Part shown: positions 1-40,692 of the stretch, piece after piece
Layout of the letters: each line of letters begins with the position of its first letter
Position numbering within the stretch: position 1 is the first letter of the stretch
DNA from: an uncultured Croceitalea sp.
Lineage (GTDB): Bacteria; Bacteroidota; Bacteroidia; Flavobacteriales; Flavobacteriaceae
Length of the DNA: 40,692 bases
Direction of reading: 5' to 3'
NCBI GenBank assembly: GCA_937959125.1
Contig: CALGQU010000120.1
Location: 1 to 40,692 of the forward strand
The notes under the pieces: generated by a model
What the model was told of the DNA's origin: nothing
What the model saw: only the letters and a program-made list of their open reading frames with translations
The model's database searches: none
Translations under genes and position numbers: made by a program

Positions 1-1
1 T

Positions 2-3000
2 ACCAGAAAAATTTACTTTAGGGAAATGGTGGCACGCTTTGGTTACCTAAATGGATTGACTTGGAACGTGGGTGAAGAGAACGGCTGGTCTGAGGGTAGT
101 AATAGTACCAGGCCCCCTCGCGCGGTCGGAATCAGTACGGAGCGTAGGATCGCCTATGGTAATTATATTAGGGAGTTGACCTATTATCAGGATAATGTTA
201 CCGTACACAACGGTCCGGCCGGCAATACAAATATTTATCAAGGAATGCTGGGGGTTGAGGCATTTACCAGTACCTCCTTTCAAGGCGGGTTGGGTAATAC
301 ATCAATATCCAGGGGAGCTGTTTCTTCATTTAAACAGCTGTCCGTTGATAACGGTCATAAATGGGTGATGTTCTATGATGAAGCTTTCGACCGGAACAAT
401 CTTATCGGTCAAGAGAAAAGATATAGGACCAATGTAGTATGGGCGACTTTTACCGCCGGAGGTGCAGGGATGGAAATGTTTGCTAGTGGGGTAAGCCCCC
501 AAAACCAAGCCTTTGATCTTTCTTTTCAGGATTACCGTGCCTATGAGACATTTTGGTCCCAAATGCGTTATGCAAGAACATTCTTGGAGGACAATACCCC
601 TTTCCATGAAATGGATCAACTGGATGGAGTGGTATCCAATGGTTGGTGTTTGGGAAAAGAATTTGATACCTACGTGGTGTATCTTCCAGATGGGGGAACT
701 ACCGATATCAATGTACTTGGTGCCTACAGCGTTCAATGGTTTGACCCAAGGAATGGAGGGGAGTTACAGCAGGGTAGTGTAACCACAATCTCTGAAGGCC
801 AAAATATTTCACTTGGAAACCCTCCAAACTCACAAAATGAAGATTGGGTAATCCTATTAAAAGACATACAAACTGAACCAGTCCCAGTTACAGGTATTAG
901 TGTTGAACCAGCTGCGATTACAATTGGCGAATTTCTTACCGGGCGATTGGTTGCATCCGTAATCCCCGTAAACGCAGATAATCCATCAATTCGCTGGGAA
1001 TCTAGTAATCCTTCCGTAGTCACTGTTGATGATGAAGGTAATATAAGAGGGATTTCCGTTGGGGAGGCTACCATTACGGCAACTACCGTTGACGGTGGTT
1101 TTTCAGATACTACATCGGTAACGGTAGGTGATAGCTCAGAATTTTGTCAAGGTAGCGGAACTATATTAATGGAAAGATATGATGGTATTTCGGGTACTCA
1201 ACTTAATTCACTTTTTAGTGCACCTAATTTTCCAACTAACCCAAGTACCGTTTCCGAAATAAATCTTTTTGAAATACCAAGCAATGGAGGTAATAATTAT
1301 GGGGTGAGGGTTAGTGGCTTTCTTTGTCCGCCCGAAACGGGAACGTATTATTTTTGGGTTTCTGGGGATGATGAATCACGTTTAAATTTAAGTACGGACG
1401 AAAATCCGGAAAATAGTGTTACAATTGCAAGCGTCCCATCATTTTCTGGCTCAAGGGAATGGAATAAATTTCCGGAGCAGCGTTCTGTGGCTATATCTTT
1501 GGTTTTTGGTCAAACCTATTATATAGAAGCTTTTGTTAAAGAAGGCGGAGGTGGAGATCATCTTGCAGTTGGATGGAGAAAGCCTAGTAATGGCAATGGT
1601 ATTGTACCAGTGAATGTTATTCCAGGACAGGTGCTATCTCCAGACTTAGAGGGCACCATTATTCCGGTCGTAGTAACAGGAATAACGGTAAATCCAACGA
1701 GTGCAAGGCTCCAAGTAGGGGAAACGACAGACCTAACGGCGAACGTGCAACCTGCGGACGCTGATGATACTAGTATTAGTTGGGAAAGCAGCGACACTAA
1801 CATTGCCACGGTCAACAACACGGGTGAGGTAACCGCAGTTGCCGAAGGCCAAGCGACGATAACAGTGAGAACCACTGACGGTAATTTTACGGCTATAACG
1901 ACAATAAATGTAGGTCCCATTCCTGTTCCAGTGACCGGGGTAACCGTGAACCCAACGAGTGCAGGGCTGCAAGTAGGAGAGACGACAAGTTTAACCGCCA
2001 ATGTAGCACCCGAGGACGCTGATGATACTAGTGTTAGCTGGGAAAGCAGCGACACTAACATTGCCACGGTCAACAACGCGGGTGAGGTAACCGCAGTTGC
2101 CGAAGGCCAAGCGACGATAACAGTGAGAACCAACGACGGCAACTTTACGGCTACGGCCGCAATCAATATAACACCAGTTCCCGTTCCGGTGACGGGGGTA
2201 ACGGTCAATCCAACGACGGCTGGTCTTCAGGTAGGAGGAATGACAAGCCTCACAGCAACCGTAGCACCTGCCAATGCGGACGATACCAGCGTAAACTGGG
2301 AAAGCAACGACACTAATATTGCCACGGTCAACAACGCGGGTGAGGTAACCGCAGTTGCCGAAGGCCAAGCGACGATAATAGTGAGAACCACTGACGGTAA
2401 TTTTACGGCTAGGACGACAATAAATGTAAGTCCCGTTCCTGTTCCAGTGACGGGGGTAACGGTCAATCCAATGACGGCCGGTCTCCAAGTAGGGGAAACC
2501 ACAAACCTAACGGCGAGTGTACAACCTGTAAATGCCGATGATACTAGCGTTATTTGGAGCAGTAGTGATAATAACATTGCCACGGTGAACACGAACGGTA
2601 CGGTAACGGCTATAGCTGAAGGCCAAGCGACCATTACCGCCACTACGGCGGATGGAAGTCTTGAAGCCACCAGCAGTATCACCGTTTCGGATTCGCAGAC
2701 CGGAACTACTATGGGTGTTGTTTCTTATACTTTTGTAGATGCCGATACGGACCAAGATCTTTTTGATATTTCCAATAATCAACAAATCTCAATTTCTTTA
2801 ATACAAGGCAAGACATTGAATATTCGTGCCAATACAGAACCATCAGTTGTGGGTAGTGTTTCTATGGAACTATCCGGTCCTTTATCGAGAGAGCGAACAG
2901 AGAGTGGCGCCCCGTATGCGTTGTTCGGTGATTCTGGTGGTGATTATCGTGGGGTGGAATTTTTGGAAGGCACCTATATTCTTTCTGGGACGGCCTTCGA

Positions 3001-5254
3001 AAGCAGGGGCGGAAATGGAGCAGTTTTAGGCAGTTCACTCCAAATAACGTTTACGATAACCAATGTTGGTGGCGGAAACCTTCCACCAACGGCCGTAGCA
3101 GCTGCAACACCTATAACAGGAGGGAATCCTTTAACGGTTGATTTCACTGGATCTGGTTCAACGGACGATGCAGGTATCATTTCCTATCAATGGGATTTCC
3201 AAGATGGTTCCACTAGTACGTTGTTGGACCCTGTTCATACTTTTACCAATACAGGAATATATGATGTAGTGCTGACCGTTACAGATGCCGAAGGTTTAAG
3301 TGATAGCGCAACGGTACGGATAACGGTAGGCGATGCTATGACGAATGGTGTGGTTTCATTTACCTTGGTTGACGCGGATACCGACTTGGACCTGTTCAAT
3401 CTAAGTAATGGCCAAGAGATAACTTTGGAAACTATTGAGGGTAAGATTTTGAATTTTCGAGCGAATACAGACCCTTCGATAGTCGGCAGTGTCTTTTTGG
3501 AGTTGTCCGGTCCCGTATCAAATACACGAACGGAAAGTGGTGCACCCTATGCGCTTTTTGGAGATAGTGGAGGCAATTATCGAGGTAATGCGTTATTGGT
3601 CGGAGATTATATGATACGGGCTACAGCTTTTGAAGAAAGCGGCCGTAGAGGGGCAATATTAGGAGTTCCCTTAGAACTTTCTTTCCGTGTTGTTGAAGAA
3701 GTTATTGATATAAATATACCGCCGACGGCAATAGCAAGTGCCTCGGTCACATCGGGAGATGCTCCATTGAGTGTTGACTTTATAGGTAGTGGATCGACCG
3801 ATGACCAAGGAGTGGTATCCTACCAATGGGATTTTGGTAACGGGGATACGTCAACGGAAGCAGACCCTAGCTATGTATTCAATGAGCCGGGAATCTTTAC
3901 GGTGTCGTTAACGGTTACTGATGCAGCCGGGGAAACGGACACGGATATGGTAACCGTTACGGCAAACGCTTCCAATACCAATGATGGCGACGTAGTACTG
4001 GGCAACAGCTCTGACAATGGCGGTGCATTGGACAATTGGCGATCCAACCTAGTGGTGAACGAGAGTGACGTTTATACGAACGATACGGGCAATGACCAAG
4101 AGTTCGACATGGGCGATTTCGATTTCTATGCCGGCAGGTTGGGAGACCCTGTAACACCTTTTGTGGTGCGGGTGAACGGGGACAACGATTTTACGGTATT
4201 GGCCATTGGGACCACACGTACCAATGGGGAGTATAGCATTGGCAGCAATAGTTTTCCGTTTTCGGAGACCGTAAGGCGCATTACGTTGGCCCCCGGTGAA
4301 ACCATCGGTGTGGGCTTTTTGGACGCAAACGCAGACGGTAGCGATAGCGGTACGGGCTCAGTAATTCCCTTTGATGGGAACCAAGCGGATGAGATTTGGT
4401 ATAGTGGAGGTAGACCTGGTAGTGCATCGGGCAGTGTAGTAGAGGGTATCGCCCCCATACGAGGCTCTTCGCTTTTGCTGAACTTGAGGAGGAACTATCA
4501 CTTTAACATTGGTTTCATTAATGGAACAGGAAGTCCACAAATTGAGGAAAACCTAGCTTTGGGCAAACCCTCGTCACAGTCGAGCATATGGAGTGGTAGG
4601 TTCCCTGCGTCCAATGCCAACGACGGTGAGCTTGGCAGTATGAACCATACGAATAACGGTGAGAATGAATGGTGGGAAGTTGACCTTGGGTCACTTTCGC
4701 AGATTACCGATATACGGATATACAACCGCAGGGATTGCTGTTCGGAGCGTCTTACGGATTTCCATGTACTGGTTTCCGACCTACCCTTCACGAGCACGGA
4801 TCTTTCGGCTACTATCGGGCAGTCGGGGGTCACTGATTTCCATATAACCGGCACTGCGGGCTTCCCTACGATGATCGATGTTTCCAGGAACGGTAGGTAC
4901 GTACGGGTACAGATGTCGGGCAGCAACTTCCTTCATATGGAGGAAGTGGTGGTCAACGGTCGTGTGTTGGGGCAAACAGCCTTCAGGGGCAGTTCCGACC
5001 TGTTTACCATGACGATGTATCCCAATCCCACAACAGGGCAAGTGGACATCGCCATGGAGAGTGAAACGGATGATATGGGTATGCAAGAGATAGCGGTGTA
5101 CGACATGATGGGCAGGTTGGTCAAAAAAATTAATGCCGGTGGAGGGAACGATAACTGTACCTTGGATGTTTCTACCTTACAACCGGGTGTTTATAACGTG
5201 ATTATGACCACAACTAGCTTAGAGTCCCAAGTAAAAAAATTGGTAATAGAATAG
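2..5254 (+). CDS. Giant T9SS-secreted multidomain protein (glycoside-hydrolase-like barrel, Ig-like, PA14, PKD, discoidin), 5' partial
   Basis: The frame is open to the window edge, so the true start lies upstream; the first ATG at 26 falls inside the conserved motif MVARFGYLNGLTWNVGEENG, typical of DUF4038/DUF5060-type (beta/alpha)8 hydrolases, where the paired Glu are candidate catalytic residues. Numbering from that ATG: barrel remainder about 1-195, a collagen-binding-like domain (PF12904 type) about 195-285, one Big_2 Ig-like domain about 288-367, a PA14 domain about 375-545, four near-identical Big_2 domains about 548-890, two copies of an unnamed module plus PKD about 897-1313, a further unassigned beta-rich domain about 1315-1505, an F5/8C discoidin domain (begins ENLALGKPSSQSS) about 1508-1650, and a type A T9SS sorting domain in the last 80 residues (YPNPTTGQ, then a GVYNV motif). 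The likely role is an exported or surface glycan-active enzyme. The substrate cannot be told from the sequence. Confidence 0.85.
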   Translation, partial: TRKIYFREMVARFGYLNGLTWNVGEENGWSEGSNSTRPPRAVGISTERRIAYGNYIRELTYYQDNVTVHNGPAGNTNIYQGMLGVEAFTSTSFQGGLGNTSISRGAVSSFKQLSVDNGHKWVMFYDEAFDRNNLIGQEKRYRTNVVWATFTAGGAGMEMFASGVSPQNQAFDLSFQDYRAYETFWSQMRYARTFLEDNTPFHEMDQLDGVVSNGWCLGKEFDTYVVYLPDGGTTDINVLGAYSVQWFDPRNGGELQQGSVTTISEGQNISLGNPPNSQNEDWVILLKDIQTEPVPVTGISVEPAAITIGEFLTGRLVASVIPVNADNPSIRWESSNPSVVTVDDEGNIRGISVGEATITATTVDGGFSDTTSVTVGDSSEFCQGSGTILMERYDGISGTQLNSLFSAPNFPTNPSTVSEINLFEIPSNGGNNYGVRVSGFLCPPETGTYYFWVSGDDESRLNLSTDENPENSVTIASVPSFSGSREWNKFPEQRSVAISLVFGQTYYIEAFVKEGGGGDHLAVGWRKPSNGNGIVPVNVIPGQVLSPDLEGTIIPVVVTGITVNPTSARLQVGETTDLTANVQPADADDTSISWESSDTNIATVNNTGEVTAVAEGQATITVRTTDGNFTAITTINVGPIPVPVTGVTVNPTSAGLQVGETTSLTANVAPEDADDTSVSWESSDTNIATVNNAGEVTAVAEGQATITVRTNDGNFTATAAINITPVPVPVTGVTVNPTTAGLQVGGMTSLTATVAPANADDTSVNWESNDTNIATVNNAGEVTAVAEGQATIIVRTTDGNFTARTTINVSPVPVPVTGVTVNPMTAGLQVGETTNLTASVQPVNADDTSVIWSSSDNNIATVNTNGTVTAIAEGQATITATTADGSLEATSSITVSDSQTGTTMGVVSYTFVDADTDQDLFDISNNQQISISLIQGKTLNIRANTEPSVVGSVSMELSGPLSRERTESGAPYALFGDSGGDYRGVEFLEGTYILSGTAFESRGGNGAVLGSSLQITFTITNVGGGNLPPTAVAAATPITGGNPLTVDFTGSGSTDDAGIISYQWDFQDGSTSTLLDPVHTFTNTGIYDVVLTVTDAEGLSDSATVRITVGDAMTNGVVSFTLVDADTDLDLFNLSNGQEITLETIEGKILNFRANTDPSIVGSVFLELSGPVSNTRTESGAPYALFGDSGGNYRGNALLVGDYMIRATAFEESGRRGAILGVPLELSFRVVEEVIDINIPPTAIASASVTSGDAPLSVDFIGSGSTDDQGVVSYQWDFGNGDTSTEADPSYVFNEPGIFTVSLTVTDAAGETDTDMVTVTANASNTNDGDVVLGNSSDNGGALDNWRSNLVVNESDVYTNDTGNDQEFDMGDFDFYAGRLGDPVTPFVVRVNGDNDFTVLAIGTTRTNGEYSIGSNSFPFSETVRRITLAPGETIGVGFLDANADGSDSGTGSVIPFDGNQADEIWYSGGRPGSASGSVVEGIAPIRGSSLLLNLRRNYHFNIGFINGTGSPQIEENLALGKPSSQSSIWSGRFPASNANDGELGSMNHTNNGENEWWEVDLGSLSQITDIRIYNRRDCCSERLTDFHVLVSDLPFTSTDLSATIGQSGVTDFHITGTAGFPTMIDVSRNGRYVRVQMSGSNFLHMEEVVVNGRVLGQTAFRGSSDLFTMTMYPNPTTGQVDIAMESETDDMGMQEIAVYDMMGRLVKKINAGGGNDNCTLDVSTLQPGVYNVIMTTTSLESQVKKLVIE
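1667..2698 (+). repeat. Four tandem 258-bp units encoding Big_2 Ig-like domains
   Basis: Four in-frame units of 258 bp (86 codons) start at 1667, 1925, 2183 and 2441. Each encodes a Big_2 domain beginning V-(P/V)-V-T-G-(I/V)-T-V-N-P and containing NIATVN and AEGQATI. Long blocks are identical at DNA level between units 1, 2 and 3, including the segment encoding EVTAVAEGQATI. This implies recent duplication or gene conversion. Unit 4 has diverged most. Confidence 0.9.
2714..3970 (+). repeat. Two tandem 633-bp units (unnamed module + PKD domain)
   Basis: The segments starting at 2714 (GVVSYTF) and 3347 (GVVSFTL) are 633 bp apart, exactly 211 codons. Each unit has an unnamed beta-rich module of about 115 residues with the shared motif TESGAPYALFGDSGG, followed by a PKD domain with SGSTDD and YQWDF. 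Identity is visibly lower than in the Big_2 array, so this duplication is older. Confidence 0.8.
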
Positions 5255-5274
5255 ATTTGAAGACGATTATAAAT

Positions 5275-5308
5275 AAAATAGGGTTATCCCACTGGATAAC
5301 CCTATTTT
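5275..5308 (+). terminator. Rho-independent terminator after the giant secreted protein
   Basis: A 15-bp perfect stem (5275-5289 with 5294-5308) has a 4-base loop and ends in a run of T, 20 bases after the stop codon at 5254. The A-rich left flank could also let it work in the other direction. Confidence 0.85.
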
Positions 5309-5374
5309 TCTTTTAAAGAATACGTTAGTGCTATTTTAGACCAATTCTCGGGGTCTCTATGAAGACAAACATAA

Positions 5375-5410
5375 AAAAGTCGCCTGGAATAGGTTTTCTA
5401 GACGACTTTT
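5375..5410 (-). terminator. Terminator of the ECF-sigma operon
   Basis: On the minus strand this forms a 15-bp hairpin (arms 5396-5410 and 5375-5389, 6-base loop) with one G-U wobble and one mismatch, followed by U residues. It sits about 40 bases beyond the stop of the head-GIN gene. The arm TTTCTAGACGAC (5395-5406) recurs in the hairpin at 32021-32062. Confidence 0.8.
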
Positions 5411-5452
5411 ACCATTTACTGATTGGTACTTCCGTTTTTTGATGGTCTATTT

Positions 5453-6178
5453 TTAGTAACTGGAAATATCCCCGGAACCAGAGGTCTTGGTATCGATTTT
5501 CTTTGGATTTCCTTTGTAACTGATATCCCCAGAACCAGAAACCCTTGCTTTAAGATAGTCCGTAGCGGTCACCTTAATATCTGCCGAACCGGATACTTGA
5601 GCAGTAACATTGTTTGCCTTTAAGGAATACGCTTTGATATCCCCAGAACCCGATATGGAAACGTCAAAATCCGTTGTGGAACCTGAAAGGTTGATATCTC
5701 CGGAACCGGACATGGAAGCATCTATTGAATTGGCCTCTAAATCCAAAGTGATGTCCCCAGAACCTGATAAGGAAGTTTTAAACTTGGACGACTTTATGGT
5801 AGTATCGGAAACAATGTCCCCAGAACCTGATAGGGCAACCAAATCCACGGATTCTACAGGTACGGTCACATATATGCCGGAATTCCAATTGGAAGGTTTT
5901 AGGTTGACCCCTTTGGCCGTTTTAATGATAAGTTTACCATCTTTCACCTCCGTTTTTATATATTCCAACAGATTTTCTTCTCCTTTGAGGGTCAATTCCC
6001 CTTCTTTTCCATCAACGAGTTTTACGTCGAACCAGCCAGAAACCGATATGCCGTCATAATCGCCAACGGAGCGTTCTATGGTTACGGTTTTCCCGTTTCC
6101 TTTAATGCGTTTCCCCCATTGTGCCGCAGCGGCGATTGTAAATAATAATACGAAACTAAGTGTTGCTATTTTTTTCAT
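5453..6178 (-). CDS. Head-GIN domain protein (DUF2807), exported, SGSGD repeats
   Basis: Exported protein of 241 residues, taken from the ATG at 6178 (MKKIATLSFVLLFTIAAAAQ), which opens directly with a Sec signal peptide; an in-frame ATG at 6205 would add nine residues in front of it. The mature part has the DUF2807 ('putative auto-transporter adhesin, head GIN') pattern. A rung signature SGSGD(I/V), once SGSAD, occurs seven times at about 15-20 residue spacing, consistent with a right-handed beta-solenoid. It is the last gene of a minus-strand group with an ECF sigma factor, an anti-sigma-like protein and another solenoid protein, so it is probably a target or effector of that system. The molecular role of the family is not established; cell-envelope adhesion or structure is the usual guess. 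Confidence 0.85.
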   Translation of the reverse strand: MKKIATLSFVLLFTIAAAAQWGKRIKGNGKTVTIERSVGDYDGISVSGWFDVKLVDGKEGELTLKGEENLLEYIKTEVKDGKLIIKTAKGVNLKPSNWNSGIYVTVPVESVDLVALSGSGDIVSDTTIKSSKFKTSLSGSGDITLDLEANSIDASMSGSGDINLSGSTTDFDVSISGSGDIKAYSLKANNVTAQVSGSADIKVTATDYLKARVSGSGDISYKGNPKKIDTKTSGSGDISSY

Positions 6179-6234
6179 GATTGATTTTTTAGATACCCAG
6201 CACAATACACTAGGTTATTAGTAATGATAATTGG

Positions 6235-7332
6235 TTATTTCTTTTCAAATTTTACATTGCCATAATCACTGGTAATGGATATGGTATTCCCAGAATTTTC
6301 TTGTCCCCTATAGCCGCTATAGTATCTATCGCTCGATTTCTCCTTACTAATATTCAATACAAAATCGTCCTTTCCACTTACTCCGGCATATTCCGTAGAT
6401 ATTTCAAAATCGAAATTATAAGCAGGATCGTATCCTATTCTGGCTCCGGTATAATCCAACTTAAGGGTTACGTCCCCGGCTTCTGGGGTAAGCCTGTCTA
6501 TTTTTACGGAACCATAGTCTGCCGTAATTCGGGTATCACCATATACACTGCCCAACTTGACCCCAACATAATCTCCGTTACCGGAAACGCTTTGAACACT
6601 GCCCACCTCAATAGAACCATAGTCCGAGGAATATTCCAAATCATCCATTTCACGGATCACACTATGGGTATAATCTGCATTTAGCCGCAAATCACCTGCT
6701 TTTTCTATGGTAAATTTGGAGTAGTCTGCTATAATTTCGGCACTGTTTACATATTCAAAGGTGGTATTGGAAGTATAGTCAAATCGTAATTCATTGTTGC
6801 GGCCCCTAAGCTCACCAATCTCCATTTTGCCATAATCACAGCTAATTTTAGCATGTCCGTCAATACGGTCTAAATAGATATGTCCGTAGTCATTGTTCAA
6901 GTTTACGCTATTCTTTATAGGAAGCTTGATAATGTAATTGACTTGCACGTTTACTTTACTTTTATTTCCCCAGCTCCAGCCCCAGCCCTTGTTTCGCTCT
7001 CCAAATCTAGTTCTTGCGGATACCAAGGTATTGCTGTTTTCAAAGTCTACATCGATCTCATTTAATCTTTTGGTCACTTTTTCCTCATCATTTCCGCTGG
7101 TCTTAATGTATATTTCCACAAGGACTTTATCCTGGTCCCAAGAGGTTATGGTAAGGTTTCCATAGCTATTTTTTACCTTTAGGAGCGCATCAGAATTTAC
7201 ATTGAACTCCTTTTTTATGGTTTTTTCTTTGGTGTATTTTCCCTTTGGTCCATTCCCATGGGCACTTACCGTCATGGATAATGATAATAAAAGGGTTAGT
7301 GAACAACATTTATATAGTAAAGTTCGCATCAT
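6235..7332 (-). CDS. Exported beta-solenoid protein with DYG repeats (DUF4097-like)
   Basis: Exported protein of 365 residues with a signal peptide (residues 1-24, cleavage near VSAHG). From about residue 55 the sequence is built of about a dozen short rungs carrying D-Y-(G/T/S/V), for example NDYGHIYLD, CDYGKMEIG, SDYGSIEVG and ADYGSVKID, about 20 residues apart. This resembles DUF4097-type beta-solenoids. The start overlaps the end of the anti-sigma-like gene by 23 bases, indicating translational coupling. A second ATG directly follows the first (7329), so the start is uncertain by one codon. The function is unknown. Location in an ECF operon suggests an envelope protein made in response to a surface signal. 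Confidence 0.8.
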   Translation of the reverse strand: MMRTLLYKCCSLTLLLSLSMTVSAHGNGPKGKYTKEKTIKKEFNVNSDALLKVKNSYGNLTITSWDQDKVLVEIYIKTSGNDEEKVTKRLNEIDVDFENSNTLVSARTRFGERNKGWGWSWGNKSKVNVQVNYIIKLPIKNSVNLNNDYGHIYLDRIDGHAKISCDYGKMEIGELRGRNNELRFDYTSNTTFEYVNSAEIIADYSKFTIEKAGDLRLNADYTHSVIREMDDLEYSSDYGSIEVGSVQSVSGNGDYVGVKLGSVYGDTRITADYGSVKIDRLTPEAGDVTLKLDYTGARIGYDPAYNFDFEISTEYAGVSGKDDFVLNISKEKSSDRYYSGYRGQENSGNTISITSDYGNVKFEKK

Positions 7333-7873
7333 TTGATTTTTTTAAGGTTTTTATAGTTTCTATTTTGGTCAGTACTTCTTTTAATAATTCAATTCTGGTC
7401 TGGAAGTTGGTAATCATGGCATTCAAAATAAGTTTGCCGTCCCCACCGTTTATGAGTTCTTGCTCAAGGAGCTCGTAATCCAATTTTAAATTGTGCAAAT
7501 GTTTAAGGGTATCTGCTACCAATTGCTCGTTTTCAGGAGATTTCTCGTTCTTCAGTACCTGGATTTGTTCCTCAATCAAACTGGCAAAGTAAAACTCCGT
7601 TTCCGATACCTCTGGTGAAAATTCCACTACTTGCTCTTTAATAGTGGGTTGGTTATTGTACAACTGCAATCCTAAAACGCAGAGTAAGGCAATAGAGGCC
7701 GCAATGGATAGCGGTTTCCACCAAGACGTTTTCTTTTTGGAAAAACCTACTATACCCTTGGATTGCTCCAATTTGCTTAAAAAACGTTCTTGATGGCCGT
7801 TTTCCGGCTGCTCAAAATCAAAATCGTCCTTGAGCCTATCAAAAAGGTTTTCTATGGTATCTTTTTTATTCAT
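7310..7873 (-). CDS. Membrane-anchored anti-sigma-like protein
   Basis: Protein of 187 residues read from the ATG at 7873, two bases after the sigma factor stop; a start at 7939 would add 22 residues and overlap the sigma gene. An acidic N-terminal cytoplasmic part (about 1-48, with NLFDRLKDDFDFE and GHQERFLSKLEQ) is followed by one membrane segment (about 53-72, PLSIAASIALLCVLGLQLY). The rest is a periplasmic helical region with heptad-like stretches (ELLEQELINGGDGK). This layout, directly behind an ECF sigma gene, is that of an anti-sigma factor, although no classical zinc anti-sigma (ZAS) motif is visible. Function is inferred from topology and context. Confidence 0.75.
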   Translation of the reverse strand: MNKKDTIENLFDRLKDDFDFEQPENGHQERFLSKLEQSKGIVGFSKKKTSWWKPLSIAASIALLCVLGLQLYNNQPTIKEQVVEFSPEVSETEFYFASLIEEQIQVLKNEKSPENEQLVADTLKHLHNLKLDYELLEQELINGGDGKLILNAMITNFQTRIELLKEVLTKIETIKTLKKSNDANFTI

Positions 7874-7875
7874 AA

Positions 7876-8433
7876 CTAAACGGTTAACGTCAATTTTTTT
7901 CTTAAGCTTTCTTTGGCCCTGGAAATTGTGGTCCTGCAATTTGAATAGCTAATATTCATTATTTCACTTATTTCTTCATAATCATACCCTTCAATTAAAT
8001 GTAAGGTCAAAGAAACTCTGTAATTGTCTTTTAAACGTTTCATGGTATCCAATACTTTTTGAGCCTTCAGTTCTGCATAGCCACTCTGGTCTTTTGCAAC
8101 GCCATCATTATCTTCGACCTTGTACATTACATCATCCAGTGGTACAACACTATTTTTTTGTTGTTTTCTGTAATGATGGATACTGTTGTTGATTACAATT
8201 CTTTTTAACCATGCCCCAAAGGTAACTTCGCCTTTAAACGTATGCAGTTTTGTAAACGCGTTCAAAAATGATTCCTGCATTACGTCTTCGGCTTCCGCAG
8301 TGTGCTTTACAATTCGTACTGCCGTGTTGTACATGGCTTTGTAATACTTGTTGTAAAGTGCCAACTGCGCACTTTGTTTTCCTTCAAGACACGCTTTTAC
8401 CAACGTATCCGTATGTTCATTTTGGTGGCTCAA
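7876..8433 (-). CDS. ECF (extracytoplasmic function) RNA polymerase sigma factor
   Basis: Sigma-70 family protein with only regions 2 and 4. Region 2 includes AEDVMQESFLNAF and GAWLKRIVINNSIHHYRK. Region 4 includes RVSLTLHLIEGYDYEEIS and the helix-turn-helix segment NISYSNCRTTISRAKESLR. A TTG start at 8433 (L-S-H-Q-N-E-H) gives 185 residues. The only upstream ATG (8526) would add 31 atypical residues and would lie upstream of an ECF-like promoter (8452-8482) whose start site would fall about 10-15 bases before the TTG. The choice of TTG is therefore an inference. The gene heads an operon with an anti-sigma-like gene and two exported solenoid proteins. Confidence 0.85.
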   Translation of the reverse strand: MSHQNEHTDTLVKACLEGKQSAQLALYNKYYKAMYNTAVRIVKHTAEAEDVMQESFLNAFTKLHTFKGEVTFGAWLKRIVINNSIHHYRKQQKNSVVPLDDVMYKVEDNDGVAKDQSGYAELKAQKVLDTMKRLKDNYRVSLTLHLIEGYDYEEISEIMNISYSNCRTTISRAKESLRKKLTLTV

Positions 8434-8451
8434 AAAGTTGATTTGTTTGTA

Positions 8452-8482
8452 GTATAGATGAGTTAAAATTACGATTGTTACA
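8452..8482 (-). promoter_or_regulatory. Candidate autoregulated ECF promoter
   Basis: Read on the minus strand, TGTAAC (8477-8482), a 16-base spacer and CATCTATAC (8452-8460) resemble the AAC / CGTC-type elements of ECF sigma promoters. The site lies just before the proposed TTG start, which fits positive autoregulation. Pattern match only. Confidence 0.45.
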
Positions 8483-8654
8483 GTTTGATGATTTTTTTTG
8501 GAAAACAGATGGCATGCGAATTGCATTATGAGATTGATTTTAGGTTCATATATGGGGTAGTACCCCGTGATTGTTGGGCCTAGATGCTTGACGCAGCGAA
8601 AAAAAAAATTAAAATAGACTGTCTTTGATGACAGAATGACTGATAATACTGGGT

Positions 8655-11108
8655 ATGGGTAGTGTAAAATTCACAAATTTTGACAATATGTCTTTGCAGG
8701 GAATTGATGAGGAAGCGGAATTAATACCACTTTTAACGCCTGAGGATGAAGAGGAAATGAACAATGAAGCGTTGCCGGAGACCCTTCCCGTGCTGCCTTT
8801 AAAGAATACCGTATTGTTTCCAGGTGTGGTCATCCCCATAACGGCAGGCAGGGATAAGTCCATCAATCTTATTAAAGATGCCAATAACGGCAGTAAGACC
8901 ATTGGTGTGGTCTCACAAAAGGACGAGGGTACGGAAAACCCAGAAGTAAAGGATATCAATACCTTGGGTACCGTAGCCAGGATCCTTAGGGTATTGCAAA
9001 TGCCGGATGGTAATACTACCGTAATCATACAAGGAAAAAAACGGTTTGAAATTGCAGAGGTATTAACGGAAGACCCTTACATGACCGCTACCATCCGGGA
9101 AGCGGATGAGACAAGACCTGATCAAAACGACACGGAGTTCTTGGCCATTATAGATTCCATTAAGGAACTGGCCTATAAAATTATTAAAGACAATCCCAAT
9201 ATTCCCAGTGAAGCTACTTTTGCGATAAAAAACATACAGAGCAACTCGTTCCTAATCAACTTTGTATCCTCCAACCTGAATTTGGGGGTTGCGGAAAAAC
9301 AACATTTGCTGGAAATACCGGATTTACAGGAAAGGGCCTTGGCTACCCTTAAATATATGAACGTAGAGCTGCAAAAACTGGAATTGAAAAACGATATCCA
9401 ATCCAAGGTCCGTTCCGATATGGACCAACAGCAAAGGGAGTATTTCTTGCACCAACAAATGAAGACCATCCAAGAAGAATTGGGGGGTATCTCTTACGAG
9501 GAGGAAGTGGATGAAATGAAGGCTAAGGCCAAAGGCAAGAAATGGTCTAAAAAAGTTAAGGAGCATTTTGAGAAGGAATTGTCCAAAATGCAGCGCATGA
9601 ACCCGCAGGTGGCGGAATATTCCATACAGCGTAACTATTTGGATTTGTTCTTGAACCTACCTTGGAACGAATTTTCCAAGGATAAATTTGATTTAAAGCG
9701 AGCCGAAAAAATATTGGATAGGGACCACTATGGTCTTGAAGATGTAAAACGAAGGATAATAGAGTATTTGGCGGTACTTAAGCTTCGAAACGATATGAAA
9801 TCTCCCATTTTATGTTTGTATGGCCCCCCAGGGGTAGGGAAAACATCTTTGGGCAAATCCGTTGCAGAAGCTTTGGGTAGGGAATATGTGCGCATGTCCT
9901 TAGGTGGACTGCGGGATGAAGCTGAAATTAGGGGGCACCGAAAGACGTATATTGGCGCGATGCCCGGTCGTATTATCCAAAGTTTGAAGAAAGCGGGTAC
10001 CTCTAACCCTGTTTTTATCTTGGATGAAATAGACAAGCTCTCCAGTAGCCATCAAGGAGATCCATCATCTGCTATGTTGGAAGTCTTGGACCCGGAGCAG
10101 AACAATGAGTTTTATGACAACTTTTTAGAGATGGGCTACGACCTCTCCAAAGTAATGTTCATTGCAACGGCGAACAACTTAGGTAGCATTCAGCCTGCCT
10201 TGAGGGACAGAATGGAAATCATCAACGTTACCGGATATACCATTGAGGAAAAAGTGGAGATCGGTAAAAAGCATTTGTTGCCCAAGCAATTGAAAGAGCA
10301 TGGGCTTACCGCCAAGGACTTAAAACTTGGAAAACCGCAGTTGGAAAAAATAGTGGAAGGGTATACACGTGAATCCGGGGTTAGATCCCTAGAAAAGCAA
10401 TTGGCAAAAATGGTACGCTATGCGGCTAAAAACATTGCAACAGAGGAAGAATATGAAATAAAGGTATCCAACGAAACCGTAGAAAAAGTCTTGGGTCCCG
10501 CGCGTTTGGAGCGTGACAAGTATGAAAACAATGACGTGGCCGGAGTGGTCACGGGTCTGGCGTGGACCAGTGTTGGTGGGGATATTCTTTTTATAGAATC
10601 TATTTTAAGTAAAGGAAAAGGAAATCTTAACATTACGGGTAACCTAGGAAAGGTGATGAAAGAGTCGGCCACCATAGCCATGGAATATATTAAATCCAAT
10701 GCGGATATTTTTGGCATTGATACGGAGGTGTTTAGCAACTACAATGTGCATATCCACGTGCCGGAAGGAGCAACACCAAAAGATGGCCCCAGCGCGGGTA
10801 TTACCATGTTAACTTCCTTGGTATCCTTGTTTACGCAGCGTAAAGTAAAGAAGAGCCTTGCCATGACCGGGGAGATTACGCTAAGGGGAAAAGTACTTCC
10901 GGTAGGAGGGATTAAAGAGAAAATCCTTGCGGCCAAAAGGGCGCGAATCAAGGAAATCATCCTTTGTGCGGATAATAAAAAGGACATTCAGGAAATAAAG
11001 GAGGACTATCTAAAAGGCTTAACGTTCCACTATGTCTCTGATATGAGCGAGGTAGTGGACATTGCTATTACCAAGCAAAAAGTAAGAAATCCTAAAAAGC
11101 TGCAATAA
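8655..11108 (+). CDS. lon: ATP-dependent Lon protease (endopeptidase La)
   Basis: Cytoplasmic AAA+ serine protease of 817 residues, a normal length for LonA. The N-terminal substrate-binding domain begins near [19 protein letters not shown]. The ATPase domain has Walker [10 protein letters not shown] at 390-398 and Walker [11 protein letters not shown]. The C-terminal protease domain has catalytic Ser713 in PKDGPSAGI and Lys756 in GGIKEK. The start at [11 protein letters not shown] fits flavobacterial Lon proteins. It degrades misfolded and regulatory proteins. It is divergent from the ECF sigma operon. A 5-bp hairpin (8619-8634) lies in the leader, but no convincing promoter was seen. Confidence 0.97.
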
Positions 11109-11159
11109 ATACGTTTTCCGGTCAGGGAAAGCGTGGTTTTTCTGGTTATTTTAGCACCG

Positions 11160-11864
11160 ATGAAAAAAATTACCATAGCCATAGATGGGTATTCTTCTAC
11201 CGGCAAGAGCACCATTGCCAAGCAATTGGCAAATGCATTGGGCTATGTATATGTGGACACGGGAGCTATGTATAGGGCAGTTACCTTATTTGCATTACGA
11301 AATAAATGGGTAGATGATGGGCATTTTGATGCACCATCGGTAATAGAAAACCTTGGATCCATACACCTAAAATTTGCCCCCAATGAAGCTGATGGAAAAT
11401 CGGACATGTTTTTAAACGGTGATAATGTAGAACGCCAGATCAGGACTATGGAAGTGTCCCGGCAAGTAAGCAAAATTGCTACGATAAAGGAGGTTCGGGA
11501 AAAAATGGTCAGCCTCCAGCAACAAATGGGGGTAGAAAAAGGAATTGTAATGGACGGGCGTGATATAGGCACGGTCGTCTTTCCGGATGCAGAGCTTAAA
11601 ATCTTTATGAACGCCAGTGCAGATGCCCGGGCGCATAGAAGGTATAAGGAATTATTGGATCGGGGAGATAAGGTAACGTATGCCGAAGTCCTTAAAAATG
11701 TGCAGGAACGAGACACCATTGATTCCACAAGGGAAACATCACCATTAAGAAAAGCGGAGGGAGCTATCCTGTTTGATAATAGTGATATGGGTCTTAAGGA
11801 GCAATTTGAGCGAATCTACAATTACGCACAACGGGTCATCCAAAAAGAACCCAAAGAAAAGTAA
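11160..11864 (+). CDS. cmk: Cytidylate kinase
   Basis: Phosphorylates CMP/dCMP with ATP in pyrimidine nucleotide salvage. The protein has 234 residues from the ATG at 11160 (MKKITIAIDGYSSTGKST); an in-frame ATG 27 bases upstream would put nine unconserved residues before the beta strand. The P-loop is GYSSTGKS at 10-17. The NMP-binding segment has VDTGAMYRAVT, and the CMK signature MDGRDIGTVVFPDA is intact. The LID region contains RRYKELLDRG and the C-terminal part has RDTIDSTRETSPL. It lies 51 bases behind lon and may be cotranscribed with it. Confidence 0.97.
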   Translation: MKKITIAIDGYSSTGKSTIAKQLANALGYVYVDTGAMYRAVTLFALRNKWVDDGHFDAPSVIENLGSIHLKFAPNEADGKSDMFLNGDNVERQIRTMEVSRQVSKIATIKEVREKMVSLQQQMGVEKGIVMDGRDIGTVVFPDAELKIFMNASADARAHRRYKELLDRGDKVTYAEVLKNVQERDTIDSTRETSPLRKAEGAILFDNSDMGLKEQFERIYNYAQRVIQKEPKEK

Positions 11865-11915
11865 ACAATCTAGAGGCAGGCCTAGGCATATTGTACCCTT
11901 AGGCAATACCAAAAA

Positions 11916-11944
11916 AAATCCACTGTTTTTAGAACAGTGGATTT
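11916..11944 (-). terminator. Terminator between cmk and the LysM gene
   Basis: A 12-bp perfect stem (11916-11927 with 11933-11944) has a 5-base loop. Read on the minus strand it is followed by eight T residues, so it best serves the LysM gene. It may also stop transcription from cmk, where the T tract is weaker. Confidence 0.8.
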
Positions 11945-11968
11945 ATCGAATTTTCTAAAGCCGATGGT

Positions 11969-12349
11969 CTAGATGTTTGGGATAACCAATACTTGGTCCG
12001 GATGGATAACATCCGGATTGTTTAAGATATTGGTATTTGCTTCAAAAATCTTGGTATACTTCATAGCGTCACCATAATAGTGCTTGGCTATCTTACTTAA
12101 GGACTCACCACCTTGTACGGTATGTCTGTGGTATACGGAATCATCACCTACACTTATGTTCGCTTGAATGTCCGACGGGCTTTCGCCACCAACCTGCTTT
12201 ATTTTATCCCACATTAAATCTTTCTCATAAGGGGTATTGGCCTCCCCTTTAATCTTTAATACACCATTTTCTTCGGATACATCGCCGTCCTTGATACCTA
12301 AATTCTGACCTAGGTCCAAAACGGGTTGATATTTTGCTTTAACGCTCAT
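11969..12349 (-). CDS. LysM peptidoglycan-binding protein with BON-like N-terminus
   Basis: Small protein of 126 residues without an obvious signal peptide. The N-terminal part (about 20-66, GIKDGDVSEENGVLKIKG) resembles a BON domain. The C-terminal LysM domain (about 75-125) has HTVQGGESLSKIAKHYYGD, then IFEANTNILNNPDVIHPDQ and LVIP. This is the layout of YgaU/Kbp-type proteins; in E. coli the homologue is a small potassium-binding protein. LysM points to a peptidoglycan or envelope contact, but export is not evident. It is a single-gene unit on the minus strand with its own terminator. Confidence 0.85.
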   Translation of the reverse strand: MSVKAKYQPVLDLGQNLGIKDGDVSEENGVLKIKGEANTPYEKDLMWDKIKQVGGESPSDIQANISVGDDSVYHRHTVQGGESLSKIAKHYYGDAMKYTKIFEANTNILNNPDVIHPDQVLVIPNI

Positions 12350-12381
12350 GTTGTTATTTTTTGGTTTATACTATAATTGAG

Positions 12382-12395
12382 AAACCAAGATAGCC
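12382..12395 (-). promoter_or_regulatory. 14-base element shared with 17075-17088, upstream of the LysM gene
   Basis: The minus strand reads GGCTATCTTGGTTT, 33 bases before the LysM start. It contains TATCTTGG, one base off the Bacteroidota -7 consensus TAnnTTTG. The same 14 bases precede the minus-strand gene starting at 17013. Confidence 0.35.
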
Positions 12396-12463
12396 ATAAA
12401 AGTCACATTTTTCCTTATTTTTTTTGGAATACTGTAAGAGGTCCCTTCCAAAACATATAAAGA

Positions 12464-12494
12464 TTTGTTATCCGGGAATTTAGTTGTATTTTTG
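12464..12494 (+). promoter_or_regulatory. Promoter of rpsA (Bacteroidota -33/-7 type)
   Basis: TTTG at 12464-12467 and TATTTTTG at 12487-12494 are separated by 19 bases, an exact fit to the Bacteroidota consensus TTTG-n19-TAnnTTTG. Transcription would start near 12500, giving a leader of about 110 bases. Confidence 0.8.
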
Positions 12495-12515
12495 CGCTCC
12501 TTTTTGACGAATAAT

Positions 12516-12586
12516 CAAGGGAAAAAGGGACAATAAATAAAATAACTACTTCTGTGGTAATCGTTTAACCCTTGTGTCATCCACGG
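12516..12586 (+). promoter_or_regulatory. Possible structured leader (pseudoknot) of rpsA mRNA
   Basis: CAAGGG (12516-12521) is complementary to CCCTTG (12569-12574), and CTGTGG (12552-12557) to CCACGG (12581-12586, one G-U pair). The two helices cross, as in an H-type pseudoknot. S1 autoregulation through its leader is known in E. coli; here it is only a possibility because short complementarities also arise by chance. Confidence 0.3.
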
Positions 12587-12612
12587 AATACAAATTATAA
12601 TCAGCAAAACAG

Positions 12613-14502
12613 ATGGCTGAAGAAAAAAAACCGGCTGAAGCGATAGAAACCGCAGAAGCTACACAAGCTGCAGAAACTACAACTGTAGCAGAACAGAAAG
12701 AAGAGGCCCAGACAGCTCCAAAACAAGAAGAGGCCCCAAAACAAGATCCACAAGAATTTTTGGAAAATTTTGATTGGGATAAGTATGAAGAGGGTATTGA
12801 ACGTGTTGATGACACCAAACTAAAGGAGTTTGAGTCTTTAGTGGCAGAGAATTTTGTGGATACCGCAGATGCAGAGGTAGTCAAAGGAGAAGTGGTTCAC
12901 ATGACGGACCGTGAGGCAATTATTGACATCAATGCAAAGTCTGAAGGGGTTATCTCTTTAAACGAGTTTAGGTACAATCCAGATCTTAAAGTAGGTGATA
13001 CTGTAGAGGTATTGATCGATATTAGGGAAGATAAAACCGGCCAATTGGTGCTTTCGCACAGAAAAGCGAGAACCATAATGGCTTGGGATCGTGTGAACGC
13101 TGCCCATGACAAAGAAGAGATCGTGACCGGTTTTGTAAAATGCAGGACCAAAGGAGGTATGATCGTAGACGTATTTGGTATTGAAGCGTTCTTGCCCGGT
13201 TCCCAAATAGATGTGAAGCCTATCCGAGATTACGATCAATATGTTGGTAAAACCATGGAATTCAAAGTGGTGAAGATCAACCACGAGTTCAAAAATGTGG
13301 TAGTTTCCCATAAAGCACTTATTGAGGCTGATATTGAAGAACAGAAGAAAGAGATCATTGGACAGCTTGAAAAAGGCCAGGTGCTGGAAGGTGTTGTTAA
13401 AAACATCACTTCTTACGGTGTGTTTATCGATCTTGGAGGTGTTGATGGTCTTGTCCATATTACGGACCTTTCTTGGAGCCGTATTAACCACCCGAACGAG
13501 GTCGTGGAACTTGATCAAAAACTAAATGTTGTTATCCTTGATTTTGACGATAACAAATCAAGAATCCAATTAGGTCTTAAACAATTGGAGAAACATCCAT
13601 GGGATGCGTTAGGTGACGAAATTAAAATTGGTGATAAAGTAAAAGGCAAAGTAGTCGTTATAGCAGATTACGGTGCGTTTATTGAAGTTGCCGAAGGTGT
13701 TGAAGGTTTGATCCATGTTTCTGAAATGTCTTGGTCTACCCACCTACGTTCCGCCCAAGATTTTGTTAAAGTAGGTGATGAGATAGAAGCTGTAGTTTTG
13801 ACCCTGGATAGGGAAGACCGTAAAATGTCCCTTGGTATCAAGCAATTGACACCAGACCCATGGACGGATATTACTTCTAAATACCCTGTAGGTTCCAGAC
13901 ATAAAGGGATTGTGAGGAACTTTACCAACTTTGGTGTCTTTGTGGAAATGGAAGAAGGTATCGATGGATTGATCTATATTTCCGACCTTTCTTGGACCAA
14001 GAAAATCAAGCATCCATCAGAATTCGTTAATGTTAGCGATACGTTGGAAGTTGAGGTTCTTGAATTGGATGTTGATGGAAGAAAACTAAGCCTTGGTCAC
14101 AAACAAACCACCGAGAACCCTTGGGACAAGTATGCCGAGGAATTTGCGGAAGGTACCGTGCACAAAGCTGCCGTTAGCGATATTGTAGACAAAGGCGCTA
14201 CGGTTGTATTCAATGAAGACATCACTGGTTTCATTCCTTCCAGACATATGGAAAAGGAAGATGGTAAGAAAATTACCAAAGGTGAAGAAGTAGAATTTAA
14301 GATCATCGAGTTCAATAAGGATTTCAAGCGTGTAGTGGCTAGCCATACCGCACTCTTTAGAGAGCAAGAAGAACGTAATGTGAGAACGGCCAAAAGAAAA
14401 ATGGCCGCTGCAGCAGACGAGGCCGCTCCTACCTTAGGGGACGCTAACTCTGCATTACAGGCGTTAAAAGATAAAATGGAAGCGGACGCTAAAAAGAAGT
14501 AA
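12613..14502 (+). CDS. rpsA: 30S ribosomal protein S1
   Basis: RNA-binding ribosomal protein that helps mRNA loading, which is especially relevant in Bacteroidota where Shine-Dalgarno sites are rare. The protein has 629 residues. An Ala/Glu/Gln-rich low-complexity N-terminus (about 1-50) precedes six S1 (OB-fold) domains at about 83-150, 165-235, 250-320, 335-407, 422-494 and 510-580. Domains 3-5 carry the typical GVFIDLGGVDGLVH, GAFIEVAEGVEGLIHVSE and GVFVEMEEGIDGLIYISD motifs. The Lys-rich tail follows NSALQALKDKMEAD. It has its own strong promoter and terminator, so it is monocistronic. Confidence 0.97.
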   Translation: MAEEKKPAEAIETAEATQAAETTTVAEQKEEAQTAPKQEEAPKQDPQEFLENFDWDKYEEGIERVDDTKLKEFESLVAENFVDTADAEVVKGEVVHMTDREAIIDINAKSEGVISLNEFRYNPDLKVGDTVEVLIDIREDKTGQLVLSHRKARTIMAWDRVNAAHDKEEIVTGFVKCRTKGGMIVDVFGIEAFLPGSQIDVKPIRDYDQYVGKTMEFKVVKINHEFKNVVVSHKALIEADIEEQKKEIIGQLEKGQVLEGVVKNITSYGVFIDLGGVDGLVHITDLSWSRINHPNEVVELDQKLNVVILDFDDNKSRIQLGLKQLEKHPWDALGDEIKIGDKVKGKVVVIADYGAFIEVAEGVEGLIHVSEMSWSTHLRSAQDFVKVGDEIEAVVLTLDREDRKMSLGIKQLTPDPWTDITSKYPVGSRHKGIVRNFTNFGVFVEMEEGIDGLIYISDLSWTKKIKHPSEFVNVSDTLEVEVLELDVDGRKLSLGHKQTTENPWDKYAEEFAEGTVHKAAVSDIVDKGATVVFNEDITGFIPSRHMEKEDGKKITKGEEVEFKIIEFNKDFKRVVASHTALFREQEERNVRTAKRKMAAAADEAAPTLGDANSALQALKDKMEADAKKK

Positions 14503-14525
14503 ACGTACCATTTTTAAGTTTAGGC

Positions 14526-14560
14526 AAAAGCCCTTGATGAAAATCAAGGGCTTTTCTTTT
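14526..14560 (+). terminator. Terminator of rpsA
   Basis: A 13-bp perfect stem (14526-14538 with 14543-14555) closes a GAAA tetraloop and is followed by CTTTTTT, 23 bases after the rpsA stop. Confidence 0.95.
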
Positions 14561-14585
14561 TTAGGAAGATCCCTTTAGAATTCCT

Positions 14586-14593
14586 TACTTTTG
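14586..14593 (+). promoter_or_regulatory. -7 element of the pyrR-pyrB promoter
   Basis: TACTTTTG matches TAnnTTTG and lies 28 bases before the pyrR start. The -33 region is poor. The transcribed leader would be only about 20 bases, too short for a PyrR-controlled attenuator. Confidence 0.55.
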
Positions 14594-14621
14594 TAATCCA
14601 AACGAGCTGTTTACATAGCAT

Positions 14622-15161
14622 ATGGGTCAAAGAGTACTGCTTTCCGCTAAAGAGATTAATATCATTTTACATCGTTTGGCTTGTCAATTGCTCGAAAACC
14701 ACCTCGATTTTTCCAATACCGTCTTAATTGGCATACAGCCAAGAGGAATTTATTTGGCCAATCGCTTGGCGAAACTTCTTAAGGAAACGTACAAGATCAG
14801 AGATATTGCGTTGGGATCATTGGATATTACGTTTTATAGGGATGACTTTAGACGAGGAGATAAGATTCTAGCGGCAAACCAAACCAAAATTGATTTTTTG
14901 GTCGAGAATAAAAAAGTGGTCTTTGTTGATGATGTATTGTACACGGGCAGGAGTATACGTGCGGCATTAACCGCGGTACAGTCCTTTGGAAGGCCTCTGG
15001 AAATTGAATTATTAACCCTTATCGATAGGCGTTTTAGTAGGCATTTGCCCATTCAGCCCAACTATAGGGGAAGGCAAGTAGATGCCATTAACAATGAAAA
15101 AGTCAAAGTAATGTGGGAAGAGAATGATGGGGAAGATGTTGTATATTTAGTAAGTACGTAG
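14622..15161 (+). CDS. pyrR: PyrR: uracil phosphoribosyltransferase / pyr operon regulator
   Basis: Phosphoribosyltransferase of 179 residues, normal for PyrR. The PRPP-binding loop is VVFVDDVLYTGRSIRAAL. Other family motifs are IGIQPRGIYLANRL near the N-terminus, LGSLDITFYRDDF in the middle and LIDRRFSRHLPIQPNYRG, with RQVDA, toward the end. In Bacillus PyrR binds pyr mRNA and also makes UMP from uracil and PRPP. Here pyrB begins three bases downstream and there is no room for an attenuator before or after pyrR, so the enzymatic role or another regulatory target is more likely. Confidence 0.95.
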   Translation: MGQRVLLSAKEINIILHRLACQLLENHLDFSNTVLIGIQPRGIYLANRLAKLLKETYKIRDIALGSLDITFYRDDFRRGDKILAANQTKIDFLVENKKVVFVDDVLYTGRSIRAALTAVQSFGRPLEIELLTLIDRRFSRHLPIQPNYRGRQVDAINNEKVKVMWEENDGEDVVYLVST

Positions 15162-15164
15162 ATT

Positions 15165-16097
15165 ATGGGTGAATTGAGTGTCGACCACTTGTTGGGAATA
15201 AAATATCTTACCAAAAAAGATATTGACCTCATTTTTGAAACTGCAGACCATTTTAAGGAGGTCATTAACCGTTCCATTAAGAAGGTGCCCACCCTAAGGG
15301 ATATTACCATTGCCAATATTTTTTTTGAGAATAGTACGCGGACCAAGCTTTCCTTTGAGCTGGCGGAAAAAAGATTGTCTGCCGATGTGGTCAATTTTTC
15401 AGCCGGTCAATCCTCGGTCAAGAAAGGCGAAACCCTTATAGATACCGTCAATAATATCCTCTCTATGAAAGTGGATATGGTGGTCATGCGCCATCCTAAT
15501 CCTGGAGCGGGCATATTCCTCTCCAAACATGTTGATGCGGCCATAGTAAATGCAGGTGACGGGGCGCATGAGCATCCTACCCAAGCCTTGCTAGATTCCT
15601 ATTCCATACGGGAAAAACTTGGGGATGTAGGGGGTAAAAATGTGGTAATCGTTGGGGATATTTTGCACTCCAGAGTAGCCCTTTCCAATATTTTTGCCTT
15701 AAAATTACAAGGGGCAAACGTAAAAGTCTGCGGCCCTAAAACCTTGATCCCAAAGCATATCCAGTCCTTGGGAGTCACGGTTGAAACCAATCTGGTAAAA
15801 GCATTGGAATGGTGTGATGTTGCCAACATGCTCCGTGTACAAAACGAACGGATGGATATCAGCTATTTTCCTTCCACTAGGGAATACACCCAACAATTTG
15901 GGGTAACCAAAGATTTGTTGGATAAATTGTCCAAGGAAATCGTGATCATGCACCCCGGACCTATAAATAGAGGTGTGGAGATTACTAGTGATGTAGCAGA
16001 CTCCGGCCGGTCCATAATTTTGCATCAGGTGGAAAACGGCGTTGCCATACGTATGGCCGTATTGTATTTGTTGGCGTCAAAAATTAAGAAGGTATGA
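15165..16097 (+). CDS. pyrB: Aspartate carbamoyltransferase, catalytic subunit
   Basis: Catalyses carbamoyl phosphate + aspartate to N-carbamoylaspartate, the committed step of pyrimidine synthesis. The protein has 310 residues. The carbamoyl-phosphate motif FFENSTRTKLSFE (Ser57-Thr60) is complete. The mobile loop has SSVKKGET, and HPNPGAG, DGAHEHPTQALLD and the terminal MHPGPINRGVE are all present. It follows pyrR by three bases and overlaps the next gene by four bases (ATGA). No pyrI regulatory gene is seen nearby. Confidence 0.97.
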   Translation: MGELSVDHLLGIKYLTKKDIDLIFETADHFKEVINRSIKKVPTLRDITIANIFFENSTRTKLSFELAEKRLSADVVNFSAGQSSVKKGETLIDTVNNILSMKVDMVVMRHPNPGAGIFLSKHVDAAIVNAGDGAHEHPTQALLDSYSIREKLGDVGGKNVVIVGDILHSRVALSNIFALKLQGANVKVCGPKTLIPKHIQSLGVTVETNLVKALEWCDVANMLRVQNERMDISYFPSTREYTQQFGVTKDLLDKLSKEIVIMHPGPINRGVEITSDVADSGRSIILHQVENGVAIRMAVLYLLASKIKKV

Positions 16098-16426
16098 TTT
16101 TAGATAAAGATGAAAATACAACGACCGTATCCCAAGAAAATATTACCCTGATGGGCTTTCTAGAGAATCTAAATAAAAAATACGCTGATATCCGCCAAGA
16201 CCATTTAATCATTGACCTATTTTCTTTTGACACCTTGAGTGCCAATGATATTTTGGAATTCAAAGATTTGGCGGAACGGCATACCAATGCCAAAAAATCG
16301 TTTGTACTGGTAACGGGGAAAGTAGCTTATGATGACGTTCCGGACGGAATCAATGTAGTGCCTACGCTGCAAGAAGCCAAGGATATTATCTCCATGGAAG
16401 AAATTGAACGGGATCTAGGGTTATGA
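16094..16426 (+). CDS. Small STAS-like protein coupled to pyrB
   Basis: Protein of 110 residues overlapping the pyrB stop by four bases, so probably translated with it. The pattern of a short strand (LIIDLFSFDTLSANDILEF), helix, strand (SFVLVTGKVAYDDVPDGI) and helix (TLQEAKDIISMEEIERDLG) resembles a STAS/SpoIIAA-like fold. The conserved phosphorylatable Ser motif (DxSxL/V) of true anti-anti-sigma factors is not evident; the loop reads FSFDTLSAND. Related small proteins in flavobacteria commonly sit beside rnz and are sometimes mislabelled ribonuclease Z. Here rnz lies 1.7 kb downstream, after two opposite-strand genes. The function is unknown. Confidence 0.7.
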   Translation: MILDKDENTTTVSQENITLMGFLENLNKKYADIRQDHLIIDLFSFDTLSANDILEFKDLAERHTNAKKSFVLVTGKVAYDDVPDGINVVPTLQEAKDIISMEEIERDLGL

Positions 16427-16428
16427 TA

Positions 16429-17013
16429 TTACCCTCTTTTTTTACATGAGATTTTCCATAATGGATAACGAATGGTCTCTTCTGGGTTTACCCATTCCCC
16501 AAGCCAATCAAATCCGGTTTTCTTGATATTGTAAAAACTAATTTTGTAAAAACCTGGGGTTCCTTGCGGGGATGGATTGTCCCGGTATAGAATAATATCA
16601 CCCTCTTCCTTTTTAGTACCCTCCCAAGTCATTAGTGGATTTTGGGCTTTAGCGGCGGAATAAAAATGTACTTGCCATTTTCCAGTTTCCTCATTAAACT
16701 GTCTAATACTGCCTGTATGGAGTCCGTCAGCCTTTAACGTCTCATCCTGCACGGCATTTCCATTCATGACATATTTAAATCGCCATAACATGGAAATAGG
16801 TGTTCCCCATGTTTGATCGGCATTTCTACTTACGGATTCGCAGTCACATTCCCCAATCAATGGCCCAAAGTCCTTAACTTGCTTGGGAGCATTGGGGTTG
16901 GGAAGGCCGTAAGGGTTTTCAATGCTAGGTTCATAAATATAGGATTGGGTCGTTTGGCCGCTTAGGGCCAAACCAAACAGTATACAGGCATAAAATGGTA
17001 CTCGAGTAATCAT
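16429..17013 (-). CDS. Exported protein of unknown function
   Basis: Protein of 194 residues with a signal peptide (MITRVPFYACILFGLALSGQ, cleavage near SGQ-TT). The mature part has one Cys pair early (GECDCES), repeated Trp-rich strands (TPISMLWRFKYVMNGN, KWQVHFYSA, FDWLGEWVNPEET) and a final WKISCKK, giving the look of a lipocalin-like beta barrel of DUF1579 type. No catalytic motif is recognised. It is downstream of a LytTR regulator gene on the same strand, with 119 bases between, and may be controlled by it. It converges on the STAS-like gene with only two bases between stops. Confidence 0.7.
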   Translation of the reverse strand: MITRVPFYACILFGLALSGQTTQSYIYEPSIENPYGLPNPNAPKQVKDFGPLIGECDCESVSRNADQTWGTPISMLWRFKYVMNGNAVQDETLKADGLHTGSIRQFNEETGKWQVHFYSAAKAQNPLMTWEGTKKEEGDIILYRDNPSPQGTPGFYKISFYNIKKTGFDWLGEWVNPEETIRYPLWKISCKKRG

Positions 17014-17074
17014 GTATTGTTTTTTTTGATATTGAATAAACAGTAGTGAATAAGAGGGTGCCCCTCTATTGGTT

Positions 17075-17088
17075 AAACCAAGATAGCC
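17075..17088 (-). promoter_or_regulatory. 14-base element shared with 12382-12395
   Basis: The minus strand reads GGCTATCTTGGTTT, 62 bases before the start at 17013. It includes TATCTTGG, a near match to the -7 element. A perfect 6-bp hairpin (17053-17058 with 17062-17067) follows in the presumed leader. Confidence 0.35.
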
Positions 17089-17132
17089 CTTAGATTTAGG
17101 TTGTTCCCATAGATTGCAGGGAATGGGGGAAT

Positions 17133-17999
17133 CTATGCAGTAAGCCCGTTGCTTTTAAGATAGGCTTTAATTTTTGGTATACGGCTTTGCGCAATGGAGA
17201 GGCTGTTCCCATTCTTCATTAGTACCTTTGGGTCTTGGGAAAATACTATAGTATCGATTTCCATTTTGTTGACAATACAATTGCGGTGTATTCTCAAAAA
17301 ACCCCAATGGGTGAGTTCCTTCTCCATGGATTTCATGGATTTCCTTAGGTGATATGCCCCTTGTTTGGTATGAACACGAACGCAGTAATCGTCAGATTGT
17401 ACCCAGATAATTTCTGAAAACAGTACATTTTTCAGTTTTTTTCCAATGCGTATTTGAATGATTGGAGTAGTGTCCGCAAGGGCTTTTTTACGCAAATCTT
17501 GGTATTCTTCTTTTAAATCTGAAAGCGCGACAATCTTGGCATCCAGCAATTTCATATTGTTGATTAAGGCAACTAGAATGATTAATCCCAAGTAGGCGTT
17601 TACGAAGAGCGCGCTTTTTTGGTAAGCGAAAAATAAAAAGACTTCATAAAATTCAGCGAGGTTATTGCCATAGAACCATAGATTGAAGACACTTATCGCT
17701 ACTAAGGTCAGTAATAAGGTGCATAAGACCATGAAGAAATAACGGCTAAGCAGCGCAAACGAAAAGTTTCGTGAGGGGCGTTTTATAATATGCAAGGACA
17801 TGGGTACCGCTAGCATACCCCAGATGAACCAGCGTAGGACATGGGACTTTATGAGTTCCGTAATGGATACACCTTGATTGCCCGCAAGGTCAAAACGGGT
17901 CACGTAATAGTACTGTTGGCACGCCTCAAAAGTGATTAGGAGTATGAAATAGATTAGGGCAGCGATAAAAATTTTCACGTTGACTTTCACCTTTAGCAC
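17133..17999 (-). CDS. Membrane-bound LytTR-family transcriptional regulator
   Basis: Protein of 288 residues with four predicted membrane segments in the first 150 residues: about 10-26 (IFIAALIYFILLITFEA), 50-70, 83-108 (FFMVLCTLLLTLVAISV) and 130-150. A short helical linker (SDLKEEYQDLRKKALAD) leads to a LytTR DNA-binding domain at about 185-285, with IRIGKKLKNVLFSEIIWVQS, RKSMKSMEKEL and GFLRIHRNCIVNK. No receiver domain is present, so it may sense a membrane signal directly. This design is common in Bacteroidota. The gene order suggests that the exported protein at 16429-17013 is a target, which is not proven. Confidence 0.88.
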   Translation of the reverse strand: MLKVKVNVKIFIAALIYFILLITFEACQQYYYVTRFDLAGNQGVSITELIKSHVLRWFIWGMLAVPMSLHIIKRPSRNFSFALLSRYFFMVLCTLLLTLVAISVFNLWFYGNNLAEFYEVFLFFAYQKSALFVNAYLGLIILVALINNMKLLDAKIVALSDLKEEYQDLRKKALADTTPIIQIRIGKKLKNVLFSEIIWVQSDDYCVRVHTKQGAYHLRKSMKSMEKELTHWGFLRIHRNCIVNKMEIDTIVFSQDPKVLMKNGNSLSIAQSRIPKIKAYLKSNGLTA

Positions 18000-18110
18000 A
18001 TTTAAATATCATCTTCTAAGGTATTGAAACAAAATAAATCTTGACAGCCTACAATTGTTTAAACTAGGATTATTTAGGTATTTTTAAGGCTTTGTTGAAA
18101 TTGTATTCTA

Positions 18111-19016
18111 TTGAAATTAACAATCCTAGGCTGTTATTCGGCCACACCAAGAGCATTGACCAACCCCACTTCCCAAGTGTTGGAAATCAAAGGTAAAATG
18201 TTCCTGATAGATTGTGGGGAAGGCACCCAAGTACAGTTACGCAAGCAAAAAATCAAGTTTTCCAGGATCAGCCATATTTTTATTTCCCACCTGCACGGGG
18301 ACCATTTTTTTGGTTTGCCGGGTTTGGTATCCACCTTTCGGTTGTTAGGGCGGGAAAAGGAACTTCATATCCATGGTCCTAAGGGGATTAAAGAGGCCAT
18401 CACTTTGTTGCTGAAACTAGGGGATTCTTGGACCAATTACCCCCTTTATTTCCATGAATTGACTTCTAAGGAAACTGAGCTAGTATATGAAGACGAAAAA
18501 GTGACCGTTAGGACCATACCTTTAAAACATAGGGTCTACACCAATGGGTTCCTTTTCTCTGAAAAACTTGGGCAGCGGACGCTCAATATAGAAGCCGTCA
18601 CTAAGTACGGTATCGATAAAAGCGCGTTCAACAACATAAAGAACGGAAAGGATGCCGAGGCTTCTGATGGAAAAACCATTAAAAATGAAGAATTGACCTT
18701 TGATCCCCCAAAACCAAAGTCCTATGCGTTTTGTAGTGATACCATTTATTATGAAGCTATCGTACCCATAATTGCTGGAGTGGATACGCTGTATCACGAA
18801 TCCACTTTTTTGGATTCCGAGGAACGCCTCTGCCAAAAAACCAAACATACTACGGCAAAACAAGCCGCTACCATAGCTAAAATGGCCCAAGCAAAGCAAT
18901 TGATATTAGGTCATTACTCCACACGCTATAAATCCTTGGAGCTTTTTAGGGAAGAAGCTATAACGGTTTTTCCGAATGTAGAATTGGCCGAGGACGGAAA
19001 AGTATTTGACCTTTAA
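18111..19016 (+). CDS. rnz: Ribonuclease Z
   Basis: Metallo-beta-lactamase-fold endonuclease that trims tRNA 3' ends. The protein has 301 residues. The TTG start at 18111 gives MKLTILGCYSATPR, the conserved N-terminus; there is no usable ATG. The zinc motif is H60-L-H62-G-D64-H65 (SHLHGDHFFGLPG), with a further ligand His at 140 (LKHRVYTNG), Asp in FCSDTIYY and His in LGHYSTRY. The exosite insertion typical of bacterial RNase Z is present around residues 155-200. It is divergent from the LytTR regulator. Confidence 0.95.
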   Translation: MKLTILGCYSATPRALTNPTSQVLEIKGKMFLIDCGEGTQVQLRKQKIKFSRISHIFISHLHGDHFFGLPGLVSTFRLLGREKELHIHGPKGIKEAITLLLKLGDSWTNYPLYFHELTSKETELVYEDEKVTVRTIPLKHRVYTNGFLFSEKLGQRTLNIEAVTKYGIDKSAFNNIKNGKDAEASDGKTIKNEELTFDPPKPKSYAFCSDTIYYEAIVPIIAGVDTLYHESTFLDSEERLCQKTKHTTAKQAATIAKMAQAKQLILGHYSTRYKSLELFREEAITVFPNVELAEDGKVFDL

Positions 19017-19082
19017 TTTTGTTATCGGGTATTTCTACATCTGCTTTCTTTTCCGGAACTTTGTTATTCTACAGGGAAGGCT

Positions 19083-19730
19083 ATGCAAAACGATTTAAGT
19101 GACTACCGAAAATCTTATCAGAAGAGTGAATTGCTTGAAGGGGCAATAGATGATAATCCGCTACAACAATTTCAAAAGTGGTTTTATGAGCTAGAACAGA
19201 CAGCGGGTATGGAAGAACCCAATGCCATGACGGTATCCACTATTGGACTTGACGGTTTTCCCAAGAGTAGGGTGGTGCTTATGAAACGGTTCAATCAGGA
19301 AGGTTTTATTTTTTATACCAATTATGATAGCGAAAAGGGAAAGGCCATTGCCCAGAATGGAAACGTCTGTTTATCTTTTTTTTGGCCAGTTTTGGAAAGG
19401 CAGGTCATTATAAAAGGGATGGCGGTCAAAATCGCCCCAAATCTATCCGATGGTTACTTTGAGTCCAGGCCGAATGGAAGTAAATTGGGCGCTCTAGCTT
19501 CCAACCAAAGTGAAGTGGTCCCCAACAGGGAACGTTTGGAAACCCGTTTAAAACAACTGGAAGAAGAATATAAAGACAAAGAAATTCTACGACCCAAAAA
19601 TTGGGGAGGGTATTTAGTGAAACCGCAATCCATTGAGTTTTGGCAAGGAAGGCCCAATCGACTACATGATCGAATACGATATACCCTACAGGAAGATTAC
19701 AATTGGAAAATAGAACGCTTACAGCCCTAA
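19083..19730 (+). CDS. pdxH: Pyridoxamine/pyridoxine 5'-phosphate oxidase
   Basis: FMN-dependent oxidase making pyridoxal 5'-phosphate, with 215 residues. Motifs are LLEGAIDDNPLQQFQKWF at the N-terminus, the FMN-binding SRVVLMKRF and FYTNYDSEKGKAI, FFWPVLERQV, the signature YFESRPNGSKLGALASNQS and the C-terminal PQSIEFWQGRPNRLHDR. A TAATTTTG sequence at 19014-19021 spans the rnz stop and could be a -7 element, although its -33 region is poor. The SixA-type gene follows after six bases. Confidence 0.97.
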   Translation: MQNDLSDYRKSYQKSELLEGAIDDNPLQQFQKWFYELEQTAGMEEPNAMTVSTIGLDGFPKSRVVLMKRFNQEGFIFYTNYDSEKGKAIAQNGNVCLSFFWPVLERQVIIKGMAVKIAPNLSDGYFESRPNGSKLGALASNQSEVVPNRERLETRLKQLEEEYKDKEILRPKNWGGYLVKPQSIEFWQGRPNRLHDRIRYTLQEDYNWKIERLQP

Positions 19731-19736
19731 GGACTT

Positions 19737-20222
19737 ATGAAGACGATACTATTTGTAAGACACGGTAAATCCTCTTGGGACTATGATGTCAACGATAAGG
19801 ACAGACCTTTAAAAGAAAGGGGTATTGAAGATGCCCATAGGGTTTCCGGAGCGTTAAAAAAATTAAACCATACGATTGATTTTATATACTCCAGCCCTTC
19901 CAACAGGGCATTGCATACGGCCGTGATTTTTTCACGAAATTTGGAGCATGATTTAAAGCTATTCAAGATAGACAACGCCTTATATGATTTCTCTGGGGAG
20001 CAAGTCTTACATTTTTTAAAGAACCTGAACGAAGCTTTTGAAACCGTTATGGTTTTTGGTCATAATTATGCGTTTACATCGCTTGTAAATACGCTGGGAG
20101 ATACCTATATTGAGAACGTTCCCACGGCAGGCTTAACAAGCATACAATTCGCTGTAAACCAATGGAAAGATATTGCCAAAGGCGGGAGGACAACAACCAT
20201 TTTTCCAAGAGACCTAAGATAA
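19737..20222 (+). CDS. SixA-type histidine phosphatase
   Basis: Histidine phosphatase superfamily, 161 residues. The catalytic R8-H9-G10 (FVRHGKSSWD), Arg57 (SSPSNRALHTA) and His109 (VFGHNYAF) are all present. SixA proteins dephosphorylate phosphohistidine in phosphorelay or phosphotransfer proteins, but the true substrate here is not known. It is separated from ppk1 by only two bases, an arrangement seen widely in flavobacteria, which suggests a link with phosphate or polyphosphate physiology. Confidence 0.88.
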   Translation: MKTILFVRHGKSSWDYDVNDKDRPLKERGIEDAHRVSGALKKLNHTIDFIYSSPSNRALHTAVIFSRNLEHDLKLFKIDNALYDFSGEQVLHFLKNLNEAFETVMVFGHNYAFTSLVNTLGDTYIENVPTAGLTSIQFAVNQWKDIAKGGRTTTIFPRDLR

Positions 20223-20224
20223 TA

Positions 20225-22288
20225 ATGACAAGACCCAATAACGAATATATCAATAGGGAGATCAGTTGGCTCCATTTTAATGATCGTGTGCTACAAGAAA
20301 GCGCGGATAAGGACGTGCCACTTATTGAACGACTCCGGTTTTTAGGGATTTTCAGTAACAATCTGGACGAGTTTTTTAAAGTTCGCTACGCAACGGTAAA
20401 GCGTATCGTAGATGCGGGGAAATCCGGAAAAAGCGTACTTGGTGGGGAAAAAGCGAAGGATCTGTTGGAGGAAATCACTAAAAATGTCATCCAGCTGCAA
20501 GCCAAAAGTGGACGCATATTGGAATCCATACAACGGGAACTTGCTACGGAACAGATTTTTATTATTGACGAAACCCAAGTAGAGCCACATCAAGAGGCCT
20601 TTGTTAGGGATTACTTTTCAAGGAAGGTCAACCCAGAATTACTCACTATCATTTTAAACAATCTTCATGAATTTCCCACCTTAAAGGATACGGCAGCCTA
20701 TTTGGCCGTCAAACTATTGCTAAAGGGAAATGAAATAGACCGTAACCAATATGCGCTGATAGAGATTCCTAAACGCTTGAATCGATTTGTTGTCCTTCCA
20801 GAAGAAGATGGTAAGAATTACATCATGATGGTTGATGATGTTATCCGGTACTGTATGGGACAAATTTTCACCATGTTCGATTTTCAGGATGTTTCTGCCC
20901 ATATGATCAAAATCACGAGGGATGCAGAGTTGGATATGGACAATGATTTGAGTAAAAGTTTTATCGATAAAATTTCATCAAGTGTAGAACACAGAAAAAT
21001 TAGTGATCCCGTACGCTTTGTATATGACAAGAGCATAAAAATGGACACGCTAAGATTTCTAAAGGAAAAGATGAATATAGAGGAAACAGATAGTGTTATC
21101 CCGGGCGGTAAATACCACAACCGTAGGGATTACATGGGTTTTCCAAGTCTTGGTAGGTCAGACCTACAGTACAAAAAAATAAAACCACTACCGGTCAAGG
21201 ACTTTCATTTAGAAGGCAGTATCCTAGGACAAATAGCTGTAAGGGACTACCTTATTTACACCCCGTATCAAAGTTATTCCTATGTTATCAATTTTTTAAA
21301 GGAAGCGGCATTAGATCCACAAGTAAAGCGGATTAAGCTTACCGTTTACAGACTGGCCAATAACTCCCAAGTAGCAGCGGCATTGATCAATGCCGCAAAA
21401 AATGGTAAGGAAGTAACGGTGCAGATAGAGCTACAGGCACGTTTTGATGAGCAGGCCAATATTAAGTATGCCAATATTTTTCAAGAAGAAGGTATTCGAC
21501 TGATTTTTGGTATCCCAGGACTTAAGGTGCATACCAAAGTATGTTTTGTAGAACGTGAGGAAGGTGATCAGTTAAAACGGTATGGCTTTATAAGTACAGG
21601 TAATTTTAACGAGTCTACAGCCAAAATATATACGGATTACACCCTATTTACAGCACATGATGGTATTCTAAAGGAAGTGAACAAAGTATTTGACTTTTTT
21701 GATGTTCCCTACAAAATAAACAAATACAAGCATCTTATCGTTTCTCCCCATTATACCAAGAACGTTTTTATAAAACTTATTGATGCAGAAATCGCCAATG
21801 CCAAAGCGGGTAAGGAAGCGTATGTAAAAATTAAGATGAACAGTTTTACCTCCTATAAAATGGTGGACAAACTGTATGAAGCCAGTAGGGCCGGGGTAAA
21901 AGTACAGATGATCATACGGGGTATCTGTTGCTTGATTCCCGGTGTGGAAGGTATGAGTGAGAATATAGAGGCCATTAGTGTGGTGGATAAATTTCTAGAA
22001 CATCCAAGGGTCTTTATTTTTGGTAATGATGGAAATCCAAAAGTGTATATCTCTTCTGCCGATTGGATGACGCGTAACCTGGACTATAGGGTTGAGGTAG
22101 GATGCCCCATGTACGACGAAGAGGTAAGACAAGAATTGTTGGACACCTTTGAAATTTCTTGGAAAGACAACATAAAAGCAAGGGTGTTTTCAGATGAACA
22201 TGATAACGCCTACAAGGACGATGACCAACCTAAAGTAAGGTCGCAATACGCCATCTACGAGTATTACAGAAGAAAATTGGACGGCTAG
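20225..22288 (+). CDS. ppk1: Polyphosphate kinase 1
   Basis: Reversible ATP-polyphosphate phosphotransferase with 687 residues from the ATG at 20225 (MTRPNNEYINREISWLHFN). A start at 20162 would overlap the upstream gene by 61 bases and add 21 unconserved residues. The N-terminal domain has SWLHFNDRVLQES and LRFLGIFSNNLDEFFKVR. The two phospholipase-D-like catalytic halves carry His436 in KVHTKV (the autophosphorylated His in E. coli PPK1) and His593 in FLEHPRVFIFGN. RGICCLIPG and the final NLDYRVEVGCPMYD are typical. No ppx gene follows; the next gene is on the opposite strand. Confidence 0.96.
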   Translation: MTRPNNEYINREISWLHFNDRVLQESADKDVPLIERLRFLGIFSNNLDEFFKVRYATVKRIVDAGKSGKSVLGGEKAKDLLEEITKNVIQLQAKSGRILESIQRELATEQIFIIDETQVEPHQEAFVRDYFSRKVNPELLTIILNNLHEFPTLKDTAAYLAVKLLLKGNEIDRNQYALIEIPKRLNRFVVLPEEDGKNYIMMVDDVIRYCMGQIFTMFDFQDVSAHMIKITRDAELDMDNDLSKSFIDKISSSVEHRKISDPVRFVYDKSIKMDTLRFLKEKMNIEETDSVIPGGKYHNRRDYMGFPSLGRSDLQYKKIKPLPVKDFHLEGSILGQIAVRDYLIYTPYQSYSYVINFLKEAALDPQVKRIKLTVYRLANNSQVAAALINAAKNGKEVTVQIELQARFDEQANIKYANIFQEEGIRLIFGIPGLKVHTKVCFVEREEGDQLKRYGFISTGNFNESTAKIYTDYTLFTAHDGILKEVNKVFDFFDVPYKINKYKHLIVSPHYTKNVFIKLIDAEIANAKAGKEAYVKIKMNSFTSYKMVDKLYEASRAGVKVQMIIRGICCLIPGVEGMSENIEAISVVDKFLEHPRVFIFGNDGNPKVYISSADWMTRNLDYRVEVGCPMYDEEVRQELLDTFEISWKDNIKARVFSDEHDNAYKDDDQPKVRSQYAIYEYYRRKLDG

Positions 22289-22290
22289 TA

Positions 22291-22872
22291 TTAGCCGTGT
22301 ATGGTTTCTTTTTTACCTAAATCCTTCATGATTTGCGCTTCATAGTCCAATAGCTCCTGCCATTTTTGATCAACAATTTCCCGCTCCCCATATTTACGGG
22401 CAAACTGTAAAAACATGATATAATGGTTGGCTTCGCTCACCATTAATTTACGGTAAAATTCCGCAAGTTCCTTATCGGCAATATTTTCCGACAATAGCCG
22501 AAAGCGTTCACAGCTTCTCGCCTCGATCAAGGCCGCATACAAAAGTCTATGGACCAAATGCGTATCCCTGCTCCCGCCCTTGGGGAAAAATTTTAGGAGA
22601 TGCAATACGTATTCATCCTTGCGTTCCCTACCTAGGGTCCAACCCCTTTTAAGGATGTTATCATGAACCATATTAAAATGGCCCATTTCTTCGCGTGCCA
22701 AGGCCGTCATCTCTTTCACCAAGTCCGATTTTTCCGGAAACCCAATAATCAGGGATATGGCAGTACTGGCCGCTTTCTGCTCACAGTACGCATGATCGGT
22801 CAAGATCTCTTCAATATTCTTTTCAACGATATTGACCCATCTAGGATCTGTGGGTAGTTTTAAACCAAGCAT
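22291..22872 (-). CDS. miaE: tRNA-(ms2io6A)-hydroxylase (MiaE)
   Basis: Non-haem diiron oxygenase that hydroxylates the isopentenyl group of ms2i6A37 in tRNA. The start at 22872 (MLGLKLPTDPRWVNI) gives 193 residues, as in bacterial MiaE; a start at 22968 would add 32 residues not typical of the family. Ferritin-like iron-ligand helices are visible: HAYCEQKAA, AREEMGHFNMVH, EARSCERFRLLS and SEANHYIMF. It converges on ppk1 with a two-base gap and diverges from the ebo operon. Confidence 0.9.
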   Translation of the reverse strand: MLGLKLPTDPRWVNIVEKNIEEILTDHAYCEQKAASTAISLIIGFPEKSDLVKEMTALAREEMGHFNMVHDNILKRGWTLGRERKDEYVLHLLKFFPKGGSRDTHLVHRLLYAALIEARSCERFRLLSENIADKELAEFYRKLMVSEANHYIMFLQFARKYGEREIVDQKWQELLDYEAQIMKDLGKKETIHG

Positions 22873-22944
22873 AGTTGCAGTATTTGACGGTGGTAAAGAT
22901 ATTAAGTATTGCGGTAAAATATAATAATCCAACCATCTGATAGT

Positions 22945-22952
22945 TATCTTTG
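22945..22952 (+). promoter_or_regulatory. -7 element of the ebo operon promoter
   Basis: TATCTTTG is an exact match to TAnnTTTG, 39 bases before the eboA ATG. No good -33 TTG at 19 bases is present. It is the best promoter candidate in the 119-base gap between miaE and eboA. Confidence 0.5.
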
Positions 22953-22991
22953 TTACGGAAAATAACATACCTTAATGCCATAGGCTAAAAA

Positions 22992-23846
22992 ATGCAAAAG
23001 GATTCTTGGAAATACTTGGCTCCAATTCTTGAATTACGTTCAGAAAAATTGGCTTATCAATGGCTTAAGGAGCGTTTGGACCTGATTTTGGAAAAATCTT
23101 CCGCTAGGGAATTGTATTTGACATATAGTCTATGCACAACAAAGTTTTCCGGCACTGCTTTGGAGGATATCAAATTAAGCGATGCCGCCTTAAAAAGCTA
23201 TTTGATAGAAAAAAGAGCCTCTTTGTTGGCTATGGCAAGAATTTATCTTTTAGGTAAAGTGCTTGCTACCAATGGAAATGTCTTTAAGGAGAAAGTCCAG
23301 AATTTAATCCAGATTGCGGACACAGGTGAATTGGAGACTTTTTTAAAGTTTCTAATGCTACTTCCTAATCCAGAAGATTATCTTTTTGCCGGGGTAGAGG
23401 CCTTGCGCACCAATATTGCTACCGTTTTTGATGCCATCGCTTTAAAAAACCCATACCCAGCGGCCTATTTTAACGATCAACAATGGAACCAAATGTACCT
23501 TAAAGCGGCTTTCATGCAACGGAATTTAGGGGATATTGAAGCTATAGATGAACGTGCGAACAAAGAATTGACAAGAATTATATCAGACTATGCCCATGAG
23601 CGTTGGGCAGCCTCCAGAACCATAGATCCGGACTTCTGGCGTCCCGTATCCAATTTTTTGGAAGGTGCTTTGGTGAATGACATAAAGCGCCTATTGTTAA
23701 GTGAAGATCCTATTGAGGTCAAAGCGGGAACCTTGGTATGTTGGCACTCCAAACTAGCTGTAGCCAAAGAATTGCTAGAACTCAAGCCAGAATTTATAGA
23801 TGCCGTTAAGACAGGAACCTTAACGTGGAAAAACCTTAAAAATTAA
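22992..23846 (+). CDS. eboA: EboA family protein (first gene of ebo operon)
   Basis: Protein of 284 residues, apparently all-helical and soluble, with no signal peptide or membrane segment. It matches EboA by sequence character (SARELYLTYSLCTTKFSG, HERWAASRTIDPDFWRPVS) and by being the first gene of the ebo set. Its biochemical role is unknown; database names such as 'metabolite traffic protein' come from the link of ebo clusters to export of the scytonemin precursor in cyanobacteria. The stop is one base before the eboB start. The ATG follows a TAnnTTTG box by 39 bases. Confidence 0.85.
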   Translation: MQKDSWKYLAPILELRSEKLAYQWLKERLDLILEKSSARELYLTYSLCTTKFSGTALEDIKLSDAALKSYLIEKRASLLAMARIYLLGKVLATNGNVFKEKVQNLIQIADTGELETFLKFLMLLPNPEDYLFAGVEALRTNIATVFDAIALKNPYPAAYFNDQQWNQMYLKAAFMQRNLGDIEAIDERANKELTRIISDYAHERWAASRTIDPDFWRPVSNFLEGALVNDIKRLLLSEDPIEVKAGTLVCWHSKLAVAKELLELKPEFIDAVKTGTLTWKNLKN

Positions 23847-23847
23847 T

Positions 23848-24756
23848 ATGGAAGAAAAGTTACAATTTATAGATCCTCACGTACATATGACCTCTAGGAC
23901 CACCGATGACTATGAGGCCATGGCACAAGCCGGTGTGGTCGCTGTTATAGAACCTTCATTTTGGTTAGGACAGCCAAGGACACAGGTAGGTTCGTTTCAA
24001 GATTACTTTAGTAGTTTGGTGGGTTGGGAACCCTTTAGGGCCAGTCAATTTGGTATAAAACATTATTGTACCATTGGTTTAAATTCCAAAGAGGCCAACA
24101 ATGAAGCCCTGGCAGAACAGGTTATGGAGCTTTTACCTTTGTATTTACATAAAGAAAACGTGGTTGCCGTTGGTGAGATCGGGTATGATGATCAAACCCC
24201 TGCTGAGGATAAGTATTTTAGGGAACAATTGGAGTTGGCCAAGGCTTTTAATATGATGGTACAGGTACATACACCACATCGCGATAAAAAAGCGGGTACT
24301 ATTAGAAGTATGGAAGTCTGCTTGGAACACGGTCTGGATCCCAGTATGGTGGTAATCGACCATAATAATGAGGAGACGGTCAAAGATGTGCTGGATAGGG
24401 GTTTTATAGCCGCTTTTACTATATACCCAAAAACAAAAATGGGGAATGAACGTATGGCAGAAGTGGTCAAGAAATTTGGGAGTACCAACATCATTGTAGA
24501 TAGTTCTGCGGATTGGGGTGTTAGTGACCCTCTGGCTGTCCCAAAAACAGCAGGTTTAATGCTTAGAAGGGGTATTGCAAAAGAAGACGTTGTCAAAACC
24601 TGTTATCAAAATGCTTTGGATACCTTTGGAAAGTCGGGAAAAATGAAGGAAGAACATTGGAACAATGCCAAAGGAATAGACCAAAGGGAACTTTTCAATG
24701 AGAATAGTGTATTACGGGGACAAGAACCTAAAGTAGACAATGACAAAATTGTTTAA
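23848..24756 (+). CDS. eboB: EboB: TatD-family metal-dependent hydrolase of the ebo operon
   Basis: TIM-barrel amidohydrolase-like protein of 302 residues. All TatD metal ligands are visible: His11 and His13 (DPHVHM), Glu110 (VAVGEIGYDD), His141 (QVHTPHRD), His172 (VIDHNNEE) and Asp218 (IVDSSADWG). It should therefore be an active metallohydrolase, but the substrate is unknown; nuclease activity of generic TatD proteins should not be assumed. The stop overlaps the eboC start by one base (TAATG). Confidence 0.88.
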   Translation: MEEKLQFIDPHVHMTSRTTDDYEAMAQAGVVAVIEPSFWLGQPRTQVGSFQDYFSSLVGWEPFRASQFGIKHYCTIGLNSKEANNEALAEQVMELLPLYLHKENVVAVGEIGYDDQTPAEDKYFREQLELAKAFNMMVQVHTPHRDKKAGTIRSMEVCLEHGLDPSMVVIDHNNEETVKDVLDRGFIAAFTIYPKTKMGNERMAEVVKKFGSTNIIVDSSADWGVSDPLAVPKTAGLMLRRGIAKEDVVKTCYQNALDTFGKSGKMKEEHWNNAKGIDQRELFNENSVLRGQEPKVDNDKIV

Positions 24757-25658
24757 TGCAAAAAAAGCTTAAGGGATACTTGCAGTTATGCAGACCTGCC
24801 AATTTGCCTACGGCGGCTGCAGATGTTTTGGCAGGTCTGGCAATTGCCGGTATTAGTACTTCACGTGCGGTTTTTTGGGATGTTGATTTCAAGTTTTCCT
24901 TGGACGTCGTATTACTGGTACTCGCATCCGTATTGCTATATGCGGGAGGGGTAGTGATGAACGATGTTTTTGATGTTGCCATTGATACCACGGAGCGACC
25001 GGAACGTCCCATTCCTAGCGGTGTTGTTCCGTTGAGCCATGCCAAGTTTTTTGGTTTGCTACTTTTGGTTTTAGGAATTTTGGGAGCCTATGCTGTGAAC
25101 AATTACACGGGTATAACGGCTGGGCTACTCGCTCTGGCCATTTTATCATACGACAAATACGCAAAACACCATAGCTTTTTTGGACCCTTGAATATGGGGA
25201 TCTGTAGAGGAATCAACCTACTTTTAGGAATTGCCTACCTTCAAAGTTGGGAGCAATGGCCGTATTGTCTGGTTCCCATTATCTTTATATTCGCTATTAC
25301 CATGATCAGTCAAGGTGAAGTACATGGAAAGAATAAGGGCAACATTCTATTGGCGGGGATTTTATATGTATTTGTTGTTTTTTACGTTAGTTTAATGAAC
25401 CAACAAACGGCGATGCCTTTTTTGTATCAATTGCCATTTTTAGTTTTGTTCGCTGGAATGGTGCTTTTGCCCCTTTACAGGGCATATAAAGACAACGTTC
25501 CGCTGAACATTAAAAAAGCGGTAAAGGCAGGGGTAATCTCCATAGTGGTTTTAGATGCGGCAATGGCGGTCGCACATGTAAATTTAGGCTATGCATTGGG
25601 TATACTATTATTTTTACCTTTATCCATTGCGTTAGCCAAGATTTTTGCGGTAACTTAA
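24756..25658 (+). CDS. eboC: EboC: UbiA-like prenyltransferase of the ebo operon
   Basis: Integral membrane protein of 300 residues with about eight or nine hydrophobic segments. It opens YLQLCRPANLPTAAADV, as in UbiA enzymes, and the first Asp-rich motif is complete (NDVFDVAIDTTERPERP, the Mg-diphosphate site). The second motif region reads LSYDKYAKHH, that is DxxxK where many UbiA enzymes have DxxxD. UbiA enzymes attach prenyl or polyisoprenyl groups to small acceptors at the membrane; the acceptor here is unknown. It is the only clear membrane component of the six ebo genes. Confidence 0.88.
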   Translation: MQKKLKGYLQLCRPANLPTAAADVLAGLAIAGISTSRAVFWDVDFKFSLDVVLLVLASVLLYAGGVVMNDVFDVAIDTTERPERPIPSGVVPLSHAKFFGLLLLVLGILGAYAVNNYTGITAGLLALAILSYDKYAKHHSFFGPLNMGICRGINLLLGIAYLQSWEQWPYCLVPIIFIFAITMISQGEVHGKNKGNILLAGILYVFVVFYVSLMNQQTAMPFLYQLPFLVLFAGMVLLPLYRAYKDNVPLNIKKAVKAGVISIVVLDAAMAVAHVNLGYALGILLFLPLSIALAKIFAVT

Positions 25659-25667
25659 TCAATATGT

Positions 25668-26834
25668 ATGACCGATAGGCCTTCCATTACACAAGAGTTC
25701 AACGTGCCTTACAGGTATCAGCTCCATTTTACGGAAAATTTGTTTGATGAAAACAACATCCTTTTGGTAGATACCATCCAAAAAAGTACCCAAAAGAATG
25801 GTGCGAAACTTCTTTTTGTCATTGATGAAAATGTACTGTTGGCACACCCGACATTAAAAGAGGATATTCAAACGTATTGCAAACACCACAATGAAAATCT
25901 TCAATGTAGTTTTATTTTACCGGTAGCTGGTGGGGAGTTGTCCAAGGATGGCGATGCGGAAGCGTACAAGGTGCTCCAAGCGATAAGTGATTATGCCATT
26001 TGCAGACATTCTTTTGTTATTGCCATTGGAGGTGGTGCGGTCATTGATATGGCCGGTTATGCCGCGGCCACGGCCCATAGGGGGGTACGTCTAATTCGTG
26101 TTCCTACCACGGTTTTGGCGCAGAACGATGCTGCGGTTGGGGTAAAGAACGGAATCAATATTTTATCCAAGAAAAACTTTCTAGGAACCTTTGCCCCACC
26201 TTATGCCATTATCAATGATGCTGCTTTTCTAAGGACCCTGGAACAAAGGGATTGGATATCCGGGATAGCGGAAGCCGTAAAAGTTGCCTTGATAAAAGAT
26301 GCCCCATTTTATAATTTTATAAGTAATAACACCCAAAAATTAGCGCAACGTGATATGGAGCCAATGGCACATCTTATTTATAGATGCGCGGAATTACATA
26401 TGCACCATATTGGACAGGGTGGGGACCCGTTTGAAAGCGGCTCTTCCAGACCTTTGGATTTTGGACACTGGGCCGCACATAAGTTGGAGCAAATGACCAA
26501 CTATGGGCTAAGACATGGTGAAGCAGTTGCCATTGGCATAGGATTGGATGTGACCTATGCGTACCTTATTGGTTTTATTGATGAATCTACCAAAAACCAC
26601 GTCTTGAAAACACTGATAGATATTGGCTTTGATATGCGATTACCAGTGGATGACGTAGATGACATAAGCGAACTTTTAAAAGGAATTGAAGAGTTTAGGG
26701 AGCACCTTGGTGGCGAATTGACCATAACCCTTATTACTGCCATTGGTACTAAAAAAGATGTTCACCAAATAGATTATACAAAAATGGAGGAAGCCATTAC
26801 ACTTATGGCGGCACCTAAAAAAGTTACGGTATAG
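25668..26834 (+). CDS. eboD: EboD: dehydroquinate-synthase-like sugar phosphate cyclase
   Basis: Protein of 388 residues in the 3-dehydroquinate synthase superfamily. The NAD site GGGAVIDMAGYAAATAHRG, the lysines at 160 and 205 and the metal ligands Glu202 (GIAEAVK), His267 (DFGHW) and His283 (LRHGEAVAIG) are conserved, so it is probably catalytic. The substrate pocket differs from AroB: NFGHT becomes DFGHW (Asp264, Trp268), GGKTGIN becomes GVKNGIN, and the DExExG motif reads DPFESG. It is likely a cyclase with a different sugar phosphate substrate, rather than the shikimate-pathway enzyme. The stop directly abuts the eboE start. Confidence 0.87.
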   Translation: MTDRPSITQEFNVPYRYQLHFTENLFDENNILLVDTIQKSTQKNGAKLLFVIDENVLLAHPTLKEDIQTYCKHHNENLQCSFILPVAGGELSKDGDAEAYKVLQAISDYAICRHSFVIAIGGGAVIDMAGYAAATAHRGVRLIRVPTTVLAQNDAAVGVKNGINILSKKNFLGTFAPPYAIINDAAFLRTLEQRDWISGIAEAVKVALIKDAPFYNFISNNTQKLAQRDMEPMAHLIYRCAELHMHHIGQGGDPFESGSSRPLDFGHWAAHKLEQMTNYGLRHGEAVAIGIGLDVTYAYLIGFIDESTKNHVLKTLIDIGFDMRLPVDDVDDISELLKGIEEFREHLGGELTITLITAIGTKKDVHQIDYTKMEEAITLMAAPKKVTV

Positions 26835-28028
26835 ATGTGGTTAGAAAACGTGGCACATCTTACCTATTGCACCAATATACATCCTGGGGAGAATTGGAAG
26901 ACGACCTTTGACAGTCTCAAAGCCTATGTGCCCCGTATTAAACAATCCGTTTCTGAAAACAACGCGTTTGGACTTGGGCTTCGTTTATCCAATATCGCAA
27001 GTTTGGAATTGGACCAAGGTGACAATCTATCCGTTTTTAAGGAATGGTTGCAGGCAAATGACCTGTACGTTTTTACCATGAATGGCTTTCCTTATGGTAA
27101 TTTTCATAATGAGCGGGTAAAGGATAATGTGCATGCACCAGATTGGACAACCACGGCACGATTGGAATACACCCAACGGATGTTCAGACAGTTAGAGACC
27201 TTATTGCCGGATGGGATTGATGGCGGAATATCTACGTCCCCTATTAGTTATAAGCATTGGCATAAAACAGAAGACGATAAGCATGAGGCCATGGAAAAAG
27301 GGGCGCGGCAACTATTGGAAGTGGCCATGCAACTGTATGATATAGAACAAACCTCTGGTAAGTATTTGCATTTGGATATTGAACCGGAACCGGATGGCCT
27401 TTTGGAAAATAGTGATGAGGTCCTTCTTTTTTTTGAAAAGTATCTCATACCCCAAGGACTCCCGTTGTTTGCTGGCTATGGTGTGGATTTGGAAAAAGCC
27501 GAGGAAACCATAAAGCGATATCTTACGGTATGTTATGATGTATGCCATTTTTCCCTTGCGTTTGAAGAACCGGAACATACCTTTTCAAAATTTAAAGAGA
27601 ACGGAATAAAGATGGGTAAGGTACAGGTAAGTGCCGCCCTAAAAATATTGGGCAACCAAGAAAATATGGAAGATATTTGGACCGCTTTAGCGCAGTTCAA
27701 TGAGCCTACTTATTTACATCAAGTCACTACCTTAAAAAATGGAGCTGTCCTTACCTATCCAGATTTACCGGAAGTCTTACAAGAAAAAAAATCGTTCAAG
27801 GAACTACGGGCACATTTTCATGTACCAATTTTTCTGGAACAATTTGGAAAGTTATATTCCACCCAGGATCATATTTTAAAAGTGATTGCCTATTTAAAAA
27901 AGAATCGGGTATCCAACCATTTAGAGATTGAAACCTATACTTGGGAGGTGCTTCCGTCCGATTTAAAGTTAGAGCTTTCCGCATCTATCATTCGGGAAAT
28001 CAATTGGTTTAAAAACAAACTTGCATGA
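26835..28028 (+). CDS. eboE: EboE: TIM-barrel (xylose-isomerase-like) protein of the ebo operon
   Basis: Soluble protein of 397 residues with the features of the sugar isomerase/endonuclease IV-like TIM barrels. Motifs are FTMNGFPYGNFHNERVKDNV, the acidic strand end LHLDIEPEPDGLLEN, VCYDVCHFSLAFEEP (a D-x-x-H metal site) and MGKVQVSAALKI. The Glu/Asp/His at the strand ends suggest a divalent metal site. It corresponds to the family named 'metabolite traffic protein EboE'; the reaction is unknown. The stop overlaps the eboF start by four bases (ATGA). Confidence 0.87.
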   Translation: MWLENVAHLTYCTNIHPGENWKTTFDSLKAYVPRIKQSVSENNAFGLGLRLSNIASLELDQGDNLSVFKEWLQANDLYVFTMNGFPYGNFHNERVKDNVHAPDWTTTARLEYTQRMFRQLETLLPDGIDGGISTSPISYKHWHKTEDDKHEAMEKGARQLLEVAMQLYDIEQTSGKYLHLDIEPEPDGLLENSDEVLLFFEKYLIPQGLPLFAGYGVDLEKAEETIKRYLTVCYDVCHFSLAFEEPEHTFSKFKENGIKMGKVQVSAALKILGNQENMEDIWTALAQFNEPTYLHQVTTLKNGAVLTYPDLPEVLQEKKSFKELRAHFHVPIFLEQFGKLYSTQDHILKVIAYLKKNRVSNHLEIETYTWEVLPSDLKLELSASIIREINWFKNKLA

Positions 28029-29401
28029 GAAAAACCGTTGTCATCAATGTTGTAGGCCTTACCAAAAGACTTATTGGGGTGCATACGCCCTTTATACAAT
28101 CGTTTTTGACTTCTGGGAATCATACGTATGTGGAACCTGTTATCCCGGCAGTGACCTGTACTGCACAATCTACCTATCTTACGGGGGAATGGCCCAGTAA
28201 ACATGGTATTGTGGGAAATGGATGGTATTTTAAGGAAGAATGTGAAGTAAAGTTCTGGAGGCAGTCCAATAAACTGGTAGAAACCCCCAAACTTTGGGAT
28301 GTCTTAAAAGCGGAAAATAAGGGGTTTAGCTGCGCAAATATGTTTTGGTGGTACAATATGTATTCCAGTGCGGATTTTAGCGTAACGCCAAGGCCCAATT
28401 ATTTGGCGGATGGAAGAAAAATACCCGATGTGTATTCCTATCCGCCCCAACTAAGGGATAGCTTGCAAAAGGAATTGGGAACTTTTCCATTGTTCCATTT
28501 TTGGGGACCCAAAACCTCCATAAAATCCAGTCAATGGATTGCGGACGCCTCCATAAAGACGGATCAGCTGCATGACCCCACCTTAACACTTATATACTTG
28601 CCACATCTGGATTACAATATCCAGCGTCATGGTTTGGATTACAATAAAATTGGAAAAGACCTTGAGGAAATCGATAAGGTCGTGGAGCAATTGGTGAACT
28701 ATTATAAGGAAAAGGACGCTTCCGTAGTTTTATTATCCGAATACGGAATTACCAATGTAAACCGTCCTATCCATTTGAATAGGGAGCTACGTAAAAATGG
28801 AAATATAACCATCCGTATAGAACGGGGATTGGAGTTGTTGGATGCAGGAGCTAGTCAAGCCTTTGCAGTAGCGGACCACCAAGTATGCCACATTTATTTG
28901 AACGATAAAACCGTAAAGGAAGACATCAAGAAATTACTACAAAATGTTACCGGTGTGGAGCAAGTGCTTGATGGAGATGAAATAACGGATGCCCATTTAA
29001 ATCATGATAGGACGGGAGATCTCATTGCTATAGCCGATGAACGTTCCTGGTTTACCTATTATTTTTGGTTGGATGATGACAAAGCCCCGGACTATGCCAG
29101 AATGGTGGATATCCATAAAAAACCAGGATATGATCCTGTTGAAATGTTTACCGACCCAAAAGACAAATGGGTAGTCCCTAAGATTTTATGGAAATTACTT
29201 AAAAAGAAATTGGGCTTTAGAACGGTGATGGATGTGATACCCCTTAAAGCAGAGCTGGTCAAGGGATCCCATGGCCGAAAACCGGAAAATAAGGAAGATT
29301 GGCCTATATTGATAACGGATGCAAAGAACACACCTGATAAAAATCAGGTCTTGGCAACCGATGTTTTTCGTATTTTGAAAAAAATAGTAAACAACGACTA
29401 A
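28025..29401 (+). CDS. eboF: EboF: alkaline-phosphatase-superfamily phosphodiesterase-like protein
   Basis: Protein of 458 residues of the nucleotide pyrophosphatase/phosphodiesterase group. The nucleophile Thr44 lies in PAVTCTAQSTYLTG, and one metal site is recognisable (Asp196 and His202 in LPHLDYNIQRHG, His416 in KGSHGRK). The other metal site is changed: the usual N-terminal DG reads VVGL (Val10) and the usual SDHG reads SEYG (Glu239, Tyr240). This appears to be a subfamily trait. There is no signal peptide, so it is cytoplasmic. A phosphate or pyrophosphate ester product of the pathway is a plausible substrate (inference). Confidence 0.85.
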   Translation: MRKTVVINVVGLTKRLIGVHTPFIQSFLTSGNHTYVEPVIPAVTCTAQSTYLTGEWPSKHGIVGNGWYFKEECEVKFWRQSNKLVETPKLWDVLKAENKGFSCANMFWWYNMYSSADFSVTPRPNYLADGRKIPDVYSYPPQLRDSLQKELGTFPLFHFWGPKTSIKSSQWIADASIKTDQLHDPTLTLIYLPHLDYNIQRHGLDYNKIGKDLEEIDKVVEQLVNYYKEKDASVVLLSEYGITNVNRPIHLNRELRKNGNITIRIERGLELLDAGASQAFAVADHQVCHIYLNDKTVKEDIKKLLQNVTGVEQVLDGDEITDAHLNHDRTGDLIAIADERSWFTYYFWLDDDKAPDYARMVDIHKKPGYDPVEMFTDPKDKWVVPKILWKLLKKKLGFRTVMDVIPLKAELVKGSHGRKPENKEDWPILITDAKNTPDKNQVLATDVFRILKKIVNND

Positions 29402-29760
29402 TGAAACTTTTCTTTAAAATTTTAGCCTTTCTCTTTGCACTGCTTTTTTTATGGGGTGCGGCCGTCCAGTATAACGATCCAGATTCCATGAAATGGTATG
29501 CCATCTATGGAATGGGTGCCTTGGCATCTCTCCTCTTTACATTTGACCGGCTTAAATTTCTATGGGCCTTGTTTTTATTTGGTTTTTATCTGGGTTACAG
29601 TATTTACAATTGGCCAGATGCTTTTGAAGGGGTAACCATTGGTGAGGGCGATATTGTTAACGTAGAACGGGGCAGGGAAGCACTGGGTACTTTGATTTTG
29701 GCTATCGTGATGTTGATGTACGCCGTGCGGGTCAAGTTTTTTTCCGCATCAAAGGTCTAA
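29401..29760 (+). CDS. TMEM220-type small membrane protein at the end of the ebo operon
   Basis: Protein of 119 residues with four hydrophobic segments. The TMEM220 signature WGAAVQYNDPDSMKWYAIYG spans the end of the first helix and the loop. It overlaps the eboF stop by one base (TAATG), so it is translated as part of the operon. It is not one of the six named ebo genes; a role in membrane passage of the ebo product is conceivable but only suggested by location. Its 3' end overlaps the dnaX 3' end by 12 bases. Confidence 0.8.
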   Translation: MKLFFKILAFLFALLFLWGAAVQYNDPDSMKWYAIYGMGALASLLFTFDRLKFLWALFLFGFYLGYSIYNWPDAFEGVTIGEGDIVNVERGREALGTLILAIVMLMYAVRVKFFSASKV

Positions 29761-31563
29761 GTCGAACTCTTTTCTTAATAGGTCGATTGCCGGGTTTTTT
29801 TCTTTCAATTTTTCATATTTCTCCTCTGCCGTAAAAGCATATTTTTTGTTCTGCGCTTCGTTGACGGTAATTTGAAGGGTAATATCGTAATTCTGTAATT
29901 TTTCCTTTAAAAAGTTAAGCATTAAGCTCTGTTCCCGTTCTACCTCTTTTTTCATGGTAGAATTGGCAAGTTCAATACAGATAGTGGTTTCGTCCTTTAA
30001 GGTTGGAACATCGGACTGTAGGTTGGCAGCCAAGATTTTTTTGCCTTTAGCATCCAGTTTTTTTACAAATTCATCCCAATAGGACTGCATATCCTTTTCC
30101 TCAAAAGCCTGGGTAGGAAGGGTAACCGTTTTATCCGTGTCCACCTTGGCATTTTCATGTTCCTTTTTGGCTTTTATGCTAGAAATGGAAAGTCCGGATA
30201 CTCTATTGGAGGCATTTTTTAAATCAATTTTTACAGGACGTTCTTTTTTCTCTGAGGGTACGGTAGCGGTACTACTTTCTATTTGTTTTTCCGGGGCTAG
30301 GGACTGGACGGTATTGGGGGCAGTTTCTTGGTTTTGGTTCGGATTTTTTGACTCCTCGTGGCCTATGGATACTGGAGCATTTTCTTTTTTTGCCGGACTT
30401 TGAAGTATTTCCTCGGTTATCGAGAACTTTTTTTCGGGGGCTTTGGTAAAAGGCTGGTTTCTGTAATAGGTTGCGGGGACTATAAAATCATCCTTTTTTT
30501 TTTCAGCGTCAAAATTTAGGGAAGCCAATTTCATGAGGCAAAGCTCAACGAGCAAACGCTGGTTTTTGCTTTGCTTGTAATTAAGGTCGCAGGTATTGGC
30601 CAATTCCAATGCCTTTAATAAAAAAGTCTTGTCGGTTTCCTTAGATTGCTCCAAATACTGTTTTTGCGTAGCTTCCCCTACTTCCAACAAGGAAATGGTT
30701 TCTTGGTGTTGGCAGACCATAAGATCCCTAAAGTGAGATGCCAATCCGCTAATAAAATGTTGGCCATCAAAACCCAAAGCTAAAGTTGTATTGAAAAGGA
30801 GTAACAACTCTGGGATGTTATTTTCCAGTAACAGTTTTGTGGTTTTAAAAAAGGTATCGTGGTCTAAAACGTTCAAGTTTTCCGTGACCGCTTTTCTGCT
30901 CAAGTTTTTACCGGAAAAACTGACGACCCTATCAAAAATGGAAAGGGCATCACGCATGGCCCCATCGGCCTTTTGGGCAATAATATGAAGCGCATCATCC
31001 TCAGCATCAATCCCTTGTTCTTCCGCGATATACTTTAGATAGTTGGCCGCGTCTTTAACGGTAATCCTTTTAAAATCAAAAATTTGGCATCTGGATAAGA
31101 TGGTTGGGATAATCTTGTGTTTTTCCGTAGTGGCCAGTATAAAAATAGCGTGCTTGGGCGGCTCCTCCAAGGTTTTTAAAAATGCGTTGAATGCCGCTTG
31201 GGAGAGCATGTGTACCTCATCAATAATATACACTTTGTATTTACCTACTTGTGGTGGTATACGGACTTGGTCCGTTAAACTGCGTATATCATCCACGGAA
31301 TTGTTGGATGCAGCATCCAATTCAAAAATATTGAACGCAAAGTCCTCATTCCCTGTCTCATTCCCATCCTCATTGATCTTTTTTGCCAGTATGCGCGCAC
31401 AAGTCGTTTTTCCAACACCCCGCGGGCCGCAAAAAAGAAGTGCTTGCGCCAAATGGTTGTGGGCAATGGCATTTTCCAAGGTGTCCGTAATGGCCTGTTG
31501 CCCTACGACATCTTTAAATGTCTGGGGGCGATATTTTCTGGCCGATACTACAAAAGGTTCCAA
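29749..31563 (-). CDS. dnaX: DNA polymerase III subunits gamma/tau
   Basis: Clamp-loader ATPase of 604 residues. Walker A is GPRGVGKTT (46-54) and Walker B is IIDEVH (113-118); LSRCQIFDF carries the SRC motif. Domain III ends near CLMKLASLNFD (about 350), followed by a low-complexity linker with Pro, Glu and Lys and a tau-type C-terminal domain with QSYWDEFVKKLDAKGKK. The four zinc-binding Cys expected between Walker A and ELDAASNN are absent; the segment reads KINEDGNETGNEDFAFN. An A10 run at codons 354-357 offers a route to a short gamma-like product. A TAnnTTTG box lies 23 bases before the start. Confidence 0.95.
   Translation of the reverse strand: MEPFVVSARKYRPQTFKDVVGQQAITDTLENAIAHNHLAQALLFCGPRGVGKTTCARILAKKINEDGNETGNEDFAFNIFELDAASNNSVDDIRSLTDQVRIPPQVGKYKVYIIDEVHMLSQAAFNAFLKTLEEPPKHAIFILATTEKHKIIPTILSRCQIFDFKRITVKDAANYLKYIAEEQGIDAEDDALHIIAQKADGAMRDALSIFDRVVSFSGKNLSRKAVTENLNVLDHDTFFKTTKLLLENNIPELLLLFNTTLALGFDGQHFISGLASHFRDLMVCQHQETISLLEVGEATQKQYLEQSKETDKTFLLKALELANTCDLNYKQSKNQRLLVELCLMKLASLNFDAEKKKDDFIVPATYYRNQPFTKAPEKKFSITEEILQSPAKKENAPVSIGHEESKNPNQNQETAPNTVQSLAPEKQIESSTATVPSEKKERPVKIDLKNASNRVSGLSISSIKAKKEHENAKVDTDKTVTLPTQAFEEKDMQSYWDEFVKKLDAKGKKILAANLQSDVPTLKDETTICIELANSTMKKEVEREQSLMLNFLKEKLQNYDITLQITVNEAQNKKYAFTAEEKYEKLKEKNPAIDLLRKEFDLDL
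30494..30503 (-). promoter_or_regulatory. A10 slippery run in dnaX with an immediate -1-frame stop
   Basis: On the dnaX strand the codons are GAA AAA AAA AAG GAT GAT (354-359). Shifting to the -1 frame gives GGA TGA, a stop at once, for a product of 358 residues. Losing one A gives AGG ATG ATT TTA TAG, also an early stop. The site lies just after domain III, as expected for making a gamma subunit by ribosomal frameshifting (E. coli) or transcriptional slippage (Thermus). Use in this organism is inferred. Confidence 0.55.
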
Positions 31564-31585
31564 GGTGCTTTTTTTTGAATACCTA

Positions 31586-31593
31586 CAAATATA
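31586..31593 (-). promoter_or_regulatory. -7 element of the dnaX promoter
   Basis: The minus strand reads TATATTTG, an exact TAnnTTTG match, 22 bases before the dnaX ATG. No clear -33 TTG is seen. Confidence 0.55.
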
Positions 31594-31661
31594 AAAATAC
31601 GCTCGGGGTTGGCGTTATCCTGTAGAACAACACATCCACTTTTTATCAACAATTATTGGAG

Positions 31662-31669
31662 TACCTTTG
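31662..31669 (+). promoter_or_regulatory. -7 element of the rnpB promoter
   Basis: TACCTTTG is an exact TAnnTTTG match, and the first paired base of RNase P helix P1 lies five bases downstream. This fits transcription starting at the mature RNA 5' end. Confidence 0.65.
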
Positions 31670-31670
31670 C

Positions 31671-31983
31671 CATAGCAGGCCACCTTATCGCATCCCATGC
31701 ATTTGGGATGAGGAAAGTCCGGGCACCGTAGTGCAGCATAGCGGGTAACGCCCGTCATCCCGAATGCTTTCGGGAGCGGACAAGTGCAACAGAAAGGAAG
31801 TACAGTTAGGCTGTAGTGAAATCAGGTAAACTCTATGCGGTGAAACGTCATGTAAACCAGTGTTAAAGGGCGGCACGTCCAAGCTGGAGGGTAGGCGGTT
31901 AGAGCTTTTGGGTAACCAAAAGTCCAGATAAATGATAAGGGTTCACCTAGTGAAAACAGAATCCGGCTTATGGCCTGCTTTTA
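31671..31983 (+). ncRNA. rnpB: RNase P RNA (type A)
   Basis: Catalytic RNA of RNase P, which matures tRNA 5' ends. The termini pair as helix P1: AGCAGGCCA at 31674-31682 with TGGCCTGCT at 31971-31979, nine perfect pairs. The universally conserved core is present: GAGGAAAGTCCGGGC at 31710-31724 and ACAGAATCCGGCTTA at 31956-31970, which form P4 and the active-site region. The internal hairpin near 31758-31775 (TCCCGAATGCTTTCGGGA) fits P12. The total of about 310 bases is normal. Exact ends are estimated from P1. It is transcribed divergently from dnaX. Confidence 0.96.
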
Positions 31984-32020
31984 AAATAAAAAAGAGGAAC
32001 CAAATAAGAAAAATAGAAAA

Positions 32021-32062
32021 AAAAAAGGTCGTCTAGAAATAACTTTCTAGACGACCTTTTTT
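32021..32062 (+). terminator. Strong bidirectional terminator between rnpB and the lipoprotein gene
   Basis: A 19-bp perfect stem (32021-32039 with 32044-32062) has a 4-base loop, with A6 on one side and T6 on the other, so it can end both rnpB (plus) and the minus-strand lipoprotein gene. It shares the arm TTTCTAGACGAC with the hairpin at 5375-5410. Confidence 0.93.
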
Positions 32063-32084
32063 GTTATTTCCTTACTGGATTGTA

Positions 32085-32651
32085 TTACTCAACCCTGGTA
32101 AAAATGCTGGTGGCATTTATGGTGGTGGTAAATGGAATTGGATTTCCTTCTTCCATAACAGTAGCTTCTATAGCCTGAACGACAACCAAATTACCACTAG
32201 CATCTATTGAAGAATCGATATCAACACTCAGGTCAGGACCATCTTCAGGTAGGTCATCCACAATCAAAAATATATCCTCAAAGATGATTTCGTTGTTAAC
32301 AATAGAATAGGTGCCCGATTCTTGTTCTAAGGAAACGGTCTCTTCTACCGGGTCAATGGGAAGTCCGTTCAAGGTGCCCGTTATTGAAACATCGTAGCTA
32401 CCTACAGCTGTATAATCAGATTCAGTAAACACGACTGTTAAATCAAAATTGCTTCCGACTGTCTGCGCTACACTGTTAAATGGGATGGTCAATACTTCGC
32501 CCGCTGAGGTTGTTTCTGCTTCTAGAGAAATCATTGACCAAGTTCCAACTAAAGATTCGGTCCTAAGCTCTGGATTGTCATTTGCATCGTCAGAACAGGA
32601 TACGACAGCTAAGGTCAAGCTAAAAAAGAAAAGATACTTTAGATATTTCAT
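32085..32651 (-). CDS. Lipocalin-like lipoprotein
   Basis: Protein of 188 residues with a lipoprotein signal (MKYLKYLFFFSLTLAVVSCS, lipobox VVSC, Cys19). The mature part begins with an acidic linker (SDDANDNPELRTE) and then LVGTWSMISLEAE, the opening strand of lipocalin-like domains found in many Bacteroidota lipoproteins. Acidic residues are frequent. No active site is visible. It is probably anchored in the outer membrane, function unknown. It is a single-gene unit with a strong terminator. Confidence 0.8.
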   Translation of the reverse strand: MKYLKYLFFFSLTLAVVSCSDDANDNPELRTESLVGTWSMISLEAETTSAGEVLTIPFNSVAQTVGSNFDLTVVFTESDYTAVGSYDVSITGTLNGLPIDPVEETVSLEQESGTYSIVNNEIIFEDIFLIVDDLPEDGPDLSVDIDSSIDASGNLVVVQAIEATVMEEGNPIPFTTTINATSIFTRVE

Positions 32652-32719
32652 AGTAAAAAGAATAGGTTTTCCTAACAGAACGATATATCCTACTGATCAG
32701 TATGTGGTTTGCCCAATAT

Positions 32720-33259
32720 TCAGGAAACGGAGAAAAAACTAAAAATACTACTCCCATACTTACGTTTTTCTTGGAAATAGGGCAATTCTGCGAGGCTTTT
32801 ATGGGAAGCATGTTCCAAAATCAAAACCCCTTCTTTGGAAAGAAAATCTCCAGTAAATACTAAATTTACGATGCTGGACAATTGTTCTTCGCTAAAGTCA
32901 TAGGGCGGATCGGCAAAAATAACATCAAATTTTCCTTGGGCCTTGGAGAGAAACATAAAAACATCCGCTTTAACGGTAGCTATGTCCAGATCCAGGGTTT
33001 TAGCTGTTTTAGAGATATAGGCTATGCACGACGCATGGGCGTCCACTGCCTTTACAGAGCGTGAATTTCTGGAAGCGAATTCAAAACTTATGTTTCCCGT
33101 CCCAGAGAATAGGTCCAAGACATCGATATGTTCAAAGTAATAGCGGTTGTTGAGAATATTGAAAAGACCTTCTTTCGCCATATCCGTAGTTGGCCTAACG
33201 GGGAGTTTTTTTGGGGCGGTAAGACGCTTTCCTTTTAACTTGCCAGAAATAATCCTCAT
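32720..33259 (-). CDS. rsmD: 16S rRNA (guanine966-N2)-methyltransferase
   Basis: SAM-dependent methyltransferase of 179 residues. The N-terminus MRIISGKLKGKRLTAP and PVRPTTDMAKEGLFNIL are RsmD hallmarks. The SAM loop is DLFSGTGNISFEFASR and the catalytic N6/N2-type motif is FADPPYDF. It modifies G966 of 16S rRNA during 30S assembly. It overlaps the DUF3822 gene by four bases (ATGA) and is the last gene of its operon. Confidence 0.95.
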   Translation of the reverse strand: MRIISGKLKGKRLTAPKKLPVRPTTDMAKEGLFNILNNRYYFEHIDVLDLFSGTGNISFEFASRNSRSVKAVDAHASCIAYISKTAKTLDLDIATVKADVFMFLSKAQGKFDVIFADPPYDFSEEQLSSIVNLVFTGDFLSKEGVLILEHASHKSLAELPYFQEKRKYGSSIFSFFSVS

Positions 33260-34092
33260 AATCGACTGCTTAGAAGACTTAAATCAATAGTGTCTTCTCC
33301 ATTTTTGCCCTGGGCTACCAATGCGTTCAACGGCTCAAATACCGCAATATGTTTGATGTATTGGTAACAAAGTTGATAGGTGGGATCGTTCTCATCAACT
33401 GCACCAAAAAACAACAGCCTACAACGTTCCGTATCCAAGTTCAATTGTTCGTATGTAAATAGGATATAATATAAAAAGTCTTCTTTGGTTTGATAATGGA
33501 ATTGGTTGTATAGTACTAACTTTTTACCATCCAAGGCTGTCAACTGCATGGTATTGCCGCTAACATGGACATAGCAAACCTCTTCTGTTGTGTTCTTTTG
33601 ATTGAACACGGTTTGTAACACCAAAGTAGTTTGGTGGTTGTACTCGAATTCCCCAAAACGTTCAAAAATATAGTTGTTGATGTTGGTAAACGGTACATAC
33701 ACAATAACGATATCTTGATTTTTAAGTTCGTCGAACGCAATCTCGTCATTGGCCAAAAGCTTGGTGTTAAATTTAAGATAGTTGGCCATTTCATTAGGCT
33801 CAAAAAGTGATTTTGGCACTAAAGAAAACATATCGTTTGTATGTGTTACCGCTACCTCACTAAATGTTTTTTCTACAAGGTCATGCCGCTTTAGAACGGT
33901 CTTTAAGGTTTTTAGTAGATGATAGGGGGAAGCAGTGGTTTCAAAGTGTTCCCCATCTGCCAATAAAACCTCTTGGGTAATGGTGTCTAAAACAAAAAAA
34001 GAAAGTCCATTCAAGCTAACTTGAATGGACAACTTCTTAAAATTATCGGATACGGTCCGTACCTTAACCTTATTTGTCTCCTTTTCTGTCAT
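33256..34092 (-). CDS. DUF3822 family protein
   Basis: Soluble protein of 278 residues, a family found next to rsmD across flavobacteria. Two similar halves, each starting with short strands (KKLSIQVSLNGLSFFVLD; EVCYVHVSGNTMQLTALDGK), and the motif FSLVPKSLFEP suggest an actin-like (ASKHA) fold, possibly akin to PilM, but no nucleotide-binding motif is certain. It overlaps the upstream pilin-like gene by 23 bases and rsmD by four bases, so all three are probably translated together. Function unknown. Confidence 0.8.
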   Translation of the reverse strand: MTEKETNKVKVRTVSDNFKKLSIQVSLNGLSFFVLDTITQEVLLADGEHFETTASPYHLLKTLKTVLKRHDLVEKTFSEVAVTHTNDMFSLVPKSLFEPNEMANYLKFNTKLLANDEIAFDELKNQDIVIVYVPFTNINNYIFERFGEFEYNHQTTLVLQTVFNQKNTTEEVCYVHVSGNTMQLTALDGKKLVLYNQFHYQTKEDFLYYILFTYEQLNLDTERCRLLFFGAVDENDPTYQLCYQYIKHIAVFEPLNALVAQGKNGEDTIDLSLLSSRL

Positions 34093-34720
34093 AAATAGGA
34101 GGCCAGTTGCCGTTGGTACTTACTTCCGTCATGGAACCAACCTTAATTTCATTTCCATTTACCTCTTCTACGCTATTATAGGAATTTTCTTTGGCAAGTA
34201 AATCCTTGGGTTGATCGTACAGTATAGCGTCTTTTTTAATCTTTGCCTCAAATACCGGGGCGCGATATCCACTTTTGTCTATGGTTCCGGCATCCATGGT
34301 AAACTTTTCCCCATTCTGGGCATATGGCACTTCCATCATGCTCTTGTAGCGATCATCATTTTTAAATAAAGAATCCTTTACCTTAACGAATCCTAAGGTA
34401 TCGATGATGACAGTATCTTTTTGAAGTTCAATTTGATACACTTTGTCATACCTCATAAACGAAGAATCACGCTGTTGGGTGATTACATAACTGCCCGTGT
34501 CCACAAACTTTACCAAACTATTGAAGTTCTTGGCATATTTACCATTTACGGTCTTGTATGCTTCTTGTGAGTTTCTAACATCCTTCAACTTAGAAATAAC
34601 CGCAGAGAAACGTTCTTGGCGAACCTTGTTGAACTCTATGGGCGCATTTACAGATCTAAAGATGAGATAGCCTAAAACTATACATACAATCCAAAGTACA
34701 ATTTGTATAACGGTCTTCAT
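34070..34720 (-). CDS. Membrane-anchored pilin-like protein of unknown function
   Basis: Protein of 216 residues with one N-terminal membrane helix (about 4-24, VIQIVLWIVCIVLGYLIF), then a long amphipathic helix (FNKVRQERFSAVISKLKD) and NSQEAYKTVNGKYAKNFNSL. Helix plus Q-E-A-Y-x-x-x-N-G-x-Y resembles type II/IV pseudopilins, although the usual G|FTLxE prepilin site is not visible. The rest is beta-rich and periplasmic. It is the first gene of the operon with DUF3822 and rsmD. Function unknown. Confidence 0.75.
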   Translation of the reverse strand: MKTVIQIVLWIVCIVLGYLIFRSVNAPIEFNKVRQERFSAVISKLKDVRNSQEAYKTVNGKYAKNFNSLVKFVDTGSYVITQQRDSSFMRYDKVYQIELQKDTVIIDTLGFVKVKDSLFKNDDRYKSMMEVPYAQNGEKFTMDAGTIDKSGYRAPVFEAKIKKDAILYDQPKDLLAKENSYNSVEEVNGNEIKVGSMTEVSTNGNWPPIYDRKGDK

Positions 34721-34754
34721 TTTATAAGTGTTAATTAGATTTAGTGGTTATTCA

Positions 34755-34762
34755 CAAATCTA
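34755..34762 (-). promoter_or_regulatory. -7 element of the pilin-like/DUF3822/rsmD operon
   Basis: The minus strand reads TAGATTTG, an exact TAnnTTTG match, 34 bases before the start at 34720. Confidence 0.6.
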
Positions 34763-34787
34763 CAATTTTTTTTTAATCACGAAAGTT

Positions 34788-34815
34788 TTTGCCTTAAAAA
34801 TGATGCCTATATTTG
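34788..34815 (+). promoter_or_regulatory. Promoter of the helicase gene, nearly leaderless
   Basis: TATATTTG at 34808-34815 matches TAnnTTTG, with TTTG at 34788-34791 upstream (16-base spacer, shorter than the usual 19). The ATG at 34823 begins seven bases after the box, so the mRNA would have almost no leader. Confidence 0.5.
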
Positions 34816-34822
34816 AGGGGTC

Positions 34823-36262
34823 ATGAGCGACCTTAAACCCAAGGATTTTCAACGTATCTTATTGGATAAATTTCCGCATAGCCCTACGGTTTTGCAAGAG
34901 CAAACCTTGGCCGGGCTCAGTGAATTTGTTTTGGCTTCTACAACGGATAGTCTGTTTCTGTTAAAAGGATATGCCGGTACTGGAAAAACGACCATTGTGG
35001 GGAACTTGGTCAAGCAATTATGGCACGCCAAGACCAAAGCGGTGCTTATGGCGCCTACGGGGAGGGCGGCCAAGGTCATGTCCAGTTACGCGAACACTTT
35101 GGCCTATACCATCCACAGAAAGATCTATTTTCCAAAAAAACAGTCGGGTGGTGGTGTCCAATTTGTACTCGCGCCCAATAAGCATAGAAATACCATTTTT
35201 ATTGTTGATGAAGCTTCTATGATACCAGATGCCCCATCGGATTCCAAATTGTTTGAAAATGGATCCCTTTTGGATGATTTGATACAATTTGTATATACGG
35301 GCCATCAATGTAAATTACTCTTGGTGGGAGATACTGCACAATTACCACCGGTAAAACTGGATTTAAGTCCAGCCTTGAACGCCAATACGTTGGAGCTACA
35401 TTACAATAAGGACGTGATACAGGTGGAATTGAACCAGGTCATGAGGCAAGTAGATGAATCGGGCATTTTATTCAACGCCACCAATTTAAGGGAACAGCTA
35501 CAATCTGGTTATTTTGATGATTTTAAGTTTAATTTAAGTGGATTTTCAGATATTGTCCGTTTGATCGATGGTCATGAAATCCAAGGGGCTATTGATGATT
35601 CTTATGCCACCAACGGAAAAGAGGATACGGCCATCATTGTACGGTCCAACAAAAGGGCCAACCTCTACAATGAGAACATAAGGCAACGTATCTTGTTTTT
35701 GGACAATGAAATTGCCGTTGGGGATTATATGATGGTAGTGAAGAACAATTATTTTTGGTTAAAAACCACTTCAGAAGCCGGGTTTATTGCCAATGGGGAT
35801 ATTATAGAAATCTTGGAACTCTTTGCCATAAAGGAACTCTACGGTTTTAAATTTGCCGAAGTCAAGGTTCAAATGGTAGACTATCCCAACCAGAAACCTT
35901 TTGAAACGGTTTTGTTGTTGGATACCGTTACTGCTGAAACCCCATCCTTATCCTATGAGGATGGAAATCGACTGTACCAAGAAGTCTCCAAGGATTATGC
36001 CCATGAAAAATCAAAATACAAGCGGTTTCTTGGGGTTAAAAACAATAGGTATTTTAATGCGTTGCAGGTCAAGTTCTCCTATGCCATTACCTGCCACAAA
36101 TCCCAAGGCGGACAGTGGAATACCGTATTTGTGGAACAACCCTACATGCCCAACGGAATGGATAAGGAATATTGTAGGTGGTTATACACCGCGGTTACAC
36201 GTGCCAAGAATACCTTATATCTTATAGGATTTAAAAACGATTTTTTTGTTGACGGTGAATAA
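34823..36262 (+). CDS. AAA-family ATP-dependent DNA helicase (RecD/UvrD-like, SF1)
   Basis: Protein of 479 residues. Walker A is GYAGTGKTT (49-57), followed by MAPTGRAAKVMSSYANTLAY (motif Ia), Walker B FIVDEASMIPD, motif III LLVGDTAQLPPV and motif IV-like DTAIIVRSNKRAN. The C-terminal part has SYAITCHKSQGGQWNTVFVE and YTAVTRAKNTLYLIG, as in UvrD_C_2/RecD2-type helicases. It is shorter than RecD2 and has no RecD N-terminal domain, so it is a stand-alone helicase, probably in repair or recombination. It is divergent from the rsmD operon with 102 bases between. Confidence 0.88.
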   Translation: MSDLKPKDFQRILLDKFPHSPTVLQEQTLAGLSEFVLASTTDSLFLLKGYAGTGKTTIVGNLVKQLWHAKTKAVLMAPTGRAAKVMSSYANTLAYTIHRKIYFPKKQSGGGVQFVLAPNKHRNTIFIVDEASMIPDAPSDSKLFENGSLLDDLIQFVYTGHQCKLLLVGDTAQLPPVKLDLSPALNANTLELHYNKDVIQVELNQVMRQVDESGILFNATNLREQLQSGYFDDFKFNLSGFSDIVRLIDGHEIQGAIDDSYATNGKEDTAIIVRSNKRANLYNENIRQRILFLDNEIAVGDYMMVVKNNYFWLKTTSEAGFIANGDIIEILELFAIKELYGFKFAEVKVQMVDYPNQKPFETVLLLDTVTAETPSLSYEDGNRLYQEVSKDYAHEKSKYKRFLGVKNNRYFNALQVKFSYAITCHKSQGGQWNTVFVEQPYMPNGMDKEYCRWLYTAVTRAKNTLYLIGFKNDFFVDGE

Positions 36263-36295
36263 GTTATTTTAGTGAACTGATTTAGACTTTTTCAA

Positions 36296-36379
36296 TTGGC
36301 TAAAAAATTACTCTTTTTAACCCTGTTTTTACCTTTTTTTCTTTCCGTAGCCCAGCTATGCAACTCAAAAAAGTCTTAA
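36296..36379 (+). pseudogene. Possible signal-peptide remnant or mini-ORF
   Basis: In the 188-base gap between the helicase and the DUF4126 gene, a TTG-initiated frame encodes 27 residues. It begins L/M-A-K-K-L-L-F-L-T-L-F-L-P-F-F, a good Sec signal, and ends SVAQLCNSKKS before a stop. It looks like the front end of an exported protein whose body is lost, or a very small exported peptide. No homologue is recognised and chance is possible. Confidence 0.3.
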
Positions 36380-36450
36380 ACAAGGAAAAAAATAACAGAT
36401 TTTCGCTTCAATACAAAAAGTCTAAATGAGTTCAGCAAAAAGGAACGCAA

Positions 36451-37020
36451 ATGACCATGGAAACCATTACCAGTATATTTTTAGGCATAGGCTTAGCGGC
36501 TTCTACGGGCTTTCGTGTTTTTTTGCCTTTGTTTGTGTTAAGCTTGGCAGCTTACCTAGGTGCTTGGGAGCTCAATGACAGCTGGGTATGGATAGGCAGT
36601 TTGGCCGCAGTGCTAACATTAGGTATTGCAACGATAATAGAAATATTTGCCTATTTCATCCCTTGGGTGGATAACCTTTTGGATAGTATTGCCCTGCCTT
36701 TGGCGGCAATTGCGGGGACTGCTGTTATGGTTTCAACAGTGGCCAACTTGGATCCGGTAATTACATGGTCCCTAGCCATTATTGCGGGTGGGGGAACGGC
36801 ATCGGCAATCAAAGGTGCCAATGCCGCGGGAAGATTGACCTCCACGGCTACCACCGGGGGCATGGCCAATCCTGTTGTGGCAACGGTCGAAACAGGTACC
36901 GCAGTAGCAGTGAGTACGGCATCAATATTTGCACCAACCTTGGCGGTTGTCTTAGTAATCGTTATTCTATTTTTCATTTTTTCCATTTATAGAAAACTAA
37001 GGCCTAAATCAAAATCATAA
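36451..37020 (+). CDS. DUF4126 family membrane protein
   Basis: Integral membrane protein of 189 residues with about five hydrophobic segments. The family start [20 protein letters not shown] is clear, and a Gly/Ala/Thr-rich stretch ([19 protein letters not shown]) lies between later helices. An ATG two codons further in (36457) is an equally possible start. Function unknown. It precedes kdsB by 13 bases and may share its transcript. Confidence 0.85.
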
Positions 37021-37033
37021 AATCAGCAAAGAT

Positions 37034-37762
37034 TTGAAAGTTATCTCCATGATACCGGCACGCTATCAGGCCTCCAGATTTCCGGCTAAACTAATGCAAG
37101 ATTTAAACGGTAAGCCCGTAATCCTTAGGACGTATGAGGCGGTTGTGGCCACGGAACTTTTTGATGCCGTTTACGTGGTAACGGATAGCGATAGTATTTA
37201 TCACCTTATACAAGAACATGGTGGTCATGCTTTAATGAGCCAACAAGAACATGAAAGCGGCAGTGATCGTATCGCGGAAGCAGTGGTAGATTTAGACGTA
37301 GATATCGTAATCAATGTACAGGGAGACGAACCCTTTATAGATAAACATAGTTTGGCAGAAGTCATACAAGTCTTCCATAAGGATGTTCAACAAGAAATTG
37401 ATTTAGCCTCTTTAATGACTCCAATTACGGATTGGGAGGAGATAAAAAATCCCAATACGGTCAAGGTGATCGTGGACAACAATGATTTCGCCCTATATTT
37501 TTCTCGTTCGCCTATTCCCTATCCAAGGGATAAAGAAGTGGCGACAACCTATTACAAACATAAAGGGATATATGCCTTTAGAAAAAGGGCGTTGCTGGAT
37601 TTTCAAAAATTACCCATGTTGGCATTAGAAGCTACGGAAAAAATAGAAGCCATCCGTTTTTTGGAATACGGTAAAAAACTTAAAATGGTAGAGACCCATG
37701 TTACTGGGATTGAAATTGATACTCCAGAAGATTTGGAAAAAGCGAAGAAGGCATGGAAGTAG
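37034..37762 (+). CDS. kdsB: 3-deoxy-manno-octulosonate cytidylyltransferase
   Basis: Activates Kdo (or Kdo8N) to the CMP-sugar for lipid A glycosylation. The protein has 242 residues. The TTG at 37034 gives [21 protein letters not shown], the conserved N-terminus; the next ATG (37049) would cut off the first strand of the Rossmann-like fold. Other motifs are [32 protein letters not shown] and the [13 protein letters not shown] end. Its last 10 bases overlap the HAD gene. The following KdnB-like gene suggests that the natural substrate might be Kdo8N. Confidence 0.95.
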
Positions 37763-38454
37763 ATTTTGAGCAAATTACGACTATAGCGTTCGATGCAGAT
37801 GATACGCTTTGGGTCAACGAAACCTATTTTAGGGAGGCAGAGGAAGAATTTGCGTCGCTATTGGAAGGGTATGAGACCAAGAATACCATAGATCAAGAAC
37901 TGTTTAAGATGGAAATGCAGAACTTGGAACTATACGGTTATGGTATCAAAGGGTTTATGCTCTCCATGGTCGAATCGGCATTACAGCTTTCCAACCACCA
38001 ATTGCCCCAACAAACCTTGCTAAAAATCCTTGCTATCGGTAAAAAGATGATCGATCATCCCGTAGAAGTTTTAGATGGGGTTGAGGAAGTACTTAAAGAT
38101 TTGCATCAGAAATACAAATTATTGGTGCTTACCAAAGGGGATTTGTTGGATCAAGAACGAAAGCTTAAAAAATCGGGACTATCCAAGTATTTCCAACATG
38201 TAGAGGTGCTTAGCGATAAGAAAGAAGCAAACTACGCAAGCCTTTTAAAACATCTTGAAATCAACATAAACCAGTTTTTAATGGTAGGGAATTCACTAAA
38301 GTCAGATGTTATTCCTATATTAAACCTTGGTGCCCGTGCCGTTCATATACCGTTTCACACCACTTGGGTCCATGAGACCGTCTCTGAAGATGAGGAGAAA
38401 AATAACAACCATCTTAAACTCAATTCAATAAAAGAGATTTTAAGGTACTTGTAA
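37753..38454 (+). CDS. HAD-superfamily hydrolase
   Basis: Protein of 233 residues. HAD motif I is FDADDTLW (Asp14, Asp16), motif II VLTKGD, motif III Lys in [12 protein letters not shown], and motif [14 protein letters not shown] helical cap lies between motifs I and II, as in the C1 cap group; this differs from KdsC (Kdo-8-phosphate phosphatase, shorter and capless). The substrate is unknown. The 10-base overlap with kdsB and the 5-base gap to the dehydrogenase suggest a phosphatase in the same sugar pathway. Confidence 0.85.
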
Positions 38455-38459
38455 TAGTT

Positions 38460-39584
38460 ATGAAGATAAAGGAAGATATTGTAGATAAGGAAATCATAAG
38501 TGCCGTAACGGATTACAGGAACTTTCCTATGGTGCCACGTGTCATCTATGGGAGGGGAAGTCTTGGCCAATTGGGCGATATTTTATTGCCTAAGCGAAGA
38601 AGTACGGATGCACCCTTTATTTTTCTTGTGGATGATTTTTTTGAAAGCGACACTTTCCTCAGAAGTTTGCCGCTATTGTTCAGCGATCAAGTGATTTATA
38701 TTTCTGCAAATGAAGAACCCAAAACGTCCCAGGTGGATGCCTTGGTAAACAATATAAGGGAATCTTTTGATGAATTACCTTCTGGAATCGTAGGTATAGG
38801 TGGGGGAACCCTTTTGGATATTTCAAAAGCAGTTGCCGTTATGCTAGGAAATAGGGGACGCTCTGAACAATACCAAGGATGGGATTTGGTACAGCGCCCA
38901 GGAGTATACCATGTTGGCATACCTACAATAAGTGGAACCGGGGCAGAAGTTTCGAGAACGGCGGTACTCTTGGGTCCAAACAAGAAATTAGGAATCAATT
39001 CTGACCATACCACATTTGATCAAGTAGTTTTAGATCCAGATTTACTGAAAACCGTACCTAAGGAACAATGGTTTTACACTGGTATGGATTGTTTTATACA
39101 TTGTGTGGAATCCTTGAACGGCACGTATTTAAATGCCTTTAGCCAGAGCTATGGTGAAAAGTCCTATGAACTGTGCAAAGAGGTTTTCTTGGGTGATTTT
39201 TCCCCAAAGGATTCTGAAGAAAAATTGATGATGGCCTCTTGGCACGGCGGTATGAGTATTGCCTATAGCCAAGTGGGTGTGGCCCATGCCATGAGCTATG
39301 GCCTATCCTATGTTTTGGGAACCAAGCATGGTATTGGCAATTGCCTGGTTTTTCAGCATCTGGACGCTTTTTATCCAGAGGATGTGCGGTTGTTCAAGAA
39401 GATGTTGCAAAAGCACAAGATAACACTCCCCAAAAATATCTGTTCCCAGCTTAGTAAAGGTGCAATGCAAAAAATGATTGCCATTGCACTATCCATGGAG
39501 CCGCTATGGGAAAATGCCCTGGGTAAAGATTGGAAATCAAAAATTTCTGCTGAGCGTTTGGAATCCATTTACCAAAAAATCTAG
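38460..39584 (+). CDS. kdnB: KdnB-like iron-containing dehydrogenase (candidate Kdo 8-oxidase)
   Basis: Fe-containing alcohol dehydrogenase family, 374 residues. The NAD loop is GIGGGTLLDISKAVA (112-126). All four metal ligands are visible: Asp210 and His214 (GMDCFIHCVES), His276 (VAHAMSYGL) and His290 (TKHGIGNC). In Shewanella, KdnB oxidises C8 of Kdo and KdnA aminates it to give Kdo8N. Sequence character and position behind kdsB support KdnB, but the partner aminotransferase kdnA is not in the window. The symbol is given with reservation. Confidence 0.75.
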   Translation: MKIKEDIVDKEIISAVTDYRNFPMVPRVIYGRGSLGQLGDILLPKRRSTDAPFIFLVDDFFESDTFLRSLPLLFSDQVIYISANEEPKTSQVDALVNNIRESFDELPSGIVGIGGGTLLDISKAVAVMLGNRGRSEQYQGWDLVQRPGVYHVGIPTISGTGAEVSRTAVLLGPNKKLGINSDHTTFDQVVLDPDLLKTVPKEQWFYTGMDCFIHCVESLNGTYLNAFSQSYGEKSYELCKEVFLGDFSPKDSEEKLMMASWHGGMSIAYSQVGVAHAMSYGLSYVLGTKHGIGNCLVFQHLDAFYPEDVRLFKKMLQKHKITLPKNICSQLSKGAMQKMIAIALSMEPLWENALGKDWKSKISAERLESIYQKI

Positions 39585-40133
39585 ATGCGGAACAGTATAG
39601 CCAAACTTATTTTCCACAAGCTTATGGGTTGGAAGCTTGTAGGGAAGTTTCCCTTGATAAAGAAGTTTGTGGTGATTGTCGTTCCCCATACCCATTGGAT
39701 GGACTTTGTAATAGGCATACTGGTCCGTGCCGTAACCCAAGAACAAATAAATTATGTAGGAAAGAAGAGCTTGTTCAATCCTCCTTGTGGTTGGTTTTTT
39801 AGAAGAACTGGCGGCACACCTGTTGATCGACAGAAAAACAGCAATATGGTAGATAGTGTGGTGCGTATTTTTGAACAACGGGAAGCGTTTAGATTATGTC
39901 TTGCCCCTGAAGGTACCCGAAAAAAAGTTGAAGACCTTAAAACGGGGTTTTACTATATCGCCAAAAAGGCGAATGCCCCTATAGTTATGGTAGCCTTTGA
40001 CTTTGGTAAAAAGCAAGTGACCATTGCGGAACCTTTTTACACCTCCGAGGATATGGAGCTGGATCTAAAAAAAGTCTACCAATTCTTTACTGGCGTAGAG
40101 GGAAAAGTACCGGAATACAGTTTTGGAAATTAA
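39585..40133 (+). CDS. PlsC-like lysophospholipid acyltransferase family protein
   Basis: Protein of 182 residues. The acyltransferase motif I H-x4-D is present (His35 and Asp40 in VPHTHWMDF), motif II-like GGTPVDRQ, and motif III APEGTRKK with FYYIAKKANAPIVMVAFD. It is a short form of the 1-acylglycerol-3-phosphate acyltransferase family without a long N-terminal membrane region. It abuts the dehydrogenase stop directly (no gap), so it is probably part of the same envelope-lipid operon. The acceptor is unknown. Confidence 0.85.
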   Translation: MRNSIAKLIFHKLMGWKLVGKFPLIKKFVVIVVPHTHWMDFVIGILVRAVTQEQINYVGKKSLFNPPCGWFFRRTGGTPVDRQKNSNMVDSVVRIFEQREAFRLCLAPEGTRKKVEDLKTGFYYIAKKANAPIVMVAFDFGKKQVTIAEPFYTSEDMELDLKKVYQFFTGVEGKVPEYSFGN

Positions 40134-40627
40134 AATTTTTGCAGAATCTTTTCAGTAGGTTCTTCTTTCTTCTGGGTATTTCCTGGGAAAACCAGATTGG
40201 TGCTGGAGTAACTGGTACCAAAGGTAACAGCGGCGGCATGCACTTGGGCAATAGCATCCACTAGTTGATCATCAGAAAGTTCCCTAAGGGGATGCACATA
40301 AATAGACCAAACAATCTCATCACTTAATGCATATTTAACATCCAAGGCAGAGTGGAAGTTAGCCACCAAAGCATTTAAAACTTGATCTTCTTCCAATTTT
40401 TCCAACGCTACAATAGGTGATACAATACGCATTCTATTGGCATTTTCGTCATAAATGCAAACCAACATGGTCTCATTATAAAGAAACTGTGCAGAATTTC
40501 CCTGAACAGAAACCGTATCCGCTTGCTGTTCAATGATTTCCATGAGTCGCTCCGGCGTCATGTCTTGTCCCAATGAGAACGATGTTCCCAAAACCATTAA
40601 AATTGCAGATAGCATAAGATTGCGCAT
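40130..40627 (-). CDS. Small exported protein of unknown function
   Basis: Protein of 165 residues with a signal peptide (MRNLMLSAILMVLGTSFSLG, cleavage before QDMTPE). The mature part (MERLMEI-like helix, then strands QFLYNETMLVCIYDENANR and RIVSPIVALEKL, and helices) has the alternation seen in YbjN/secretion-chaperone-like folds, but this is only an impression. The tail is Lys/Glu-rich. Its stop overlaps that of the acyltransferase gene by three bases in convergent orientation. Function unknown. Confidence 0.7.
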   Translation of the reverse strand: MRNLMLSAILMVLGTSFSLGQDMTPERLMEIIEQQADTVSVQGNSAQFLYNETMLVCIYDENANRMRIVSPIVALEKLEEDQVLNALVANFHSALDVKYALSDEIVWSIYVHPLRELSDDQLVDAIAQVHAAAVTFGTSYSSTNLVFPGNTQKKEEPTEKILQKF

Positions 40628-40692
40628 AAGATGTGTTTTAAAAGTAGGTCGCTACGTAAACGGTTTAATTACAAGATGGTTTTAAGGTAAGA

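Follow-up and report, generated by a model that had tools for sequence, protein, structure and literature searches.

The dnaX gene of the uncultured Croceitalea genome analysed here carries ten consecutive adenines directly behind the part encoding domain III, with stop codons close by in both other reading frames. We consider it probable, at roughly 80%, that this A10 tract is a programmed transcriptional slippage site from which a single gene gives both tau and gamma. RNA polymerase would realign on the T10 template and produce dnaX mRNAs with 9, 10, 11, 12 and more A's. Those with 10 or 13 A's would encode tau (604-605 aa), and all others would meet a stop within a few codons and yield a gamma-like subunit of 357-361 aa, which comprises domains I-III and lacks the C-terminal part specific to tau. 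Slippage in most relatives from the same family, Flavobacteriaceae, is probably helped by a hairpin that the nascent RNA forms immediately behind the polymerase. The slippage itself, the ratio of the two products and the entry of gamma into the clamp loader are predictions drawn from sequence features, which are presented below.

The A10 tract of dnaX and its predicted products

The window (the whole stretch of DNA that was analysed, 40,692 nt) encodes DnaX, the gamma/tau subunit of the clamp loader, on the minus strand (29749..31563, TTG start). The full frame corresponds to a tau of 604 aa, and the match to the DnaX family (NCBIfam PRK14971, 725 bits, cut-off 685) spans nearly the whole length of this protein. 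An A8 run was also observed just upstream of the TTG start, on the same strand (window 31563-31585). Domain III covers residues 222-349 (30517..30900, minus strand; Pfam PF12169, 28.1 bits, cut-off 24.4), while the TIGR02397 N-terminal model ends at residue 346. The A10 tract, the proposed slippage site on the basis of its sequence and its conservation in the family, was mapped to 30494..30503 of the minus strand and appears as T10 on the plus strand. It encodes the end of E354 and K355-K357 (residues 354-357), at 58% of the CDS, and is thus located directly behind domain III. The first-pass annotation had already put it there, with an interval (30492-30504) that takes in flanking bases.

The zero frame across the run reads GAA AAA AAA AAG GAT GAT TTT ATA GTC. 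The -1 frame, reached with one extra A, meets a TGA at 30488..30490 (minus strand), and the +1 frame, reached with one A fewer or two extra, meets a TAG at 30480..30482 (minus strand), the predicted gamma-like product of the latter frame being 360-361 aa long. When the gene was translated with one A added to the run, the product ended in EKKKG after 358 aa; with one A removed, it ended in EKKRMIL after 360 aa; and with three A's added, tau was recovered with one more lysine (605 aa). Near stops in both other frames and lengths of 358 against 604 residues had been put forward in the first-pass annotation, every checkable detail of which holds, save for one or two bases at the edges of its interval.

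Just nine separate A or T runs of at least 10 were found in the 3.5-Mb genome, that of dnaX included, and three of the nine are located in this 40-kb window. The two other A10 runs of the window, at 8599-8608 and 32017-32026, are both apparently intergenic. For five of the eight runs outside dnaX, no stop-to-stop frame of at least 80 codons covers the run. The other three are inside such a frame and outside its likely gene, as judged by eye: those at window 8599 and at locus L176 are just upstream of the first start codon of the frame, and the one at L173 is in an unsupported ORF between two longer ORFs. Apart from that of dnaX, no run of at least 10 was seen inside a well-supported protein gene when the ORF lists were inspected by eye.

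Conservation of the A tract and the off-frame stops

The main set consisted of 328 distinct dnaX genes, one duplicate (L128) having been removed. The run was called as the longest within codons 285-430 after the Walker A motif, a stretch that reaches beyond the site. The named set of 80 loci was drawn with six peptide patterns, one of them spanning the site, and may favour runs; the other sets came from whole-protein or N-terminal profile searches. For the family, 103 of the 147 other genomes with a match were taken into the main set. One batch of these picks favoured short open frames (13 of 14 genes were split, i.e., gamma ends in the zero frame and tau requires a shift), so the split share of 28/113 in the family is too high. 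The phylum draw took 90 of the 107 genomes with a match, and five more, with several of group f15 skipped, and the class draw took 58 of 59 genomes. Neither the single-frame nor the split label applied to seven of the 328 genes, mostly cut records. The shuffling, near-stop, fold-z and stem tests used 275 genes, and four recovered and 50 class-level genes were added later. A held-out check, kept outside the main counts, used 20 of the 44 remaining family genomes (every second in the list, the last 24 being left out). The partial locus L010 was counted in the genus result alone.

The site was looked for in eight genomes of the genus, counting the window's own, and is covered in seven. Each of these seven carries A10-G and both near stops, the -1 frame being closed by TGA and the +1 frame by TAG or TAA. 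The six relatives share 71-89% protein identity over the matched parts; neighbouring codons have changed, while the run and both stops are kept. In the family, at least nine A's were found at the site in 112 of 113 genes, and the held-out genes all had A10 (20/20, all single-frame). The conservation that the first-pass annotation had proposed to check in relatives is present at each of these levels, and the interrupted run that it had named as a refutation is not what the family contains.

Across the phylum sample, 277 of the 328 dnaX genes have at least nine A's behind domain III. These include both genes from another family of the same order, 50 of 64 genes in the rest of the class (36 of 50 families having it in most of their genes), 44 of 69 genes in other classes of the phylum (9 of 19 families likewise), and 69 of the 80 genes of the named set, whose record titles range from Flavobacteriaceae to Bacteroidales, Pedobacter, Hymenobacter and Dyadobacter. 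Among the 328 genes, the run was 9 long in 38, 10 in 213, 11 in 23, 12 in 1 and 13 in 2; no run of length 8 was found, 23 genes had a run of length 5-7, and 28 were without any run of at least 5. The length distribution thus shows a gap just below nine. Nine A's is given in PMC5009743 as a length at which bacterial RNA polymerase slips efficiently, and PMC1088944 reports that selection against runs of such length is evident in many genomes. In group f21 (L226-L231, L233-L236, L247-L250), a family of another class, 13 of 14 genes have A9 in phase 2 and the other has A10, with tau in the zero frame.

The run is absent in 51 of the 328 genes, Bacteroides-like ones and some truncated records among them, so the slippage route to gamma would not be universal. 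Loci L058, L066, L075, L090, L103, L105 and L108 are Bacteroides-like and other Bacteroidales dnaX genes of this kind; two of them, L103 and L105, have a frame that stops near domain III though no run is present.

An A10 tract at this place is far beyond chance. It could be argued that the runs merely reflect the lysine codons of a linker rich in A and T and that sequencing errors have produced the split genes, and synonymous shuffling of the 206 single-frame genes does by itself leave at least nine A's in 71 of them. The observed count of 172 out of 206 refutes this. In addition, at least nine A's were found in 18 of 32 genes with more than 55% GC (exactly A10 in 16 of the 18), split genes recur across many genera with near stops, and the same 206 genes contain 173 such runs in 90 kb of the searched stretch against a single one in the other 275 kb. 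We find this explanation scarcely credible.

The near stops are conserved along with the run. In single-frame genes of the family, the -1 frame has a stop within three codons in 96% and the +1 frame has one within eight codons in 98%. Both off-frame stops fall within eight codons in 97.6% of the 83 single-frame family genes and in 19 of the 20 held-out genes; control positions within these linkers reach 27.8%, and synonymously shuffled sequences 22.7%. Both stops were within this distance in 93.8% of 48 named genes (control 25.2%) and in 78% of 41 other genes outside the family (control 19.8%). A -1 ribosomal shift needs the -1 stop alone, whereas a mixed mRNA population needs both.

Split genes, sequence context and a hairpin 5' of the run

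Split genes account for 79 of the 328 genes, and in 77 of these at least nine A's are found in the overlap. Tau is in the -1 frame in 69 of the 77 and in the +1 frame in 8. The zero-frame and third-frame stops are both within eight codons in 66 of the 77. Separate translation of the downstream half was rejected as an explanation, since just 6 of the 77 have an ATG no more than 30 codons from where the downstream frame opens (GTG and TTG were not counted). In an unselected family draw, a short open frame of 350-440 aa ending near domain III was seen by eye in 24 of 148 genomes with a match. The window's own gene is not split: tau is one open frame, and the reversal of polarity is absent. On a FastTree tree of 115 DnaX N-terminal regions, many branches of which are weak, polarity changes at least 18 times, five of the changes being forced by well-supported branches, and the run is kept in 114 of the 115 rows. 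One family genome (L301) has a split dnaX without an A run, in which the zero frame ends GTG GAA AAG TAA and tau is in the -1 frame; this is perhaps a ribosomal shift that has replaced slippage, or an assembly error.

Two Flavobacterium relatives that are one A apart differ in the frame of tau (A9, +1 frame in L048; A10, -1 frame in L049). Such pairs are what would be expected of a contingency locus, in which replication slippage adds or removes bases in the DNA and tau is turned on and off by phase variation. The length, however, is held at 10 in 213 of the 277 genes with a run, and the near stops flank the run, including the paired stops of the 66 split genes mentioned above. dnaX is an essential replication gene, and loss of tau from it should not be tolerated. 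Phase variation is therefore a very unlikely account of the run. Transcriptional slippage would feed all three frames, which explains why genomic polarity, i.e., whether tau or gamma is in the zero frame, is free to drift; a ribosomal shift in one direction does not explain it.

Gamma would also arise, with faithful transcription, if ribosomes shifted by -1 at A_AAA_AAG as they do in E. coli dnaX. The window's gene has this heptamer in frame and a -1 stop close behind it, and A10-G is found in the seven genus members that cover the site. Only one type of tRNA-Lys (anticodon TTT) was seen among 30 tRNA matches, a list that is incomplete (without tRNA-Ile and tRNA-Asp). The tRNA-Lys argument as made for Thermus is accordingly of no help here against ribosomal frameshifting, and with the heptamer and the single tRNA-Lys type seen, some ribosomal contribution is possible in the window's genus.

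Among the 277 genes with at least nine A's, the run occurs in phases 1, 2 and 0 in 195, 56 and 26 genes, respectively, and the base that follows is G in 108, T in 99 and C in 70. A_AAA_AAG is in frame at just 78 of the 277 sites and was rejected as a general rule. A shift of +1 is needed in the 8 split genes noted above, stops are close in both off frames, and the heptamer needs six to seven A's, yet the length peak is at 10. In E. coli, dnaX has an SD-like element about 10 nt 5' of the heptamer and a stem-loop a few nt 3' of it. No AGGAG/GGAG-like purine stretch was seen by eye in the 30 nt upstream of the run in the window, and no conserved structure was found 3' of the run (family mean z -0.35; window z +0.81, MFE -2.4), on which grounds a 3' stem-loop of the E. 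coli type was rejected. The window thus resembles E. coli dnaX in the outcome and in the presence of A_AAA_AAG, but differs in having neither the 3' stem-loop nor the upstream SD-like element, and the heptamer is not conserved in the phylum. As the shared mechanism, that of E. coli is disfavoured by the phases, the share of sites with the heptamer and the 3' structure, and we regard it as unlikely to be the source of gamma. The length of the run is preserved, whereas its phase, the base after it and the polarity all vary, a pattern that points to slippage of RNA polymerase as in Thermus rather than to frameshifting of the E. coli type; both polarities and both shift directions favour transcriptional slippage as well. 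The first-pass annotation had proposed either a frameshift or a slippage signal for a gamma-like subunit; the conserved run and stops support such a signal, and slippage is the form that we favour.

The 60 nt upstream of the run are unusually structured in the family (mean z -1.67, as compared with -0.06 and -0.21 at two control places). In a search for stems whose 3' arm ends at most 4 nt from the run, with a score of at least 14, 75 of 112 family genes and 15 of the 20 held-out genes had a 5'-abutting stem; the rate was 3.5% at 2471 control positions and 8.8% among synonymous shuffles. These 75 stems represent 28 different sequences, usually with 8 bp and a 4-nt loop and directly adjoining the run. 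Stems are rarer beyond the family, with unrelated sequences: they were detected in 23 of 69 named loci (synonymous null 7.9%), 6 of 27 mixed other loci (7.5%), 5 of 15 genes of group f15 (null 17.5%) and 3 of 14 of f21 (null 4.8%). In a fixed 8-bp register, 74.1% of cells were paired, with a mean of 68.5% and a maximum of 71.3% after re-dealing and 33-52% in slid registers, and three pairs showed 7 to 15 two-sided changes. This covariation is modest because many genes use another register, and the best-stem search is the stronger test. An antisense terminator was rejected by reasoning alone, since a hairpin followed by an A run on the coding strand makes a terminator on neither strand.

The window's genus does not show this family hairpin clearly. 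The last bases before the run are paired in the 60-nt fold in 3 of 6 genes of the genus (22% of 72 control positions), compared with 70 of 101 in the rest of the family (14.4% of controls). In the window's own dnaX, no local hairpin was detected by the stem search. A possible RNA stem of 7 bp with a 44-nt interior (30504..30561, minus strand; arms 30555-30561 and 30504-30510) ends exactly at the run, the 60-nt fold having an MFE of -14.4 kcal/mol and a z of -1.96, with 9 of 200 shuffles as low. It is also found in the nearest relative (L003). With 80 nt of the window's upstream sequence, a different fold has the minimum energy, which makes a hairpin in the window itself uncertain.

Relation to known recoding systems and significance

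In slippage of the Thermus type, tau and gamma are both made, at about 1:1. For Thermus thermophilus dnaX, a mixed mRNA population giving the two proteins was described by Larsen et al. 2000 (as cited in PMC1088944 and PMC5009743), and the run is an A9 located seven-eighths of the way through the coding sequence (PMC1088944). The window's gene has the corresponding features, namely at least nine A's in the sense strand of dnaX, tau as one open frame in the zero frame, and alternative frames that are both soon closed by stops. It differs from the Thermus gene, as these sources portray it, in that its run is A10, directly follows domain III and is placed at 58% of the CDS, and in having relatives with both polarities and often a 5' hairpin. 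Taken alone, the window would be a member of the Thermus kind, recognised here by sequence; considered with its relatives (both polarities, fixed A10, hairpin), it appears to form a variant within that kind that is not known to have been described before.

The -1 ribosomal frameshifting of E. coli dnaX is classical, as is the A9 slippage of Thermus (PMC1088944, PMC5009743). The GeneTack survey listed 17 split dnaX genes from 12 genera, nine of them with 10 A's, in which tau needs recoding, and slippage was proposed; three Chlorobi dnaX genes with 7-9 A's were also named (PMC3711429). Split A10 dnaX genes are thus already known, as predictions. The reversed-polarity relatives found here are of that type as the survey describes it; in the window tau is in the zero frame, so that its gene presumably offers no frame transition of the surveyed kind. 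For the IS630 of Roseiflexus, Penno et al. 2015 (as cited in PMC5009743) described slippage that is stimulated by a hairpin 5' of the run, the run being T5C5 with one specific deletion (PMC5009743). A hairpin directly 5' of the run is likewise present in most dnaX genes of the family, that of the window being uncertain, but dnaX is a replication gene with an A10 run and predicted shifts both ways, unlike the T5C5 case as that source presents it. In a literature search with thin coverage of subscription papers and no comparison with the nine A10 species of GeneTack, we came across no account of an A10 dnaX with a single frame in Bacteroidota, of its reach in the phylum, of the repeated polarity flips or of the 5' hairpin.

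For the phylum as a whole, we lean towards an old dnaX slippage switch common to much of Bacteroidota, in several classes, with A10 kept at a set length and often primed by an abutting terminator-like hairpin. As slippage would feed all three frames, the genomic polarity would have drifted freely and flipped many times with neither protein lost. If this is true, programmed slippage would be a normal route to the short clamp-loader subunit in a major phylum and not a curiosity of Thermus. Many dnaX genes that look broken in the DNA may then be annotated as truncated, the short frames seen by eye in the 24 family genomes being of this appearance. The repeated flips of polarity would argue for a long-standing need for both tau and gamma in these lineages, and this would bear on the old question of what gamma is for.
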